Source of the DNA: a virus
IMG/VR virus record: IMGVR_UViG_3300027741_000051
Coordinates: 1 to 64,000 of that record
Direction: 5' to 3' (one strand)
Length of the DNA: 64,000 nt
A model generated the notes under the pieces. That model was not told the DNA's origin. It made no database searches and saw nothing but the letters and a program-made list of their open reading frames with translations. The stretch's first letter is position 1. Each line of letters opens with the position of its first letter. Positions 1-64,000 of this stretch are shown piece by piece. Position numbers and translations under genes: made by a program.

Positions 1-3
1 ATT

Positions 4-20
4 TCGGAGTTGAAGAATGA
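4..20 (+). repeat. Start-site direct repeat, copy 1
   Basis: The 17-bp string tcggagttgaagaatga occurs identically at 4-20 and 109-125, and its last 13 bases recur at 346-358. Each copy spans a stop codon (TGA or the ATGA overlap), an AAGA ribosome-binding stretch and the next ATG. It therefore acts as a stop/start coupling module for three consecutive very small genes. Confidence 0.7.
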
Positions 21-118
21 AGAAATACCCATCGTACTGTTGCCAAAATTGCGGTGAAATGATTGGCTGGCTTGGCCGCATTATGCCATTTCACAAATGT
101 AAACAAGGTCGGAGTTGA
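17..118 (+). CDS. 33-aa zinc-ribbon-like miniprotein
   Basis: A very short ORF starting at ATG 17 and ending at TGA 116-118. The product is basic, with a YCCQNCG motif near residue 8 and an HKC near residue 28, a CxxC...HxC arrangement that could bind zinc. It lies in the repeated start-site module, with an AAGA stretch just before the ATG, and is followed by the 78-aa gene after 3 bases. Function is unknown. Many T4-like phages carry similar tiny zinc-ribbon proteins in early regions, so a regulatory or nucleic-acid-binding role is only an inference. The short length is the main reason for doubt. Confidence 0.5.
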   Translation: MKKYPSYCCQNCGEMIGWLGRIMPFHKCKQGRS

Positions 119-125
119 AGAATGA
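109..125 (+). repeat. Start-site direct repeat, copy 2
   Basis: This is an exact second copy of the 17-bp module at 4-20. It ends the 33-aa gene (TGA at 116-118) and starts the 78-aa gene (ATG at 122). The repeated boundary suggests that the small genes here arose or spread as cassettes. Confidence 0.7.
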
Positions 126-358
126 AAACAGTATGGGTTATTTGCGAGGAAGTGGACTTGGGCTATCATATGGTCAAAGGTTTTGCTTCTTACCACCGAG
201 CGGAATCAGAGTGCGTCCGTATGTGTGAAGAAGCGAAAGCCGAGCAGGTCAATTGGATGGTGAAAAGTGGGACTCAAACTAAAGAGCAAGCAGAGGATTG
301 GGTCAATCAGTATGAATCTGACAAATACTGGGTATACGAAGTGGAAGTTGAAGAATGA
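122..358 (+). CDS. Hypothetical small acidic protein (78 aa)
   Basis: A 78-aa acidic protein rich in Glu, Trp and Tyr, with no membrane segment or recognised motif. It starts right after the repeated GGAGTTGAAGA module and overlaps the next gene by ATGA at 355-358, so it is translationally coupled to both neighbours. No function can be assigned. Position and size fit the early host-takeover genes of T4-like phages, which is inference. Confidence 0.6.
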   Translation: MKTVWVICEEVDLGYHMVKGFASYHRAESECVRMCEEAKAEQVNWMVKSGTQTKEQAEDWVNQYESDKYWVYEVEVEE

Positions 359-486
359 GTGAGAAACAATACGCTCATAGCTTCACTCGCAAAATTGTGG
401 GTTTCGTTTATTGTGCTCATTGTGGTCTGATACGGTTAAACAATGATGCAACATTTAAGTTAGTTAGAACAAGTTGTCCGAGGTAA
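355..486 (+). CDS. 43-aa zinc-ribbon-like miniprotein
   Basis: Opens in the ATGA overlap with the previous gene and ends at TAA 484-486, just before the kinase gene at 489. The product has a YCAHCG motif at about residues 19-24 and a C-terminal CPR, so three cysteines and one histidine could coordinate zinc. It pairs with the CCQNCG protein at 17-118 as a second tiny CxxC protein in the same cluster. Function is unknown. It is supported by coupling, the coding-like cysteine pattern and a tight fit between neighbours. Confidence 0.55.
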   Translation: MSEKQYAHSFTRKIVGFVYCAHCGLIRLNNDATFKLVRTSCPR

Positions 487-488
487 TT

Positions 489-1034
489 ATGAATTATTTG
501 TATATGTTAGTTGGTGTTCCAGGTTCAGGTAAATCCACTTGGGCTAAACAACAAAAATGGTCTAATTCTCCTAATCCCTGTAGTTATATTTCTACAGACA
601 AACACATTGATAGGTGGGCTGAAGAACTAGGTCGAGATTATACTGATGTTTTCTCCACTTTCATGCCAGCGGCCGTAGAGTTGATGACTTGTGAAGTTAT
701 CTATGCTCGCGAAAACAACCAAGATATTATTTGGGATCAAACCTCCACTACTGTAAAAAGTCGGAGTAAAAAGTTTGCTATGTTGCCCGATTACTATGCT
801 ATCGCTGTGGTATTTCCTACACCTGACCGATTGGAACTAAATGAAAGACTTAAACTACGGGTTGGTAAAGTTATTCCTGTGGATGTAATTGATAATATGA
901 TCCAAGGATATGAACCTCCTACATTGAAGGAAGGTTTTAAGGAAATCTGGACATGGAAAGAAACCACTAGAGCACCTATGTTCAATCAGGGACACCGCCA
1001 TCCTATACTGAGTTTCGATATTGTCAAGGGCTGA
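489..1034 (+). CDS. P-loop kinase, polynucleotide-kinase-like
   Basis: A 181-aa protein with a Walker A motif GVPGSGKST at residues 9-17, followed by a DKH segment and a later WDQTS region, as in the AAA_33/zeta-type P-loop kinases that include the 5'-kinase half of T4 PseT. No C-terminal HAD phosphatase domain is present, so it is a kinase module only. ATG 489 is preferred over the upstream TTG at 474 because cgaggt lies just before it and because TTG 474 would lie inside the previous gene. The substrate (5'-OH of RNA or DNA, or a nucleotide) cannot be told from sequence. The stop at 1034 is followed by a promoter. Confidence 0.75.
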   Translation: MNYLYMLVGVPGSGKSTWAKQQKWSNSPNPCSYISTDKHIDRWAEELGRDYTDVFSTFMPAAVELMTCEVIYARENNQDIIWDQTSTTVKSRSKKFAMLPDYYAIAVVFPTPDRLELNERLKLRVGKVIPVDVIDNMIQGYEPPTLKEGFKEIWTWKETTRAPMFNQGHRHPILSFDIVKG

Positions 1035-1048
1035 AACCAAAAAAGTGC

Positions 1049-1077
1049 TTGACAAATACCACAAAGTGGTGTATAAT
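1049..1077 (+). promoter_or_regulatory. Sigma70-type promoter (TTGACA-17-TATAAT)
   Basis: TTGACA at 1049-1054 and TATAAT at 1072-1077 are separated by exactly 17 bases, a perfect consensus. It lies in the gap after the kinase gene and 23 bases upstream of the ATG at 1100, so it should drive the 49-aa HTH gene, the CobS-like gene and beyond, using host RNA polymerase. Confidence 0.85.
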
Positions 1078-1099
1078 GTAATTTTTAACTGGAGATTGT

Positions 1100-1249
1100 A
1101 TGGCAAGGATGAAAGATGTTTATGCAGAGATTCAAGACATGGCTAATAATGGTTATGATACTGATGAAATTGCATTGATGTTGGAAGTTGATATTAAACA
1201 AGTGCAGGCTACATTGGGTCTGACAGTAGATGGAGAAAATGATGAATAA
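1100..1249 (+). CDS. 49-aa HTH-like small protein
   Basis: ATG 1100 follows a strong GGAG (1091-1094). The 49-aa product has two predicted helices joined by a turn (GYDTDEIALMLEVDIKQVQ, residues 18-36), which resembles the helix-turn-helix of sigma-like and small phage DNA-binding proteins. It is first in the transcript from the promoter at 1049 and overlaps the start of the CobS-like gene. The DNA-binding role is inferred from this pattern only. It would be missed by length cutoffs. Confidence 0.6.
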   Translation: MARMKDVYAEIQDMANNGYDTDEIALMLEVDIKQVQATLGLTVDGENDE

Positions 1250-2408
1250 GAATCAAAAAGAGTTTATTGCAGCAGCTACACAAAAGTATGGTGTTGGTGC
1301 AATTATTTCCCGTGACCAAATTTCTGATGTTGTAGAAGAATCTGGTTGCACCTATCCCTTTTGGTTAGTTACTAAAGCTGAACACCGTGCAGGTCGTGGT
1401 CAGTATATTGTTCCCTTTATTCCAGGTCTTGTATCTATGAAAGCAAAAGAACCTGAGCTTGAAACTGTTGATATGGCAGTTGGTCAAGTCCTTTCATTTC
1501 GCCAACCTAAACTGGTTGATGAATCTGACACCTCTATTCCTGTAAAGTATCCTGATTATGTCCCTTTTGGTTTCTTTAAAGACCTTCGCAATATTGTTAA
1601 GTCTTCTATGTTTTATCCCGTGTTTGTTACTGGTCATTCTGGCAACGGCAAAACACTTATGGTTGAACAAGTATGCGCTGAGCTCCAGCGTGAGTGCATC
1701 CGTGTTAACATTTCTATTGAAACTGATGAATCAGACCTGTTGGGTGGTCCTACTCTTGTCAACGGCAATGTCGTCAACCGTGATGGTCCTGTCATTATTG
1801 CTATGAAACGTGGTGCAGTCCTTCTAATCGATGAAGTTGACCGTGGTTCAAACAAACTAATGTGCTTGCAAGGTATTCTTGAAGGCAAACCTTACTACAA
1901 CAAAAAATCTGGTGAGTTGGTACATCCTAAAACCGGTTTCAACATCATTGCTACTGCGAACACCAAAGGTCGTGGTTCAGATGAAGGTAAGTATCTGTCA
2001 CAAATTCTTGATGATGCATTCCTTGAACGCTTCCCTATTACAGTCGAACAGGATTATCCTGATGTTAAGACTGAGACAAAGATTCTGAAGCCTTTGATTG
2101 CTGAAGAAGATTTTGTTACCTGCTTGGTGTCATGGGCTGATACAGTTCGTAAGACATTCAAAGAAGGCGGTACTGATGAAATCATTTCTACTCGCCGTTT
2201 GGTTCACATTGCACGAGCATATACGATTTTCAATGACCGTATGAAGGCTATCACCTTGTGTGTTAATCGTTTCGATGAAGAAACTAAGACTGCATTCCTT
2301 GACCTGTATAGCAAAGTCGATGCAAAAGTCCATGCACCTGAACCTGAACCAGTATCGGCGCCTGCAAAACCAATTGCACCGGCATCTGATGAAGAAATTC
2401 CCTTTTAA
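1242..2408 (+). CDS. CobS/MoxR-like AAA+ ATPase
   Basis: A 388-aa AAA+ protein with Walker A GHSGNGKT near residue 131, Walker B VLLIDEVD near 193, sensor-1 ATANT and an arginine-finger-like region. This layout matches the CobS-like (cobaltochelatase-type) ATPases carried by many T4-like aquatic phages. The C-terminus is a Pro/Ala/Glu-rich tail ending in EEIPF. Cellular CobS works with CobT and CobN to insert cobalt, but no CobT-like gene is visible here, so a MoxR-like remodelling role is just as possible. Start: ATG 1242 has GGAG at 1232-1235, while in-frame ATGs at 1230 and 1239 are alternatives. Confidence 0.8.
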   Translation: MNKNQKEFIAAATQKYGVGAIISRDQISDVVEESGCTYPFWLVTKAEHRAGRGQYIVPFIPGLVSMKAKEPELETVDMAVGQVLSFRQPKLVDESDTSIPVKYPDYVPFGFFKDLRNIVKSSMFYPVFVTGHSGNGKTLMVEQVCAELQRECIRVNISIETDESDLLGGPTLVNGNVVNRDGPVIIAMKRGAVLLIDEVDRGSNKLMCLQGILEGKPYYNKKSGELVHPKTGFNIIATANTKGRGSDEGKYLSQILDDAFLERFPITVEQDYPDVKTETKILKPLIAEEDFVTCLVSWADTVRKTFKEGGTDEIISTRRLVHIARAYTIFNDRMKAITLCVNRFDEETKTAFLDLYSKVDAKVHAPEPEPVSAPAKPIAPASDEEIPF

Positions 2409-2423
2409 TTGAAAGAATATATT

Positions 2424-2777
2424 ATGGCTACAAAACTTAAAGTACGCACTGGCAAACAAAATCGCCACGAAAAAATTACCGTTGTTCTATTGTCAGGTCT
2501 GCCTGTATCACCAGATGATATTAAGGCGTGCTTCAAAGGCACAGACCAAGAAGCAGTCCTGTATCGGTTGCCGACTAATATATACAATATCCGTCGTGAT
2601 GGTGGCGTGATTAAAGTATTCAAGACAGGTCGCAATGTCACCGCATATCAATTAAAGAATTGTAATGAGTTTAATGCAGAAGGACGATATATTGGTCGAC
2701 CTACTACTGTGACACCTGTTGTCCGTGAGGAACCTATCGTAACGCATATTGTAACAGAAGAATTGGAGACTGTATGA
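2424..2777 (+). CDS. Hypothetical protein (117 aa)
   Basis: A 117-aa protein with a basic N-terminus (MATKLKVRTGKQ) and a middle region whose alternating pattern (YRLPTNIYNIRRDGGVIKVFK) suggests a winged-helix-like or beta-hairpin fold. ATG 2424 is preferred over TTG 2409 because the leader TTGAAAGAATAT is also found before ATG 6111. It ends in ATGA overlap with the next gene. Function is unknown; nucleic-acid binding is a guess from its charge. Confidence 0.55.
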   Translation: MATKLKVRTGKQNRHEKITVVLLSGLPVSPDDIKACFKGTDQEAVLYRLPTNIYNIRRDGGVIKVFKTGRNVTAYQLKNCNEFNAEGRYIGRPTTVTPVVREEPIVTHIVTEELETV

Positions 2778-3010
2778 ATGGTTGGAGAAAACGTCAGATT
2801 GCCGATAAAATTGAAGATGATATGACCAATTCAAAATCTTTCATGCAATGGTATGAAGAAAACAATGTAGAGATTACTTGGTGTGTAATAGGAATCTTGA
2901 TAATGGGTACATTAGATTCCCTTACAAAAGGCCATTATTGGTTCGCTGCATGGACGTTTTTTCTTTTAATTGGCAATTATCTACTACGAAAACATGGATT
3001 CCGCAAATGA
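2774..3010 (+). CDS. Small membrane protein (78 aa)
   Basis: A 78-aa protein with a charged N-terminal half and two closely spaced hydrophobic segments at about residues 34-48 and 55-70, ending in RKHGFRK. The topology suggests a two-pass inner-membrane miniprotein. It is coupled by ATGA overlaps on both sides (2774-2777 and 3007-3010). No family is recognised. Confidence 0.6.
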   Translation: MNGWRKRQIADKIEDDMTNSKSFMQWYEENNVEITWCVIGILIMGTLDSLTKGHYWFAAWTFFLLIGNYLLRKHGFRK

Positions 3011-3237
3011 AAAAAAGAGACCGCAAAAACCTACATTACCTATTGAGTTTGGATGAAATGACACTACTTGCGTGGTGGTTGTTGGCCCCTATGCCGGACA
3101 AGGAATATGCAACCGAACTTTTGAAAATGTACAGCGAAGAGCTTGACAACCGTAAGATTTTGTGTTATGATGGTCCCGAGGACGGGAATTTTGCCCAGGC
3201 AAATGACCTAATCAATAGTATTAAGAGTAAATTGTAA
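3007..3237 (+). CDS. Hypothetical protein (76 aa)
   Basis: ATG 3007 overlaps the stop of the previous gene (ATGA). This is a better start than upstream in-frame alternatives, which would lie inside that gene. The 76-aa product looks helical and acidic at its C-terminus. No family is recognised. A near-consensus promoter lies inside its 3' half and points to the next gene. Confidence 0.6.
   Translation: MKKRDRKNLHYLLSLDEMTLLAWWLLAPMPDKEYATELLKMYSEELDNRKILCYDGPEDGNFAQANDLINSIKSKL
3143..3171 (+). promoter_or_regulatory. Sigma70-type promoter with extended -10
   Basis: TTGACA at 3143-3148, a 17-base spacer and TGTTATGAT with the -10 TATGAT at 3166-3171. The TGn upstream of the -10 makes it an extended -10 promoter. 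It sits inside the coding sequence of the 76-aa gene, about 80 bases upstream of the SH3-like gene start. Confidence 0.7.
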
Positions 3238-3251
3238 ATAGAGGATATATG

Positions 3252-3506
3252 ATGAATCGTAAATGGTTTGAAGAATTGCTAAATGACCAAGTTGTGACAG
3301 TGGCTTTCGTTAAAAAAGATGGTACTGACCGCAATATGCGTTGTACACTTATGCCTGAATGGTTGCCTGTCAAAGACCTGCCTGAATCAACTGAAACTAC
3401 ACAGCGTTCTAAATCTGAAACATCGGTTGCTGTGTTTGATTTGGACATTAAAGGCTGGCGTGCATTCAGTATTGAATCTGTTAAGTCGATTACATTCGGA
3501 GCATAA
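3252..3506 (+). CDS. SH3 beta-barrel (WYL_2-type) small protein
   Basis: An 84-aa protein. The pattern VTVAFVKKDGTDRNMRCTL, then DLDIKGWRAFSIESVKS near the C-terminus, is that of the SH3 beta-barrel fold family (WYL_2) common in T4-like phages. It has no known enzymatic role. ATG 3252 gives better spacing from GAGG (3241-3244) than the adjacent ATG 3249. It is the first gene after the internal promoter at 3143. Confidence 0.7.
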   Translation: MNRKWFEELLNDQVVTVAFVKKDGTDRNMRCTLMPEWLPVKDLPESTETTQRSKSETSVAVFDLDIKGWRAFSIESVKSITFGA

Positions 3507-3508
3507 TC

Positions 3509-3727
3509 ATGCCTTATATTAATGTTGATGTTGAATTGGATGATTTTGAAATTGATGATATAATTGAGTATATTGAGCGTAAAGGTTATACGGTAAGTGA
3601 TTCTGATGGCCATTTCAGTGAACCAGATGAAGAATTGCGTTTGATTTGGGAAGCAATGTATCTTGGTAAACCATATGATGCAATGGTGCGAAAGTTTGTT
3701 AGTGACCATACTGGTCGTTTTTTGTGA
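3509..3727 (+). CDS. Hypothetical acidic protein (72 aa)
   Basis: A 72-aa protein with a strongly acidic N-terminal half (Asp/Glu/Ile-rich). It follows the SH3-like gene after 2 bases and overlaps the first codons upstream of the lipoprotein gene. No recognised motif; DNA mimicry is conceivable from the charge but unsupported. Confidence 0.55.
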   Translation: MPYINVDVELDDFEIDDIIEYIERKGYTVSDSDGHFSEPDEELRLIWEAMYLGKPYDAMVRKFVSDHTGRFL

Positions 3728-3741
3728 AAAGTGAGTATATT

Positions 3742-4074
3742 ATGAAAGTTAAATTGTTTGCAGCTGTTGCTGCTGTTGTTCTTGTTACCGGTTGTTCTAC
3801 AGCACATAAAACAGCATGGGAAGTAAATGTGCCCGCAAAAGAAGCAGCTGCACCTACTGTCATTGTCAATATGCCTAAGCCTGTTGAAACAGATACCTAC
3901 AAGTTGCAGAACTATAAAGGTCCAGAAGCAATGGATTCTAACGAACTAGCGATGCATTCCCGTGAATGTGTTCTTTCTAAATTGCGTCCTCGCGTGACTT
4001 ATGTTTCTGTCCGCGCAGAAGCAGGTAAGATTTTGGTGCCTGTGTCTGTTAACTGCGAACCTTACATCCAATAA
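3742..4074 (+). CDS. Phage-encoded lipoprotein
   Basis: A 110-aa protein with a lipoprotein signal peptide: KVK, a hydrophobic stretch and the lipobox LVTGC with the lipidated Cys at residue 18. The mature part has two further cysteines (RECVLS and VNCEP) that could form a disulfide in the periplasm. ATG 3742 is chosen over GTG 3724 because it puts the signal peptide at the N-terminus. Possible roles are superinfection exclusion or a spanin-like function, but no Rz-like partner overlaps it. Confidence 0.7.
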   Translation: MKVKLFAAVAAVVLVTGCSTAHKTAWEVNVPAKEAAAPTVIVNMPKPVETDTYKLQNYKGPEAMDSNELAMHSRECVLSKLRPRVTYVSVRAEAGKILVPVSVNCEPYIQ

Positions 4075-4076
4075 AA

Positions 4077-4574
4077 ATGTATTTTATTTACATGCCAGTT
4101 TTTTGGATGTGTTTCATTTCTTCTGGCGGAAATTGTCAGTTTATGCAATCTGAATATACATCTTATTATAGAACACCTTCATCCTGTGCAAGGATTCTTG
4201 AAAGAGATAAAAAATCTATATTAGATAAATTTAAGAAAGAGAAGAATCAACCAGATATATTTGGTTCCACTTGTATTTCAACTGTTATACAAAATCCTAA
4301 ATTTGCCGAAGAACAGAGTGAAATCAAATATGAAAGCAAAAATGTAGAAAATTCTTTCAATTTAGATGTAAGTGCTTATAAAACCAAAGTAATCAAGGCT
4401 CCCGATTTGGATGAACTCGAAAAAGAAGTTGAAATTGCAACTAAAAAACCTGTAGCCAAAACTAAAGAGATTGAATATATTTTGAATGAAGCTCCTAAAT
4501 CTTATATTCTTGATTGTATGCAATATATGAATCTTTCAAAAAGTGATTGTGAGAAAAACTGGTTTATCAAATAA
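4077..4574 (+). CDS. Hypothetical exported or membrane protein (165 aa)
   Basis: A 165-aa protein with a hydrophobic, aromatic N-terminus (MYFIYMPVFWMCFISS) that could be a signal anchor, then a Lys/Glu-rich body with four or more cysteines. It starts 2 bases after the lipoprotein stop, without a clear ribosome-binding site, so it is probably coupled. Together the two genes look like a small envelope-directed pair. Function unknown. Confidence 0.5.
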   Translation: MYFIYMPVFWMCFISSGGNCQFMQSEYTSYYRTPSSCARILERDKKSILDKFKKEKNQPDIFGSTCISTVIQNPKFAEEQSEIKYESKNVENSFNLDVSAYKTKVIKAPDLDELEKEVEIATKKPVAKTKEIEYILNEAPKSYILDCMQYMNLSKSDCEKNWFIK

Positions 4575-4589
4575 CATAAAGGGAATAAT

Positions 4590-5267
4590 ATGAAAATTAA
4601 AATTGGTCCTTATATCGATTGGATTGGCCCATATCAAATTGCAGATATGCTTTGCTTTTGGGTCAAACCAGTAAAAGATGAACATGGCTTTAAAGATAAA
4701 CCAGATTGGGTACACGAATTTGGTAAACGCTTAAGTAAAAACAGCAAAGGTGAGGAATCACTTCTGTCTAAGTTTTGCCACTGGGTACATTCAAAAAGAA
4801 AACAAACTGTCAAGGTAAAGATTGATAGTTGGGATACTTGGAACATGGATGGAACATTGGCTTTGATTATTTTGCCAATGTTGAAACAACTAAGAGATAA
4901 AAAACACGGTGCACCATATGTTCGTGATGAAGATGTACCTGAAGGTTTGAATCTCCGTTCCACTGAAGCACCACCTAAAGAAAATGAGTGGGACACCGAT
5001 GAAAACCATTTCAAGCGCTGGGATTGGGTACTTGATGAAATCATTTGGGGTTTTGAACAGGAACATCCTGATTGTGATTGGGATGCTCAATACCATACCG
5101 GTGTACATGACAGTGAATGGATTAAATTAGACAATGGTATGTTTGAAATGAAGAAAACGGATAAAGATACCAGTCATTTTGATGCTGAAGGTTACAAGGC
5201 ACATTCGGATCGTATTGACAATGCTATGCTTCTATTTGGCCGTTACTACAGAGGTCTTTGGGATTGA
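4590..5267 (+). CDS. Conserved phage hypothetical protein (225 aa)
   Basis: A 225-aa, Trp- and Asp-rich protein preceded by AAGGGAAT. It starts MKIKIGPYIDWIGPYQIAD and contains a DSWDTWNMDGTLALIILP segment typical of a conserved uncharacterised phage family that I recognise by pattern but cannot name. It overlaps the next tiny gene by TGATG at 5265-5269. No catalytic motif is evident. Confidence 0.65.
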   Translation: MKIKIGPYIDWIGPYQIADMLCFWVKPVKDEHGFKDKPDWVHEFGKRLSKNSKGEESLLSKFCHWVHSKRKQTVKVKIDSWDTWNMDGTLALIILPMLKQLRDKKHGAPYVRDEDVPEGLNLRSTEAPPKENEWDTDENHFKRWDWVLDEIIWGFEQEHPDCDWDAQYHTGVHDSEWIKLDNGMFEMKKTDKDTSHFDAEGYKAHSDRIDNAMLLFGRYYRGLWD

Positions 5268-5410
5268 TGGACTATAACATGATTGGTCGTGAATTGGTTG
5301 AAATGTTTGGTGATAAACTGCCTAATCCTATACATGAACCAATTCGTTTTGCGTACTATATAAAATTATATAACTATCAAAAGGCGGTGAAAAATGAGCC
5401 ACAAGGATGA
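5267..5410 (+). CDS. 47-aa hypothetical protein
   Basis: Starts in the TGATG overlap with the 225-aa gene and ends at TGA 5408-5410, overlapping the next gene by 17 bases. The product, MDYNMIGRELVEMFGDKLPN..., is a plausible helical miniprotein. Support comes from coupling on both sides. Function unknown. Confidence 0.5.
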   Translation: MDYNMIGRELVEMFGDKLPNPIHEPIRFAYYIKLYNYQKAVKNEPQG

Positions 5411-5681
5411 CAAATTCAAACACAGCAAACGCCTACTCAAAGATGAGAATGCTGTAAACAAACAGGCTAAAATTGCCAAAGCATTTGGTGTTCAGGTTAA
5501 AGAACCACATAAGTTTGCCAAGAAACATGCAATGAATTGTGGCAATCCAAATTGTGTAATGTGTGGTAATCCACGCAAAGTATTTAAAGAACCAACACAA
5601 CAAGAAAAACGCCTGTTTCAAGATGTTGATGCACACACAAACAAACATAGTAATGGTCTAGTTAATGAAATCGATATTTAA
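5394..5681 (+). CDS. Cys-rich small protein, zinc-binding type (95 aa)
   Basis: A 95-aa, Lys/His-rich protein with the motif NCGNPNCVMCGNPRK (about residues 48-62), a Cx4CxxC arrangement that probably binds zinc, and a C-terminal HTNKHSNG segment. This small family is common in T4-like phages but has no known function. ATG 5394 follows GGCGGTGA. It overlaps both neighbours. Confidence 0.65.
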   Translation: MSHKDDKFKHSKRLLKDENAVNKQAKIAKAFGVQVKEPHKFAKKHAMNCGNPNCVMCGNPRKVFKEPTQQEKRLFQDVDAHTNKHSNGLVNEIDI

Positions 5682-5922
5682 TTATTTTGAGGCGAAGAAT
5701 AGGTTGCGTGAAGCCAAAAAAACTATCCTAATGATGGGTGGTGAAGATGAATGTCAACCTATGCTTCTAGGCCAAAGAGATTTCTTGGAATTAGAAGTTG
5801 ATTATTACCATGATGAAATGGTATCCTTAGGATATAAGACCTTGACAATCGTTTGTCTTTGTGTTATACTGTATCTTGCTAACCACTTTTTAGGATTATA
5901 TGAAAACCCCTTCCACTTTTAA
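5665..5922 (+). CDS. Small C-terminally anchored membrane protein (85 aa)
   Basis: An 85-aa protein. Residues 1-55 are charged and helical; residues 56-78 form one hydrophobic segment (TLTIVCLCVILYLANHF). This indicates a tail-anchored or single-pass inner-membrane protein. It overlaps the previous gene by 17 bases. A strong promoter lies inside its 3' part. Confidence 0.55.
   Translation: MKSIFNYFEAKNRLREAKKTILMMGGEDECQPMLLGQRDFLELEVDYYHDEMVSLGYKTLTIVCLCVILYLANHFLGLYENPFHF
5842..5870 (+). promoter_or_regulatory. Sigma70-type promoter with extended -10
   Basis: TTGACA at 5842-5847, a 17-base spacer and TGTTATACT with the -10 TATACT at 5865-5870. It lies inside the 3' end of the preceding gene and 30 bases before ATG 5900. 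Confidence 0.75.
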
Positions 5923-6079
5923 ACTATCTAAAAGAAACAAAACTATGATTGCGCTATTGCCATTTGTGAATAAAGAACAACGCAACGCATTTAAACAAAA
6001 TATGATTCAAGCTCAATACATTGCTTCAACATCCGAACGACAACAGATGGGTGTAAATGCTAAGGGCAAAGACGAATAA
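5900..6079 (+). CDS. 59-aa basic protein
   Basis: ATG 5900 follows TTAGGATTAT (an AGGA site) and the ORF ends at TAA 6077-6079. The 59-aa product is basic (TFKLSKRNKT at its N-terminus) with an FVNKEQRNAFKQNMIQAQY helix, a pattern shared by short conserved phage proteins. It is the first gene of the transcript from the promoter at 5842. Function unknown. Confidence 0.55.
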   Translation: MKTPSTFKLSKRNKTMIALLPFVNKEQRNAFKQNMIQAQYIASTSERQQMGVNAKGKDE

Positions 6080-6082
6080 ATA
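6075..6082 (+). promoter_or_regulatory. Candidate T4-type late promoter (AATAAATA)
   Basis: AATAAATA fits the NATAAATA octamer of T4-like aquatic phages and lies 29 bases before ATG 6111, in the gap after the 59-aa gene. Confidence 0.45.
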
Positions 6083-6110
6083 CAACCCACAACTAACTTG
6101 AAAGAATATT

Positions 6111-6425
6111 ATGAGCACATTTATCGAAGTATTTTCTGTTGAAAAAAACACCAAAGTAATTATCAATCTAGATTCAATTCTAGAAATTGCACCGCTGCGT
6201 GAAGGTGGTTGTAATCTGTTTTTCCCTGATGCTGCGGCAGTTGGTGGTAAAAACTCTATGAAGGTTACAGATTCTTATACAATGTTCCAACAATTTGCAT
6301 TGCAGACAGTAACACCTGAAGACATTGCAACACGAATTCAAAGAATGCAACCGCAAGAAGAACGCCGTGGTCCAGGCCGCCCACCGAAAGTAACTATGGG
6401 TAATACTACTGCTGGTCTTGAATAA
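6111..6425 (+). CDS. Hypothetical protein with AT-hook-like tail (104 aa)
   Basis: A 104-aa protein. The N-terminal 75 residues form an alternating beta pattern. The C-terminus carries RRGPGRPPK (residues 85-93), which matches the core of an AT-hook, a minor-groove DNA-binding motif. The leader CTTGAAAGAATATTATG is nearly the same as that before the gene at 2424. It overlaps the MazG-like gene by one base (TAATG). DNA binding is inferred only from the hook. Confidence 0.6.
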   Translation: MSTFIEVFSVEKNTKVIINLDSILEIAPLREGGCNLFFPDAAAVGGKNSMKVTDSYTMFQQFALQTVTPEDIATRIQRMQPQEERRGPGRPPKVTMGNTTAGLE

Positions 6426-6697
6426 TGGATAATAACCGCGAAGTATTGTTAATTGCACAAGAAGAATGTGCAGAGGTGATACAAGCGATTAGTAAGTGTT
6501 TTAGGTTTGGCCTCGATAACATCAAGCCAAACACAAATAAAACTAATCGTGAACACCTAGAAGAAGAAATTGGTGACCTGATGGCTATGGTTTACATTTG
6601 TTATGATTTGAAAATTATTAATCCTGTCAAGGTGCTTGAAGCACAAGAAAACAAAATTCACAAACTTAAAAAATGGTCTACAGTATTTGATGAGTAA
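6425..6697 (+). CDS. MazG-like nucleotide pyrophosphohydrolase
   Basis: A 90-aa all-alpha protein with the metal-binding pairs of the MazG/NTP-PPase fold: EECAE at residues 13-17 and EEIGD at 47-51. The length matches single-domain phage MazG-like proteins. Such enzymes hydrolyse (d)NTPs to (d)NMP and PPi and may also adjust alarmone or nucleotide pools during infection. The exact substrate is not shown by sequence. It starts in a TAATG overlap and itself overlaps the next gene. Confidence 0.8.
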   Translation: MDNNREVLLIAQEECAEVIQAISKCFRFGLDNIKPNTNKTNREHLEEEIGDLMAMVYICYDLKIINPVKVLEAQENKIHKLKKWSTVFDE

Positions 6698-6965
6698 TAT
6701 TTTAAAATGGATTAGTAATGATTACGAAAGCAATAGAGTACGTTTTTATTTTGAGATCCTTGCTTGGGCTTTATCTGTTGGTTGTGCTATCACTATGGCC
6801 CTCACCGTGCCTAATCCTCCCCTTCTTATCATGTACCCAATCTGGATTACAGGTTGTCTTATATACGCTGGGTGCGCTTATACTCGGCGTTCCTTTGGTA
6901 TGCTTGCTAATTATTTCCTATTGGTCACCATCGACTCTATCGGACTATTAAGAATGATATTATGA
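6690..6965 (+). CDS. Small integral membrane protein (91 aa)
   Basis: ATG 6690 is inside the end of the MazG-like gene and gives a 91-aa protein with an amphipathic N-terminus and about three hydrophobic segments (residues ~21-37, 43-61 and 70-90). The upstream in-frame ATG lies too deep in the previous gene. No family is recognised. It overlaps the next gene by 4 bases. Confidence 0.55.
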   Translation: MSNILKWISNDYESNRVRFYFEILAWALSVGCAITMALTVPNPPLLIMYPIWITGCLIYAGCAYTRRSFGMLANYFLLVTIDSIGLLRMIL

Positions 6966-7513
6966 ATATCTTTTACCTCGACAACGATCCAAAAATTTGT
7001 GCAGAAATGCACGTTGATAAACATGTTTGCAAAATGGTTATTGAATATGCTCAGTTGTTATCTACATCTCACCGTGTACTTGACGGCGAAGAATATCGTA
7101 GATTAACAGCAAACAATAGGTCAATCAAAGCATGGCGATTGCCTGATGAGCGTGAAACTCGTCTTATGAAACCTACTATGCAGAATCATCCATCCGCAAT
7201 CTGGTCTCGACAATCAGATAAAAACTATGTGTGGTTGTATACTTTGTGGTGCGAACTCCTTAAAGAATTCACATATCGTTATGGCAAAATCCATGCTTGT
7301 GCTAGATTGATACCCGACCTTAAAATGATACCAAATAATATACCAAAAGGTGATTTTACAGGTCCCACACCTGCAATGCCTGATGAAGTAAAAATTCCAG
7401 GTGATTCTATGGCATCATATCACAATTACTATATAAATAATAAGACGCACCTAGCCTCATGGCGTGGTAAGATTAATTCCCGTAATGTTCCGAATTGGTT
7501 TCAAACAATATAA
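6962..7513 (+). CDS. Conserved phage protein of unknown function (183 aa)
   Basis: A 183-aa protein beginning MNIFYLDNDPKICAEMHVDK, with the HVDKHVCKM and EYAQLLSTSHR motifs of a family widespread in phages and usually left uncharacterised. Its His/Asp/Cys-rich N-terminus suggests an enzyme, but none is established. Its last codons are unusual. The final stretch (7431-7490) is repeated at 8099-8158, and the ending after the repeat differs (PNWFQTI here against LGWYNAQL in the remnant), so this 3' end was rewritten by the event that placed the oxygenase gene behind it. Confidence 0.7.
   Translation: MNIFYLDNDPKICAEMHVDKHVCKMVIEYAQLLSTSHRVLDGEEYRRLTANNRSIKAWRLPDERETRLMKPTMQNHPSAIWSRQSDKNYVWLYTLWCELLKEFTYRYGKIHACARLIPDLKMIPNNIPKGDFTGPTPAMPDEVKIPGDSMASYHNYYINNKTHLASWRGKINSRNVPNWFQTI
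7431..7490 (+). repeat. 60-bp direct repeat, copy 1
   Basis: Bases 7431-7490 match 8099-8158 with 58 of 60 identities. Both differences are synonymous third-position changes (AAT/AAC and TCC/TCT). The repeat contains TATAAATA at 7432-7439. It lies at the 3' end of the 183-aa gene and brackets the oxygenase gene together with copy 2. Confidence 0.9.
7432..7439 (+). promoter_or_regulatory. Candidate late promoter (TATAAATA) in repeat copy 1
   Basis: A perfect T4 late octamer inside the 183-aa coding sequence, 73 bases before the oxygenase ATG at 7513. Confidence 0.45.
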
Positions 7514-8082
7514 TGTCAAATATACCTTATGAGTCTTTTATACATCAAACATATATTGACGATTTGAATTTGTGTGATGAAATAATAGAAGCATATAACA
7601 TTAGTCCAATTAAACACATTGGAGTTTTTGGACATAATATAATTAACAAAGAGGTTAAAGATACTACTGAGGTATCTCTTAATTCTTGCGGCGAAGTTTT
7701 TTTTAGATATACAGTAGAATTACAAAAATGTTTGAACAAGTATATTGAAAAATATCAAGTTTGTAATTGGTACAATCCCATCTCTCTCATAGAAACAATA
7801 AACATACAACATTACAAACCCGGAAGTTCATATGCTGTTTGGCACTCAGAAAGAACTATGCCAAATTCTGATAGACATTTGGCTTTTATGACATATTTGA
7901 ATGATGTTACCGATGAAGGTGGAACTGAATTTTATCATCAAAAATTAATTACTAAACCTAAAAAAGGATTGACATTAATATGGCCGGCCGATTGGACACA
8001 TACACACAGAGGAATCAAATCACCGACACAACATAAGTATATCACAACAGGTTGGCTTAGCTATGTAGAGAAATTAACATAA
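7513..8082 (+). CDS. 2OG-Fe(II) oxygenase (prolyl-hydroxylase type)
   Basis: A 189-aa protein with the double-stranded beta-helix layout of 2-oxoglutarate/Fe(II) oxygenases: HSE (His111-x-Glu113) as an HxD/E iron pair, GGTEF at 136-140, and WTHTHRG with the distal His at about 165. Lys175 could hold 2OG. Such enzymes hydroxylate proteins or nucleic-acid bases, and aquatic phages often carry them; the substrate is unknown. It starts in a TAATG overlap at 7513 and is bracketed by a 60-bp direct repeat, so it looks like an inserted cargo gene. Confidence 0.8.
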   Translation: MSNIPYESFIHQTYIDDLNLCDEIIEAYNISPIKHIGVFGHNIINKEVKDTTEVSLNSCGEVFFRYTVELQKCLNKYIEKYQVCNWYNPISLIETINIQHYKPGSSYAVWHSERTMPNSDRHLAFMTYLNDVTDEGGTEFYHQKLITKPKKGLTLIWPADWTHTHRGIKSPTQHKYITTGWLSYVEKLT

Positions 8083-8098
8083 GACTAACAGGACTTGA

Positions 8099-8158
8099 AT
8101 ATAAATAATAAGACGCACCTAGCCTCATGGCGTGGTAAGATTAACTCTCGTAATGTTC
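8099..8158 (+). repeat. 60-bp direct repeat, copy 2
   Basis: The second copy of the repeat at 7431-7490, again with TATAAATA (8100-8107). It is followed by unique sequence leading to the 92-aa gene. Confidence 0.9.
8100..8107 (+). promoter_or_regulatory. Candidate late promoter (TATAAATA) in repeat copy 2
   Basis: A perfect late octamer 63 bases before ATG 8171, in the non-translated remnant. Confidence 0.5.
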
Positions 8159-8170
8159 TAGGATGGTATA

Positions 8171-8449
8171 ATGCCCAGCTATGATTTCTTAAATAAAGAT
8201 ACAAACGAAGTAGAAGAACACCGTATGAGAATTGCGGAATTAGATTCGTTTACTCAAAACAATCCACACCTTGAACGCTATCACACAGCACACAATCTTC
8301 CAATTATGTCAGATGGTGCTCGTATGTCTGTTCCCGGTATCGGTCAAGCTCATATGGCCTTTGAGCGTGGTGTCATTCAACGCATGAAAGAATCCATTCC
8401 AGGAAACACAATGTCAGGTCATAAAACAAAGTTGCCTAGAGAATGGTAA
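8171..8449 (+). CDS. Conserved phage hypothetical protein (92 aa)
   Basis: A 92-aa protein starting MPSYDFLNKDTNEVEEHRM, which resembles the N-terminus of FmdB-like small proteins and a common T4-like phage family with a KDTxE start and a central NPHLERYHTAHNLPI. No cysteines are present, so it is not a zinc ribbon. It ends in REW* and overlaps the next ORF. Function unknown. Confidence 0.65.
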   Translation: MPSYDFLNKDTNEVEEHRMRIAELDSFTQNNPHLERYHTAHNLPIMSDGARMSVPGIGQAHMAFERGVIQRMKESIPGNTMSGHKTKLPREW

Positions 8450-8598
8450 TTAATCGTCCTTATCGCATTCCTGCACTTCTTGGTACTGGCTATTACAAAC
8501 AGCCACAAAAACATCAAGCACCAGCCAAGAAAGTCTCACAAACCAAAGTAGCTGCTTTACTAAAGAAGGAATTTGCAAAAACAAAAACCTCCAAATAA
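8443..8598 (+). CDS. 51-aa basic protein
   Basis: ATG 8443 overlaps the end of the 92-aa gene. The 51-aa product is Lys/Gln/Pro-rich (KQPQKHQAPAKKVSQTK) with a short C-terminal helix. It fills the gap before phoH and ends 26 bases before its ATG. The coding call rests on overlap and fit only. Confidence 0.45.
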   Translation: MVINRPYRIPALLGTGYYKQPQKHQAPAKKVSQTKVAALLKKEFAKTKTSK

Positions 8599-8624
8599 TC
8601 CCGCAACAACAACAAGGATGTTTC

Positions 8625-9389
8625 ATGGCAAGCAATAGAAAAACAGCAATACAAAAACGTGATGATTCGATTGAAGGTGATGAGGTAATACACAGACACC
8701 TACCCGTTTCAAACTCTTTAAAAATAAAATTAGACCATTTAAAAACATTTGAAGCACTAACACAAAATCAACAAAAGTTCTTTGACGCATATAAAACAGG
8801 TGATTACTTTATTGGCCTATTAGGATCACCAGGTGTCGGTAAAACATTTTTAGCATTGTATCGTGCAATTGAAGAAGTTCTAAACAAAGACAATCCATTT
8901 ACACATATTGTGGTTGTTCGTTCTGCTGTACAGGTAAGAGACCAAGGTTTTGTTCCAGGTACACTAGATGAAAAGATGGAGATTTATGAAGTGCCTTACA
9001 AAGAAATATGTGAGACACTTTTTGGTCGTTCCGATGCGTGGGATAGATTGAAGGAACAAGGTTACGCTAGATTTATTTCCACTACAGCTATTCGTGGCAT
9101 CTCTATTGACAACTCTATCATTATTGTAGATGAATGTCAGTCGATGACATTTCACGAATTGAGCTCGGTTATTTCCCGTGTTGGTCACCGTTCTAAGATT
9201 ATCTTTGTTGGTGACTTGAAACAGAATGACTTAATTAAGAGTAGGAATGATATATCAGGCCTTGCAGAGTTTTTGAATGTTGCAAGACATATGAATGAGT
9301 TTACTGAAATTGGATTTACACCAGAAGACATTGTTCGCAGCAGTTTGGTTAAATCATGGATTGTTGCCTGCGATAAATTAGGAATATAA
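8625..9389 (+). CDS. phoH: PhoH-like P-loop ATPase
   Basis: A 254-aa protein with Walker A GSPGVGKT at residues 67-74, Walker B SIIIVDECQ near 165 and a VGDLKQND motif, as in PhoH. PhoH-like genes are very common in T4-type aquatic phages; cellular PhoH belongs to the phosphate-starvation regulon. The biochemical role in phages is unsettled, with an RNA-linked helicase or ATPase most often suggested. ATG 8625 follows CAAGGATG. It overlaps the exonuclease gene by one base (TAATG). Confidence 0.9.
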   Translation: MASNRKTAIQKRDDSIEGDEVIHRHLPVSNSLKIKLDHLKTFEALTQNQQKFFDAYKTGDYFIGLLGSPGVGKTFLALYRAIEEVLNKDNPFTHIVVVRSAVQVRDQGFVPGTLDEKMEIYEVPYKEICETLFGRSDAWDRLKEQGYARFISTTAIRGISIDNSIIIVDECQSMTFHELSSVISRVGHRSKIIFVGDLKQNDLIKSRNDISGLAEFLNVARHMNEFTEIGFTPEDIVRSSLVKSWIVACDKLGI

Positions 9390-10051
9390 TGTTTAACTAC
9401 TGCCCACCTGAATCTTTACAAGATTTACAATCTACTACTTTTCCTGATGGTAAAAGATACTATCAGTTGGCTGATGGTACAAGATTGCCTTCCATTACCA
9501 CCGTTTTAGGTGCGATGAGTAAAGCTGACATACTTGCGTGGCGTAAACGTGTTGGTGAAGAAGAAGCTAATAAAATCTCGCGTAAAGCATCTGGCCGTGG
9601 TACGAATGTGCATAGCCTCTGTGAAGCATATCTAAACAATAACTCAGAGTATTCAAAGAAAGCCATGCCTGATGCATTGGAAATGTTCAAGAGTCTTAAA
9701 CCAATCATAGATGCGAATGTATCTGATATTTGGTATCAAGAGTGTACATTGTTTTCCAAGAAACTTGGTGTTGCTGGGCGTGTTGATTTGATTGCACATT
9801 GGGATAATAAACTGTCCATTATTGACTTTAAAACCAGTAGCCGAATCAAAACAAGAGATAAGATTATGTCTTACTTTTGGCAAGAAACTGCATATGCATT
9901 GATGTTAGAAGAAATGATTGGTACACCTGTCGACCAGATTGTAACCTTGATGGCCGTAGATGGTTCTGAACCATTGGTGTTTGTTGAAAAGACAGAAGAC
10001 CACATTGAGGGATTAGTAAAAGCGATTGAATTCTATAAAACAACCTTATAA
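9389..10051 (+). CDS. PD-(D/E)XK exonuclease, Cas4/RecB-like
   Basis: A 220-aa protein with the PD-(D/E)XK core: GRVDLIAHW near residue 130, then LSIIDFKTS near 143, and a helical QETAYALMLEE segment containing the QxxxY motif of RecB/Cas4 nucleases. No C-terminal Fe-S cysteine triad is visible, so it resembles phage recombination exonucleases more than true Cas4. It probably processes DNA ends in phage recombination or host DNA breakdown. It is co-directional and overlapping with phoH. Confidence 0.8.
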   Translation: MFNYCPPESLQDLQSTTFPDGKRYYQLADGTRLPSITTVLGAMSKADILAWRKRVGEEEANKISRKASGRGTNVHSLCEAYLNNNSEYSKKAMPDALEMFKSLKPIIDANVSDIWYQECTLFSKKLGVAGRVDLIAHWDNKLSIIDFKTSSRIKTRDKIMSYFWQETAYALMLEEMIGTPVDQIVTLMAVDGSEPLVFVEKTEDHIEGLVKAIEFYKTTL

Positions 10052-10054
10052 ATA
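10047..10054 (+). promoter_or_regulatory. Late promoter (TATAAATA)
   Basis: A perfect T4 late octamer at the end of the exonuclease gene, 28 bases before ATG 10082. Its position fits late expression of the adhesin gene that follows. Confidence 0.65.
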
Positions 10055-10081
10055 GGTGGTAAGAAAAAAAAGGGGAAAACA

Positions 10082-10705
10082 ATGGCAACATCATTAGGAA
10101 ATGGTTTAATAACATTTGGAGATAATAGTACACAAAATACTGCTTCTTCTTATGTGGGACCTCGAGCACAATATTTTAGTGCTAACGGCACATTTACTAT
10201 ACCCACTGGAATTACATCATTAAAAGCTAGGGTAGTTAGTGGAGGTGGCGGCGCCGGTGGCAATGGACGATATCCTTCAGGTTGTGGATACATTGATGTT
10301 ATTGGAGGTTATGGTGGATACGGAGCACAGGGAATTCAATGGATTACTGGACTAACACCAGGTTTAACATTAACTATAGTTGTTGGAACAGCTGGTGCCG
10401 GAGGCCTCGGCGTCCAAAGCGGTAGAAATCCTGGTAGTCCTGGAAATGCTGGAACTACTTCTTCAATATCTTCTGGAACACAATCAATCAGCACAATTCA
10501 ATGTACCGGCGGCGGTGCTGGTGCTGCAGGCGGAACTTCACCTTCACAACCGGCCGCAGCTGCGAATGGTACAGCAACAGGCTTTACAACTCCTGGTTAT
10601 TCTTTAACTAATTTGAGTGTTGATGATAGAGGTCTTGGTCAAGCTGGAACAGGTTACTATCCTAATAATTCCGGTACAGCTGGTTATGTAATTATTGAGT
10701 ATTAA
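10082..10705 (+). CDS. Glycine-rich tail adhesin-like protein
   Basis: A 207-aa protein. The N-terminus (MATSLGNGLITFGDNSTQNTAS) is like tail-fibre modules. The rest contains glycine-rich loops (GGGGAGGNG, GGYGGYG, CTGGGAGAAGG) and ends in AGYVIIEY, the same GxVIIxY ending as the large adhesins at 55956, 59906 and 61981. Glycine-rich tips of the gp38 type bind receptors in T-even phages. It has its own late promoter, AAGGGGAAAACA before the ATG, and lies 45 kb from the fibre cluster. Confidence 0.7.
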   Translation: MATSLGNGLITFGDNSTQNTASSYVGPRAQYFSANGTFTIPTGITSLKARVVSGGGGAGGNGRYPSGCGYIDVIGGYGGYGAQGIQWITGLTPGLTLTIVVGTAGAGGLGVQSGRNPGSPGNAGTTSSISSGTQSISTIQCTGGGAGAAGGTSPSQPAAAANGTATGFTTPGYSLTNLSVDDRGLGQAGTGYYPNNSGTAGYVIIEY

Positions 10706-10718
10706 AAGGAGCATTTAA

Positions 10719-10940
10719 ATGAAATATGCATTAGTATGTCCAAACGAACTTGTAGAAAATGGTTATCGAATTGCAGATGTATGTGATACAAAATCTTGGA
10801 CACCAGCAGAACCAACATATTGGTTGGAATGTGAAGATGATGTTATGGCCGATTGGTGGTATTTTAATACTTCTGAAAATAGAATTAAAAGAACTCCTGT
10901 TACTACAGGTCCAGTAATACAAGGTCTAGAAGATTTATGA
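10719..10940 (+). CDS. Small adhesin-associated protein (73 aa)
   Basis: A 73-aa acidic, Trp-rich protein (MKYALVCPNELVENGYRIADV...) after AAAGGAG. Similar short proteins often follow tail-fibre or adhesin genes in aquatic phages, and a chaperone or accessory role is inferred from that. It overlaps the next gene by ATGA. Confidence 0.55.
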   Translation: MKYALVCPNELVENGYRIADVCDTKSWTPAEPTYWLECEDDVMADWWYFNTSENRIKRTPVTTGPVIQGLEDL

Positions 10941-11209
10941 TTGTTGTTAATCCTATTCATCAATTTGATTATGCCGGCGCATCTTTCAATGTTTACCACG
11001 CCAACATGAATGAAGGATTACCAAAACATGAACACACATTCGCTCACGCTACAATATGCAATGCAGGTAGTTGCATCCTACGCAAAGAAGGTCGTGAAAA
11101 AATTATCAATAAGTTTTCAAAACCAATTAATCTTGCAGCAAACGAATGGCATGAAATAGAAGCACTGGAAGACGGAACAGTTTTTGTAAATATATTCGAA
11201 AACACTTAA
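10937..11209 (+). CDS. Cupin-like small protein (90 aa)
   Basis: A 90-aa protein with the conserved pattern of a single cupin barrel: HEHTFAHATIC (HxH, residues 31-41), a central G-x-C-x-L strand and a C-terminal NEWHEIEALEDGTVF strand with another His. The His cluster could bind a metal. It is coupled to the previous gene (ATGA). Whether it is an enzyme or a structural binding domain cannot be told. Confidence 0.6.
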   Translation: MIVVNPIHQFDYAGASFNVYHANMNEGLPKHEHTFAHATICNAGSCILRKEGREKIINKFSKPINLAANEWHEIEALEDGTVFVNIFENT

Positions 11210-11221
11210 ATTATGAGAGGC

Positions 11222-11250
11222 TTGACAAGTCTCTAATCCTGTGATACAAT
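11222..11250 (+). promoter_or_regulatory. Strong promoter of the stable-RNA operon
   Basis: TTGACA at 11222-11227, a 17-base spacer and TGATACAAT with the -10 TACAAT at 11245-11250, an extended -10 promoter. Transcription would start near 11257, just before the tRNA-like element at 11262. No other promoter is visible before the tmRNA pieces and the outer-membrane-type gene. Confidence 0.85.
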
Positions 11251-11261
11251 ATATAATTAAC

Positions 11262-11349
11262 ACACTTATGAACTGGGACATGGCTCAGCTGTGCAATTAG
11301 ACTAAGTTCCCACTTTGTGGGTACGGGAGTGAGAATCTCCCTAAGTGTG
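11262..11349 (+). tRNA. Class-II tRNA-like element without clear anticodon arm
   Basis: A perfect 7-bp acceptor stem (11262-11268 with 11342-11348), directly joined to a 5-bp T-stem (11325-11329 with 11337-11341) with a 7-base loop TGAGAAT, and a 5-bp hairpin with a TTT loop (11309-11321) placed like a long Leu/Ser variable arm. The middle does not fold into a normal D arm and anticodon arm; instead GAACT (11270-11274) pairs with AGTTC (11305-11309). No CCA is encoded. It may be a decayed or interrupted tRNA, or a tRNA mimic. No amino acid can be assigned. Confidence 0.35.
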
Positions 11350-11356
11350 TATTTTA

Positions 11357-11419
11357 TTGCTGTATGAAGCAAAGAGAAAAGTGTTCTGGACGGGGGTGCG
11401 AATCCCCCCACCTCCACCA
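11357..11419 (+). ncRNA. ssrA: tmRNA acceptor piece (3' half) of a permuted ssrA
   Basis: The segment ends TTCTGGAC, then a T-stem of five G (11392-11396), loop TGCGAAT, five C (11404-11408), then CACCTCC-A-CCA (11409-11419), which matches the canonical 3' end of tmRNA. The acceptor strand CACCTCC pairs with GGGGGTG at 11498-11504 downstream (six Watson-Crick pairs and one G-U). The 3' half is therefore encoded before the 5' half, as in two-piece permuted tmRNAs. The exact 5' end of the piece is uncertain; a short TTGC/GCAA hairpin lies near its start. Confidence 0.85.
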
Positions 11420-11497
11420 AAAACGCATCTGCCAGTCGCTCTGGTTGTATGGTACTATTCTAGAAATAAGGTTCAAGTCCTTTGGTGCGTTTTTGAT
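11420..11497 (+). other. Intervening segment of permuted tmRNA, tRNA-like fold
   Basis: Between the acceptor and coding pieces lie 78 bases that close on a 12-bp helix: CAAAAACGCATC (11418-11429) with GGTGCGTTTTTG (11484-11495). Inside are a 4-bp arm CCAG-TCGCT-CTGG placed like a D arm and a T arm AAGG-TTCAAGT-CCTT with a canonical T-loop. No convincing anticodon stem exists in 11445-11466. It could be a degenerate tRNA captured in the tmRNA spacer, or a processing signal for RNase P and Z. Confidence 0.55.
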
Positions 11498-11663
11498 GGG
11501 GGTGCATAGTTTCGACAGGGCAACAAGTAACAGAGTGGACAGCACGGTAGGCGATGACCGTTAATCAAGCAAAAAACGTAAATGCAAACGACTCCGCATA
11601 TCGCCTAGCTGCTTAAGCTAAGCTGAGGTTTCGCCGACTGTCCTTATTATCCAATCAGTCGGC
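11498..11663 (+). ncRNA. ssrA: tmRNA coding piece (5' half) with tag ANDSAYRLAA
   Basis: It begins GGGGGTG (5' acceptor strand) and CATAGTTTCGACAGGG, the tmRNA D-loop-like signature. The tag frame starts at GCA 11584 and reads A-N-D-S-A-Y-R-L-A-A before TAA 11614-11616, with the usual AND start and LAA degron end. A hairpin GCCGACTG/CAGTCGGC (11633-11640 with 11656-11663) probably closes the 3' side. tmRNA with SmpB rescues stalled ribosomes and tags the products for ClpXP. No smpB gene is in this window. Confidence 0.88.
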
Positions 11664-11689
11664 AATTTGTTCAACAATAGGAGAAAATT

Positions 11690-12133
11690 TTGATTAAAAA
11701 ACTCGTACTTATCGCATCCCTTATGGGTGTATTTGCAAGCGCACAGGCTTTAGAAGTTGGTATCAATGATGGCACCAATCTTAGCTCAACACAAAATGTT
11801 TGGGGTGTATCAGTTGGTGAAACCGTACATGGTTATAACCTAACCGCAGGATTCAATCGTTCTACATCCGCTGACTCTTACAGTTTGGTTAATAGTGTAG
11901 AGGTATCAAAAATGGGACCTGTATCAATTGATGCTAAATTTGGTCTTCTTTTTATCGATAGCCAATCAGGTTCAGCTTATGATGGTTATGCCGCTTCTGC
12001 TGGTATTGGTGCTCGTATGCCAATTACCAAGTCAGTTACAGCAGGACTTGATTACAGTTACCAAGCTGGTCAAGACCGGGTTGTTGCAGAAAACGGTAGC
12101 CGTATTACTGCTGGCGTTAAATTTAGTTTCTAA
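11690..12133 (+). CDS. Outer-membrane beta-barrel-type protein with signal peptide
   Basis: A 147-aa protein read from TTG 11690, which has a strong AGGAG 8-12 bases upstream; no ATG with a ribosome-binding site fits. Residues 1-20 form a signal peptide (KK, hydrophobic core, SAQA cleavage site). The mature part is alternating beta strands rich in Gly, Ser, Tyr and Asn, and ends in GVKFSF, the terminal Phe signal read by the BAM complex. It probably inserts in the host outer membrane during infection. It follows the tmRNA coding piece by 26 bases in the same transcript and ends at a strong terminator. Confidence 0.75.
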   Translation: MIKKLVLIASLMGVFASAQALEVGINDGTNLSSTQNVWGVSVGETVHGYNLTAGFNRSTSADSYSLVNSVEVSKMGPVSIDAKFGLLFIDSQSGSAYDGYAASAGIGARMPITKSVTAGLDYSYQAGQDRVVAENGSRITAGVKFSF

Positions 12134-12148
12134 ACTAAAAAGAGTTTA

Positions 12149-12195
12149 ATAGGTTATCTCTGACGGTAGTCCCGTCCAATAACCTATCATTTTTT
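12149..12195 (+). terminator. Rho-independent terminator of the RNA/OMP operon
   Basis: A 9-bp stem ATAGGTTAT (12149-12157) with ATAACCTAT (12179-12187), capped by an inner hairpin GACGG/CCGTC, is followed by CA and six T. It closes the unit that starts at 11222. Confidence 0.85.
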
Positions 12196-12208
12196 CGAAA
12201 GGAAACCC

Positions 12209-12760
12209 ATGCGAAGTAAAGCAATACTTTTCAGCATAGTAGTTTCCGCAATAGTTCTTTGCCTCGCTACGATAAACATTAATTATAGAATTCCTCTAAA
12301 AGTTAATTATCGGGATCTCACTGAGGCAACAAAAAGGCAGGTTACATGCCTTGCAGAGAACATTTACTTTGAAGCTGGACATGAACCATTGAGTGGTAAA
12401 CAAGCTATTGCTTTTGTTACCATTAATCGTGTTCAATCCGGTTACAGTAAAGATATTTGCGGAGTTGTTCATCAGAAGACGGGAGGAACCTGTCAGTTTT
12501 CATGGTTATGTGATAAAAACATTACCGATAAACGCTTGACAATTAGAGATAGTTCGTTGTATAATGAAGTTCGTGAGTTGGCCGTGGATATGATTCTAAA
12601 TCGTGACCTCAAGGAAGATGTTACACAAGGTGCAACATACTATCATGCCGACTATGTAAATCCACAATGGAAATTGGAAAAAGTGAAGAAAATAGGTCAT
12701 CACATTTTCTATAGAAGCCGTGTGGATAATATTGACAGAAATAGGAGTTTTTATGAATAA
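12209..12760 (+). CDS. SleB-type cell-wall hydrolase, probable endolysin
   Basis: A 183-aa protein with a hydrophobic N-terminus (residues 5-25, signal anchor) and a Hydrolase_2/SleB domain: CLAENIYFEAG (catalytic Glu near residue 50), FVTINRV, CQFSWLCD, GATYYHADYV and KKIGHHIFY. SleB-type enzymes are lytic transglycosylases on peptidoglycan. The N-terminal segment suggests export or a SAR-type endolysin that is released at lysis. Four cysteines may form disulfides. AAAGGAAACCC precedes ATG 12209. Confidence 0.82.
   Translation: MRSKAILFSIVVSAIVLCLATININYRIPLKVNYRDLTEATKRQVTCLAENIYFEAGHEPLSGKQAIAFVTINRVQSGYSKDICGVVHQKTGGTCQFSWLCDKNITDKRLTIRDSSLYNEVRELAVDMILNRDLKEDVTQGATYYHADYVNPQWKLEKVKKIGHHIFYRSRVDNIDRNRSFYE
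12536..12565 (+). promoter_or_regulatory. Sigma70-type promoter inside the endolysin gene
   Basis: TTGACA at 12536-12541 and TATAAT at 12560-12565, spacer 18. It lies within the endolysin coding sequence and points to the 71-aa gene, gp33 and gp59. Confidence 0.65.
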
Positions 12761-12968
12761 AGAATTAATGACATATATTGTTTGTGTGACCATTTTAATT
12801 GGTTCTACTATTGCAGCTGTAACCATTTACCAATTAAATGAACGCAATAACTTTGCAAAGAATATGGAATCAGCAATCTCAAAAGGCGTTGATCCACTTT
12901 CCGTGAAGTGTGCTTATGAACAATTACCTACTGCAACCTGCATCACATTTGCACTAGGTAAACGATAA
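12753..12968 (+). CDS. Small membrane protein (71 aa)
   Basis: ATG 12753 follows AGGAGTTTTT and overlaps the endolysin stop. The 71-aa product has one N-terminal transmembrane segment (residues 7-26) and a periplasmic-type tail with two cysteines (KCAYE, TCITF). Its location after the endolysin could suggest a lysis role, but no spanin or holin signature is clear. Confidence 0.6.
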   Translation: MNKELMTYIVCVTILIGSTIAAVTIYQLNERNNFAKNMESAISKGVDPLSVKCAYEQLPTATCITFALGKR

Positions 12969-13189
12969 TGGCAACTAGAGAAGAAATATCCGATTTCTCT
13001 ACTAAAATATTGGAGATGGCTGATGAGCAAGGTCAGCCTTGTATGGATGTCATTATCCAATATTGTGATGAAACAGGCATCGAGGTAGAAGTTGCAGCAA
13101 CATTGGTTTCTTCATTTCTAAAGGCTCGTATTCGTGAAGAAGCACAGTCAGTAAATCTAATCAAGAAGGCCGCAAAACTGCCACTATGA
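12968..13189 (+). CDS. 33: Late transcription coactivator gp33
   Basis: A 73-aa helical protein. The pattern QGQPCMDVIIQYCDETGIE, then a VSSFLKARI helix and an EEAQSVNLI segment, matches the C-terminal part of T4 gp33, which bridges RNA polymerase, the late sigma gp55 and the sliding clamp. It is immediately followed by gp59 and, farther on, gp32, which is the T4 gene order. It is needed for the NATAAATA promoters. It is coupled on both sides (TAATG and ATGA overlaps). Confidence 0.75.
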   Translation: MATREEISDFSTKILEMADEQGQPCMDVIIQYCDETGIEVEVAATLVSSFLKARIREEAQSVNLIKKAAKLPL

Positions 13190-13791
13190 ATGAAGGTACA
13201 GGCTTTGCAGCCTTTGCGTTATATAATGCTTTGAAGTTACATTTCACCTCGTCTTCCTATGATTTCTTTAAGTATCATGGAAAAACTAATGTGAGCAAAG
13301 ATACCTTCCTGAAGCGCAAAGATAAATATAGCTTCTACAAGTTATCACGCAAATACTCGTTGGATGAACTCAGGAACTTCTATGTGGCCAATTTTGTATA
13401 CGGCGACTCAACTTGGGTTGGTGAAATGACTGGACCAAATGGTGAAGATGTATATAAGAAGTGGCAAAAGATTTCTCAGAGCTTGACATATAATTTTGAA
13501 TCTGATATAGTACGCATCTTAGAACAGGTAAATAGTCCTGATGAATTGATGAAGGTAAGGCCTGGTGAGTATCCTGACTTACTAGTTGGTGCAATGCAGA
13601 ATTCAATATCGATTGAAACATTGGTGATACTGAATGATATGATGAACTTCTTTTCCATGTGGGACAAAAAGATTAGTGATGACATTATCTGGCCGTCCTG
13701 GAAATTGAAGTGTGAAAAGTATGCACCATTTATTACATACGATAAAGTTAAGTTTAAGAATATTTTAAAAGAGGCAATTACAAATGAGTAA
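13186..13791 (+). CDS. 59: Helicase loader gp59
   Basis: A 201-aa all-helical protein that aligns by eye with T4 gp59: LYNALKLHFTSSSYDFFKY, VSKDTFLKRKDKYSFYKLS, FVANFVYGDSTWVGE-like region, ISIETLVILNDMMNF and the C-terminal IIWPSWKLKCEKY. gp59 loads the gp41 helicase onto gp32-coated forks and D-loops. The length agrees with T4 (about 217 aa). It overlaps gp33 by ATGA and the HAD gene by 8 bases. Confidence 0.9.
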   Translation: MNEGTGFAAFALYNALKLHFTSSSYDFFKYHGKTNVSKDTFLKRKDKYSFYKLSRKYSLDELRNFYVANFVYGDSTWVGEMTGPNGEDVYKKWQKISQSLTYNFESDIVRILEQVNSPDELMKVRPGEYPDLLVGAMQNSISIETLVILNDMMNFFSMWDKKISDDIIWPSWKLKCEKYAPFITYDKVKFKNILKEAITNE

Positions 13792-14275
13792 GTTTACAAA
13801 AATCTATTTGGACATGGACGGCGTGATTGCTGATTTTGCCAAGAGATACAAAGAAATGTTTCATATTACACCTGAACAAGCTGACAGGAACCGTAATTTT
13901 GGTCCTTACTTCAACACCTTTATTGAGACTAAACAATTTGCAAGCCTTGATATGATGCCAGATGCAAGGATGTTATTGGATCACTTGAACACATTAGATA
14001 TTCCTGTAGAGATTCTTTCTTCTACAGCAAGGCAAGATTCGCATGAGGATATTTCAGACCAGAAAACAAAATGGTTGATTTCTCATGGTATCAACTATCC
14101 ACGCAATTTTGTACCAGGTAAAAGCTTGAAGTATACCTTTGCGTCACCAGAATCCATTATCATTGATGACACATTTTCTGTTATCATTGACTGGGTTGAG
14201 GCACGCGGTACAGCAATCCATCACACGGATGCTGCATCTACTATTGCTTCATTAGACACTTTATTGGATGACTAA
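13784..14275 (+). CDS. HAD-family 5'-nucleotidase
   Basis: A 163-aa HAD protein: motif I YLDMDGVIADF (residues 8-18), a cap-like helical insert, LSSTA motif II near 80, a conserved Lys near 113 (PGKSLK) and motif IV IIIDDT near 126. The layout fits the cytosolic 5'(3')-deoxyribonucleotidase class (NT5C), which dephosphorylates dNMPs and would help recycle host nucleotides. It lies between replication genes. Confidence 0.78.
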   Translation: MSKFTKIYLDMDGVIADFAKRYKEMFHITPEQADRNRNFGPYFNTFIETKQFASLDMMPDARMLLDHLNTLDIPVEILSSTARQDSHEDISDQKTKWLISHGINYPRNFVPGKSLKYTFASPESIIIDDTFSVIIDWVEARGTAIHHTDAASTIASLDTLLDD

Positions 14276-14292
14276 ATATAAAACTGGCGGTA

Positions 14293-14300
14293 TATAAATA
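14293..14300 (+). promoter_or_regulatory. Late promoter (TATAAATA)
   Basis: A perfect octamer 38 bases before ATG 14338, in the 62-base gap after the HAD gene. Confidence 0.6.
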
Positions 14301-14337
14301 TACCGAGTTGGTCAAATTACTTAATAAAGGGGAAAAA

Positions 14338-14766
14338 ATGTCTATACAACATCAAATCTGGTTAGAACGCGCTGGTCTTATCAAGGAAGATTGGGAACAA
14401 TTGGTTACTGAATCCTATCAGTATGACGAAGATAATATTCAGCAACTTATTGCTGTTTACGAAGAAATTCGCCAAGTTGTAGAAGCACTTCCTAAAGCCG
14501 CATATGTTAGTGCAATGAGAAACGCTACTGATCCTGAAGGCTCAGGAGATTCCGATAAAGTTGTTGCTCGTGCTAAAAAAGTCCACGGAGATAAATTTGC
14601 AAAAGATTTAGAATCTGGCGCAGGTAAGATGCATTTCCCAAGAGACAACCACACACAAGGTTACGACAAACTAGCAAACAGAAAACCAGCAGCTGTTACA
14701 AAATCTGGTATGGCAAATAAAACCTCCATTCAAGGTTTAAAAACCAATATCAAAAGAAATATGTAA
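14338..14766 (+). CDS. Late-expressed hypothetical protein (142 aa)
   Basis: A 142-aa protein preceded by AAAGGGG; the upstream start at 14308 would lack this. It is helical in the first 60 residues and basic and polar after that (KKVHGDKFAKDLESGAGK, GLKTNIKRNM). The late promoter suggests a virion or assembly protein, but no family is recognised. It is the only gene between the HAD and gp32 genes. Confidence 0.6.
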   Translation: MSIQHQIWLERAGLIKEDWEQLVTESYQYDEDNIQQLIAVYEEIRQVVEALPKAAYVSAMRNATDPEGSGDSDKVVARAKKVHGDKFAKDLESGAGKMHFPRDNHTQGYDKLANRKPAAVTKSGMANKTSIQGLKTNIKRNM

Positions 14767-14787
14767 TCAAATATACCGTTATAAGTA

Positions 14788-14816
14788 TTGACACAGGCTT
14801 CGGCCTGTGTTATAGT
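14788..14816 (+). promoter_or_regulatory. gp32 promoter with an inverted repeat in its spacer
   Basis: TTGACA at 14788-14793, a 17-base spacer and TGTTATAGT with the -10 at 14811-14816. The spacer region is a perfect inverted repeat, CACAGGC-TTCG-GCCTGTG (14792-14809), so an operator or an RNA hairpin fits exactly between the promoter boxes. It lies 70 bases upstream of the gp32 ATG. Confidence 0.75.
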
Positions 14817-14885
14817 AAGTTTTATTATGCATAAAGTGGATAATCCGTTTTTATTTTTTACACTCCGTTATATAAAGGAAAAATC

Positions 14886-15773
14886 ATGGTAGATTTCGCA
14901 AATCTTAAACGCTCTTCGGGCAATCTTGACAAACTCTCTAAAGCTATCGAAGCTTTAAACACCTCAGAGGGTTCTGACAACAAAGACAATTATTGGAAAC
15001 CTGAAGTAGACAAAGCCGGCAACGGCATGGCTGTTCTCCGTTTTCTTCCAGCTCCGGCTGTAGATGGTGATGACGCACTTCCGTGGGTCAAACTATTCTC
15101 ACACGGATTTCAAGGTCCTGGTGGTTGGCTTATTGACAACTGCTTGACAACCAAGAACCAACAATGTCCTGTGTGTGAACACAATTCTTCATTGTGGAAT
15201 TCTGGTATCGAAGCCAATAAAGAGATTGTACGCAAACAGAAACGTAAACTGAACTACATTGCAAATGTTTATATCGTTTCGGATCCAAAACATCCTGAGA
15301 ACGAAGGACAAATCAAATTGTTCCGTTTTGGTAAAAAAATCTTTGATAAGATTACTGAAGCAATGAACCCACAGTTTGCTGATGAAAAGGCAATCAATCC
15401 GTTCGACCTGTGGGCTGGTGCTAACTTCAAGTTGAAGATTCGTAAAGTTGAGGGATACCAAAACTATGACAAGTCTGAATTTGAATCTCCTGCACCATTG
15501 TCTACGGATGATGCAAAGCTTGAAAAAATCTGGAAATCAGAACACTCTTTGAAAGAGATGACTGCCGATAAAGAATTCAAGACATATGAAGAACTATTGA
15601 CTCGTTTGACTCGTGTTCTTGGTTTGGGTGAGACTATTAAACCTAAGACTACTGTTGAACAAATGAAGGCAACACCTGAGGCATTTAAACCTAAGGCTGC
15701 TGAACCTGAATTGTCATTATCTGGTGATGATGACGATATGGCTTACTTCTCAAAGTTGGCTGAAGAAGACTAA
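14886..15773 (+). CDS. 32: Single-stranded DNA-binding protein gp32
   Basis: A 295-aa protein with the gp32 plan: a basic N-terminal LAST-type segment (LKRSSGNLDKLSKAI), an OB-fold core with a zinc site (FSHGFQGPGG..., NCLTTKNQQCPVCEHN near residues 80-100), and an acidic C-terminal tail (SGDDDDMAYFSKLAEED) that recruits partners such as gp59. It coats replication and recombination intermediates. T4 gp32 is 301 aa. It has its own promoter and terminator. AAAGGAAAAATC precedes the ATG. Confidence 0.93.
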   Translation: MVDFANLKRSSGNLDKLSKAIEALNTSEGSDNKDNYWKPEVDKAGNGMAVLRFLPAPAVDGDDALPWVKLFSHGFQGPGGWLIDNCLTTKNQQCPVCEHNSSLWNSGIEANKEIVRKQKRKLNYIANVYIVSDPKHPENEGQIKLFRFGKKIFDKITEAMNPQFADEKAINPFDLWAGANFKLKIRKVEGYQNYDKSEFESPAPLSTDDAKLEKIWKSEHSLKEMTADKEFKTYEELLTRLTRVLGLGETIKPKTTVEQMKATPEAFKPKAAEPELSLSGDDDDMAYFSKLAEED

Positions 15774-15799
15774 ACTTCTATCTTTCATGGAACTTGATA

Positions 15800-15822
15800 C
15801 CCCGCCTAGTGCGGGGTTTTTT
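15800..15822 (+). terminator. Rho-independent terminator after gp32
   Basis: CCCCGC (15800-15805), loop CTAGT, GCGGGG (15811-15816), then six T. It lies between the convergent gp32 and minus-strand tail genes. It has a T-tract for the plus strand only. Confidence 0.9.
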
Positions 15823-15823
15823 A

Positions 15824-17827
15824 TTATGCAAATGAGTGAGTATTTTTTTTCAGTATAAGTTTTAGAGTATCATCATCTGTACGAACAGGAGCTGAAAAAA
15901 TGGTGCCAGAATTACCGCCACCAGAAGTTGCAACACTCTTACTTGCATCTATTATAGTAGGTTTAAATTTTGTACTATCACTAGCTAACATTAAATCTTC
16001 ATAAACTTTTTGAGCTCTTTGAAACATTTGAGCAAACATGTTGTCACTTGTTTCTAGTGAAGATTTTTTATCAGAATCCAACTTCATATTTTTTGCACCA
16101 TCTATTATTCTTTCTTTTGTTTCTTTTGTTTGCCTTTCCATTTCTTCTTTAGAAAAATTGCTACTTTTTATTATATCTTGTTTTGGAATTTTTATAATAC
16201 CGAGATTTCCGTTTTTATTTCTTGTCCACATTTCATCCGAATCAAGAAAATTGAAATTTCCAGGTGATTCTTTCATGTTAGAAATTGTTTCATCGGATAT
16301 TGTAGAATCTACTCTTATATTTTTTGCAATTTCTCTGTAAGGTTTACTAGCAGGTACAGCAGTTGCAGCTTCCGGTTTTGGTGCTGATTCTTCTACTTTT
16401 ACTGCTGATTTTACATCGGCCGCTTGCACTGCTGGTGCTGCTGGCGCTGGAGCAACTGCTGGCGCTGGAGCAACTGCTGGCGCTGGAGCAACTGCTGGCG
16501 CTGGAGCAGCTGCTGGTGCTGGAGCAGCTGCTGGTGCTGGAGCAGCTGCTGGTGCTGGAGCTGGAGTTAATGGTCGGCCGTCTAGTCCAACATTATCTGC
16601 AGGTATAATATTTTCACCAGCACCTTTTACATCAATAACTTGTGGTGCCGCCTGCGCTGGAGCAACATATTTTGCACTTTTTGGATTAGTGGCCGGAACA
16701 ACTAAATTTTCATCTGTACCACCTGAAAGAGTAACTAATTTTCCAGCTTTATTTGTAACTTCACCTTGAAATTTAGCTCTCTGATTACCTTGAGTTTTTG
16801 CTAACCAGTCCGTTACTTGTTGTAAATTTTGAACAGATAACTCTTGCTTTTTTACCACATCAGTAAAATCAGGATTGGTCATTATTGATTCGACTATATC
16901 TCTAGGTTTTTGTTTTCCTATTTTTTGTGCGTTTAATGCTCCAGCTTCACTGTTGTTGGAAGCTTCACCCCTTTGAATCATTGCATAAGGTTCATCTTTA
17001 AATTTAGGATTATAAGGATCAGCTCTCATAGCTTCTTGGCGTTGTTCAACATCTCTGGATATTACAACTGCAGCAGCAGCCCCACCTGCGACCAAGGCAA
17101 CACCCGGAAACGCCATAGCTAATGATGCAATACTTCGTAAGGTTGATAAATCTTTATTTAAAGCAATTGCTTTTATTATTGATTTCAAAACAGTCAGTAA
17201 TGGTTTAAGTTTTAAAAATACTGCGGCCAATATTTTTTTGACTATTTCAATCATCCTTTCAAGAAAACCTTTACCTTTTTTTTCAGCAGTTGCAGTTCCA
17301 CCACCTAAATTTTTTAGAGCATCAAGTAATTCTTTATGTCTTAATTCTCTCTCATCTTCCTGTTCTTCTTCAAAATCCGCAGCAATTTCTCTCTCTTTCT
17401 TTTCTTCTAAAATTTGTCTTTTTAACAAATTGAAAATACGAGCCATAATAGTGGAAAGACCTTCACCTTTTCTGATTGGTCTATTTTCACCGTCGGATAC
17501 TTTTGAAACTAGAGGATCATTCTTAACTGGTGTAAGAGCTGATGCGTCAGCTGATGATTTTTTGTTTTTTACACCTGCAAAGTAAGCCATATCTTTATCA
17601 CTTCTACCTGCAAGTTTACCATATGCATATGCACCTAATCTTCCTCCAACTGCACGGGAGATATTCATTGGATCAAATTTCTCTTTGAGGCCTGTTAGTT
17701 TAGCTTTAGTTTTATCTTTTATGGAACTGGAAATAGATTTACCAAAGCCCTCCCCATTTAAGGTTCTGTCTATGATTAAATCTTTGAGGCTCTGGCTTCT
17801 TATTTTTTTTGCTTTACTGTAGTCCAT
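15824..17827 (-). CDS. Large tail protein with Ala/Pro repeat linker (667 aa)
   Basis: A 667-aa protein. Residues ~1-125 are basic, followed by a charged coiled coil (ILEEKKEREIAADFEEEQEDE), hydrophobic segments near 190-260, a low-complexity PAPAAA linker near 419-466 coded by 18-bp tandem repeats, and a C-terminal region. The RKGEG...ILEEKKE...RHKELLDAL block is paralogous to RKGDG...IEEKKL...RHDEIMEAL in the 826-aa neighbour. It could be a tape-measure or hub-type protein; the family is not certain. AAGAGAATAAAA precedes the ATG. Confidence 0.6.
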   Translation of the reverse strand: MDYSKAKKIRSQSLKDLIIDRTLNGEGFGKSISSSIKDKTKAKLTGLKEKFDPMNISRAVGGRLGAYAYGKLAGRSDKDMAYFAGVKNKKSSADASALTPVKNDPLVSKVSDGENRPIRKGEGLSTIMARIFNLLKRQILEEKKEREIAADFEEEQEDERELRHKELLDALKNLGGGTATAEKKGKGFLERMIEIVKKILAAVFLKLKPLLTVLKSIIKAIALNKDLSTLRSIASLAMAFPGVALVAGGAAAAVVISRDVEQRQEAMRADPYNPKFKDEPYAMIQRGEASNNSEAGALNAQKIGKQKPRDIVESIMTNPDFTDVVKKQELSVQNLQQVTDWLAKTQGNQRAKFQGEVTNKAGKLVTLSGGTDENLVVPATNPKSAKYVAPAQAAPQVIDVKGAGENIIPADNVGLDGRPLTPAPAPAAAPAPAAAPAPAAAPAPAVAPAPAVAPAPAVAPAPAAPAVQAADVKSAVKVEESAPKPEAATAVPASKPYREIAKNIRVDSTISDETISNMKESPGNFNFLDSDEMWTRNKNGNLGIIKIPKQDIIKSSNFSKEEMERQTKETKERIIDGAKNMKLDSDKKSSLETSDNMFAQMFQRAQKVYEDLMLASDSTKFKPTIIDASKSVATSGGGNSGTIFSAPVRTDDDTLKLILKKNTHSFA
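16431..16566. repeat. 18-bp tandem repeats coding a PAPAA(A/V) linker
   Basis: Units such as gctggcgctggagcaact and gctggtgctggagcagct are tandemly repeated about seven times, some perfectly. The array codes the Ala/Pro linker in the 667-aa tail protein and is prone to length change by slippage. Confidence 0.85.
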
Positions 17828-17842
17828 TTTTATTCTCTTTTG

Positions 17843-20323
17843 TTATGCTGCATAGGGAGAATATGCATTGTAATCAGGATCTGTTGGTATTGAAGTGGTT
17901 TCTTTTTTAGTTGAACCTATTATAGTTGTAGTGTTATTTACAAGAACGATAGGTTGCATCGTATTTCTTTTTTTCTGATCCATATTTAAGGAAGAAATTT
18001 GATTTAATCGTAAACCAGTCATAACATCATTTGAACTTAGAGTGCTAGAATTATCAGAATCATTTGATGCTAATAAGGTTGGTGTTATGTCTAAAGTGTT
18101 ATAACTAATCTTTTTTGGTGCTGATGCTGGTAATGCTGGTAATGCTGGTGTTACCAAAACTGGTTTTTTTTCCTCAGGCTTGAAATTTGGATTCTTTACC
18201 CAATGCACATCATCATCTACGGGAAGTGGTTGATACCATCCATTTTCTTTAAGAAATTTCCTCATATCCGGAGTTAACTTGGTACTTACATCAATAGCAG
18301 CACCCATAAAGTGTTCACTATAATCAGCGATAGGGCGACCTGCTGAAGTTTCCCAGCGGCCTTTTTTATCATTGTATCTACCTTTGTTGCGCTCGTCTTG
18401 TTGCTCCGCTTCAGTGCGAATATTACTGGTAAATGGAATTTCTTTTCCGGTTTTATCAAAATATTCTTTATATAATCCATATACTTCTTCTGTCATATTA
18501 ACAAAATGACCGTTTATATCTTTAGCAAACATATCTCCTGTATAATGTTGTCGCGTTTTAGGTTTTGCTTTTGGTTCTTTTTTTGCTGTAGGTTTTTTGG
18601 CTGCAGTTGTGGAAGCTTGATTTTCTATAATCATTTCACTCGAAGTATCTTTTGCAGGAACAGCTGCAGCAGCTTCAGCTGCAGCTTCAGCTGGTAATGG
18701 TGTAGCTGTAGCGTTAGCAACGGGCACAGGTTTTGCAGCAGCGGCCGTACCTACAACAGCTGCGGCCGTTGTTGGTGCAGTTGCAACATTAGATTTTGCC
18801 GATGCTGCAGCTGCAGGTTTTATTCGAATGTATCGGCCTTTCTCTCTTTCTATATCTGCTTGAGAAACCAATTTTTGATTTTTGGATTGCATATCAAATA
18901 CGGCCACCAAATCAGGCAATTTACTTGCATTATTTTTTTCTTTGGCCATGGCCGTTGCAGCTGCACCATTTTTTCCAATTGAATTAGGTCCCCAATCAAG
19001 GTCGCTTTTCTTTTGGCCAGTATTTGCGGAAAATGTGTATGTAGAGGGATCCGCGCCAGCTAGTACATATGACCATCGAGTGCCTTCAGAAGTACTAAAT
19101 CCAGGTCCCACAAATGTTTTGGACACCGAAGATTGGGTTGCTGATACTGCTGGTGCTTGTTCTGCTGGTGCTTGTTCTGCTGGTGCTTGTTCTGCTGGTG
19201 CTTGTTCCGCTGGTGCTTGTTCCGCTGGTGCTGGTTCCGCTGGTGCTGGTTCTGCTGGTGTTGTTGATTCTACATTTTTAGATAGACGATTGTGTTGGCC
19301 AATTATTTCTTCTGGCCCGGCCGCTGAAGGAGACGTTGACGCTGTTGATGTTTTATCACCTCCTAAAGGAACTGGAGGTGATTGTAAATCTTCTGAATAT
19401 TGTCTTTTTTTTGTAGATATTTGTGCAGCTGCAGCTGATGATGCTGGTGATGAACTTGTTTTCATTGATGCCACACCAACTGCACCAATGGCGCCAGCCG
19501 CAGCTGCACCTAAACCTAACATAGTTATCAATTCTCCGGCACCACTAGAAGCGACTTCTTCATCACTTTTACCAGTTTTCTCAGTTTTACCTCCACTACT
19601 GTGACCTAAAGCTTCCATTATCTCATCATGTCTTCTCTTTTCATTATCCACTTTACTCTCACGAAAATTGTTTTTTAACTCTTTGGTTAATTTCTTTTCT
19701 TCTATATCATTTCTTAAAATGGAGTAAATTTTAGCACCTACAGTACCTGCACCGTCACCTTTACGCAGTTTAGGTCTTTTAGAAGAACCAACTTTAGTAT
19801 ATAATTCTGTGTTGACTTTTGAATTTATTGTTTGTGATGTATTTGATTTGGGTCCTAAAAACATATTCTTCATTTTCTGAGGAATAAACTTTTTGGCTAT
19901 TTTCTTGAATCTATTACCCAATCCACCTGTTTTCGTTTCTTTATTATCTTCAGGTTCTTCTGCTGTGTCTTGTTCATCTCCTGAATCTTCAGGATCTTCT
20001 TCCTCTTGTTTCTGTTCTTCAGGTGGTTGTTCCGCCTTTCTTACATATCGACCAGTCTCAGGATCACGGGAACGACCTTGTTCAGCAAGAATTTTTTGAA
20101 TTAACGGAACCAATATATGTTCTTTATATCCAGGCTGTTTAGATAATTCTAATTGCCTTTTCTTTAACTCACTCTTAGATAATTTTTTACCAAGCTCGAC
20201 CAATTTGTCTATTTGTTTTTTAGACAAGTTTCCAACACTCAACAATTCGTTGATTTTATTTTCATTAAACATTTGCTCAAATTCACCGGACTTGAGCATA
20301 CTGTCGAAAACTTTTTGTTCCAT
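17843..20323 (-). CDS. Large tail/hub protein with M15 peptidase domain (826 aa)
   Basis: An 826-aa protein: helical N-terminus, a Glu/Asp/Pro-rich acidic stretch near 95-130, a coiled-coil block shared with the 667-aa neighbour, a hydrophobic Ala/Gly segment near 265-290, an EQAPA repeat linker near 354-394, and an M15 peptidase-like domain at about 600-715. The last carries SNIRTEAEQQ, SEHFMGAAIDV (zinc His and Asp) and DDVHW (Asp and zinc His), as in L,D- or D,D-endopeptidases such as the phage T5 endolysin. It probably acts in the tail during peptidoglycan penetration, replacing the gp5 lysozyme. Confidence 0.7.
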   Translation of the reverse strand: MEQKVFDSMLKSGEFEQMFNENKINELLSVGNLSKKQIDKLVELGKKLSKSELKKRQLELSKQPGYKEHILVPLIQKILAEQGRSRDPETGRYVRKAEQPPEEQKQEEEDPEDSGDEQDTAEEPEDNKETKTGGLGNRFKKIAKKFIPQKMKNMFLGPKSNTSQTINSKVNTELYTKVGSSKRPKLRKGDGAGTVGAKIYSILRNDIEEKKLTKELKNNFRESKVDNEKRRHDEIMEALGHSSGGKTEKTGKSDEEVASSGAGELITMLGLGAAAAGAIGAVGVASMKTSSSPASSAAAAQISTKKRQYSEDLQSPPVPLGGDKTSTASTSPSAAGPEEIIGQHNRLSKNVESTTPAEPAPAEPAPAEQAPAEQAPAEQAPAEQAPAEQAPAVSATQSSVSKTFVGPGFSTSEGTRWSYVLAGADPSTYTFSANTGQKKSDLDWGPNSIGKNGAAATAMAKEKNNASKLPDLVAVFDMQSKNQKLVSQADIEREKGRYIRIKPAAAASAKSNVATAPTTAAAVVGTAAAAKPVPVANATATPLPAEAAAEAAAAVPAKDTSSEMIIENQASTTAAKKPTAKKEPKAKPKTRQHYTGDMFAKDINGHFVNMTEEVYGLYKEYFDKTGKEIPFTSNIRTEAEQQDERNKGRYNDKKGRWETSAGRPIADYSEHFMGAAIDVSTKLTPDMRKFLKENGWYQPLPVDDDVHWVKNPNFKPEEKKPVLVTPALPALPASAPKKISYNTLDITPTLLASNDSDNSSTLSSNDVMTGLRLNQISSLNMDQKKRNTMQPIVLVNNTTTIIGSTKKETTSIPTDPDYNAYSPYAA
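19146..19260. repeat. 15-bp tandem repeats coding an EQAPA linker
   Basis: Units tctgctggtgcttgt and close variants are repeated about seven times. In the minus frame they code (PAEQA)n, which changes to PAEPA at one end. A length-variable hinge before the peptidase half of the 826-aa protein. Confidence 0.85.
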
Positions 20324-20325
20324 TT

Positions 20326-20511
20326 TTATCTCTTAGTTGCGTTTTGTTGTTTTATCTTTTCATTTTCTTCTTGAATATGTTGTGTAAGCAAACTAATATA
20401 AACATCTCTTTCCCAAGGTAACATGGTTTCTAATTCAGTCAGGCTATATTTGTGATGCTGCATCAATGCGAAATTAGTTGTATAGTAATTTCTCAAAGTA
20501 TCATGCCGCAT
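20326..20511 (-). CDS. Small baseplate/tail assembly protein (61 aa)
   Basis: A 61-aa helical protein with YYTTNFALMQHHKYSLTELETMLPWERDVYISLLTQ-like features, the short conserved pattern found next to gp26 in T4-like aquatic phages and sometimes called a gp51-like hub assembly factor. That label is uncertain because T4 gp51 is much longer. ATG at 20511 is preferred over the adjacent GTG. It is tightly packed between gp26 and the 826-aa gene. Confidence 0.55.
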   Translation of the reverse strand: MRHDTLRNYYTTNFALMQHHKYSLTELETMLPWERDVYISLLTQHIQEENEKIKQQNATKR

Positions 20512-20513
20512 CA

Positions 20514-21239
20514 CTACCCGAAAAAATTTTCGAGGCCCTCCACCTCAATAGTATGATGAAAACCACACTTCTTACAATCCATTTCAATTCGCTTATTCAA
20601 TACAGGAAGATTATCAAAGAAATCTTCGATTCTGGAGAATTGTTCTTGATTCAAAGATTCAATAAATTCAATCAATTCTTCTTTACTTGTTTCATTTGCA
20701 TAATAGAATTGTTCACCATCAAAAATATGTTCAACACTATTCACAATCATTTCAAAAGCTATATCTGTAGAACTTTTTGAATCTTTCACAGAATCAAGTG
20801 CAGAAAACTTTGGATAACCCAATTTAATCATAATATTATCTGTAAGTTGAACCTCAGAATTGTTTTCTTGTGATTCAGTAATCTTAATGTCTAATAGGTT
20901 TATGTTAACTTCCATCAAGTTGCCACAAGATTTATCTTCTACTTTGTTCTCACAACGGTATTTGTTTTGTACAACTTCACCAACGGATCTGGCTCGCAGT
21001 TGAATAAAGTAGTATTCAATATCGATAATAGGTAGATTATCAATATCAATATTCTCTGTCAAGGTACAATTATGAAGAACTTGCTTGATGTTCTTTTCAA
21101 TTGTTTCTCTTTCATCTGCCTCCATAGCCATCATTAGATTTCTTTGTTCTTTCACTAAGAAAGGACGGAAGCGTACTAATTTCTTGCTGAGTGGTAAAGT
21201 CAATTCAAAGATTGGTGAATCTATTTTTGGTAAAGCCAT
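20514..21239 (-). CDS. 26: Baseplate hub protein gp26-like
   Basis: A 241-aa protein of the T4_baseplate family: PLSKKLVRFRPFLVKEQRNLMMA-type N-terminus, the YYFIQLRARSVGEVV motif, and two cysteine pairs (CENKVEDKSCG and CKKCGFHH) that probably form a zinc site. T4 gp26 is a hub component. It lies upstream of the tube gene in the minus-strand unit. ATG at 21239. Confidence 0.8.
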   Translation of the reverse strand: MALPKIDSPIFELTLPLSKKLVRFRPFLVKEQRNLMMAMEADERETIEKNIKQVLHNCTLTENIDIDNLPIIDIEYYFIQLRARSVGEVVQNKYRCENKVEDKSCGNLMEVNINLLDIKITESQENNSEVQLTDNIMIKLGYPKFSALDSVKDSKSSTDIAFEMIVNSVEHIFDGEQFYYANETSKEELIEFIESLNQEQFSRIEDFFDNLPVLNKRIEMDCKKCGFHHTIEVEGLENFFG

Positions 21240-21273
21240 AGTCTATTTCCTTTTCATTAAGTAATTATATAAG

Positions 21274-21849
21274 TTAAGCTATCCAACGAGTATAGGCAAA
21301 AGTTACATTTAATTTGTGATAACCATCACTTGACCAATCCAAATCTAGTTGATTGACAGAAATTGGAAAAGCATCGAGTAATGTACAAGCAAAAATCTCA
21401 TCACCTGAACTATTGTACTGATTGATTGTTATTTGCCCAACATAATCTTGTTTGTAAATAAAATCATATGTTTCTAATGGATTAATATAATTCATCCATG
21501 CATCGAAGAATCTTTTTTCTCGTAATCCTCTATTTTTTTCGCCGGATTCCGTAACAATAATAGTCATATCAATATCGTTATATGTTGTATGATATGCATG
21601 TTTTTCTGTTGGATTTGATCCAAATTTTTGTTCTGTCGTAGCAAATGTTCTTCCTGGTATATTTGTGGATTCACATTTAAAATTAAAATTTGTTGCAACA
21701 GATTTTAAATCTTTGAGACCTTTATTTTCCAAAAATCCAGGTCCTCCAGCTGCGCCAAGAAATTTTCCAGGCGGAGAAATAGTAACATCAAAAAGTTTAG
21801 GCCTTGCAATTTCTCCAATTTTAGCTGTAAACTGACTTATTGTACCCAT
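21274..21849 (-). CDS. 54: Tail-tube-type protein, gp54/gp19-like
   Basis: A 191-aa protein: FDVTISPPGKF, CESTNIPGRTFATTEQKFG, YHTTYNDIDMTIIVTE, FFDAWMNYINP, then LDAFPISVNQLDLDWSSDG and VTFAYTRW. This is the tail-tube fold of gp19 and gp54. Because gp48 (cap) and other baseplate genes are adjacent, gp54 (tube initiator) is more likely than the main tube gp19. ATG 21849 is chosen over the upstream in-frame start, which overlaps the neighbour. Confidence 0.7.
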   Translation of the reverse strand: MGTISQFTAKIGEIARPKLFDVTISPPGKFLGAAGGPGFLENKGLKDLKSVATNFNFKCESTNIPGRTFATTEQKFGSNPTEKHAYHTTYNDIDMTIIVTESGEKNRGLREKRFFDAWMNYINPLETYDFIYKQDYVGQITINQYNSSGDEIFACTLLDAFPISVNQLDLDWSSDGYHKLNVTFAYTRWIA

Positions 21850-21850
21850 T

Positions 21851-22474
21851 TTATTCTTCTTCCTGGTTAAAGTGTGCCATATGGTCTTTGTAATGTTGCA
21901 TAGAATCTTTCCATACTGTGGAAGTTCTAGCACCTTTAAATTGCTGTAGAGGTAACATTGATGCAACATCCCATTCATTTGGTTGAATCATTAGTAATTT
22001 TGACCTAAGGCGACCAAATAAGTATCTTTTCAACATTGGTCTGAACTCTGCGTATCTCTTGGCTGAGTTTAGGATCTCATAGGATATACGCATACGCTTA
22101 ATATCATCTTCTGCTGTCAACTGAGCAAACCTCATCAGTTTAGACAGAAATGCCATTCTGTATTTTATTGGTAGATAATGCAAGTTCAATCCTAGAAAAC
22201 CATCATTGTACCTTTCTAATACCAAAACTACTGGAAATTTATCCCAATACGGTAAATCATCTTTTGTTTTTGGATCATAAAAAAAACAATACATCATTCC
22301 TATCTTAAACTGATTAGCTTTTCTAAATGTCTCACCTCTAATGGCGGCAGATATTTTATCTGGTCTTTTGATTTCAACAATCTTTTCTTTTAACCAAGCA
22401 ATAGAATCCTTCGACATGGTTTTAAGGCCTGCCTGTTTCTTTTCTTCTGCTAATGTTGTTAATTTAGATTCCAT
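21851..22474 (-). CDS. Conserved T4-like protein, possibly gp2 (DNA end protector)
   Basis: A 207-aa protein with YCFFYDPKTKDDLPYWDKFP and GFLGLNLHYLP segments, a pattern common next to gp4 in aquatic T4-like phages. By location next to gp4 (T4 order gp2-gp50-gp4) it may be the gp2 DNA end protector that shields packaged ends from RecBCD, but I cannot verify this. It starts 12 bases after gp4. Confidence 0.5.
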   Translation of the reverse strand: MESKLTTLAEEKKQAGLKTMSKDSIAWLKEKIVEIKRPDKISAAIRGETFRKANQFKIGMMYCFFYDPKTKDDLPYWDKFPVVLVLERYNDGFLGLNLHYLPIKYRMAFLSKLMRFAQLTAEDDIKRMRISYEILNSAKRYAEFRPMLKRYLFGRLRSKLLMIQPNEWDVASMLPLQQFKGARTSTVWKDSMQHYKDHMAHFNQEEE

Positions 22475-22485
22475 GTACTATTTAG

Positions 22486-22920
22486 TTAGAGACCTAAATG
22501 GTCTTCCGTTATCACCATGAACTCCCAACCTCGGTCCAATGCATATTCTGTTGCAGCTTTCCATTTAGCCTGATTGATACCCCATGTGGTAACTTCTTGG
22601 ATATATTGCTTTGTTACTTTTTTCTTTTTTTCAGGTTCTACAGATTGCTTTTTTGGTTTAACTTCAATGATGGTTGTCTTCAATTTATTATCTTTTGTCT
22701 TAGATTTAACTATAAAATCTGGGAAATATCTATGTTTTTTGCCATCCACGGGTGATATATAAGGGATTATAAGTTCTTCTGACGCCCATGAAACGATATT
22801 TGGGTTTGAATCTAGCCAATACATCACCTTACACTCCCAGGAAGAGCGATAAATAATATTAGTGTAATCACCCACATATTTCTGTGGATATTTGGGAATA
22901 AATTTGCCTGAGTATGCCAT
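22486..22920 (-). CDS. 4: Head completion nuclease gp4
   Basis: A 144-aa protein starting MAYSGKFIPKYPQKYVGD, then NIIYRSSWECKVMYWLDSNPN, IVSWASEEL, GKKHRYFPDFIV and TIIEVKPKKQ, which matches T4 gp4/gp50 head completion proteins and contains a PD-(D/E)XK-like nuclease core (PDF...EVK). It acts at the portal vertex after packaging. ATG 22920 is preferred over an extended start that would run into the gp48 start on the other strand. Confidence 0.88.
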   Translation of the reverse strand: MAYSGKFIPKYPQKYVGDYTNIIYRSSWECKVMYWLDSNPNIVSWASEELIIPYISPVDGKKHRYFPDFIVKSKTKDNKLKTTIIEVKPKKQSVEPEKKKKVTKQYIQEVTTWGINQAKWKAATEYALDRGWEFMVITEDHLGL

Positions 22921-22925
22921 AAATA
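22918..22925 (+). promoter_or_regulatory. Late promoter for the baseplate operon (CATAAATA)
   Basis: CATAAATA lies 28 bases before ATG 22954 and overlaps the start codon of the divergent gp4. It is the only promoter candidate before the long plus-strand structural operon. Confidence 0.55.
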
Positions 22926-22953
22926 GTATGTATAATCTTTTTAGGAAAAATAA

Positions 22954-24063
22954 ATGGCGGCTATTGAAGTATTGACCGTTGAACAAGCTACTGCTCTCAA
23001 GACAAATGGTCTATCAACAGGATCAATTGGTCCATTGGCTGTGTTGGATACAGACCCCAATGCTTTTGAAACTGTTCAATATCCACTTAAACTTAGAAGT
23101 GTCAATTATCCTCATTATGTTGCATTTACTGTCTACGACATTGTACCACAAAAATTAGATAAATTAGTAACAGAGGTTAAAACCGCCCTAAGTTCAGCTA
23201 ACAATGCGTCCACTAAATTGCAAGAAAACCCAAATTTAGAAATAAATACCACAGAAGAAGGACCTTTTTCTAGTCTTAAATCTTTTCTTAAATCTGCAAG
23301 TGAAGCAATGGATATACAATCCAACAGGACACAAGTTAAAGCATTTATTAATTTGTATATGCCAGATTCTTTAAAAGATAATTATAATCCAGATTATGGT
23401 TCAATTAGTATAAGAGATGACCTTGGTCCAATATTAGGTGGAATAAGGTCTGCAGCTTCGATAGCGGGTAATGCTGCAAGTTCTTCAGGAACTGTACTAG
23501 ACTCTATATCAAACGATCCCTCAACTATTAAATTTTCTGTTGATAAAATAGTAGGATTATTGGGTGGCAGTGGAGGAATAACTGAAGCCTTACTGCAAAC
23601 ACAAGGATACACATCGAATCCTCAACTACAGATGATTTACCGAGGTTCTCAGTTTAGAACTTTTTCTTTGGATTTTTTATTTACACCTGTGTCAGGTCCA
23701 GAAGCAGAAGTAGTTAGGAAAATTATATATTTGTTCAAATTTTTTGCGGCTCCTACAGTTGGTGTTGGTGTAGCTACAGCGAAAGAAGCTATGTTTTTAA
23801 CTCCACCCGCTCTTTTTCAAGTTAAATTTATGAAGAATGGTGTTGAAAATATAAATTTACCAAAATATACAGATTGTGTATTAGATGATATATCTGTCGA
23901 TTATGCACCTAATGGTTTTGCTGCACATAGTGGAGACGAATCGGGCCAAGGTGCTGGTGCGCCAGTTCAAACACATCTAACACTAACTTTCCAAGAAGTT
24001 GAGATTTTAGATAGGAAAAGACTGAGAGATGGATTTCAAGGTGGAGAGGCAGGATTAAGATAA
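22954..24063 (+). CDS. 48: Baseplate tail-tube cap gp48
   Basis: A 369-aa protein: LKLRSVNYPHYVAFTVYD, a Ser/Ala-rich helical middle, MIYRGSQFRTFSLDFLFTPVSGPEAE, IIYLFKFFAAP, then PKYTDCVLDDISVDYAPNG and HLTLTFQEVEILD. This is the gp48 pattern of T4-like phages (T4 gp48 is 364 aa). It caps the baseplate hub and starts the tube with gp54. TTTAGGAAAAATAA precedes the ATG. It ends in a TAATG overlap with gp53. Confidence 0.85.
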   Translation: MAAIEVLTVEQATALKTNGLSTGSIGPLAVLDTDPNAFETVQYPLKLRSVNYPHYVAFTVYDIVPQKLDKLVTEVKTALSSANNASTKLQENPNLEINTTEEGPFSSLKSFLKSASEAMDIQSNRTQVKAFINLYMPDSLKDNYNPDYGSISIRDDLGPILGGIRSAASIAGNAASSSGTVLDSISNDPSTIKFSVDKIVGLLGGSGGITEALLQTQGYTSNPQLQMIYRGSQFRTFSLDFLFTPVSGPEAEVVRKIIYLFKFFAAPTVGVGVATAKEAMFLTPPALFQVKFMKNGVENINLPKYTDCVLDDISVDYAPNGFAAHSGDESGQGAGAPVQTHLTLTFQEVEILDRKRLRDGFQGGEAGLR

Positions 24064-24722
24064 TGAAATATTTTGAAACTCTACCTAAAATATCAAGTAT
24101 CGATTACAGCGGAAATAAGATATTGTTGACCAATCTTATGGTCAGGTCTGAAATTGTACCTAGCTTGTTGAAGAATCCTTTGTTGTTCTATTCATATAAT
24201 GTGAAAGATAGTGATTCACCTGAAATAATTGCAAGTAAGTACTACGAAGATCCATATCGTTACTGGATTGTTCTGTTCGCTAATCAAATCATTGACCCAC
24301 AATGGGATTGGCCAATGAATTCTAATTTATTCACCACTTATATTAAAAATAAGTATACTCCAGATTGTGCAACATTTTATAACATTCCAGAAAGTTCAGT
24401 AACATCTGCTCAAATTTTATCTTATACTCAAGGCCAGATAAAATACTATGTTAAATCTGTTAAAACAATAGACAACAGTACAAACAAGGCAAACATATTA
24501 AATTATCATGTTAGTCTTGATGAATATCTGACTATACAAGAAGATACAATTGTAAGAACTTTTACAACTGGTGCTCAAGTAACACAAATAGTTAGTAAGT
24601 ATACAGAAACAATTTATGATTATGAATTGAATCTAAACGAATCTCGTAGGTCAATTTACTTGGTTAACGCAAAATATGTTTCTGAATTTGAAATGCAGTT
24701 TTATAATTTGATGAAAATGTGA
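24063..24722 (+). CDS. 53: Baseplate wedge gp53
   Basis: A 219-aa protein with YYEDPYRYWIVLFANQIIDPQWDWP, the LysM-like wedge motif of gp53 (T4: NPQLYWVLLMCNDNYDPYYGW), followed by a beta-rich C-terminal domain. T4 gp53 is 196 aa. It links wedges around the hub. It starts in the gp48 stop codon. Confidence 0.85.
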   Translation: MKYFETLPKISSIDYSGNKILLTNLMVRSEIVPSLLKNPLLFYSYNVKDSDSPEIIASKYYEDPYRYWIVLFANQIIDPQWDWPMNSNLFTTYIKNKYTPDCATFYNIPESSVTSAQILSYTQGQIKYYVKSVKTIDNSTNKANILNYHVSLDEYLTIQEDTIVRTFTTGAQVTQIVSKYTETIYDYELNLNESRRSIYLVNAKYVSEFEMQFYNLMKM

Positions 24723-24723
24723 C

Positions 24724-26079
24724 ATGGCAAACAATTTAAGATATCCAGGTAATTTTCAATTAATTAGTATAGTTGTTCATTCAGCCACTAGTGATATTGA
24801 TTTGTCTTTTAATTTTATAGAAATATCTTATAATGAGGATCTGTTTAATAACACGGCTTCCGGTTATGTAATGATTAAAGATTCCATAGACTTAGCAAAT
24901 AGTTTAAGTATGTCTGGTAATGAATTCATTCATTTACATTTTGGTCAAGCTGATGATACCACAAACATCATTAAAAAGAGTTTTCGCATTTTTACAATAA
25001 GTAAAAGAGAATCTTTGAATGAAGGAAATACAGAAACATATTCAATCTACTTTTGTTCTGAAGAATTGTTTCTTTCTGAACAATATAAAATAAGTAAGTC
25101 TTATAAAAATTCAGATATAACGACAAACATAAAAGATATATTAAAGACATATCTACAGGTGCCAGATAATAGAATGGGGCAAATAGATAATACATATGGT
25201 GTTTATGATTTCATAGTTCCATTTTTAAAACCTTTTGATGCTATCAATTGGTTGGCTACATATGCAAGACCAGGAGCTTTTGGATCTATTACTATGGTTG
25301 GTGCTGATATGTTATTTTATGAGAATAAATTTGGATATAATTTTAGGTCTTTACAAAATTTGTATGAACAAAGTCCAATGAGAGAATATAATTATTCTCC
25401 TAGGAATTTAAATGTTGTCGATATGCCATACAATTTATACAATGCACTTTCATATGAAATAATGGATTCTTTTGATACATTAGCTGGTGTAAATCAAGGT
25501 ATGTTTGCAAATCGTTTATTGTCGGTTGATCCTTTATTAAGAAGATATAAAGTAACAGATTTCAGTTACGCAGATTATAATAACAAAGTTGAAAAATTAA
25601 ACAATTGGCCAATAACTAACAATTACAAAAATCGCAACGGTGATACTTTATATCAAACACCAGAAGCATCTTTTAAAATGATTTTTGCAAATTCAAATCA
25701 AAACGATTATGCTGTCATAAAAAATAAACCAGGTTCAGTTGCGCGTGATATTTTTGCAGAGACCTACATACCGAATAGAACTGCACAAATACCTTTGGCA
25801 AATTATAATAGAATGAAAATTTCAGTTTGGGGTGATCCAGCATTGACTGTTGGATCTGTTATTAAATTTAATTTACTTTCAAAAGATCCAGTTAGACAAG
25901 CTAAAGGCTTAGATGATTTCTATTCAGGAAATTATTTGGTTACTGCGGTGAGACACATTTTGGATCAATTTAAATATAGAACTATTTTGGAAATATGTAA
26001 AGAGAGTGTTCCTAATCTATATGCTGATCCTAATAATGGTTCTGTTGGTTGGAGTAATGCGGTTAAAGGAGTTATATAA
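24724..26079 (+). CDS. 27: Baseplate hub gp27-like
   Basis: A 451-aa protein with N-terminal beta-barrels like gp27/VgrG domain I (SFNFIEISYNEDLFNNTASGYV), a FRIFTISKRES segment and a DIKDILKTYLQ-FLKPFDAINWLATYA middle, ending in a C-terminal barrel (KISVWGDPALTVGSVIKF). In T4 the gp27 trimer joins the gp5 spike. The following gene is the gp5 OB domain, as expected. It overlaps the next gene by TAATG. Confidence 0.8.
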   Translation: MANNLRYPGNFQLISIVVHSATSDIDLSFNFIEISYNEDLFNNTASGYVMIKDSIDLANSLSMSGNEFIHLHFGQADDTTNIIKKSFRIFTISKRESLNEGNTETYSIYFCSEELFLSEQYKISKSYKNSDITTNIKDILKTYLQVPDNRMGQIDNTYGVYDFIVPFLKPFDAINWLATYARPGAFGSITMVGADMLFYENKFGYNFRSLQNLYEQSPMREYNYSPRNLNVVDMPYNLYNALSYEIMDSFDTLAGVNQGMFANRLLSVDPLLRRYKVTDFSYADYNNKVEKLNNWPITNNYKNRNGDTLYQTPEASFKMIFANSNQNDYAVIKNKPGSVARDIFAETYIPNRTAQIPLANYNRMKISVWGDPALTVGSVIKFNLLSKDPVRQAKGLDDFYSGNYLVTAVRHILDQFKYRTILEICKESVPNLYADPNNGSVGWSNAVKGVI

Positions 26080-26408
26080 TGTCAAAGGCGACCACTAATT
26101 TTGCAGGTTTGAATGGATTTGTTTGGTGGATGGGTGTTGTTAAAAATAGAGCTGATCCATTGGGTTTAGGAAGATGTAAAGTTAGAATATTTGGATGGCA
26201 CACAGATAATGTTACTCTGATTCCTGATGCGGATTTACCTTGGGCTACACCAATGAACGCCATAAATACTTCAAAAACATTTGGTGCACCTGAACTCAAT
26301 GATTGGGTTGTTGGTTTCTTTTTGGATGGTGAAAGTGGCCAATTTCCTGTGATGATGGGTGTATTACCAGGAATAACACCAGAACAAAAAGCTGGTTATT
26401 CAACTTAA
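26079..26408 (+). CDS. 5: gp5 N-terminal OB domain as a separate protein
   Basis: A 109-aa protein matching the T4 gp5 OB-fold: FVWWMGVVKNRADPLGLGRCKVRIFGWH, DLPWATPMNAI, NDWVVGFFLDGESGQFPVMMGVLPG. T4 gp5 (575 aa) continues with a lysozyme domain and a beta-helix. Here the protein stops after the OB domain, and the beta-helix is in another gene (27321). It probably sits between gp27 and the spike needle. Confidence 0.85.
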   Translation: MSKATTNFAGLNGFVWWMGVVKNRADPLGLGRCKVRIFGWHTDNVTLIPDADLPWATPMNAINTSKTFGAPELNDWVVGFFLDGESGQFPVMMGVLPGITPEQKAGYST

Positions 26409-26419
26409 AAGGATAAATT

Positions 26420-27307
26420 ATGGCCATTCAAGCTGAACTCTCATTGGATTATGTTAATTATAAACCAGCAACTGGACCAACACTGGAGATGAATCCTAAT
26501 CCAAATGCATCAAATGGCCTTTATGTATCAGATTATGGAAGACCTGCACAATGGTCATGGGGTGGTTCGTTTTCAACCAAAGGTGTTCAAACTTCCCCCG
26601 GTATTGCTAGAGGTGCATTGATTAACACCGGTGTTTATATTACTAACAGTCAAGTTGCACACGTTTGTGATTTTAAATTTAGATTAAATGCAAATTTATC
26701 TTTGACTGCTTTAGTTCCAAATGTGGGAATATTATTGGGTGCAATTAAAAATGGTAAAAATGCTGCGTCTGCTGCAATTCGCACAGCAATAACAAGATTA
26801 AATCAATTATTCAGAACTGCAATCAATGCAATTTTAGCCGGACTTAATGCTGATGTGACTGGAACTTTTTCAATAAATTTCGCTTATTTTAAAGATAAAG
26901 TGAGACAAATTAATCAATATTTAAAAATTGCAGCTCAAGTTGTAGCCGATGTTGCCATGGTTTATTATATATTACAACAATTAAATGAAATTACAGCTTG
27001 GATAAACTCATTACCTGACCAAGTGAAAAAAATATTAGAAGATTGCGTATTAAATTTTAAATCAGGAATAGCTTCTGTTGGTGCGGCGTTTGCCAATGGT
27101 TTGGCCGGAACAGAAGCTAGTCTCACAGCAGCTTACTTGAATGAAAATGAAGCACCACAACCAACAACTATAACAACATATGTAACTGATCCACTAAATG
27201 CAAATATAGACAATCTTAGTGCATCAATTAATGCTGGAATAGAATCTGGTAAAGAGGCCGCAGGTAAATGGTTCTCAGGTGATTCAGTTACTAAAGGTAA
27301 ACCATAA
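26420..27307 (+). CDS. Hypothetical spike-region protein (295 aa)
   Basis: A 295-aa protein in the position of the gp5 lysozyme domain. The N-terminal 95 residues are beta-rich (YVSDYGRPAQWSWGGSFS, AHVCDFKFRLN); the rest is mainly helical and hydrophobic (KIAAQVVADVAMVYYILQQ, SGIASVGAAFANGL). No lysozyme or other enzyme motif is seen. The helical part could interact with or insert in membranes. Family unknown. Confidence 0.6.
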   Translation: MAIQAELSLDYVNYKPATGPTLEMNPNPNASNGLYVSDYGRPAQWSWGGSFSTKGVQTSPGIARGALINTGVYITNSQVAHVCDFKFRLNANLSLTALVPNVGILLGAIKNGKNAASAAIRTAITRLNQLFRTAINAILAGLNADVTGTFSINFAYFKDKVRQINQYLKIAAQVVADVAMVYYILQQLNEITAWINSLPDQVKKILEDCVLNFKSGIASVGAAFANGLAGTEASLTAAYLNENEAPQPTTITTYVTDPLNANIDNLSASINAGIESGKEAAGKWFSGDSVTKGKP

Positions 27308-27320
27308 TTGGAAGTTTATA

Positions 27321-28175
27321 ATGACAATTAAAAAACCAGATTATTTTAACGCATGGACAGAACCCGAATCAGCGGCAAATACAAGTATTAACCCGTTGAC
27401 AAAGGTGGCGGATTATCAACCAATTTATCCTTTTAATAATGCAACACAAACTCCTAGTGGCCATGCATTTGAAATGGATGACACTCCAACAAGGGAGAGA
27501 GTTAGGTTGCAACACCGTACAGGTACATTTATTGAAATGCATCCTAATGGTGATGAGGTGCATAAGGTCTATGGTGATGGATATGAAATAACAATCAAAG
27601 ATAAAAACATACTCATTAATGGAAACATGAACATTACCGTTTTAGGTGATGCGAACATTTATACGCAAGGCAATGTTAATGAACAAATTGATGGTAATTA
27701 TGAATTACATGTTAAAGGTAATTATACTACAGTAGTGGAAGGTTTGACCAGTTTTGTTTCACAAGGCGATATGGATATTAAAGCTGGTGGCGCACTAGGT
27801 GGTGGTATAAATCTTGTTCCAGGTGAATATGTGAATGTTCTTGGAGATATAAGGTCTGAGGGTTCAATAACAGGCAACTATATTTTTTCTTCAGGTCGAG
27901 TGGATTGTATATCTGGTATGTCCGCTTCATTTGGTGGTTTTGCAACACCTGGAGGTGGTATTTCCGTTGGAACAGGTGTGCCATTTCCTGGCCAAATTTC
28001 TAGTTTGGGTCCAATCAATTCTTTAGTTTCAATGTCTGCGCCATTATCATCATCTGCAATATCAACTTCTTTCTTTGCGAAAGATATTATCAATGGAATT
28101 TTACGAAATTTACAATCTCATATTGCACCGAATGGACCAACAAGTCCACCAACAAGACCAGAAATTACAGCTTAA
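27321..28175 (+). CDS. 5: gp5 C-terminal beta-helix spike as a separate protein
   Basis: A 284-aa protein: GHAFEMDDTPTRERVRLQH, RTGTFIEMHPNGDEVHKVYGD, then strand repeats of the gp5 triple-stranded beta-helix (NILINGNMNITVLGDANIY, GNVNEQIDGNYELHVKGN). It ends with a Gly/Pro-rich C-terminal part. ATG 27321 follows TTGGAAG; the upstream in-frame start lies inside the previous gene. Together with 26079 it forms a split gp5 without lysozyme. Confidence 0.82.
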   Translation: MTIKKPDYFNAWTEPESAANTSINPLTKVADYQPIYPFNNATQTPSGHAFEMDDTPTRERVRLQHRTGTFIEMHPNGDEVHKVYGDGYEITIKDKNILINGNMNITVLGDANIYTQGNVNEQIDGNYELHVKGNYTTVVEGLTSFVSQGDMDIKAGGALGGGINLVPGEYVNVLGDIRSEGSITGNYIFSSGRVDCISGMSASFGGFATPGGGISVGTGVPFPGQISSLGPINSLVSMSAPLSSSAISTSFFAKDIINGILRNLQSHIAPNGPTSPPTRPEITA

Positions 28176-28184
28176 GGATATATT

Positions 28185-29027
28185 ATGAGTATTTATGGAA
28201 GATTAGGGTTCAATTCAACAGACCCAACAACCAACGCGACAGTTACAACCGACAGTAGTGCCGTTGCAAACAATTTGGCATTTATGCCACAATTATTGAA
28301 TGCATGGCAAACCGAAGACATTTCCACATCCAATACTGGTGGTTATTTTGTCAATCCTGTGGCACCATTAACTATAACGATAACATCTGCACTCAATTCA
28401 ATAAATGCTGCAACATTGGCTATCAATGTTCAATCCACTATATCTTCTACAGTCACACAAGCTTTGCGTGATTTAGGCAATACAGCCGTTGGTGCAGTAG
28501 GTACAGTAAACAATTACTTGTATGTTACTAATAGACAATCCAATGTTGTTGATCCGGGAAGTGATGTGACTACAGTTCATTACAGAATGGCAATAGGATA
28601 TGGTAAAATATTGTCCTATATCACATATCAATCTGATGGCGTGCAAAATAATTCACCTATTATGGGTAATTTTACTAGTATAACTTTAGGTAATACATTA
28701 AGTACACTTAGTAACACATTGTCCTCACAACAAATTACACTTTCAAATAGTATTACGATGGGTACACCAAATACTTCTAATTTAACTTTGGCGCAAACAC
28801 AAGCAATAAGTAGCACTATAGGATCCATCACTTCTTTGATGACAACTTATACTACACAAGATAATGCATTCTTTACAAATTCAGCGGCTGTTATAGCTGA
28901 TTATTCTGTAGTTGCTCCATTAAGTGAATTGGGTGCAACTGAAACTCTATTAGTAAACACTTATATTGGAACAAACAAGTTGAAAACTAGATTACTCTCT
29001 CAGACACAAACCGCAAATGTCTCTTAA
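28185..29027 (+). CDS. Hypothetical structural protein (280 aa)
   Basis: A 280-aa Ser/Thr/Asn-rich protein with long helical stretches, between the spike and gp25 genes. AAGGATAT precedes ATG 28185. No family is recognised. The position suggests a virion component of the hub or wedge. Confidence 0.6.
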   Translation: MSIYGRLGFNSTDPTTNATVTTDSSAVANNLAFMPQLLNAWQTEDISTSNTGGYFVNPVAPLTITITSALNSINAATLAINVQSTISSTVTQALRDLGNTAVGAVGTVNNYLYVTNRQSNVVDPGSDVTTVHYRMAIGYGKILSYITYQSDGVQNNSPIMGNFTSITLGNTLSTLSNTLSSQQITLSNSITMGTPNTSNLTLAQTQAISSTIGSITSLMTTYTTQDNAFFTNSAAVIADYSVVAPLSELGATETLLVNTYIGTNKLKTRLLSQTQTANVS

Positions 29028-29046
29028 TAAGAGTAATAAATAGAAG

Positions 29047-29439
29047 ATGGCAACATTAAAAAAAATATACTCAGACATAGACCTCACATTCAAGCGTGTG
29101 CCAGGTACAAATGATATTGCTCTCCGTTATGATGAGAATGCCGTAATAGCCTCGGTTAGAAATCTTTTGTTGACTAATTTTTATGAGAGGCCTTTTCAGC
29201 CTGATGTTGGTTCCAATTTAAATCGATTACTATTTGAACCAGCGACAGAAGTTACCGCCTCAATTTTAGATACAGAAATAAGAAATACTATTAAAAATTA
29301 TGAGCCAAGGGTTGCTATTGATGAGTTGGAAATTACACTTAATGAAGATGGAAATTCATTTTTAGTTTATTTAAGTTTTTATGTTGGAAATAACTCAGTA
29401 CCAACAGCAGTTAACCTAATTCTTCAAAGGTCCAGATAA
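29047..29439 (+). CDS. 25: Baseplate wedge gp25
   Basis: A 130-aa protein of the gp25 family: YSDIDLTFK, ALRYDENAVIASVRNLLLTNFYERPFQPDVG, NLNRLLFEP, IRNTIKNYEPRV. gp25 nucleates sheath assembly. T4 gp25 is 132 aa. It overlaps gp6 by one base (TAATG). Confidence 0.93.
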   Translation: MATLKKIYSDIDLTFKRVPGTNDIALRYDENAVIASVRNLLLTNFYERPFQPDVGSNLNRLLFEPATEVTASILDTEIRNTIKNYEPRVAIDELEITLNEDGNSFLVYLSFYVGNNSVPTAVNLILQRSR

Positions 29440-31514
29440 TGGCATCAAATACAAACATACAAGTAGCTAATCTAGATTTCTCGGATATCAAGAGAAATTT
29501 CATTACCTATTTGCAATCTCAAGACACATTTAAAGATTACAACTTTACAGGTTCAGCTCTTTCTACACTATTGGATGTTCTTGCATACAACACACAATAT
29601 AATGCTTTCTATCTAAACATGGTTGCAAATGAAATGTTTTTAGATTCGGCATTGCAGCGTTCTTCGGTTGTTTCTCATGCAAAATTAATGAATTATGTTC
29701 CAAAATCGGCAGTTGGACCTATTGCAGAAATTAATCTTGTTTTTAGTGGAGTGACAACTACAAGTCTCACAATCCCAAAATATACAAAGTTTCTTTCAGA
29801 ACCTGTTAATGGAACAAATTTTAATTATGTTACAACAACAGCTACAACAGCAAGTGTGGTTAACAATTTTGCAAAATTTCCAATGATTGAATTGAAACAA
29901 GGAAGCCTTTCATCATACAGTTTTATCGTAAACTCTACAAACAATCCAAATTACATATATGAAATTCCAGATACCAATATTGATTTATCTACAATAGAAG
30001 TATTGGTTCAAGAGTCTAGTACAAATACCTACTATGATGTTTATAATAGTGAAACAAGTTATTTGGAATTAAATCCAACAAGTAAGGTATATTTTGTTCA
30101 AGAAGCAGTAAATGGAAATTATCAAATTTATTTTGGTGACGGCGTTTTAGGTAAACAATTGTCTGATGGAAATATCGTAAGAGTTAATTATCTAACAACA
30201 TTGGGAACTGCTGGTGGATTAGCCAATAACTTTGTGTTAATGGACAATATTGGTTCTTATGCCACTATAACTGTTAATCCAATAATGGCTGCAACTCAAG
30301 GCATAGAAAAAGAGGCGATTGCTTCTATTAAATTCCAAGCACCAAAAGCTTTTGCAGCACAAGGCCGTGCAGTAAGTAAGAATGATTATATCACAGCAGT
30401 TCAACAAAACTCTTTAGGCATTTCTTTCGATGCAGTTTCTGTTTGGGGTGGCGAAGAAAATATTCCGCCAGTTTATGGTCAAGTGTTTATCTCATTAAAA
30501 CCAAAAGGTGCCTACGATTTAACAACGACACAAAAAGAATTGATTAAAACTCAGGTTCTTAAACCAATTAGTATGATGACGGTTGAACCTACGATTATTG
30601 ATCCAGATTATACCTATATTCAAGTTTCTGCAAATGTACTTTATAACACGGCTCAGACTACTTTGACTCCTGGAACAATGCAAACAGGAATACAAAATGC
30701 TATTTACAATTATGCGGCAAATAATCTAAACACTTTTAATTCCACATTCAGTTCATATGATGTTTTAACCACAATAAACTCATACAATAAATCTGTAGTT
30801 TCTTCTGATTTTACTATAAATGTCCAAAAGAAATTTTATCCTACATTAGGTACTTCAACGACATATAATCTCTATTATAATAGCAAATTAAAACGCGGGT
30901 TATATGGTTCTTCTTTAGTTAGTTATCCAAGTGTAACTATTACAAATCCAAGCAATACTGCAACAACATTGAGTGGTGTTTATTTTGAAGAAGTTCCCAC
31001 ATCTACCGTTGGTATAGATTCAATTTCAGTATTAAATCCAGGTTATAATTATACTGATACACCAACTGTGGTAATTACAGGTGATGGAACAGGCGCAACA
31101 GCTACTGCCAAAATTGTTAACAACAAGTTGTATTCAGTCACCGTAACAAATGCAGGCGTTGGATACACTTCCGCACTAGCTACAATTATTGCTGCTGTTG
31201 GAGACACTACAGGTACAGGCGCATCTGTAGTGGCACAGTTACAAGGTCAATATGGAACAATAAGAAGTTACATTAACGATACAGTTAAAGGTAAAGTTGT
31301 TGTTTCTGCTAATGTAGGCACAATCGATTACACAAATGGTATTGTTATATTAAGTAATTTTAATCCTGTATCAGTCGATAATGATTTGGGCCAATTAACC
31401 ATATCATGTCAACCAACAACGACAATCATATCTTCTTCGTTGAATAGAATAATTACAATTGATCCATATGACTCAGCTGCGGTGAGTGTTTCTGTTACAG
31501 CTAAGAAAAGTTAA
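29439..31514 (+). CDS. 6: Baseplate wedge gp6
   Basis: A 691-aa protein that begins with NLDFSDIKRNFITYLQSQDTF, GSALSTLLDVLAYNTQYNAFY and NEMFLDSALQRSSVVSHAK, the gp6 (baseplate J-like) start, and a YFGDGVLGKQLSDGN motif near 230. T4 gp6 is 660 aa. It forms the wedge ring with gp25. The C-terminal half has Gly-rich repeat motifs (NPGYNYTDTPTVVITGDGTG) that recur in the 31519, 36350 and 43116 proteins. Confidence 0.9.
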   Translation: MASNTNIQVANLDFSDIKRNFITYLQSQDTFKDYNFTGSALSTLLDVLAYNTQYNAFYLNMVANEMFLDSALQRSSVVSHAKLMNYVPKSAVGPIAEINLVFSGVTTTSLTIPKYTKFLSEPVNGTNFNYVTTTATTASVVNNFAKFPMIELKQGSLSSYSFIVNSTNNPNYIYEIPDTNIDLSTIEVLVQESSTNTYYDVYNSETSYLELNPTSKVYFVQEAVNGNYQIYFGDGVLGKQLSDGNIVRVNYLTTLGTAGGLANNFVLMDNIGSYATITVNPIMAATQGIEKEAIASIKFQAPKAFAAQGRAVSKNDYITAVQQNSLGISFDAVSVWGGEENIPPVYGQVFISLKPKGAYDLTTTQKELIKTQVLKPISMMTVEPTIIDPDYTYIQVSANVLYNTAQTTLTPGTMQTGIQNAIYNYAANNLNTFNSTFSSYDVLTTINSYNKSVVSSDFTINVQKKFYPTLGTSTTYNLYYNSKLKRGLYGSSLVSYPSVTITNPSNTATTLSGVYFEEVPTSTVGIDSISVLNPGYNYTDTPTVVITGDGTGATATAKIVNNKLYSVTVTNAGVGYTSALATIIAAVGDTTGTGASVVAQLQGQYGTIRSYINDTVKGKVVVSANVGTIDYTNGIVILSNFNPVSVDNDLGQLTISCQPTTTIISSSLNRIITIDPYDSAAVSVSVTAKKS

Positions 31515-31518
31515 TTAA

Positions 31519-34500
31519 ATGTTACAAAGTACCAATAAAACATCGTTACTGGTTCCTTTTCAGCTTCCTAAATTCATTAGTGAGGACCCAAACTACGCCA
31601 ATTTTGTCTTATTCATACAGGCATACTATGAATGGTTAGAAGAACAAAATAATACATTAGATTTCTCTAAGAATCTTTTGAATTACATGGATGTAGACAC
31701 AACCACAGAGCAGTTCTTACAGTATTATGTAAATGATTTTATGTCTTATTTCCCACAAGAAATATTGGCAGATAAAAGAAAAGCAATCAAAATAGCAAAA
31801 CAACTGTATGAAAGTAAAGGTACGCCTGCTTCTTATAAGTTTTTGTTTAGAATACTCTACAATTCTGATGTAGAATTTTTTTATACTAAAGATGCTTTAC
31901 TAAAAGCTTCTGCTGGTAAGTGGTATGTTCCTAGAAGTTTGAAATTGGCGACCAGTGATAAAAACTTCCTGTCAATTCAAAACCTTAGAGTATTTGGCAA
32001 CATTTCAAAATCTATTGCAACAGTTGAAACTGCAATATTTGATGGTCTTAAAACAGAAGTATTCATTTCAAATGTTGAAAGATTATTCCAATCAGGTGAA
32101 ACAGTTACTGTTGTTGATTCAAATAATCAAACATTATATTTCCTCAATGGTGCAATAGTACCAGAAGGAACAGCTGGTTCAGAATCTCTGACAGCACTCA
32201 TTGTTGGCCAAATTAGTCAGGTTGTTATTGATCCAAACAATAGAGGTCTATCTTATAGTACAGGTGATCCAATTGTTTTTTATGGTGGGTTAAATTCAAA
32301 TGTGGCTGGACCAGTTGGTGCAACCGCATATGTTGGCCAAGTTACATCAGGTTCAATTCAGCGTATTGTTGTTTCGAATGAGGGATATGGTTATACCACA
32401 TCTACAGCAAACCTGCAAATTGGTGGTGCAAATACTTTTATACAATTTACAAATCTATCAGGTTCAAGTCCATCATCACCTATTGCAACAGTTGGTACTT
32501 TAAATCCTGCAGGAATTGCAAATGTAACTTTTATTCCAACCGATAGTATACAGTTAAAGAGATACCATTGCATTGGAAATATTGCAGGCAGTTCAGGCGC
32601 AAACACATATAATGTATCAACAGGACTTTGGACACAACAATCTTATCAGTTTGCAAATAATTTAAGTGCAAATGCAAATACAACTTTAGCAAATGCGTTT
32701 TCATTTACTGGTTTTACAACGTATCCAATTGCATCACTTATTGTACAAAATCAAGGCGGTGGTTTAAGTTCTCCACCATCCATACAAGCTATATCAGAAT
32801 ATACGACGGATGTCTATTCTCAAACAAATCTAGCTAACTTAGGTATTCTTTCACCAATTCAAATAGTTAAACCGGGTTCAGGTTATGCTAACAATGACCA
32901 AATTGCAATTATTGGTGGATCTGGTTATGGTGCTTTTGCTAATGTAACTGTCAATAGTTCTGGTTCAATTGTATCTGCGGACTATGTAAGTAACTTAACC
33001 AATATGATTTCTTTAGGTGGCATGGGTTACATGAATTCATTACCTGTTGCTGTTGTTAAACGTACAGCCAATGGTAATGTAACAATAAGAACAACAAGTT
33101 CAACAGTTACAGGTAACGGAACAAACTTTACTGCACAATTCAGTAATGGTGCTTTACTGGTAACAAATACAAATATTGTAATTGGTACGGTTCAATCTAT
33201 TGTCAATGCAACATCAATGATACTTACTGCAAATTCTAAAATTAATGGAAATGCAAATTCATATTATTTAGGAACGGCACAATTATCGATACCTGGAACT
33301 TTAGGTACAGGTGCAACTTTTTCACAAACATTAAATCGTGTAGGTGCAATTACATCATTCAATATCACAGAAAACGGTCAAGATTATATTAGCGCACCAA
33401 GAGTATCATTAAAAGTCCAAGACTTAATTGTTTCCAATGTTTCGACATTGAGTATACCAGTGAATGGTGATATAATTTATCAAGGTGCAAATGTAAATAC
33501 TGCCACATATATTGCTTCTGTGGACTCAATCAACGCATTACAAAATTATATTCCTGCAAATAACAGTATATACCAGTTGAGAGTATATAACTATAATGCA
33601 ATACCTAATAAAAATCTGCCATTGAAAATTGATGTTAGGAGTGCTGCTTATTCTCTTGTTTCTGGTTATACATCCATACATAATACCACATTTGATAATT
33701 CTGTAGAGAATACACGATTTGATTCTGCAAATGGTATAATTACATATGGTGATGGTTTTGCAAAAGCGAATGCAACTTTCTTGAATGGTTTGGTAATTGG
33801 AAATGGCCAATATTTGGACACTTCAGGTCAACCAAGCGCCTTTGATGTATTGCAAAGTGTGGATTATAATAACTACACCTATCAAATAACACTATCTAAA
33901 GAGATTGAAAAGTATCGTGATGTGTTATTGAATCTATTACATCCATCAGGCACAAGAGTTATTGGTCGAATTGCAATGCGTTCAAGCAACAATATGAACT
34001 TCATTGTCAATGATGCATTAGATACAGGCCACACACTAGGTTTCTATGCAGGAAATGCTGCAACAGTATCTATTTCGGCAGGTAATGCAACAACTCCAAG
34101 TAATAACATGGTTACTTTCAATAATTTGTATGGTGCAAATATTGCTAGTTTTCTTACTGCAAATACCACAGAAATCGTATTTGTTTATGGAACAGGAATC
34201 AATGATTCCGTTCATGGTTTAGTTTCTAAAATAAACTATGCAGCGAATACAGTAACACTACAAGACAATGTTTGGACATACTTTGCAAATGTGGCTGTAG
34301 GTACTTCTGCATCCAATGGTAATAACCAGATAATAAATATAACATCATTGACATATAGTTATAACATTGTCAACAATGGTACCTATAGTAATACGGCGTA
34401 TCCTATATTAGATATTATTCGTGTTGGTGATACGATTACAGTTAATGGAGTAGCTCAGACAGTAACATCTTTCAGTTCTCCGTATACTTCTGTTACTTTA

Positions 34501-34677
34501 AGTGGTCCATTGACAAGTGGTGCAAACGGATATATTTCTGTTGGTAGAAGTATTACTTCTCTATACAACAATGTTCAAATTATTGGACCAGTCGGAACAC
34601 AGTATCTTGCTCAACTAGGAACAGAAACCGGTGATATATTAACTTCAGAAACAGGCGCTTGGCTTCTAATAGGATAA
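31519..34677 (+). CDS. 7: Large baseplate wedge protein, gp7-like
   Basis: A 1052-aa protein. The N-terminal ~150 residues are helical (PFQLPKFISEDPNYANFVLFIQ, AYYEWLEEQ, YFPQEILADKRKAIKIAKQLY, SKGTPASYKFLFRILYNSD), a pattern conserved after gp6 in aquatic T4-like phages. The rest is beta-rich with NPGY/SGYANNDQIAIIGGSG-type motifs. Its position between gp6 and gp8 matches gp7 of T4 (1032 aa), and the length is close. The gp7 name rests on order and length more than on clear sequence likeness. Confidence 0.65.
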   Translation: MLQSTNKTSLLVPFQLPKFISEDPNYANFVLFIQAYYEWLEEQNNTLDFSKNLLNYMDVDTTTEQFLQYYVNDFMSYFPQEILADKRKAIKIAKQLYESKGTPASYKFLFRILYNSDVEFFYTKDALLKASAGKWYVPRSLKLATSDKNFLSIQNLRVFGNISKSIATVETAIFDGLKTEVFISNVERLFQSGETVTVVDSNNQTLYFLNGAIVPEGTAGSESLTALIVGQISQVVIDPNNRGLSYSTGDPIVFYGGLNSNVAGPVGATAYVGQVTSGSIQRIVVSNEGYGYTTSTANLQIGGANTFIQFTNLSGSSPSSPIATVGTLNPAGIANVTFIPTDSIQLKRYHCIGNIAGSSGANTYNVSTGLWTQQSYQFANNLSANANTTLANAFSFTGFTTYPIASLIVQNQGGGLSSPPSIQAISEYTTDVYSQTNLANLGILSPIQIVKPGSGYANNDQIAIIGGSGYGAFANVTVNSSGSIVSADYVSNLTNMISLGGMGYMNSLPVAVVKRTANGNVTIRTTSSTVTGNGTNFTAQFSNGALLVTNTNIVIGTVQSIVNATSMILTANSKINGNANSYYLGTAQLSIPGTLGTGATFSQTLNRVGAITSFNITENGQDYISAPRVSLKVQDLIVSNVSTLSIPVNGDIIYQGANVNTATYIASVDSINALQNYIPANNSIYQLRVYNYNAIPNKNLPLKIDVRSAAYSLVSGYTSIHNTTFDNSVENTRFDSANGIITYGDGFAKANATFLNGLVIGNGQYLDTSGQPSAFDVLQSVDYNNYTYQITLSKEIEKYRDVLLNLLHPSGTRVIGRIAMRSSNNMNFIVNDALDTGHTLGFYAGNAATVSISAGNATTPSNNMVTFNNLYGANIASFLTANTTEIVFVYGTGINDSVHGLVSKINYAANTVTLQDNVWTYFANVAVGTSASNGNNQIINITSLTYSYNIVNNGTYSNTAYPILDIIRVGDTITVNGVAQTVTSFSSPYTSVTLSGPLTSGANGYISVGRSITSLYNNVQIIGPVGTQYLAQLGTETGDILTSETGAWLLIG

Positions 34678-34680
34678 AAA

Positions 34681-36339
34681 ATGTCAACAATTAAAATCTC
34701 AGAATTACCTAAATTTTCAACAATCAATGCAAACACAGCAAACACTTTGTTTGTTGGTATTGATATACCCTCTGCACAAACATTCCAGTTTTCTGCCGGA
34801 ACATTAGCAGCTGGTCTTTATGCGAATACTGCATTGGTTGTAGGTAACAATACCACCCTTTTACCTAATACGATTGCACAGTTTTCATTGGCCGGTGAAT
34901 CATATGTACAAACCAACTTTGTTAACCTGAATGGCGGCGGCACAGCTGACCATGTTATTACTGCAAACAATGGTACAGATTCTACATATTTCTTAGATTT
35001 AGGTTTGGCAAATCCTGCATATCAACCAGGTTCCGAATTCAATAACATCGGTACTGCTGTTGCTCCATTAGATGGTTATCTTTATGTTCAAGGCGGAAGT
35101 TCAGCAGGATTACTTGGTGGTAATTTGATTATTGGTACTACAACATCAAATACAGAAACTAGATTTATGGTTTCTGGTGGCACATCATCCAATGTTATTG
35201 CTAAGATGACTTCTACCGGTTTCAAGATGGTCAATGGAAATCAAATTTTCTTCTCAGATGGAACTTCTCAGAACACCGCAGCTGCTTCTAATGCATACTC
35301 ACAGTCTGCATTTGCTAAAGCAAATAATGCACTTGCAAATACAACAGGCACTTTTTCAGGTTCTTTAACTATTACAGGTGCAGTTGTTGCTAATACCGGT
35401 AATATTGGTAGTTTAGCACTTGCAAATAATACAATATATTCAGCATTAACAACTGTTGATATGATTATTGGCCAATCAATAGCAACTGCAAATTTGGTTA
35501 TCAATCGTACAACAAACATCACTAAAGATATTAATATAACAGGCAATCTAGTAACTAACGGAACACTAATAGATTTCAACAACACAACTTTTGATCCAAA
35601 TACCGCTTTTATACAGATAACTGGAGCTAATACGGCTTATCAAGCATCAAATACAAATTATATGTTGCAGATTACCGGTAAAGCAAACACAACAACACGC
35701 TTAGTATTAGATAGTTTTGGTCAAAATACCTATCCTGTTTTAATCGGCCGTATGGGTCGCGGTTCATCTGCGGCACCTGCAGCAACTTCAAACAATGACA
35801 TTATGATGAGAATTGTTGGAAATGGTTTCACAGGAACACAATTTCCTGGATCCAGTCCAACAAAAATTGACTTTGTTGCATCTGAAAATTTTACCGATTC
35901 TGCAAGAGGAACTCGTATTGAATTTTATAATACACCAGTTGGTTCAAATACAATTCAAAGAATCGCGTTATTTAATGCAGATTCTGTAACTTTTACAGGC
36001 CGTGTTGAACCGCAAAAAGGTTTTGTTTATACTCCAATAGTATATCCTGGTGCTCAAACCGCAATAACAATTGACCATGCAAATACTTCTGTTGTTAGGG
36101 CTCAAACGTCCACAGGTTTAGTTGTTACACTATCAAATTTACTGGCAGGTAAAGAAGTTGTTGCATGGATAACAAACACTGCTGGAACAAACCAAACATT
36201 AACTACAGGAGTATCAGCATTAAATTCAACCTTAAATGCAACAACATATAATATTCCAGGAACATCAACTGTATTTCTTAGATATATGTCAATAGATGGT
36301 ACCGTGCAAAATACTTTCTGTTCTGTCACCCACGCTTAA
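34681..36339 (+). CDS. Fibre- or baseplate-linked structural protein (552 aa)
   Basis: A 552-aa Asn/Thr/Ala-rich beta protein. The N-terminus (STIKISELPKFSTINANTANT) is typical of tail-fibre-like proteins in pelagic phages. A FSDGTSQNTAAASN motif and a short ANxA heptad stretch (SAFAKANNALANT) near 200-225 link it to the fibre genes farther on. It lies between gp7-like and gp8 and starts 4 bases after the former. Its role is unknown. Confidence 0.6.
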   Translation: MSTIKISELPKFSTINANTANTLFVGIDIPSAQTFQFSAGTLAAGLYANTALVVGNNTTLLPNTIAQFSLAGESYVQTNFVNLNGGGTADHVITANNGTDSTYFLDLGLANPAYQPGSEFNNIGTAVAPLDGYLYVQGGSSAGLLGGNLIIGTTTSNTETRFMVSGGTSSNVIAKMTSTGFKMVNGNQIFFSDGTSQNTAAASNAYSQSAFAKANNALANTTGTFSGSLTITGAVVANTGNIGSLALANNTIYSALTTVDMIIGQSIATANLVINRTTNITKDINITGNLVTNGTLIDFNNTTFDPNTAFIQITGANTAYQASNTNYMLQITGKANTTTRLVLDSFGQNTYPVLIGRMGRGSSAAPAATSNNDIMMRIVGNGFTGTQFPGSSPTKIDFVASENFTDSARGTRIEFYNTPVGSNTIQRIALFNADSVTFTGRVEPQKGFVYTPIVYPGAQTAITIDHANTSVVRAQTSTGLVVTLSNLLAGKEVVAWITNTAGTNQTLTTGVSALNSTLNATTYNIPGTSTVFLRYMSIDGTVQNTFCSVTHA

Positions 36340-36349
36340 TAAATAAATC

Positions 36350-37774
36350 ATGGCATCAAATCTAAACATACTCACAAATCAAGCAAAAGTAATCAGAGTT
36401 GAGACGGATTATTACAATCCGACAGTCAAACTCAATGGTGCTACCATTAATTCCATATATGCTTTTATTGGCCAAGAGGATTCATGGCCAATAGTGAATT
36501 CAAGTGAAACACCAACACAACCGACAGAAGACCAGACATATCTGAAAAGAGTGTTTAAAAATATGTTTGGAGCAAAACTAATTAACTCCAGTAACATTTC
36601 ACCTGTTATTCAAAGGATTAATTGGGCAAATAACACCAATTTCTTTGCATATTCCGATTCAGTAAACATGAATGCAAAAGATGCCAATGGATTTCCACTT
36701 TATAATTTTTATGTAAAGAACCGTTACGACCAAGTTTTCAAATGTCTTGCGAATAATAATGGCGGACTGTCAACTTCTGAGCCATATTTTCAACCAGGTT
36801 CATACGGAACAAATAATATCTATCAAGGTAATGACCTGTATAAATGGAAATACATGTATACAATTGATGCAGGTCTCAAGAAAAGTTTCTTGGATACTGA
36901 TTGGATGCCTATCCCTGTTGGTGCAAACACACCTCAACCATATCTGACTAACGCAGGTTGCGGAGACATTGAGGTAATAAATGTAACAAACGGAGGATCA
37001 GGATATGATGCAGTTAACACATATATTGTGGTTACCGTAACAGGTGATGGTACAGGAACCGTTGCAAATATAACAAGTTCACAGATAACCAATGGTGTAA
37101 TTAATGATATTGTTGTCAAAACAGGTTTTGCAGGAAACAATTATACATATGCAAATGTATCAATCAAGGCATACACCTCAGCGAATCTAAGTTATATTTC
37201 TTCATTAGGTTCTGGTGCAACAGCCGTAGCTCCTATTTCACCAGTCGGCGGCCATGCATACGATCCAATATCTGAGTTGGGTTGCAATCATGTAATGTAT
37301 TCAGTTGAATTCAATGGTTCTGAAAATGGTGTTTTGCCTACAACCGGTGTAAATTATCGCCAAGTTGGACTTCTTATTAATCCACAAGTATATGGTTCCT
37401 CTGGTCCAGCACTCGCAAATGGTGCAATATATAACACTTCAACCCAATTTCTAGTTTCAGCTGGTGCAGGAAATGTCTACACGGCCGATGAAATTGTACA
37501 ACAATTCGATAATAATGGAAATGTTATTTACTACGGAACAGTCTTAAATTTCAACACATCAACGAATATATTACAGTTGATAAATATAAATGGAACATAT
37601 ACAGTTGGCCAATCAATTATTGGTTTATCTTCAGGTGCATCGAGGGTGGTTTTCTCTGTAACTTCACCTTCACTCATTCCATTTTCAGGATATATAACAT
37701 ATATTGAGAATCGTGTTGGTGTTCAAAGAAGCGTTGATGGCATCGAGCAATTTAAATTTGTACTAGGATACTAA
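36350..37774 (+). CDS. 8: Baseplate wedge gp8
   Basis: A 474-aa protein with NPTVKLNGATINSIYAFIG, NFYVKNRYDQVFKCLANN, SEPYFQPG and DLYKWKYMYTIDAGLKKSFLD, which match gp8 of T4-like phages. T4 gp8 is 334 aa; extra length comes from the beta-rich NGGSGYDAV-type insert in the C-terminal half. It forms the outer part of the wedge. Confidence 0.82.
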   Translation: MASNLNILTNQAKVIRVETDYYNPTVKLNGATINSIYAFIGQEDSWPIVNSSETPTQPTEDQTYLKRVFKNMFGAKLINSSNISPVIQRINWANNTNFFAYSDSVNMNAKDANGFPLYNFYVKNRYDQVFKCLANNNGGLSTSEPYFQPGSYGTNNIYQGNDLYKWKYMYTIDAGLKKSFLDTDWMPIPVGANTPQPYLTNAGCGDIEVINVTNGGSGYDAVNTYIVVTVTGDGTGTVANITSSQITNGVINDIVVKTGFAGNNYTYANVSIKAYTSANLSYISSLGSGATAVAPISPVGGHAYDPISELGCNHVMYSVEFNGSENGVLPTTGVNYRQVGLLINPQVYGSSGPALANGAIYNTSTQFLVSAGAGNVYTADEIVQQFDNNGNVIYYGTVLNFNTSTNILQLININGTYTVGQSIIGLSSGASRVVFSVTSPSLIPFSGYITYIENRVGVQRSVDGIEQFKFVLGY

Positions 37775-37783
37775 AGGAAAAAA

Positions 37784-40700
37784 ATGTCTTTAAATTTCAA
37801 TGTTGGTCCATATTTTGACGATTTTGACCCATCAAAAAACTTTCACCGCATACTGTTTAAGCCAGGTTCTGCGGTTCAAGCTCGTGAATTAACACAGTCT
37901 CAAACAATTTTACAGAATCAAATTTCTGAATTTGCTTCTGCGATATATTCTACAAATACACCAGTTTCGGGTGGACAAGTCACACTTAATCAACAATGTT
38001 ATTATATTAAACTGAACAATACTTACAATGGTATTACAGTAACTGCTGGGAATTTCGCAGGCCAAATTATTCAAGATTCAACAGGAACAATTCTTGCTAG
38101 AGTTATTGCTACGGCTGAAACTACAACTAGTGGTTCCACCGTTGGTGACCCACCAACATTGATTGTAACATATCTCTCAGGTGCTCAATTTACCGATGGT
38201 AGTGTTATTTCAACAAGCACAGGTTCAACATACTATGCTTCTGTCGCTACATCGACCACTACAGTAGTTAATTCAGTATCAACAACCATATCTTCAACTG
38301 GTCTTTCATCGGTTGCTTCTATTGCGAATGGTGTATTTTATGTTGTTAATGGATATTCCATTTCAAATAGTACTGGCATCCAATATTCAATAGGTAACTT
38401 TGTTACTGTTAATCCACAGACAATCATTTTAGACAAGTATGATAATTTACCATCATACCGCATTGGTTTACAAATTACAGAAACAATTTACGATTACATC
38501 AATGATTCTTCTTTGTTGGATCCTGCTATTGGTGCATCCAACTATCAAGCACCGGGTGCAGACAGATATGTTATCACACTAACATTGATTACGTTGCCTT
38601 TGACTTTAGGTAATGATGATAATTTTATTGAATTGGTTCGGATTGAAAATGGTAATATTTTAAAACAAGTTGATGGCACTGTTTACTCAACCATCGATGA
38701 TTACTTTGCAAAACGTGATTATGAAACAAATGGTGATTATATTGTTAATGATTTCAAACTAACACCATCTGCAAATTCTACATCAAATACAACCTATGAT
38801 TTAAGTATTAGTAAAGGTGTTGCATATGTTCATGGTTATCGAGTAGAGAACCAATCTGATATTAAATTAACAAACACAAGAGCTCAGTCTGTTGCAAATA
38901 TCAGTAATAATCCAGTTTATGTGGATTACGGAAATTATTTTGTTGTAGACACCTCTAATGGTGTATTTGATATTTCTACATTGCCTCAAGTTGATTTGCA
39001 TTGTGTTCCTGCAGCTAACATTGTTTCAACAAATACTACAACTTATTCATCAACATTGATTGGTTCTGCTTTCATGCGTAACTTGAAATATAATTCAGGT
39101 ACTGGAACAAATACTAAAACATATATTTTCAATGCATATATTTCAGATTTTGCTGCAAACACATTATCCGGAAATGTTACATCAGGCACTGCAACAACCT
39201 TCACAATTAATGATACAAACGGTTCATTCTCAGCCACTTCAAATTCTTACTTCAATGTAACAGTAAGTATGAATACTGGCGGTATTATTGATTTGAGAAA
39301 TATTACAAGTTACAATGGTGCTTCCAAAGTAGTAAATGTGGATTCTCCATTCACAGTAACACCAACAGCAACATCAACTTTCTCATTGATATATGAAAAT
39401 TATGATGTTGAATCTATTGTTAAAACTGCCGGTTCTGGTTCTTATGCGCTAACCGCAAATGTGAATATAAATGCAGCAAGTGGTAAAGTTAATGGTCTTG
39501 CAAATTCAGATACAATATTATATTCACAAGTTTCACCCGAATTAATATTTCAAATTGGTTATCCATATGTTGCACAATTAACCACCACTTCTTATTTTAC
39601 ACAAAGAGTATATCGTTCAAAAACATTTACTGGTAATACATTAACACTACAAGCAACATCAGGCAATGCAAGTAATCCATTAAGATTTGAAGGTACAGGT
39701 ACTTTAGATAGTTCATCTGCGCCGCAATTATTCATGGTTGTTGATAATTCAACAGGTAATGTTTTAGATTTTACTACATCAGGTAATACAATTTCAATTT
39801 CTTCTGATAAAACTCAAGCAACATTTACAGTTGGTTCTGGTGTTGGTACAAATAAAAATGTTACAATTATTGCACAAGTCCAAGCAAGCAGTGGTGATTC
39901 TTCAAGTTATGTTTTAAAATCAAAATCTTTAGTTACGGGTAACACCGTAACTGTTGGTACACTTGCATCAGTTTCTGGAACAAATTCTTATCAGGATTTA
40001 ACAAAAGGTCAAATTACAATTAGTAAAACAGACATTACAGCAACTGGAAAAATGTCATTGTATGTAAATGATGTTAAAAGAATTGTAGGTGTATTTGATT
40101 CAGGTGTTGCTGGTACAAATCCATCAGGTTCATTGTCAAATTATACAGATATTACTTCTTATTTCACATTAGACAATGGCCAAAGAGATAGTTTCTATGA
40201 CCATGCATCGGTTTCATTGATTCCAGGTGCGCCGATTCCTTCAGGAAATATTCTTGTTGCTGTAGATTACTATTCTCACACACAAGCATCTTCTGGTGAT
40301 GGTTATTTCAGTATCCAATCATATAATACATCAGGCTCAACTTATGGTGGTGTATCGAGTTCAGCAGAAGCTTATGCACAAATTGGTTCATACACAGCTA
40401 AAGATGGTGTACAATATGCATTAAGAGATTGTATTGATTTTAGGCCTTGCCGAGTTAATGGTCAGACTGCATATGTTTGGGAATATTCAGGTACACAAAC
40501 TTCTACGAATGATATTGGTATGTTGATACCCAATAATTTATCAAACTTTACAGGTTTCTATCAATACTATTTGGGTAGAAACGACAAATTAGTATTAACA
40601 AAAGATAAGAGTTTTAATATAATTCAAGGTACACCTTCTGTTAATCCATTATTGCCAAATGAACCATCTGGTTCTATGATAATTGCAAATTTATTTCACG

Positions 40701-43096
40701 ACCCATATACAGCTTTTGTTCCTGGTGAGGGTACACCTGGTGTTCCATCAAACTTGTCTATCAATAAAATTATTCACAAGCGTTGGGCTAAAGAAGATAT
40801 TACAGATTTAGAAACCCGTGTTAATAATTTAGAATATTATACATCATTAAGTATTTTGGAACAAAAAGCTAGTTCTTTACAAATTCCTGATGCTAATGGT
40901 TTAAATCGTTTTAAGAATGGTATATTGGTTGATGATTTTTCATCATTTGGAACAGCAGACACACAAAATCCAGACTATGCTGCAAACATCAATGTTCGTA
41001 AAAATCAACTAACTGCATTGCAATTGGTTGATAATTTTCAACTCCAAAATCCTGTTGTGCTTGCGAGTTTAGGAACGATAGCAAATACAAATAGTTATAG
41101 AATTAATAGCATCAATGGTGCTCAAACAAATCTGTTTACTTTACCATACACAACAGAAAATGTTGCTGTTCAACCACTTGCAAGTAGTACAGTTTCTGTA
41201 AATCCATTCAATGTTTCAGTCCAACAGGGGTTATTACAAATGAACCCACCAATGGACAATTGGGTAGATAACAATCAAGCACCAGCGATTTTAGTTACTA
41301 ATCCTAATTTTCAAATATATCAAGCCACAACTGGTGTTAACTTGTTAAATTCAGGTGATTATCAAACTATTCCAGGAACATTATCATCAAGTAGTAGTTC
41401 TAGCTCAAGCGTATCCACTACTAGTACATCTAGGACAACTACTGTAAGCACAACAACGCAAACATATGCAAGTCAAATTCAAAATGTTACTTCAGGTGCA
41501 TATAATCCTACTTCTTCCACATTTGGAATTAATAATGGATACTTGACTAATATTACAGTATTGCCTTACATTAGACCGCAACAAGTTATTATTCGTGCAT
41601 CTGGTTTGTTGGTCAATTCAAATGTATCGACATTCTTTGATGGTGTAGATGTATCACGATACATGACTGCTCCAAATACAATTGAATTGACAGGTGTTTC
41701 TGGCACATTTAATAATGATGATATTATTGGTTTTTATATTGCCAGTGTGTTCTATCCAATTGCTCGTGTAACAACTGTTTATTATTATACAGATACGACA
41801 AAAGTTCGTTTATATGTTTCAGATATTCTTGGTGTTCCTAATTTATTAGGATCTACAACTTTAAGGAATGCAACATTTGACTCTAGTGGAAATTACTTGT
41901 CTTCTTCTGCATCAGGAACAGTAGCCTCTAATTCAGTAATAAACATAAGCCAAAGTGGTTCAATTAGTGGTGTTGGTGGTGGTTGGTCAAATACATTAAA
42001 TGGTAATACAACAACACAAATATTTGGAACACCAATAGTACAAGGTTATTCATCACTATTGAATAACTATGGAGTTTGGGGTGATGGAACTAATAGTACC
42101 AATTTCAATTTTACCTCACCCGTCACACTCACAGCTAACGGAATTTACACGATAGAGGTTGGTGCATCAGGTTCAGCAACAGTTTATGCGAATGGTACAA
42201 GCATTGGAACTTCTTTAACGAACACACCAGCATCAACAACAACTTTTACTTATACAGTATCAAATGCACCAACAACGGTAAAACTTGGATGGACCGCAAC
42301 AAGTTCAGGTACAACAACATCAGCTTTTGGTGCAACAATTAAGAATGCATCAAACACGATAGTGTATACTACAATTAATCCACCGATTACATATACTAAT
42401 GCAGGAACTTCGGTTAGAATGCCAGCTGGCGCAGAGTGGTTTGTTGGTGCAACTCAATTAAGATTGGATCCAGCTACTGCTTCAAATACTTCTAGTTACT
42501 ATGTTGGTTCAACAATTAACATTACATCAAAATATGTTTACAGTCTCGATGTATCTGCAACATATGTTCCACCTCCACCAAAACCTTCTGGAGGTGGCGG
42601 TGGTGGAGGTAAAATTATCTGTACCAAACTATACCAATTGGGACTAATGGATGAATCAATTTACAAGGCGGACCAAGAATTTGGTGAATTGTTAAAATTG
42701 AATGACCCTGCGGCCTATCATGGTTATATTCGTTGGGCTACAGTTGTTGTTGATTGGATGTCCGGTGAAGGTCCACAATGTATGTTCTGGATTAAAGATG
42801 ATAAGAAGCGTTCTGAAGTCCAAGCAAAACTTGCAACAAAATGGGCTCATAGAATTGCAACACCTTGGGCTGAACATATGGCATATATAATGGGTAAGAG
42901 AGATAAAGATAATCTCGCTGGTAAAATTATTATGAATATTGGTAAACCAATTAGTAAAATAGTCAACTTATTACCAAGAAAAGACAAGCAAGCTGGTATA
43001 GTAACAGGTTACGGAATGTGGGCACTATTTGCTTTCTTATATACAATTAGTAGAGTTTTTGGTGATAAATCATTTCCCAAGACAATAAATAATTAA
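37784..43096 (+). CDS. DUF4815 giant baseplate/tail protein with C-terminal module
   Basis: A 1770-aa protein. The start FNVGPYFDDFDPSKNFHRIL, FKPGSAVQARELTQSQTI is the DUF4815 signature, found in T4-like aquatic phages at the place of T4 gp9-gp10. A Ser/Thr-rich hinge lies near 1200-1230. After PPPPKPSGGGGGGG (about 1597-1609) comes a distinct 160-residue C-terminal domain (CTKLYQLGLMDESIYKADQEF, WATVVVDWMSGEGPQ, ATPWAEHMAY) with a hydrophobic end. The protein probably connects baseplate and fibres. AAGGAAAAAA precedes the ATG. Confidence 0.75.
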   Translation: MSLNFNVGPYFDDFDPSKNFHRILFKPGSAVQARELTQSQTILQNQISEFASAIYSTNTPVSGGQVTLNQQCYYIKLNNTYNGITVTAGNFAGQIIQDSTGTILARVIATAETTTSGSTVGDPPTLIVTYLSGAQFTDGSVISTSTGSTYYASVATSTTTVVNSVSTTISSTGLSSVASIANGVFYVVNGYSISNSTGIQYSIGNFVTVNPQTIILDKYDNLPSYRIGLQITETIYDYINDSSLLDPAIGASNYQAPGADRYVITLTLITLPLTLGNDDNFIELVRIENGNILKQVDGTVYSTIDDYFAKRDYETNGDYIVNDFKLTPSANSTSNTTYDLSISKGVAYVHGYRVENQSDIKLTNTRAQSVANISNNPVYVDYGNYFVVDTSNGVFDISTLPQVDLHCVPAANIVSTNTTTYSSTLIGSAFMRNLKYNSGTGTNTKTYIFNAYISDFAANTLSGNVTSGTATTFTINDTNGSFSATSNSYFNVTVSMNTGGIIDLRNITSYNGASKVVNVDSPFTVTPTATSTFSLIYENYDVESIVKTAGSGSYALTANVNINAASGKVNGLANSDTILYSQVSPELIFQIGYPYVAQLTTTSYFTQRVYRSKTFTGNTLTLQATSGNASNPLRFEGTGTLDSSSAPQLFMVVDNSTGNVLDFTTSGNTISISSDKTQATFTVGSGVGTNKNVTIIAQVQASSGDSSSYVLKSKSLVTGNTVTVGTLASVSGTNSYQDLTKGQITISKTDITATGKMSLYVNDVKRIVGVFDSGVAGTNPSGSLSNYTDITSYFTLDNGQRDSFYDHASVSLIPGAPIPSGNILVAVDYYSHTQASSGDGYFSIQSYNTSGSTYGGVSSSAEAYAQIGSYTAKDGVQYALRDCIDFRPCRVNGQTAYVWEYSGTQTSTNDIGMLIPNNLSNFTGFYQYYLGRNDKLVLTKDKSFNIIQGTPSVNPLLPNEPSGSMIIANLFHDPYTAFVPGEGTPGVPSNLSINKIIHKRWAKEDITDLETRVNNLEYYTSLSILEQKASSLQIPDANGLNRFKNGILVDDFSSFGTADTQNPDYAANINVRKNQLTALQLVDNFQLQNPVVLASLGTIANTNSYRINSINGAQTNLFTLPYTTENVAVQPLASSTVSVNPFNVSVQQGLLQMNPPMDNWVDNNQAPAILVTNPNFQIYQATTGVNLLNSGDYQTIPGTLSSSSSSSSSVSTTSTSRTTTVSTTTQTYASQIQNVTSGAYNPTSSTFGINNGYLTNITVLPYIRPQQVIIRASGLLVNSNVSTFFDGVDVSRYMTAPNTIELTGVSGTFNNDDIIGFYIASVFYPIARVTTVYYYTDTTKVRLYVSDILGVPNLLGSTTLRNATFDSSGNYLSSSASGTVASNSVINISQSGSISGVGGGWSNTLNGNTTTQIFGTPIVQGYSSLLNNYGVWGDGTNSTNFNFTSPVTLTANGIYTIEVGASGSATVYANGTSIGTSLTNTPASTTTFTYTVSNAPTTVKLGWTATSSGTTTSAFGATIKNASNTIVYTTINPPITYTNAGTSVRMPAGAEWFVGATQLRLDPATASNTSSYYVGSTINITSKYVYSLDVSATYVPPPPKPSGGGGGGGKIICTKLYQLGLMDESIYKADQEFGELLKLNDPAAYHGYIRWATVVVDWMSGEGPQCMFWIKDDKKRSEVQAKLATKWAHRIATPWAEHMAYIMGKRDKDNLAGKIIMNIGKPISKIVNLLPRKDKQAGIVTGYGMWALFAFLYTISRVFGDKSFPKTINN
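43084..43091 (+). promoter_or_regulatory. Candidate late promoter (AATAAATA)
   Basis: AATAAATA at the end of the DUF4815 gene, 24 bases before ATG 43116. Position fits a late promoter for the next tail protein. Confidence 0.4.
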
Positions 43097-43115
43097 TAAA
43101 ATTTTGGAAAAATAA

Positions 43116-45308
43116 ATGACAACACTTTATCGCTCAAGTCTTTACACTTATTCTGCAACCATTACAGCATATGATCCGGTAACAAAACTTGTTACACTTA
43201 GTACTCCTGTAAATTTATCGTTGGGTACAAATACAGAAATGGGTGGAGATATTAGTTCTCGTTATTCCATTTCAGGCAATTTAACTAAAATTAGCTCGGC
43301 GGTGCAAACTGGAAACTCATTAGCTAAACCTTCGACAGATGAAGCTGGTAATTTTGTTGGTATTTTCAATGTTCCTTCCACTACATTTCAAACCGGAAGT
43401 AGAGTATTTCGCGTAGATAATAGAACTGTGGCCACAGATTTAACAACCGCAACAACATTTGCCGAAGGAACATTTGTCGCCTCAGGTCTTTCAACATCCT
43501 CACAAAAATTAGATTTTGCACCTTCAATAGATTCTTCTAAATCTGTATTTACTCAAGTAAATCAAAGAGCCAATCAATTAATTAGTTCAGTTACAACGAC
43601 TCGTTCTACTACCGTACAAACAGGTAATAGTGATCCGGTTGCACAAACATTTATTGTTTCAAAAGATAATTACCCCAATGGCATTTTCTTATACTCAATC
43701 AAATTATTTTTCTATTCAAAACCTTCAACAAATATTCCAGTAAAAATTAGTGTTGTACCTACAATTAATGGTTATCCTGATGGTTCTACATTAGATTACT
43801 CTACGGTTATGTTACTTCCAAACCAAGTAAACACATCCAGCACACCACATTATTTGGATCCAAGTGCTTATACAGAATTTGTTTTTGATGCACCGGTTTA
43901 TATTCAATCTGGTGTATTGTACGCTTTTATTGTTAATTCAGCTTCTAAAGATTATGTACTTTATTATGGTCAACAAAATCAAATAGCTGTACCCTCTACT
44001 GCAAAAGCTAATGTATCAGATGCAAATCCAAGTAATCCAACAAAAATTGGTGCAGCTCCTTATGTTGGTGCTTTGTTTGAATCTCAAAATGGTATAACAT
44101 GGTCAGCAGACCAAACAAAAGATTTGATGTTTGTTATTGATAAATGTGTGTTCTCTACAACCACAGCTTCGGTTCAGTTTACTGTACCCAAAGGTTTGCC
44201 ATTTAGAAAAATGGGCAACCAAGATATTTTGAATAAGATAGATGCGAATAGTGCCTCACAGATATTTGGTAATTATTCTCCAAGTAGAGTTTATGATGCA
44301 ATGAATATCACCACAACTGACCTTGCACCAACAGGAACAAGTATCAATTATTCATATACAGCAACATTAAAGACTGGAAATGTACCAACAGGTACAAATT
44401 CAATTACTCCTGGAAGATTAGGAAGTCCTTTACCTGATGACATTTACTTAAATGATGGAAATGGAGAAAGAACCCTATTAAAGTATTCAAATAATTCCTT
44501 CTCATTGTATGCAACAATGGCCACAAGTGATCCTAACGTGACCCCAATCATTTCGGACGATGGTGTTACGATGTATGCGATTTCTTATCTCATCAATAAC
44601 ATGGGAATTGGTAATAATGTTATATCTATTACCAATCCAGGTTATGGTTATAACGTCAATGCAACAACAATATCAATTTCAAGTCCAGATGTTGGTTCAA
44701 ATGTTGCAACATTAGGATTTACTGCAAATGCCAACGGTGCAATTACTTCTGTATATGCAATTACACCAGGTTCTGGTTATCTAACATCACCAACAATTAC
44801 AATTTCCAATCCAGCTACTCGCGGAGGAAATGCAAATGCTGTTGTTACAGTAACAGGTGAAACATCATCAAAAGGTGGTAATTCATATGCAAAATATTTC
44901 ACTAAGAAAGTTGTACTTGCACCAGGAAATGATTCAGGTGATTTAAGAGTATTTTATACTGCATATAAACCATTAGGTACAGCTATCTATGTTTATTACA
45001 AAATTTTGAATTCATTAGATACAGCTCCGTTTGAATCAGGTAACTGGCAGTTGATGACAACTATGCAGAATCCAAATACATTTTCCACATCTAGAACCGA
45101 TTTGTATGAATATGAAGCTGCGCCTGGCATTTATGCAAGTAACCAAGCAAACAACAGCATCAGTTATGTAAGTGCAACAACAGGTCAAAAGTATACATCA
45201 TTTATTCAATTTGCAATCAAAATTGTTTTAGCGACAAGTGATAATACAAATGTTCCTTTCTTAACTGATATTCGTGCATTAGCATTGCCAGCAGGAACAG
45301 GAATCTAA
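43116..45308 (+). CDS. Baseplate/tail-fibre connector-like protein (730 aa)
   Basis: A 730-aa beta-rich protein with DPVAQTFIVSKDNYPNGIFLYSIKLFF, a motif often found in the second half of DUF4815-type proteins in cyanophages, so it may be the split partner of the 1770-aa protein. Later segments have the NPGYGYNVNATTISISSP and TPGSGYLTSPTITISNP repeats also seen in gp6 and gp7-like. Function is inferred to be attachment of fibres to the wedge. Confidence 0.65.
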   Translation: MTTLYRSSLYTYSATITAYDPVTKLVTLSTPVNLSLGTNTEMGGDISSRYSISGNLTKISSAVQTGNSLAKPSTDEAGNFVGIFNVPSTTFQTGSRVFRVDNRTVATDLTTATTFAEGTFVASGLSTSSQKLDFAPSIDSSKSVFTQVNQRANQLISSVTTTRSTTVQTGNSDPVAQTFIVSKDNYPNGIFLYSIKLFFYSKPSTNIPVKISVVPTINGYPDGSTLDYSTVMLLPNQVNTSSTPHYLDPSAYTEFVFDAPVYIQSGVLYAFIVNSASKDYVLYYGQQNQIAVPSTAKANVSDANPSNPTKIGAAPYVGALFESQNGITWSADQTKDLMFVIDKCVFSTTTASVQFTVPKGLPFRKMGNQDILNKIDANSASQIFGNYSPSRVYDAMNITTTDLAPTGTSINYSYTATLKTGNVPTGTNSITPGRLGSPLPDDIYLNDGNGERTLLKYSNNSFSLYATMATSDPNVTPIISDDGVTMYAISYLINNMGIGNNVISITNPGYGYNVNATTISISSPDVGSNVATLGFTANANGAITSVYAITPGSGYLTSPTITISNPATRGGNANAVVTVTGETSSKGGNSYAKYFTKKVVLAPGNDSGDLRVFYTAYKPLGTAIYVYYKILNSLDTAPFESGNWQLMTTMQNPNTFSTSRTDLYEYEAAPGIYASNQANNSISYVSATTGQKYTSFIQFAIKIVLATSDNTNVPFLTDIRALALPAGTGI

Positions 45309-45309
45309 A

Positions 45310-45531
45310 ATGGAACTAGTAAGAGTTACTGGAACAAATTTTGTTCGTGATATAAACAGTAGAGCTCTTTTGCCTACAGATAGTACAGAAAAAAATGAGT
45401 ATTATAATAAACTTAGGTTGGTAAAGATTCAAAAAGAAGAAATAAATAAAGTAAAATCAGAAATAGATTGCATCAAATCGGACATGTCCGAGATTAAATC
45501 GTTGTTGCAACAATTACTAATAAAAGGTTAA
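45310..45531 (+). CDS. Short coiled-coil protein (73 aa)
   Basis: A 73-aa protein with FVRDINSRALLPTD, then a heptad-rich helix (KSEIDCIKSDMSEIKSLLQQLL) at residues 45-70. Short proteins with this layout precede fibre genes in many T4-like aquatic phages. It could be a trimerisation or attachment peptide. It starts 1 base after the 730-aa gene. Confidence 0.65.
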   Translation: MELVRVTGTNFVRDINSRALLPTDSTEKNEYYNKLRLVKIQKEEINKVKSEIDCIKSDMSEIKSLLQQLLIKG

Positions 45532-45532
45532 G

Positions 45533-48187
45533 ATGGCAAATACAGTCAATATTTTAGGTTTCGCCAACACATTTGGTGATTGGATTGTTGCAACAAACGC
45601 CGATTCAAATGAAATCAATTCAATCGGTAAGTATGATTGGACAAAAGATTCTGGTTCTTTGATTTTAAATGGAACAGGCACATCTCTATCTGTTGGAAAT
45701 AATGCTACAATTTCCGGATTATTACAAGTTACAGGTACATCTTCTTCTGCAACCATCGACAACAACTTAACTGTAGGTAAACAAGTATATTTCACAAATA
45801 CATCACAGAGTTTAGTTGCAAGTGGTTCGATTACTTCTAATGGAACTATCTACGCCACAAATACAGGTACTAGTTTATCAGTATCAAATAATTCAACCTT
45901 AGGTGGAACATTAAGTGTTTCTGGTACAACAACCATTTCTAACACAATCAATGTATTAGGTGCAGCAACATTACAAAATTCATTGACTGTAGGTGCAGGT
46001 GCAGGAATTACAGGAAACGTAAGTATAACAGGAAACACTTATACATCATTTTTAACTTCAAATAATAGAATTAATGCTGGCCAATTAACAGTAACTTCAA
46101 ATGGTAATTTTGGAGGTTCCATTATTGCAGCAACAAGCGCAGTTGTTAATGGTTATGATATTATTGCATACATCTTAGGAGCATTTACACAAGCTAATTC
46201 AGCTTATGGTTCCCAAAATACTACCGGAATATATTCCAATTCGGCATTTAGTTTTGCCAATTCTTCGTATTTGTTTGCTAATAATCTACAGTCTGGTGCT
46301 CAAACAATCAATAATATGACATTGACTGGATCATCACTTTCAGCAACAAATGCTGTTGGTGCTTTTCAATCATTGACAACATCAGGTTCAGTAACTGTTG
46401 GCGGTTCTTTTGTACTTAATGGAACAGTTGTTTATACAACAAATAATTTTGTAATAAATGCAAACACAAATACACCTGTTATAAGTTATTTTAGTGTTAA
46501 TAGAGGTACTGCAAATAATCAACCAACTGGTATTCCAAATGCCAATGCGACTATACGTTGGTATGAAACAGGTAAATATTTTGATATTTTAGATGTAAAC
46601 AATGGTACACAGTACTCACAAATCATGACTGCAAATATGATTTCTGATAGTACAACATCAACAAGCACAACAACAGTACCAACAAATAAAGTTTTAACTG
46701 GTGCTTTTATCCAAGCAAATGCCGCTTTTAGTGCTGCTAATACGGCGGCTTTATCTGCACAACCTGCGTTTACACAAGCAAATTCAGCATATCAATCTCA
46801 AAATACGACAGGCACTTATGCTAACTCTGCATATTTGGCGGCAAATAATGCCAACGCTAATGCAATAACATCTGGTGCTTATGCTAACTCAGCATTTAGT
46901 GCTGCTAATACGGCGGCTTTATCTGCACAACCTGCATTTATTCAGGCAAACGCTGCGTATACACAAGCAAATACAGCAACAACAAATGCAGCTACAGCAG
47001 ACACTAAAGCAGTAACATCAGGTTCTTATGCAAATTCAGCTTTCACAACGGCAAATAATGCATTACCAAGAACTGGTGGTACATTGTCTGGTGATTTAGG
47101 TGTCACAGGTAATTTATTTGTCAATGGAACTTCTTCATATATTAATGTTTCAACCTTCCAAACAGTTGATTCATTGATTGAATTAGCTGCGAACAATTTA
47201 TCGGATACAGTTGACATTGGTTTTTATGGCCAATATGTAAGTGCAGGTACAAAATATGCAGGTTTAGTAAGAGTTGCAGGAAGTAATTATTATCTATTCC
47301 AAGGTCTAGCAACAAATCCAACAAGTAACTCAGTTGGTGCTATAGTGTATGCAAATTATGGAACACTAAATGCAAATATTGCTGCAGGACAAATAACTTC
47401 TTCACAACCTGTTCCAGTTTCATCTGGTGGTACAGGAGTTGCATCTTCTACCGGAACAGGTTCAGTTGTACTTTCAAATACTCCAACTTTAGTAACACCT
47501 GTACTTGGCACACCAAATTCAGGTACATTGACAAACTGTACTGGTTTGCCAGTTTCTACTGGTATTTCAGGTCTTGCCACAAATGTTGCTAATTTCTTAG
47601 CAACTTCCAATTCTGCCAATTTACTGGCAGCTGTTACTGATGAAACTGGTTCTGGTGCATTAGTTTTTGCAACAAGTCCCACTTTAGTAACTCCAATACT
47701 TGGTACTCCATCATCAGGTAATTTGAGCAATTGTACATTCCCAACATTGAATCAAAATACCACAGGTTCTGCTGCAACATTTACTAGCACAACACAGAAT
47801 TCTCAATTTAATTCAATTGGTATTGGTACGGCTGCTTCAACAACGGCTGGTGAAATTCGTGCAATTGGAACTATTACTGCATATTATTCTGATGATAAAC
47901 TAAAAACGAATTTAGGAAACATCATAGGTGCTTTAGATAAAGTTAAGTCACTCAATGGTTTCTATTATGAAGCTAATCAAACGGCACAAGATTTGGGTTA
48001 TAAAGTAAGGCGCGAAGTTGGTGTATCTGCACAACAAGTACAATCAGTTTTACCTGAAATTGTTCATCCTGCACCTATAGATAGTCAATATTTGACAATT
48101 AATTATGAACGTCTGGTGCCATTATTGATTGAGGCCATCAAAGAACTGAGTGACCAAGTAGAGGAACTGAAGGCAAAACTACCGTAA
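45533..48187 (+). CDS. Tail fibre with S74 intramolecular chaperone
   Basis: An 884-aa protein. The middle has xANxAxx heptads (AANNANANAITSGAYANSAF). A fibre module with LIELAANNLSDTVDIGFYG lies near 545-570. The C-terminal 100 residues are a peptidase S74 chaperone: YSDDKLKTN (catalytic Ser/Asp region), VGVSAQQVQSVLPEIV, LTINYERLVPLLIEAIKEL and a final coiled coil. S74 domains trimerise the fibre and then cleave themselves off before the SDDK Ser. It is the only fibre here with this domain. Confidence 0.85.
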   Translation: MANTVNILGFANTFGDWIVATNADSNEINSIGKYDWTKDSGSLILNGTGTSLSVGNNATISGLLQVTGTSSSATIDNNLTVGKQVYFTNTSQSLVASGSITSNGTIYATNTGTSLSVSNNSTLGGTLSVSGTTTISNTINVLGAATLQNSLTVGAGAGITGNVSITGNTYTSFLTSNNRINAGQLTVTSNGNFGGSIIAATSAVVNGYDIIAYILGAFTQANSAYGSQNTTGIYSNSAFSFANSSYLFANNLQSGAQTINNMTLTGSSLSATNAVGAFQSLTTSGSVTVGGSFVLNGTVVYTTNNFVINANTNTPVISYFSVNRGTANNQPTGIPNANATIRWYETGKYFDILDVNNGTQYSQIMTANMISDSTTSTSTTTVPTNKVLTGAFIQANAAFSAANTAALSAQPAFTQANSAYQSQNTTGTYANSAYLAANNANANAITSGAYANSAFSAANTAALSAQPAFIQANAAYTQANTATTNAATADTKAVTSGSYANSAFTTANNALPRTGGTLSGDLGVTGNLFVNGTSSYINVSTFQTVDSLIELAANNLSDTVDIGFYGQYVSAGTKYAGLVRVAGSNYYLFQGLATNPTSNSVGAIVYANYGTLNANIAAGQITSSQPVPVSSGGTGVASSTGTGSVVLSNTPTLVTPVLGTPNSGTLTNCTGLPVSTGISGLATNVANFLATSNSANLLAAVTDETGSGALVFATSPTLVTPILGTPSSGNLSNCTFPTLNQNTTGSAATFTSTTQNSQFNSIGIGTAASTTAGEIRAIGTITAYYSDDKLKTNLGNIIGALDKVKSLNGFYYEANQTAQDLGYKVRREVGVSAQQVQSVLPEIVHPAPIDSQYLTINYERLVPLLIEAIKELSDQVEELKAKLP

Positions 48188-48194
48188 AAAATAT

Positions 48195-48202
48195 CATAAA
48201 TA
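48195..48202 (+). promoter_or_regulatory. Candidate late promoter (CATAAATA)
   Basis: CATAAATA in the 46-base gap, 31 bases before ATG 48234. Confidence 0.45.
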
Positions 48203-48233
48203 TGTTGAGTGCAGAAAATAAAAGGTACAACAA

Positions 48234-48599
48234 ATGGCCGCAGGATATTCAGACCAATATTTGGAACAAGGTTCCACTTTTACATCACAACTAACATTAG
48301 CTGACGATTACGGAAGCCCTTATAATCTTACAGGATTTACTGTATCATCAAGAGCTAAAAAGTCTTATACCACCGCCAATGTTGCGTTCAATATTACAAC
48401 AACAATTACCAGTGCAAACAACGGAATTATAACACTTTCTTTAACTGCGCCAGTAACCGCAAACATTCCGTATGGCAAGTATGTGTATGATGTTATCACA
48501 ACAAGTGCAACAAATCAAGTTTCTAGGGTGTTAGAAGGACAAATTTATGTATCTCCAGGAGTTACTGGTGTAACCAATTCTTATGGTACAGATGCATAA
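48234..48599 (+). CDS. Small virion-type beta protein (121 aa)
   Basis: A 121-aa protein: YLEQGSTFTSQLTLADDYGSPYNLTGFTV, then SANNGIITLSLTAPVTANIPYGKYVYDV and VLEGQIYVSPGVT. This Ig-like or BppU-like beta pattern is frequent in phage tail regions and often precedes fibre genes. It is probably an attachment or baseplate adaptor. It overlaps the next gene by one base. Confidence 0.65.
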   Translation: MAAGYSDQYLEQGSTFTSQLTLADDYGSPYNLTGFTVSSRAKKSYTTANVAFNITTTITSANNGIITLSLTAPVTANIPYGKYVYDVITTSATNQVSRVLEGQIYVSPGVTGVTNSYGTDA

Positions 48600-48976
48600 T
48601 GGCAACAGTAGTAGTAAATCCTATATCACAAATTAGTGTAAGGGTTGGACCAGGAGCACCCGCATCTGTACAATCCACTGCACAATTTTTAGGTGCATCA
48701 AGTCAATCTCAACAGATTCAGCAAATTTACGATGTAGCTAATTCAGCTTTATCTACTGCAAATACTGCTTTATCGCAAGTTTCTACAGCATATAATCAAT
48801 CAAACCTAGCTTTTGCAGCTGCAAATTCTGCGACTGCTGGAATAAATGCTGCTTTTATTGCCGCAAATTCTTCATATGCTAGTCAAAATACAACTGGAAT
48901 TTATGCAAATGCAGCTTTCTCTAAAGCAAATACAGCTGATTCAGATGCATTGGCTTATGCGATTGCATTAGGTTAA
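48599..48976 (+). CDS. Short fibre-like protein with heptads (125 aa)
   Basis: A 125-aa protein. Residues 1-30 are beta-like (VVVNPISQISVRVGPG); the rest is xANxAxx heptads (SALSTANTALSQVSTAYNQ, NTTGIYANAAFSKANTAD) as in the large fibres. It lacks any tip domain, so it may be an N-terminal anchor that pairs with a fibre, or a remnant of one. Confidence 0.6.
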   Translation: MATVVVNPISQISVRVGPGAPASVQSTAQFLGASSQSQQIQQIYDVANSALSTANTALSQVSTAYNQSNLAFAAANSATAGINAAFIAANSSYASQNTTGIYANAAFSKANTADSDALAYAIALG

Positions 48977-48982
48977 TAAATA
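48975..48982 (+). promoter_or_regulatory. Candidate late promoter (AATAAATA)
   Basis: AATAAATA 20 bases before ATG 49003, overlapping the stop codon of the previous gene. Confidence 0.35.
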
Positions 48983-49002
48983 TAAGTTATTAGGAAATAA
49001 AA

Positions 49003-49329
49003 ATGGCAAATAGTTTTAAAAATTATGGATCGGCCGCAGTCGGTACATCTCCGACAGTAGTGTATACAGCTGGCGCCGGAACTCAAGCCACAATTATTGG
49101 TATGTCAGTTGCAAATCTATTAAATACTTCAATATCTGCAAATGTTATTTTAAACATTAGTGGTTCAAATTTTTATATGGTAAAAAGTGCTCAGATTGAT
49201 CCAGGAAGTTCTTTAATTCCAATAGGCGGCGGCCAAAAAGTAGTATTGGAATCTGGTGATTATCTTTCAGTAAATACAAATACAGCTTCTTCAGTTGATG
49301 TGATAGTTAGTCTATTAGAAATAACATAA
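49003..49329 (+). CDS. Small conserved virion-type protein (108 aa)
   Basis: A 108-aa beta-rich protein (VGTSPTVVYTAGAGTQATIIGMSVANLL, GGGQKVVLESGDYLSVNT). This compact pattern is common in phage tail clusters. Role unknown; a beta-sandwich cap or decoration is plausible. It precedes the longest fibre by 1 base. Confidence 0.6.
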   Translation: MANSFKNYGSAAVGTSPTVVYTAGAGTQATIIGMSVANLLNTSISANVILNISGSNFYMVKSAQIDPGSSLIPIGGGQKVVLESGDYLSVNTNTASSVDVIVSLLEIT

Positions 49330-49330
49330 C

Positions 49331-52300
49331 ATGAAGACAATTTATACCATTTTAGGTAATCAAGAGAATAAAGATGTACGGGTTGCAGGTGACTATGCAA
49401 ATACCGCATATCTTCAGGCCAACTCATCTTATAGTAGTCAAAACTCTACTGGATCATATGCCAATTCTGCGTTCTTATCAGCGAATGCAGCTTTCTTACA
49501 AGCAAATGCAGCATATATTCATGGAAATTCTAGTCATTCTCAAGCAAATTCTGCGGCACTATATGCTAATGGCGCTTTCATTCAGGCAAACGCGGCCTAC
49601 ATTAGCCAAAACACTACAGGTACCTATGCTAATGGTGCGTACTATACAGCCAATTCGGCACAAACATACGCTAATGGTTCTTTTGCTCAAGCGAATGCAG
49701 CTTTTAATACACAAAACGTAACTGGAACCTATGCTAACTCAGCATACTATACCGCAAACTCAGCACAGATATACGCTAATGGTGCTTTTGCTCAGGCAAA
49801 TGCATCTTACACTGGTCAAAATGTAACAGGCACATATGCCAACTCAGCATATTATACCGCCAATTCGGCAGCATTATATGCTAATGGTGCTTTTGTACAA
49901 TCCAATTCGGCTTATAATAGTCAAAATACCACCGGCATCTATGCTAACTCCGCTTTTACACAAGCAAATGGAGCGAGTTTATATGCGAATGGTGCTTTTG
50001 TACAAGCCAATTCTGCATATACTAGTCAAAATGTAACTGGAACTTATGCTAATTCAGCTTACTTAGCAGCCAATAATGCAAACGCCAACGCAATAACATC
50101 TGGTACATATGCCAATGGTGCATTCACTCAAGCAAATTCGGTCTATTCTTCATCGAATGGAATTAATTTAACACAGAACACCAGTATTACATCAGCGTTT
50201 GCACAAGCAAACTCATCATATGCTTCACAAAATGTGACTGGCACATATGCTAACTCCGCATATACAGCAGCCAATGGTGCAAATGCTAACGCAATAACAT
50301 CTGGTACATATGCTAACTCAGCATACTATACTGCAAATTCTGCTGGTGTATATGCTAATGGTGCATTTGCTCAGGCTAATGCTGCCTTCGCAACAGCAAA
50401 TTCAACTTCAGCTGGTAGCGCGGCAAACGCAGCTTTCTTGCAAGCAAATTCAGCATATGCTTCTCAGAATGTAACCGGTACATATGCCAATTCAGCTTAC
50501 TTGGCGGCTAATGGTGCGAATGCCAATGCAATAACAACTGGTGCCTACGCTAACTCAGCATTTAGTTCTCAAAATACTACTGGTATTTACGCTAACTCAG
50601 CATTTAGTTCTCAAAATACTACTGGTATTTACGCTAACTCAGCATTCTCAACAGCAAATTCTGCTGGTGTATATGCGAATGGTGCTTTTGTTAAGGCCAA
50701 TGCATCTTTTGGAGTTGCAAATACGGCATTACAAAATACAAGCACAATAATTACAGCAGGCAACTTAACTGTATCCAATAATTTAACAGTTGCAAATAAT
50801 GTAACAGCTGCTTATTTTACCACAACCGGTTCGAGTGGAAATATTGGTGGTGTTAATATCATATATGCAAATTCTGTTAATACTTCAGTTAGTGTAATAT
50901 TTCCCGATACAACATATCAAGTTACTGCGGCTGCACCTTATGCATATTCTAATGCATCTTTTACAACAGCAAATTCTGCTGGCGTATATGCGAATGGTGC
51001 TCTCGTACAAGCCAATGCGGCCTATAGTTCACAAAACGTAACAGGTACATATGCTAATGCAGCATATTATACAGCCAATTCATCTCAGTTATATGCCAAT
51101 GGTGCTTTTGTACAGGCAAATTCAGCTTATGCTTCCCAAAACGTAACTGGTACCTATGCTAACTCAGCTTATTTGGCGGCCAATGGTGCGAATGCTAATG
51201 CAATAACATTCGGTTCATATGCCAATTCTGCATTTTTATCATCAAACAATTCTAATGCAAATGCAATAACCTCAGGTGCATATGCTAACTCAGCATTTCT
51301 TTCTGCAAATTCTGCTGGTGTATATGCGAATGGTGCATTTACTCAAGCTAACGCATCATACACTAGTCAAAATGTAACAGGAACTTATGCTAATTCAGCT
51401 TACTTAGCGGCTAATAACGCAAATGCGAATGCAATAACATCTGGTTCTTATGCAAACTCAGCATATTACACCGCCAATTCAGCACAGTTATATGCTAATG
51501 GTGCATTCGTACAGGCAAATGCATCATACACTAGTCAAAATGTAACAGGAACTTATGCTAACTCAGCTTATCTGGCGGCTAATAATGCAAATGCGAATGC
51601 CATAACATCTGGTTCTTATGCAAACTCGGCTTATCTAGCAGCTAACGGCGCCAATGCAAATGCAATAACTACAGGCACATATGCTAACTCGGCATATTAT
51701 ACGGCCAATTCAGCACAGTTATATGCAAATGGTGCTTTTGTACAAGCCAATGCTTCTTATAGTAGCCAGAATGTGACAGGTACATATGCCAATACTGCAC
51801 TTAGTTTTGCTAATTCAGCTGGGTCATATGCAAACTCTGCATTCTTGAAAGCTAATAATGCTTTACCTTTGGCAGGCGGAACAATTACAGGCAATTTAAC
51901 CATTGTCCAAGATGCAACAATTCAAGGTAACTTGACTGTATTAGGTACTACTATAACAACCAATACTGAATCTTTTACTGTAAAAGATACTTTGATATTA
52001 TTGGGTTTAGGAAATTATTACTCAGATGCATTAGATATTGGTTTTGCTGCACATTATAATAATGGAACAAACGCACACACAGGTTTTTTCCGAGATTCGG
52101 ATACAAAAGAATGGAATATATTTGAAGGTTATACACCAGAAGTATCACCCAATAACAATATTATAATTACAGATCCTTCTTATCAACGTGCAAATCTAAT
52201 AGCTAATACTGTAAAAGCAAATGTCATAGCCAACACAATATATGTTAGTGGATATAATGTATTCACTTATATCACAAATGCATATACACAGGCAAATGCA

Positions 52301-52837
52301 GCTTACATAAGTCAGAACACGACTGGTTCATATGCCAACTCAGCTTACTATACGGCTAACTCGGCACAACTTTATGCTAACGGTGGATTTGTTCAGGCGA
52401 ATGCTGCTTACGGTAGTCAGAATGTAACCGGCACATATGCCAATTCTGCTTACTTTACTGCAAACTCAGCACAACTATATGCTAACGGTGCTTTTGTACA
52501 ATCAAACGCCGGATTTAATGTTGCAAACTCGTCATCATTATATGCCAATGGTGCTTTTGTACAAGCTAATGCGGCTTATACAAGAGCAAACAATACAGTC
52601 AATGCAAATACTGGTGGTACAATTACCGGTAATGTAACAATTACTGGTAATTTAATAATAACAAATACAACCACATCTATATCAAATACTACAGGTGCAT
52701 TACAAGTGTTTGGTGGTGTCGGCGTTGCAGACAGTATTTATGTTGGTAATAGAGTTGGATTTGTCAATAGCAATGTAAGTGTAGTCTATCAATATTATAA
52801 CTCAGCTACAGGTAGTTTAGACACGGTATTTGGATAA
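49331..52837 (+). CDS. Giant heptad-repeat tail fibre (1168 aa)
   Basis: A 1168-aa protein, mostly tandem xANxAxx heptads grouped into 35-residue blocks (YANSAYY-TANSAQL-YANGAFV-QANAAYG-SQNVTGT). The regular Ala at core positions suggests a thin trimeric coiled coil. A fibre domain with FTVKDTLILLGLGNYYSDALDIGF is at about 880-905. The end is a short GNVTITGNLIITNTT beta part. It contains a perfect 42-bp tandem duplication at 50546-50629. It overlaps the next gene by one base. Confidence 0.8.
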   Translation: MKTIYTILGNQENKDVRVAGDYANTAYLQANSSYSSQNSTGSYANSAFLSANAAFLQANAAYIHGNSSHSQANSAALYANGAFIQANAAYISQNTTGTYANGAYYTANSAQTYANGSFAQANAAFNTQNVTGTYANSAYYTANSAQIYANGAFAQANASYTGQNVTGTYANSAYYTANSAALYANGAFVQSNSAYNSQNTTGIYANSAFTQANGASLYANGAFVQANSAYTSQNVTGTYANSAYLAANNANANAITSGTYANGAFTQANSVYSSSNGINLTQNTSITSAFAQANSSYASQNVTGTYANSAYTAANGANANAITSGTYANSAYYTANSAGVYANGAFAQANAAFATANSTSAGSAANAAFLQANSAYASQNVTGTYANSAYLAANGANANAITTGAYANSAFSSQNTTGIYANSAFSSQNTTGIYANSAFSTANSAGVYANGAFVKANASFGVANTALQNTSTIITAGNLTVSNNLTVANNVTAAYFTTTGSSGNIGGVNIIYANSVNTSVSVIFPDTTYQVTAAAPYAYSNASFTTANSAGVYANGALVQANAAYSSQNVTGTYANAAYYTANSSQLYANGAFVQANSAYASQNVTGTYANSAYLAANGANANAITFGSYANSAFLSSNNSNANAITSGAYANSAFLSANSAGVYANGAFTQANASYTSQNVTGTYANSAYLAANNANANAITSGSYANSAYYTANSAQLYANGAFVQANASYTSQNVTGTYANSAYLAANNANANAITSGSYANSAYLAANGANANAITTGTYANSAYYTANSAQLYANGAFVQANASYSSQNVTGTYANTALSFANSAGSYANSAFLKANNALPLAGGTITGNLTIVQDATIQGNLTVLGTTITTNTESFTVKDTLILLGLGNYYSDALDIGFAAHYNNGTNAHTGFFRDSDTKEWNIFEGYTPEVSPNNNIIITDPSYQRANLIANTVKANVIANTIYVSGYNVFTYITNAYTQANAAYISQNTTGSYANSAYYTANSAQLYANGGFVQANAAYGSQNVTGTYANSAYFTANSAQLYANGAFVQSNAGFNVANSSSLYANGAFVQANAAYTRANNTVNANTGGTITGNVTITGNLIITNTTTSISNTTGALQVFGGVGVADSIYVGNRVGFVNSNVSVVYQYYNSATGSLDTVFG
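50546..50646. repeat. Perfect 42-bp tandem repeat in fibre gene
   Basis: Bases 50546-50587 and 50588-50629 are identical 42-bp units (14 codons, two heptads), followed by 17 bases of a third copy. Other heptads nearby differ in codon use, so this is a recent duplication. Confidence 0.9.
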
Positions 52838-53682
52838 TGGCAACAACTATAACTAAACTGTTTCCCACTGGAATACTTCAATCAAGTGTGGCATTTGATG
52901 AAGTAGCCTATAGTTCTGTTAAAGTAGGACCCGCAGGAGTATATGCGGCACTATTTGATGAAGTTACACAATCACCTATTAAGAATTTAGCCATTTCTTC
53001 TCAAGAATTTGATAACGCAACCGGGTGGAACACTGCCTCGGGTCAAGTAGTAGTAACCGGAAATGCAATAGCAGCACCTAATAGTACGCTAACCGCAGAT
53101 TTACTATTGAACTCAGCACCGTTAGGTAGACATACAATACTCACAGATCCAATGACTGTATTAGAAAGAGTTGCTACTTATACATGGTCGGTACATGTAA
53201 AATCATATTCTGCATCGACCTACTTAACTTTATATTTTGCAACAGGATATCAACAACCTGATAGAATCGGCATAAATGTAAATCCATCTACCGGAGTTAT
53301 TAATAATATAGCAACATCCGGTAGCGGAACATATATTACTTCAACTTCCGAACCAAAAGGAAATGGATGGTATAGAGTAAGTGTAACTGGTAATATCACC
53401 AATACCGCATTAGCAGGAGCCGGAACATTAACAGGTAGTATTGGTATAACAAAAAGTACCACTAATGCCAGCCTTGTAAACCCTACTTATGTAGGTGACG
53501 GTGCAACAGGATTTTATGGTTGGGGTGCTCAATTTGAAGCAGGATATTTAACTCCTTATCAGGGAATAGGTGCTACTGGAGTGATAGTGACTCCAGATTT
53601 TGCCGAACGCAGAACCAACACTGGAACGTATATGGTCAGTGGTTACTTTGATGAATACACTTACACTATCACACCTTTTTAA
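52837..53682 (+). CDS. Fibre-tip-like protein with jelly-roll carbohydrate-binding pattern
   Basis: A 281-aa protein. NLAISSQEFDNATGWNTASGQVVVTGNA, GWYRVSVTGNI and GFYGWGAQFEAGYLTPYQGI are typical of phage tail or head-fibre lectin-like jelly-roll domains. It lies between the two heptad fibres and could be a separate receptor-binding subunit. No enzymatic residues are apparent. Confidence 0.7.
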   Translation: MATTITKLFPTGILQSSVAFDEVAYSSVKVGPAGVYAALFDEVTQSPIKNLAISSQEFDNATGWNTASGQVVVTGNAIAAPNSTLTADLLLNSAPLGRHTILTDPMTVLERVATYTWSVHVKSYSASTYLTLYFATGYQQPDRIGINVNPSTGVINNIATSGSGTYITSTSEPKGNGWYRVSVTGNITNTALAGAGTLTGSIGITKSTTNASLVNPTYVGDGATGFYGWGAQFEAGYLTPYQGIGATGVIVTPDFAERRTNTGTYMVSGYFDEYTYTITPF

Positions 53683-53687
53683 CCTAG

Positions 53688-53695
53688 AATAAATA
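53688..53695 (+). promoter_or_regulatory. Weak late-promoter candidate (AATAAATA)
   Basis: The octamer lies only 7 bases before ATG 53703, which would leave almost no leader; listed as weak. Confidence 0.2.
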
Positions 53696-53702
53696 ACATA
53701 CT

Positions 53703-55946
53703 ATGGCAAAACTTCTAAGTGGAACAAGAATATACGGAAATACATCAGTAGATACCTTTATAACGGTAGGCTCAAATGTTTCTATTTCTGGAGCAAATAA
53801 TTCTACATCAAATTTAACTGGTGCGCTTGTCATATCGATTGGTGGTTTGGGTGTTGTTGGTAATGTGTATACTGGAAATCATGTAATTACAGGTACAGGC
53901 AATGGTATAACCTTTGTCGATGGAACAACACAAACAACATCACCTGCAGCGACAGCATCATACGCTAACTCAGCATACTATACAGCTAACTCTGCACAAA
54001 TATATGCTAACGGAGCTTTTGTACAAGCCAATGCGGCTTATGGTTCTCAAAACGTAACAGGTACATACGCCAATTCTGCTTATTTTACTGCAAACTCAGC
54101 GCAGATATATGCAAATGGTGCTTTCGTACAAGCTAATGCGGCTTATGGTTCTCAAAACGTAACAGGTACATACGCCAACTCAGCATACCTAGCAGCTAAC
54201 AATGCTAATGCTAATGCAATAACTACAGGCACTTATGCTAACTCAGCATATTATACGGCTAATTCAGCTCAGTTATATGCCAATGGTGCCTTCGTACAAG
54301 CTAATGCGGCTTATGGTAGTCAGAATGTAACTGGCACTTACGCCAATTCAGCATATGCACAAGCCAATAGCGCAAGTCTATATGCTAATGGTGCCTTTGT
54401 ACAAGCTAATGCGGCTTATGCTTCTCAGAATGTAACCGGTACATATGCCAATTCAGCTTACTTAGCGGCTAACAACGCCAATGCGAATGCGATAACATCT
54501 GGTACCTATGCCAATTCAGCGTATCTAGCCGCAAATAATGCCAACGCAAATGCTATAACATCTGGTGCCTATGCTAATTCCGCATTTACTCAAGCAAATG
54601 CGGTATACATATTTGCTAATTCGGTATTCAGCACACAGAATACCAGTATTTCATCAGCATTTACACAAGCAAACTCATCATATGCTTCTCAGAATGTAAC
54701 CGGTACATATGCCAATTCAGCTTATCTGGCAGCTAACAACGCCAATGCCAATGCAATAACAACTGGTACCTATGCCAATTCATCGTATTATACTGCAAAC
54801 TCAGCGCAGATATATGCAAATGGTGCTTTCGTACAAGCTAATGCGGCTTATGGTTCACAGAATGTAACTGGTACCTATGCTAACTCAGCTTATCTAGCAG
54901 CTAATGGTGCCAATGCTAATTCTATAACAACTGGTATCTATGCTAATTCAGCTTATCTGGCGGCTAATAATGCAAACGCCAACGCAATAACATCTGGTGT
55001 TTATGCTAATGGTGCTTTTGTACAGGCTAACGCAGTATACATATTTGCTAATTCGGTATTCAGCACACATAATACAAGTATTTCATCTGCATTCACTCAA
55101 GCGAATTCAGCTTATGGTTCACAGAACACAACTGGTATTTACGCCAACTCTGCATTTGTAGCCGCCAATTCAGCTGGTGTATATGCTAACGGTGCTTTTG
55201 TACAAGCGAATGCTGCATATACATCACAAAATGTGACCGGTACATATGCCAACTCAGCATACTATACTGCAAACTCAGCACAGATATATGCTAACGGTGC
55301 TTTTGTACAAGCAAATGCGGCTTTCAATTCTCAAAATGTAAGCGCAACTTATGCCAACTCAGCATACTATACCGCAAACTCAGCGCAGATATATGCCAAT
55401 GGTGCTTTCGTACAAGCTAATGCATCATATAGTGGTCAAAATGTAACTGGTACATATGCCAACTCAGCATATTTGGCGGCCAATAATGCAAATGCTAATG
55501 CCATAACGTCTGGTTCATATGCTAACTCCGCATATGCACAAGCTAATGGTGCTTCAATATATGCCAATGGTTCTTTCGTACAAGCCAATGCGGCTTTTAC
55601 TTCATCAAATGCAATCAATTTAACCCAAAACACCAGCATTACAGCTGCATTCACTCAAGCGAATTCTGCATATGGTAGTCAAAATACAACTGGTACATAT
55701 GCTAACTCCGCATATGCACAGGCTAATAGTGCCAGCATATATGCTAACGGTGCTTTCACGCAAGCTAATGCAGCTTTCGCTGTGGCAAATACTGGTCCTG
55801 CTCCATTAATTCTTCTCAACAGTACATATATAACCAGTAATGCAACGATTGCAGCAAATACAAATGGACTTTCCGTTGGCCCATTAACCATAGCTAGTAG
55901 TTACTATGTTAATGTTGCGAGTGGACAACGATGGATAATTTTATAA
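53703..55946 (+). CDS. Second heptad-repeat tail fibre (747 aa)
   Basis: A 747-aa protein. The N-terminus has beta modules (SNVSISGANNSTSNLTGALV, FVDGTTQTTSPAA), then about 600 residues of the same 35-residue heptad blocks as the 49331 fibre, often identical in DNA for 40 bases or more. The C-terminal tip ILLNSTYITSNATIAANTNG, then VASGQRWIIL, matches the tip of the 57901 protein. It is probably a second fibre that shares its shaft with the first. Confidence 0.8.
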   Translation: MAKLLSGTRIYGNTSVDTFITVGSNVSISGANNSTSNLTGALVISIGGLGVVGNVYTGNHVITGTGNGITFVDGTTQTTSPAATASYANSAYYTANSAQIYANGAFVQANAAYGSQNVTGTYANSAYFTANSAQIYANGAFVQANAAYGSQNVTGTYANSAYLAANNANANAITTGTYANSAYYTANSAQLYANGAFVQANAAYGSQNVTGTYANSAYAQANSASLYANGAFVQANAAYASQNVTGTYANSAYLAANNANANAITSGTYANSAYLAANNANANAITSGAYANSAFTQANAVYIFANSVFSTQNTSISSAFTQANSSYASQNVTGTYANSAYLAANNANANAITTGTYANSSYYTANSAQIYANGAFVQANAAYGSQNVTGTYANSAYLAANGANANSITTGIYANSAYLAANNANANAITSGVYANGAFVQANAVYIFANSVFSTHNTSISSAFTQANSAYGSQNTTGIYANSAFVAANSAGVYANGAFVQANAAYTSQNVTGTYANSAYYTANSAQIYANGAFVQANAAFNSQNVSATYANSAYYTANSAQIYANGAFVQANASYSGQNVTGTYANSAYLAANNANANAITSGSYANSAYAQANGASIYANGSFVQANAAFTSSNAINLTQNTSITAAFTQANSAYGSQNTTGTYANSAYAQANSASIYANGAFTQANAAFAVANTGPAPLILLNSTYITSNATIAANTNGLSVGPLTIASSYYVNVASGQRWIIL

Positions 55947-55955
55947 AATAAAAAA

Positions 55956-57503
55956 ATGAGCACACTATCAACTGGAACTTTACTCACAACAGCATTTACA
56001 GTAAGGTCAGATTTATCTGGCAATCTGCAAATACAAACTGGTACAAGTTCAGCTAATGCAGTTCTTATCGATTCTAATCAAAATGTAACATTTAATGGTT
56101 CAATTACATCAAACACTATCACTTCGGCAGCAGCTACATCACTCACATTAAAAAGTGCAGGAACTACTGCGCTCACACTTAATTCAAGTCAAGCAATAGG
56201 TTTAGGTTCTACACCATCTTTTGGAACAAACGGACAAGTTCTGACTTCAGCAGGATCGAGTGCATCACCTACTTGGACTACTCTGTCAACAACATCCATT
56301 TCTAACGGCACATCTAACGTATCTGTGGCCTCGTCTGGTGGTCCAGTTACTATTGCTACTAATGGAAACACAGCGGTCACTATTGACACAAGCCAAAACG
56401 CCACGTTCGCGGGCACAATTAAATCCACTGGTAAAGGCGTAGTGCAAAACTACGACTACCTAGTCCCGACTACGGGGTTCTCATATACTTTCAGCACCTA
56501 CAACACGCTGATAATCAACCCGGCCGGTACATTGCTTACCGGAACCATTACAATGCCTGCTTCACCTAGTGATGGAATGGTGGTTAGCTTCAGTAGCACA
56601 AAAGAAATTACTACACTTACACTTAATGCTAATACAGGACAGACGCTGAATAACACAATTCCTGGGTTAGTGCCGGGACAATCAATATCTTACATATATC
56701 GTTCTGCATCCACTTCATGGTTTGTGTTCAGCACGGCTCTTACACCAACATTTCTCACCACATTAGCTAATTTAGGTTTTTACACAGTCAGTTATTTGGT
56801 AGTTGCTGGCGGTGGCGGTGGCAGCGGAGGTTCAGGTGGCGGAGGGGCTGGAGGCCTTTTAACTTCGTCTACCAGTGTTCTTACTGGAACCGCATACACA
56901 GTGACTGTTGGTGCAGGTGGATCCGCTCAACCAGCGGCAACCGGTGTTGGTGATACCGGCGGTAATTCAAGTATTGGTAGTCTTGTAACTGCTCTTGGTG
57001 GTGGTGGCGGTAGTTCCGGTACTGGCGTTTCTGGTGGTTCTGGTGGTGGCGGCCGCGGTGGTAATGGCGGCGGCTCTGGCACTACTGGGCAAGGAAATGC
57101 CGGTGGCGGTGGAGGTGGTGGCAATGCGTGTGGTGGCGGCGGAGGCGCTTCAGCGGCCGGAAATTCTGGTTCTGGTTCTTCTGGTGGAACGGGTGGTGCT
57201 GGAACAGCAAGTAGCATATCCGGTTCCAGTGTTACTTACGCTGGCGGTGGTGGTGGTGCCGGCGCTGGTGGTAACGGCAGCGGCGGTGCAGGTGGCGGCG
57301 GCGCATATCCCAATGCCGCGACTGTAAATTCTGGTGGTGGTGGGGGCTGTACATGGAACGCCCCAAATACGGGCACTAATGGTGGTTCCGGCATCGTCAT
57401 CATCAGTTACTCCGGTTCGCAAAAAGGCACAGGTGGTACAGTAACATCTTCTGGTGGAAACACTATACATACATTTACATCAAGCGGTACATACACAGCA
57501 TAA
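55956..57503 (+). CDS. Tail fibre with glycine-rich receptor-binding tip (515 aa)
   Basis: A 515-aa protein. Residues 1-160 are a fibre module (TALTLNSSQAIGLGSTPSFG, NTAVTIDTSQNATFAGTI); residues ~280-515 are a glycine-rich domain with many GGGGG loops, starting SYLVVAGGGGGSGG and ending IVIISYSGSQ, TVTSSGGNTIHTFTSSGTYTA. Such domains resemble T-even gp38-type adhesins with polyglycine loops. The GC content is higher than in the surroundings from about 56,390 on, a sign of module exchange. Confidence 0.78.
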   Translation: MSTLSTGTLLTTAFTVRSDLSGNLQIQTGTSSANAVLIDSNQNVTFNGSITSNTITSAAATSLTLKSAGTTALTLNSSQAIGLGSTPSFGTNGQVLTSAGSSASPTWTTLSTTSISNGTSNVSVASSGGPVTIATNGNTAVTIDTSQNATFAGTIKSTGKGVVQNYDYLVPTTGFSYTFSTYNTLIINPAGTLLTGTITMPASPSDGMVVSFSSTKEITTLTLNANTGQTLNNTIPGLVPGQSISYIYRSASTSWFVFSTALTPTFLTTLANLGFYTVSYLVVAGGGGGSGGSGGGGAGGLLTSSTSVLTGTAYTVTVGAGGSAQPAATGVGDTGGNSSIGSLVTALGGGGGSSGTGVSGGSGGGGRGGNGGGSGTTGQGNAGGGGGGGNACGGGGGASAAGNSGSGSSGGTGGAGTASSISGSSVTYAGGGGGAGAGGNGSGGAGGGGAYPNAATVNSGGGGGCTWNAPNTGTNGGSGIVIISYSGSQKGTGGTVTSSGGNTIHTFTSSGTYTA

Positions 57504-57521
57504 AAAAGTTAAGGAGTTAAT

Positions 57522-57866
57522 ATGGCACATTTTGCAAAAGTATCAAACGGCGTAGTAGTTCAAGTCATTGTGGCTGAACCTGAGTTTTTTCAAACATTCG
57601 TAGACACAAGTCCTGGTGAATGGATCCAGACTAGTTATAATACCCGAGGCGGTGTTCACGCTAACGGCGGCACTCCATTGCGTAAAAATTACGCTGGTGT
57701 TGGTTTTACTTACGATAGAACCCGTGACGCTTTTATTCCACCACAACCATTTCCATCTTGGACATTGAATGATGAAACTTGCCTGTGGGATGCACCAACA
57801 CCAATGCCTACTGACGGCATATACGAATGGAATGAATCAACTACTTCTTGGGTTGTTCTGGAATAA
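57522..57866 (+). CDS. Adhesin-associated protein (114 aa), conserved in aquatic phages
   Basis: A 114-aa protein: MAHFAKVSNGVVVQVIVAEP, QTSYNTRGGVHANGGTPLRKNYAGVG, FTYDRTRDAFIPPQPFPSW and a Trp-rich end. This is a very common small family next to fibre genes in aquatic phages. A role as fibre assembly chaperone or capping protein is inferred from context. AAGGAG precedes the ATG. Confidence 0.7.
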   Translation: MAHFAKVSNGVVVQVIVAEPEFFQTFVDTSPGEWIQTSYNTRGGVHANGGTPLRKNYAGVGFTYDRTRDAFIPPQPFPSWTLNDETCLWDAPTPMPTDGIYEWNESTTSWVVLE

Positions 57867-57900
57867 ATGAAAACAACCATTCTAAATTGTGGAGTAAACT

Positions 57901-58515
57901 ATGCCATTATTTCTTAACGGCACAGACAATAGCGCAACGACACCAGCAATACAAGGTGGTACTGCTGGCACAACTACGGGTGTTTACTATCCAAACACAA
58001 ATCAATTAGCTATATCCACTAACGGCACACAAGCCTTTTTGATTGATGCAAACCAAAATGGCACTTTTACATCCACTGGAGCTCTTACATTAAGTAAAGG
58101 TACAACAGGACAACAACCAGCAAGTCCAGCTACTGGTATGTTGCGTTACAATACAACGACAAGCCAATTTGAGGGATATGGTGGTGCATCTCCTGCATGG
58201 ACTTCTGTTGGTGGTGCAACTCTAAGCAACGATACAACGACTGCTAGTTATGAGTATCCATTGTTTGCGGCATCAACAACTGGTTCTGCGACTACAGTTT
58301 ATACCAGCAATACAAATTTGTTATATAAACCATCTACCGGTGAATTACAAGCATCTGTAGTCACGGCAAATAATGGTTTATACCTAAATAGAGCAACGAT
58401 AAGTTCAAGTTATACAATTGCTGCAGGTTATAATGCTATGACAGTTGGTCCTGTGACTGTGGCGAATGGACAATCAGTTACAATTACCAGCGGCCAACGC
58501 TGGTTAATTTTTTAA
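57901..58515 (+). CDS. Short tail fibre (204 aa)
   Basis: A 204-aa protein with a fibre N-terminus (AISTNGTQAFLIDANQNGTF, TLSKGTTGQQPASPATGMLRYNTTTSQFEG) and the C-terminal tip ATISSSYTIAAGYNAMTVGP, SGQRWLIF, which is the same tip type as in the 53703 fibre. It appears to be a compact version of these fibres. Confidence 0.7.
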   Translation: MPLFLNGTDNSATTPAIQGGTAGTTTGVYYPNTNQLAISTNGTQAFLIDANQNGTFTSTGALTLSKGTTGQQPASPATGMLRYNTTTSQFEGYGGASPAWTSVGGATLSNDTTTASYEYPLFAASTTGSATTVYTSNTNLLYKPSTGELQASVVTANNGLYLNRATISSSYTIAAGYNAMTVGPVTVANGQSVTITSGQRWLIF

Positions 58516-58524
58516 GGATAATAA

Positions 58525-59742
58525 ATGGCATCAAGTATTTCTGCAGGAACAACATCCAGTACCGGTTTGGTTGCTACTGCTGATACCACAGGTGCGTTGG
58601 TATTGCAGACCAACAACGGCACGACTGCGCTCACACTGGATACTTCGCAAAATGCCACCTTTGCTGGCTACGCAAACCTGCCAAACACCTTTGGCTTCAA
58701 GAACCGCATCATCAATGGTGCGATGGTGATTGACCAGCGTAATGCGGGGGCGGCAACGGCGAATACTATTAGTGGATACACGGTAGATAGATGGCAAGTT
58801 GTTCAATACCCGACAACTGGTAAAGTTGTTGGGCAACAAAATGCTGGCTCGGTAACTCCTCCAGTTGGATTTAATAACTATTTTGGAATAACATCCCAAT
58901 CGGCATTTTCAATAGTTGCTGGAAGCATTTACACATTTATTCAAGCAATTGAAGGGTTTAATTTTGCAGATATGGCTTGGGGTACTGCAAACGCACAGAC
59001 AGTTACATTATCTTTTAGAGTTTATTCATCACTTACTGGAACTTTTGGTGGAAGTTTAGGAAATGGGTCAAGTTTTAATAGGTCATATCCTTTTACATAC
59101 ACCATCTCTTCAGCAAATACATGGACAACAATCAGCATAACAATTGCTGGTGATACTACTGGAACTTGGGCGGGGGCAACTAATGGGGTTGGGGTTTATG
59201 TTAATTTTGGATTGGGTGTAGGCTCTACTTTTAGCGGAACGGCTGGAGCATGGGCGGCTGGTGATTATCGTTCTGCTACAGGCGCAACCAGCGTAGTCGG
59301 CACAAGCGGAGCCACGTTCTACATCACAGGCGTACAGCTAGAAAAAGGCAGCACAGCTACATCGTTTGATTACCGCCCGTATGGTACTGAGTTGGCTTTA
59401 TGTCAGAGATATTGTCCTGCTTGGTCTGTTTCTGGTGCAAGTAGCAATTTCCCGTTTGCGGGACAATGTTATGCATCAACTGCGGCTATTTTTACAGCAC
59501 CTTATCCTGTTCAGCCTAGAGTAGCGGCAACAGGAATAACGACTAGTGGAACTTTTGCTGTGATACCAGCTAATTATGGAACTTCTGCCGCAGGAACAGT
59601 AGCTATTTATGGAACTGGAACAAATTTGTCAACTTTTGCCTTAAATGTAACTGGTTCAAGTGGTCTTACTATTGGAAATGCAACTTCTTTACAAAGCAGT
59701 AGTGCGACTAGTTTAATTATTGCGACAGGATGTGAATTATGA
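58525..59742 (+). CDS. Tail fibre with lectin-like C-terminal domain (405 aa)
   Basis: A 405-aa protein. After a fibre module (TTALTLDTSQNATFAG) comes FGFKNRIINGAMVIDQRNAGA, a common start for phage fibre jelly-roll domains, and YITGVQLEKGSTATSFDYRPYGTELALCQRYC near 270-300. This layout is shared by many siphovirus and prophage fibres, which supports horizontal exchange. It overlaps the next short gene (ATGA). Confidence 0.75.
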   Translation: MASSISAGTTSSTGLVATADTTGALVLQTNNGTTALTLDTSQNATFAGYANLPNTFGFKNRIINGAMVIDQRNAGAATANTISGYTVDRWQVVQYPTTGKVVGQQNAGSVTPPVGFNNYFGITSQSAFSIVAGSIYTFIQAIEGFNFADMAWGTANAQTVTLSFRVYSSLTGTFGGSLGNGSSFNRSYPFTYTISSANTWTTISITIAGDTTGTWAGATNGVGVYVNFGLGVGSTFSGTAGAWAAGDYRSATGATSVVGTSGATFYITGVQLEKGSTATSFDYRPYGTELALCQRYCPAWSVSGASSNFPFAGQCYASTAAIFTAPYPVQPRVAATGITTSGTFAVIPANYGTSAAGTVAIYGTGTNLSTFALNVTGSSGLTIGNATSLQSSSATSLIIATGCEL

Positions 59743-59909
59743 CAACACCAATTTGGAAATTAGTTAAAGACCCAACGACTCAACAAGAAAATGTTGTGTG
59801 GCGTGAATGGTCTGATGGCAAGCAGGAATCTTGTTTAGTTACTGCTGAAGCCTACCTAGAATGGCTTGCTGAAGGTAATACACCTGAACCAGCGGATACA
59901 CCAGCATGA
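59739..59909 (+). CDS. 56-aa adhesin-associated protein
   Basis: ATG 59739 overlaps the stop of the 405-aa fibre and TGA 59907-59909 overlaps ATG 59906 of the next adhesin. The 56-aa acidic, Trp-rich product (MTTPIWKLVKDPTTQQENVV..., AYLEWLAEGNTPEPAD) resembles small assembly proteins set between fibre genes. Coupling on both sides supports it. Confidence 0.6.
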   Translation: MTTPIWKLVKDPTTQQENVVWREWSDGKQESCLVTAEAYLEWLAEGNTPEPADTPA

Positions 59910-61036
59910 CCACAACAATCAACGCCAGCAATACAGGTACAGGTGGTTTAATACAGACCGCAGATGCCTCAGGAGTCCTTGCATTCCAAACGGCAGGAAC
60001 AACTGCGGTCACCATAGATGCAAGCCGGAACACTACCTTTGCAGGCACAGCTACGGTAAATACTATTGGTTCAGCAGCAGCTACGGCACTAACAATAAAA
60101 AGCGCAGGAACGACTGCGGTCACCATCGACACGAGCCAGAACGTCACCTTGAATAGCACGGGTGCATTGACATTGCCCATCGGCACTACTGCACAGCAGC
60201 CCACAGCAGTGGCTGGCATGATTCGCTACAACTCCACAACGTCTTCATTTGAACTGTACAACGGCTCCTACTGGGGTTCAATTGTTACTACATACGCAGT
60301 TAGCTATTTAGTTGTGGCTGGCGGCGGGGGCGGTTATGGGCCAGCAGGTGGCGGAGCCGGGGCTGGTGGGTTGTTGTCGGGCAGTTCTTTGAGTCTTGCT
60401 TCGGGAACTGCATATGCCGTCACCATTGGCGCTGGTGGAACAGGAGATGGCACCTACACCGCAACAGCAGGCGGCAATTCAGTTCTTAGTTCTCTTACTG
60501 CAATTGGCGGAGGCACTGGTAACGGAATTGCTGGCGGTTCTGGAAGCGGCGGTGGCCCCGCTACCAGTGGTTACGCTGGCACAGCAGGGCAAGGTAATGC
60601 AGGTGGAACTGCCAGTGGCGGAAACGGGTGCAGCGGCGGTGGTGGCGCTGGCGCAGTAGGCGGTTCTAGTACCTCTAATTCTGGTGCAGGCGGCGCTGGC
60701 CTTGCTTCTTCAATTTCAGGTACTTCCACATATTACGCTGGTGGTGGTGGAGGTGGTGGTATCAACGGGGGAACCAACGGAGCAGGCGGCGCTGGCGGTG
60801 GTGGAGCCGGGGCTGTTTACAACGGCGCAAATGGAGTTGCTGGCACTACAAATCTTGGCGGTGGCGGCGGCGGCGGTGGTAATGCCGGAAGTAATGGAAG
60901 AATTGGTGGCAATGGCGGCTCCGGTATCGTAATCATCAGTTACTCCGGTTCACAACGCGGTTCTGGCGGTACAGTAACATCTTCTGGTGGAAACACAATC
61001 CACACGTTCACCTCCAGCGGCACATACACAGCATAA
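59906..61036 (+). CDS. Glycine-rich adhesin (376 aa)
   Basis: A 376-aa protein with a short fibre module (AATALTIKSAGTTAVTIDTS) and a 230-residue glycine-rich domain from SYLVVAGGGGGYGP to IVIISYSGSQ and HTFTSSGTYTA. It is a shorter homologue of the 55956 protein; the last ~100 bases are nearly identical in DNA. It probably binds a different receptor variant. Confidence 0.78.
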   Translation: MTTTINASNTGTGGLIQTADASGVLAFQTAGTTAVTIDASRNTTFAGTATVNTIGSAAATALTIKSAGTTAVTIDTSQNVTLNSTGALTLPIGTTAQQPTAVAGMIRYNSTTSSFELYNGSYWGSIVTTYAVSYLVVAGGGGGYGPAGGGAGAGGLLSGSSLSLASGTAYAVTIGAGGTGDGTYTATAGGNSVLSSLTAIGGGTGNGIAGGSGSGGGPATSGYAGTAGQGNAGGTASGGNGCSGGGGAGAVGGSSTSNSGAGGAGLASSISGTSTYYAGGGGGGGINGGTNGAGGAGGGGAGAVYNGANGVAGTTNLGGGGGGGGNAGSNGRIGGNGGSGIVIISYSGSQRGSGGTVTSSGGNTIHTFTSSGTYTA

Positions 61037-61044
61037 GGAAAAAA

Positions 61045-61467
61045 ATGTCTAGCATTATATCAGCAGATTCAGGATTAATAACAGGAGTACCAGGACTTAA
61101 AACAAGTGCCGATAGTACCGGCTCTTTGCAATTTCAAACAGGTAATAATGTAACTGTAGTTACTTTGACTTCCAATGGAGGTATTGCATTTGGTACGAGT
61201 AATACTGCATATGGTACTTCAGGACAAGTACTAATCAGTGGAGGAGATTCACCTCCAGCATGGACTACTTTTTCTCCATTACCTTCGCAAACAGGTTATG
61301 CGAATAATTTCTTAAAAACAAATGGAACTACTGCTAGCTGGAGCACATTACCTACTACTTTATACGTCCTAAATAGAGCAGGTTCCTCAATTAGTATACC
61401 TGTTGGTAACGGTTTATTGCCAATTTTGAATCGCTCAGGTTCTACAATTAACGTGCCAGTAAGTTAA
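61045..61467 (+). CDS. Short fibre protein (140 aa)
   Basis: A 140-aa protein with the fibre-type N-terminus (STGSLQFQTGNNVTVVTL, GTSGQVLISGGDSPPAWTT) and a compact C-terminal repeat (LNRAGSSISIPVGNG and LNRSGSTINVPVS). AAGGAAAAAA precedes the ATG. It could be a minimal tip. Confidence 0.65.
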   Translation: MSSIISADSGLITGVPGLKTSADSTGSLQFQTGNNVTVVTLTSNGGIAFGTSNTAYGTSGQVLISGGDSPPAWTTFSPLPSQTGYANNFLKTNGTTASWSTLPTTLYVLNRAGSSISIPVGNGLLPILNRSGSTINVPVS

Positions 61468-61475
61468 GGAAAAAT

Positions 61476-61970
61476 ATGACAACTAGATACACATTGGTTC
61501 TTAACGGAACATCAATACAAGAACAACAAAATACTGACACCATTATTTTTACTGGTTCGTCAAGTCTGCCTTCTATTAAAACGTCAAGCATTGCTGAAGT
61601 TGATACGATTGCTGCGACTGCTGCTACAGGTACAGTTAACTATGATTTGGCTACTCAATCTGTAATGTATTATAGCACTAACGCATCCGGAAACTGGACA
61701 CTTAATTTTCGAGCTTCAAGTGGTAACAGTTTGGACTCTATGCTTGCAACTGGTGAAGTTGCTTCTGCTACTTTTCTAGTTACTCAAGGTTCTACAGCAT
61801 ATTATAATAGTGCCGTGACAATTGACGGTAATTCAGTAACACCTAAATGGCAAGGCGGTTCTGCGCCAACAAGTGGTAATGCAAGTTCTATTGACTGTTA
61901 TACATATGTTATTCAGAAAACTGGAAGTGCAACTTTTGTTGTGTTGGCTTCGTTGACAAAATTTGCATAA
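61476..61970 (+). CDS. Conserved fibre-cluster protein (164 aa)
   Basis: A 164-aa beta-rich protein: VNYDLATQSVMYYSTNASGNWTLNFRA, then GEVASATFLVTQGSTAYYNS, VTPKWQGGSAPTSGNASSID and YTYVIQKTGSATFVVLASLTKF. This family is widespread in aquatic phage tail clusters; its role is unknown. Confidence 0.7.
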   Translation: MTTRYTLVLNGTSIQEQQNTDTIIFTGSSSLPSIKTSSIAEVDTIAATAATGTVNYDLATQSVMYYSTNASGNWTLNFRASSGNSLDSMLATGEVASATFLVTQGSTAYYNSAVTIDGNSVTPKWQGGSAPTSGNASSIDCYTYVIQKTGSATFVVLASLTKFA

Positions 61971-61980
61971 AGGATAATTG

Positions 61981-64000
61981 ATGCCACGTTTATCGAAAAT
62001 TGGAGCGGCCGCACTTGCTGCCTTTGGGTGGACTGGACTGCAATCGGTTACCGTCAGTTATCTTGTAGTTGCTGGCGGGGGCGCGGGTGGTGGAGGCGTT
62101 GCTTCTCACGGCGGTAGCGGAGGGGGCGCGGGCGGTTATCGGACGGGAACAGCATCATTAAACCCATCACTGTCTTACACAGTCACAGTTGGCGCTGGAG
62201 GTGCTGGTGCAAATAGTACTGGTGCATCTGGTAGTGATTCCACATTTAACGCAACCACTTCGGCAGGAGGTGGGGGAGGAGTTACCGCTAGTAACGTAGG
62301 CGTTGCTGGTGGTTCTGGTAGTGGTGGTGGCCCTGATGGAACACCAGCCGCTGGCGGCGCTGGAAACACACCATCTACATCCCCAGTGCAAGGTTACGCT
62401 GGTGGACAAGGTATTACGGACAATGCTTCTTACAGTGCAACTGGTGGTGGCGGCGGTTCTTCGGCGGTCGGTGCTGCCGGTGTAAATGGGCAATCTGGTG
62501 CTGGTGGCGTAGGTACTGCAAATAGCATCTCAGGCACATCTACCTACTATGCTGGTGGCGGTGGAGGCGGTGCTACAACTCAATCAACTCGAGGCACAGG
62601 TGGTAATGGCGGTGGTGGCAATGGTGCATCCTCTGGTGCTGGTAGCTCCGGTACAGCAAACCTTGGTGGTGGTGGCGGTGGAGCATCAGTTAGTGGTACA
62701 ACGGGCGGCAACGGAGGCTCCGGTGTCGTAATCATCTCCTACGTTGGCGCACAGCAATTCGGTGGCGGAGTTGTCACAACTGATGGCACAAACACAATTC
62801 ACATATTTAACACATCAGGAACTCTGTTGCCTTTGTCTTCACTGACAGCACAATATCTTGTTGTTGGTGGTGGTGGCGGAGGCGCTTCAGGCGGCGGTGG
62901 TGCTGGAGGTTTTCGCACTGGTACTGGGGTCACGATTGATACCAACTCTAATTATGTAATCACCGTTGGCAGTGGAGGAAGTGGAGGAGTTGGTGGCAGC
63001 GGAACACCGGCATCAACTAATGGCGCTAATTCAGTTTTTTTAAATATTACTTCAGCTGGTGGCGGCAACGGCGCACGAATTGGAAATAGTGGAGAACTGT
63101 CCGGCGGATCTGGTGGATCTGGTGGCGGCGGTGGCGGATTTTCAAATTCTATAACAAATGGAGGATCAGGAAATACTCCAAGTACCAGCCCAAGTCAAGG
63201 TAATAATGGCGGCAGCAATGGAACTCAACTATCTTCTCCTTATCCCGCTGGTGGTGGCGGTGGCGCTAGTGCAGTTGGAGGAAATGGTTCTGGTGGTTCA
63301 ATTTCAGGTAATGGCGGTGCAGGCACGGCAAGCAGTATTAGTGGTTCAAGCGTTACCTATGCTGGCGGTGGCGGCGGCGGTAGTTATGGTAGTGGCACTG
63401 CGGGCACCGGCGGCGCCGGCGGTGGAGGCGCAGGAAGTGGCACAACAACCGGCACCAGTGGAACAGCCGGTACTGGCGGCGGCGGCGGTGGTTCTTATGT
63501 TTCAGGCACCGGCGGTAACGGCGGCTCTGGCGTAGTCATCATTTCTTACGCCGGCTCTACCCAGCAGATGGCTGGTGGCACAGTGACCATCTCTGGCGGC
63601 AATGTCATCCACACATTTACCTCCAGCGGATACCTAACGCCCATCAAGTACGCAAGCCGTTCACTGCGGTTCCGTAGCACCAACAATTCTTATTTGAACC
63701 GAACTCCCGCTAAAGCATCCAACCAAAAAACATGGACATGGAGCGGTTGGGTTAAGCGCGGAAATCTTGCTACAGGCGCGGCGCAATTTCTTTTTACAGC
63801 GCATAGCGGTTCTCCTTGGGGTGGTATTATTTTAGATTCAACAAATGCTATTCAAGTATCATTTAGCGCTGGAGTTTCCGGTGGAACTTACACTACTGCG
63901 CTTTATCGTGACCCATCTGCTTGGTATCACATAGTAGTTGCGGTTGACACCACGCAAGCAACAGCATCAAATCGTATTTTGATTTATGTTAATGGAGTTG
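61981..64000 (+). CDS. Large tandem glycine-rich adhesin with LamG domain (partial)
   Basis: Starts at ATG 61981 after AAGGATAATTG and stays open to the window end (at least 673 codons). Two glycine-rich modules follow each other: SYLVVAGGGAGGGG... to VVIISYVGAQQ (about 27-260), and QYLVVGGGGGGASG... to VVIISYAGSTQ (about 287-525). Then comes a LamG/concanavalin-type domain (LNRTPAKASNQKTWTWSGWVK, DPSAWYHIVVAVDTT, RILIYVNGV), cut by the window end. It is probably the terminal receptor-binding fibre. The 3' end cannot be seen. Confidence 0.8.
   Translation, partial: MPRLSKIGAAALAAFGWTGLQSVTVSYLVVAGGGAGGGGVASHGGSGGGAGGYRTGTASLNPSLSYTVTVGAGGAGANSTGASGSDSTFNATTSAGGGGGVTASNVGVAGGSGSGGGPDGTPAAGGAGNTPSTSPVQGYAGGQGITDNASYSATGGGGGSSAVGAAGVNGQSGAGGVGTANSISGTSTYYAGGGGGGATTQSTRGTGGNGGGGNGASSGAGSSGTANLGGGGGGASVSGTTGGNGGSGVVIISYVGAQQFGGGVVTTDGTNTIHIFNTSGTLLPLSSLTAQYLVVGGGGGGASGGGGAGGFRTGTGVTIDTNSNYVITVGSGGSGGVGGSGTPASTNGANSVFLNITSAGGGNGARIGNSGELSGGSGGSGGGGGGFSNSITNGGSGNTPSTSPSQGNNGGSNGTQLSSPYPAGGGGGASAVGGNGSGGSISGNGGAGTASSISGSSVTYAGGGGGGSYGSGTAGTGGAGGGGAGSGTTTGTSGTAGTGGGGGGSYVSGTGGNGGSGVVIISYAGSTQQMAGGTVTISGGNVIHTFTSSGYLTPIKYASRSLRFRSTNNSYLNRTPAKASNQKTWTWSGWVKRGNLATGAAQFLFTAHSGSPWGGIILDSTNAIQVSFSAGVSGGTYTTALYRDPSAWYHIVVAVDTTQATASNRILIYVNGV

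Follow-up and report, generated by a model that had tools for sequence, protein, structure and literature searches.

The locus studied here, at which a tmRNA gene appears in two permuted pieces within a phage genome, raises the question of whether the gene is complete and truly belongs to the phage, and of what role could be played by the RNA in front of it and by the sequence between its two pieces. The window, that is, the whole stretch of 64,000 nucleotides that we analysed, belongs to an IMG/VR virus record of 74,816 bases. Our preferred reading, to which we assign a probability of nearly 0.8, is that of a working permuted tmRNA in a stable-RNA operon, with a conserved structured RNA (motif A) as its leader and an intervening sequence (IVS) that serves as a cassette. 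The features on which the analysis is based are as follows.

11222 to 11250, plus strand: match to a sigma-70-type promoter (TTGACA-17-TACAAT, sharing 11 of the 12 consensus letters), the second hexamer being preceded by TG
11260 to 11350, plus strand: motif A, a 91-nt cloverleaf-like RNA (covariance model R1, pair counts, null result in Rfam)
11358 to 11419, plus strand: tmRNA 3' (acceptor) half, comprising the T arm and the acceptor strand and ending in CACCTCCACCA (ARAGORN, Rfam, letters)
11420 to 11497, plus strand: IVS, consisting of motif B (related copies both in other IVSs and away from tmRNA; pairing of the closing helix conserved despite base changes)
11498 to 11673, plus strand: tmRNA 5' half, with the GGGGGTG acceptor strand, TTCGAC, the pseudoknot region, the tag frame and a 3' hairpin (ARAGORN, Rfam)
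11584 to 11616, plus strand: tag frame ANDSAYRLAA and stop codon TAA (ARAGORN; codons read directly)

A complete permuted tmRNA gene in a T4-like phage

The original prediction had placed a circularly permuted tmRNA with the tag ANDSAYRLAA at this site and would have been contradicted by the lack of any tmRNA model match between 11350 and 11670. The only gene that ARAGORN reported in the window is a permuted tmRNA (tmRNA*), placed at 11327–11707 and bearing that same tag, and two Rfam models were matched over their whole length and above their gathering scores, namely RF04321 (tmRNA_permuted) at 11358–11616, with 137.2 bits against 47 (model positions 1–213 of 213), and RF01850 (beta_tmRNA) at 11306–11673, with 99 bits against 84 (model positions 1–331 of 331). 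The E-values of the two matches, 8.3e-27 and 7.3e-29, exclude a chance match. The predicted order of the parts can be read in the letters, with the 3' half, which ends at 11419, encoded ahead of the 5' half, which opens with GGGGGTG, and the IVS lying between them. As also predicted, the acceptor strands GGGGGTG and CACCTCC pair across this gap, forming 7 bp with a G-U wobble as the third pair; G3-U70 is the alanine identity pair. The tag starts with alanine and ends in a hydrophobic degron. The tag is not unusual: the AND start and the LAA end are retained and RLAA endings recur in the ARAGORN calls for L025, L015, L042 and L091. A complete permuted tmRNA gene in this phage is therefore confirmed.

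The neighbouring genes encode PhoH, a PD-(D/E)XK exonuclease, a cell wall hydrolase, a late-transcription coactivator, the gp59 helicase loader and gp32, and because of PhoH, the exonuclease, the coactivator, gp59 and gp32 the phage is assigned to the T4-like group, in support of the earlier claim of a permuted ssrA in such a phage. The possibility that host DNA was mis-assembled into the contig, also raised at that time, is unlikely, since two other IMG/VR contigs, represented by L145 (13,703 nt, from a contig of 104,241 bp) and L158 (7,200 nt), match the window at 100% identity throughout these lengths, the locus included. It is likewise very improbable that the tmRNA is a fragment of host DNA, whether decayed or contaminating. 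Phages can acquire pieces of ssrA from their hosts, according to the accessible text of PMC9004378, but the full-length matches to two covariance models, the conserved T4-like neighbours, the same arrangement in two more contigs and the close relatives with intact variants argue against such a fragment. The betaproteobacterial-type score of the tmRNA would fit its capture from such a host.

No SmpB was found in four phage records (74,816, 104,241, 160,679 and 170,520 bases, any of which may be incomplete), the same search being positive in 10 of 14 control genomes, and host SmpB would therefore be used. The window also carries a 60-base direct repeat (7431–7490 and 8099–8158, 97% identical, 668 bases apart), the first copy of which falls within the end of the reading frame 6962–7513 and the second between listed frames.

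A permuted ssrA in a T4-like phage is no longer news. The accessible text of PMC9004378 describes the two-piece tmRNA of Melnitz, a T4-like methylophage that has been isolated, and assigns 53 of the 133 unique phage tmRNA structures to the two-piece form. Looking ourselves for permuted tmRNAs whose IVS measures 55–85 bases, we obtained at least 120 viral stretches, and in 120 of them ARAGORN called 113 tmRNAs. Because Melnitz and other phages have such tmRNAs, the two-piece tmRNA of the window, taken alone, is not new. What looks new is what surrounds a tmRNA of known kind, a conserved leader RNA, motif A, and an IVS that bears cargo, neither of which the original prediction mentions. No account of motif A, of motif B or of cargo in phage IVSs came to light in the open-access literature searched, nor in the accessible text of PMC2864571 and PMC10085705.

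Structure, distribution and placing of motif A

The 701-base region holds three promoter-like sites, against a mean of 1.4 after shuffling, and the spacing of the promoter match would place the start of transcription at about position 11257. Motif A in the window has a 9-bp closing helix, a helix P2 with a bulged A, P3, P4, a GUAC joint and an arm P5 with a 7-nt T-loop-like loop, the arm abutting the closing helix. R1 scored 93.8 bits at 11261–11349, the window being one of the 15 sequences from which the model was built, and the predicted fold of the stretch was stronger than those of shuffled versions (z −2.6 to −2.9). The general layout is a four-way junction in which a closing helix of 6–14 bp (the count stopped at 14) and of variable sequence is followed by one U, then by P2 (GAUC/GAUC or GAAC/GUUC, extended past the bulged A), by P3, an inner hairpin on the far side of an internal loop that is conserved, by the hairpin P4, by the joint GUAC and by P5. 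P5 leads directly into the closing helix, and its 7-nt loop reads UGNRA or GGNRG plus AU; loop positions 1 and 5 are U and A in 10 of the 32 distinct copies and G and G in the other 22. UGNRA is a T-loop signature.

The pairing was evaluated in an alignment of 15 motif A sequences of one sub-type (A2), from which R1 was built. In this alignment, 99.0% of 389 cells were paired and 18 of 26 pairs showed two-sided change, distributed as 8/8 in the closing helix, 1/4 in P2, 2/5 in P3, 4/4 in P4 and 3/5 in P5. Cells with two-sided change numbered 92, against a shuffled mean of 29.5 with none of 500 shuffles as high, and against at most 12 in slid controls that keep the relatedness of the sequences. 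The count of further pair types (33, against 32.2 after shuffling) showed no excess. When RNAalifold was given all 32 distinct copies, it found the closing helix, P2, P4 and P5 unprompted, with two-sided change in 17 of 23 pairs; P3 was not drawn. By these comparisons motif A is an RNA family with good support, and none of the searches of Rfam 15 made here matched it. The motif A stretch alone, searched to E = 5, gave only two microRNA matches of at most 13.2 bits, and motif A had no match to E = 5 in the window and five loci and none at gathering scores in sets of 15 and 12 loci. Known families were considered and rejected one by one: the glutamine riboswitch (RF01739) did not match motif A to E = 5, though the family does match in Melnitz; tRNA (RF00005) did not match the stretch alone to E = 5, nor motif A in the other loci searched; and matches to manA (RF01745) begin beyond the end of motif A. 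Only with its threshold relaxed to 80% did ARAGORN call motif A and the IVS as tRNAs, and the opposite strand then received a spurious call as well.

A core pattern of motif A returned 40 viral stretches and two wider patterns returned 17 and 35, partly the same, which after the removal of chance matches left 32 distinct full copies. R1, run over 482 sources, yielded 44 copies at 47.9–104 bits, a figure that includes the model-building sequences and several copies from the same phage or near relatives; all other matches scored 26.4 bits or less. The copy in L444 was obtained through the length of its IVS and not through any motif A pattern. Among the rejected candidates, L344 and L361 (26.4 bits each) are tRNA-Glu, while L122–L124, L127, L136, L138, L139, L144, L147, L152, L155, L261, L263–L265, L267, L270, L275 and L280–L282 lack the rest of the motif and were not matched by R1. 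Whole-record searches of five phage records gave one copy in each of the four with a known copy and none in the fifth. With three queries, blastn did not find motif A in 50,697 phage records, and we therefore know of no cultured motif A system; a weak match in an uncultured 595-kb phage record (L292) was rejected. A single pattern, which covers GATC..GATC only and misses the GAAC..GTTC of the window, found no motif A in 84,980 bacterial and archaeal genomes, its sole match (L291) not being matched by R1.

The places in which the 44 copies lie differ widely. In 12 of them, motif A ends about 70 nt before the CCA of the tmRNA 3' half (the window, L145, L158, L157, L133, L135, L151, L095, L154, L132, L156 and L444), and in five it ends about 160–410 nt before it (L131, L150, L093, L052 and L125). 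In two cases a reading frame comes next (L140, which has the tmRNA beyond it, and L134, where the contig ends), four lie within the IVS of a tmRNA (L129, L130, L142 and L269), three lie 3' of the tmRNA (L279, L266 and L268), 13 lie in or near tRNA arrays, and for five neither a tRNA nor a tmRNA was seen within 1.5 kb (L137, L146, L149, L153 and L262). An abiF RNA (RF03085) occurs near motif A in L093 (5582–5618, beside the tmRNA) and in L141 (673–709, beside a tRNA array), and the phage tRNA array of L283 includes, at about 4636–4710, a tRNA with the anticodon CTA, named tRNA-Pyl by ARAGORN and possibly an amber suppressor.

These places bear on whether motif A is a riboswitch or attenuator for the downstream tmRNA, a role that the accessible text of PMC9004378 proposes for a glutamine riboswitch and the ssrA of Melnitz. 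Such a switch would accord with the position of motif A between the promoter match and the tmRNA in the window and its close relatives, and with the run of T that follows several copies. We nevertheless consider it improbable, because the placing of motif A varies: in the copies inside an IVS, after the tmRNA, or in or near tRNA arrays (the last being 13 of the 44), no role as a tmRNA leader is possible. The closing helix of at least 6 bp in the listed distinct copies, the failure to find a terminator near motif A of the window and the lack of a glutamine riboswitch match to motif A also speak against a switch.

Another possibility is that motifs A and B are processing or stability elements acting in cis, which would guide RNase P or RNase E or would block decay. 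In agreement with this, a tRNA or tmRNA lies on the same strand within 1.5 kb of motif A in 38 of the 44 cases (that of L132 was seen by reading), and in the window motif A would form the extreme 5' end of the transcript. On the other hand, motif A may stand before, inside or after the stable RNA, and its conservation is strongest in P2, the internal loop of P2 and the P5 loop and not at the ends of the motif, both of which weigh against a cis element and leave it, in our judgement, somewhat unlikely.

The intervening sequence and its contents

A long closing helix is common to most IVSs of phage permuted tmRNAs. Helices of at least 8 bp were present in 69 of 84 distinct IVSs of 55–85 bases, against 6 of 1680 shuffles, and in 43 of 51 distinct IVSs of 86–115 bases, against 6 of 1020 shuffles. 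When the window was compared with L131, motif A (84/89), the 3' half (60/62), the 5' half (111/115) and the tail (65/65) were nearly or fully identical, whereas identity across the IVS was 0.49, against a shuffled mean of 0.48. The comparison with L151 gave the same picture, with 88/89 for motif A, 60/62 for the 3' half, 110/115 for the 5' half and 61/67 for the tail, and 0.34 for the IVS, against 0.35 after shuffling. The divergence from the window extends to the 5' half in L133 (0.60) and to both halves in L156 (0.59 and 0.72), the tail of the latter being retained (65/65), indicating that larger blocks are exchanged too and that the IVS is not always exchanged alone. In the isolated Synechococcus phage S-CAM1, about 5 bases occupy the place at which L190 holds a tRNA-Tyr, the flanks being alike, and free-standing relatives of that tRNA-Tyr occur in isolated cyanophages, in S-BM3 adjoining tRNA-Asp and tRNA-Arg.

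The contents of the IVS include intact tRNAs, with ARAGORN calling tRNA-Asn in at least L050, L114, L119, L232 and L251 and tRNA-Tyr in at least L190, L203, L235, L257 and L260; the IVS tRNAs of L050, L190 and L232 are missing from the Rfam table, from which overlapping clan matches are left out. Motif A fills the IVS in four loci, and motif B does so in the window and eight further loci (L145, L158, L254, L284, L285, L287, L288 and L289). At least four further recurrent cores were seen in L046, L033, L015, L109 and others (GACGAACC..GGTAGCAAACA; TTAGATGAAAGAAACC; ATATGCAnATAGCATAT; TTTGAGGTCTTGGTCGTT), and those of the four named loci had no Rfam match of their own to E = 0.5.

Motif B folds into a closing helix of at least 10 bp, a CCAG/CTGG hairpin, a T-arm-like element AAGG-UUCAAGU-CCUU that lies against the closing helix, and an unpaired tail. 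Compared with shuffles, the whole IVS gave a z of −2.81, and the inner 70 nt were no better than shuffled sequence (z −0.60). A pattern scan for motif B returned 10 viral stretches, in two of which (L286 and L290) it stands outside a tmRNA, after a tRNA gene. When five stem variants were aligned by hand, every one of them paired, with two-sided change at 4 of 9 positions of the closing helix. The core is nearly invariant, with few distinct sequences, which is why covariation was seen in the closing helix only. RF00005 gave no tRNA match to motif B at L286 to E = 0.5, and in the window a tRNA match that overlaps the tmRNA could be hidden by the Rfam clan filter. The best match outside tmRNA on the IVS of the window is to mascRNA, whose 20.9 bits (E = 0.11) lie below the cut-off of 42.5.

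Among 176 distinct IVSs from 260 loci, 42 carried a small reading frame led by a Shine-Dalgarno-like sequence just inside the IVS; a pattern that demanded a Shine-Dalgarno sequence and ATG had enriched this set for such frames. Less biased collections gave 6 of 84 distinct IVSs (three of them doubtful) and 5 of 51. Of the 42 frames, 13 terminate at a UGA that leaves a single base to the end of the IVS, and the others stop earlier or enter the tmRNA. Frames of 22–25 aa that encode hydrophobic peptides, with the Shine-Dalgarno sequence near the start of the IVS and UGA as the last codon, occur in L021, L023, L044, L094, L417, L426, L466, L469 and L473. The IVSs of L385, L299 (177 nt) and L337 (304 nt) hold a short first frame and then a second one, which is hydrophobic and starts MFK..YI.WSI.AD, and those of L377, L384, L338 and L308 look similar.

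Given this diversity, one might regard the IVS as neutral filler, any helix-closed sequence being tolerated and the cargo having no function. The high variety of the contents, the occurrence of nearly empty sites and the many small frames that extend past the end of the IVS into the tmRNA are all as expected of filler. Against it, the same cores recur across IVSs with altered closing helices, and the tRNAs are kept intact. The reading frames point the same way: in nine frame families, one pair from each, changes at the three codon positions numbered 63, 49 and 103 (p = 1.7e-5), a signal that is partly selected as the families were chosen for an open frame, and the changed codons comprised 63 synonymous and 91 other. 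We therefore regard filler as an unlikely account of the IVS.

Proposed model and comparison with known systems

According to the preferred reading, the promoter match at 11222–11250 would start a transcript at the foot of motif A, which would form a tRNA-shaped leader. By analogy with the family, the tRNA-processing enzymes would then excise the IVS, with RNase P cutting at 11498 and 3' trimming proceeding to the CCA at 11419, and the two pieces, joined by the acceptor stem, would receive alanine and bind host SmpB. Stalled proteins would be tagged with ANDSAYRLAA, as other members of the family lead us to expect, and host ribosomes would thus be kept usable during infection. The IVS itself would be a helix-closed cassette, its exchange among related phages being visible in the comparisons above, and maturation of the tmRNA would free motif B as a separate RNA.

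What the cassette is for can be stated only with less confidence. It is quite possible, although we stop short of calling it probable, that the tmRNA gene doubles as an expression cassette, with the IVS as a dedicated cargo slot prone to recombination, that maturation of the tmRNA releases the cargo, and that motif A represents a new class of phage RNA, a tRNA-shaped decoy against host proteins that target tRNA. The cargo may then be a tRNA, a tRNA mimic (motifs A and B) or a mini-mRNA that encodes a very small peptide, in many cases hydrophobic. More tentatively, we favour for motifs A and B a role in trans, in which they would mimic tRNA and bind a host protein that recognises it, over a role as switches of the tmRNA. 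If the IVS is a cargo slot, many phage genomes would hide tRNAs, small RNAs and mini-proteins inside their tmRNA gene, which would suggest a reason for which phages retain the permuted form, and the slot would offer a natural route to short closed RNAs that need no promoter of their own. The tRNA-like shape of motif A makes the decoy idea directly testable.

Among known RNAs, motif A resembles tRNA (RF00005) in its cloverleaf layout and in the T-loop-like arm set against an acceptor-like helix, and a phage tRNA-Glu is the best match of R1 outside the copies (26.4 bits). It differs from tRNA in having no CCA, no anticodon arm in register and an enlarged D-like arm. It also keeps company with manA, an RNA of phage tRNA arrays (accessible text of PMC2864571), which follows motif A after 6–49 nt in L148, L271, L274, L278 and L283, a recurring tandem of such arrays, and with GOLLD, which shares arrays with motif A in L128 and L283. 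Both manA and GOLLD are nevertheless separate, non-overlapping RNAs, and neither Rfam model matches motif A.

The closest system in an isolated phage is that of Melnitz (L482, MZ577097), in which PhoH, the PD-(D/E)XK nuclease, the tmRNA, the coactivator, the helicase loader and the ssDNA-binding protein follow one another in the same order. The tmRNAs are of different types, that of Melnitz matching alpha_tmRNA (106.7 bits) and that of the window beta_tmRNA, and motif A, present in the window, is absent from the 49,991 of 141,548 bases of Melnitz that were searched, the tmRNA included. Whereas the IVS of the window is motif B, that of Melnitz is 142 nt long and holds an unannotated open frame, led by a Shine-Dalgarno sequence, which spans the IVS and continues beyond its end. 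The glutamine riboswitch of Melnitz (RF01739, 6399–6447) lies between the alpha_tmRNA match (5974–6391) and the late-transcription coactivator gene; placed as it is after the tmRNA, it is hardly suited to the cis control of ssrA that the abstract of PMC9004378 states.

For a stable RNA that lies within the IVS of a permuted tmRNA, a precedent is known from the nominally archaeal GCA-2688965, whose IVS contains an intact tRNA-Ala, termed a unique feature in the accessible text of PMC11915505. In contrast to that single case, tRNA-Tyr or tRNA-Asn occupies the IVS in at least 10 viral loci, and other types of cargo occur there as well.
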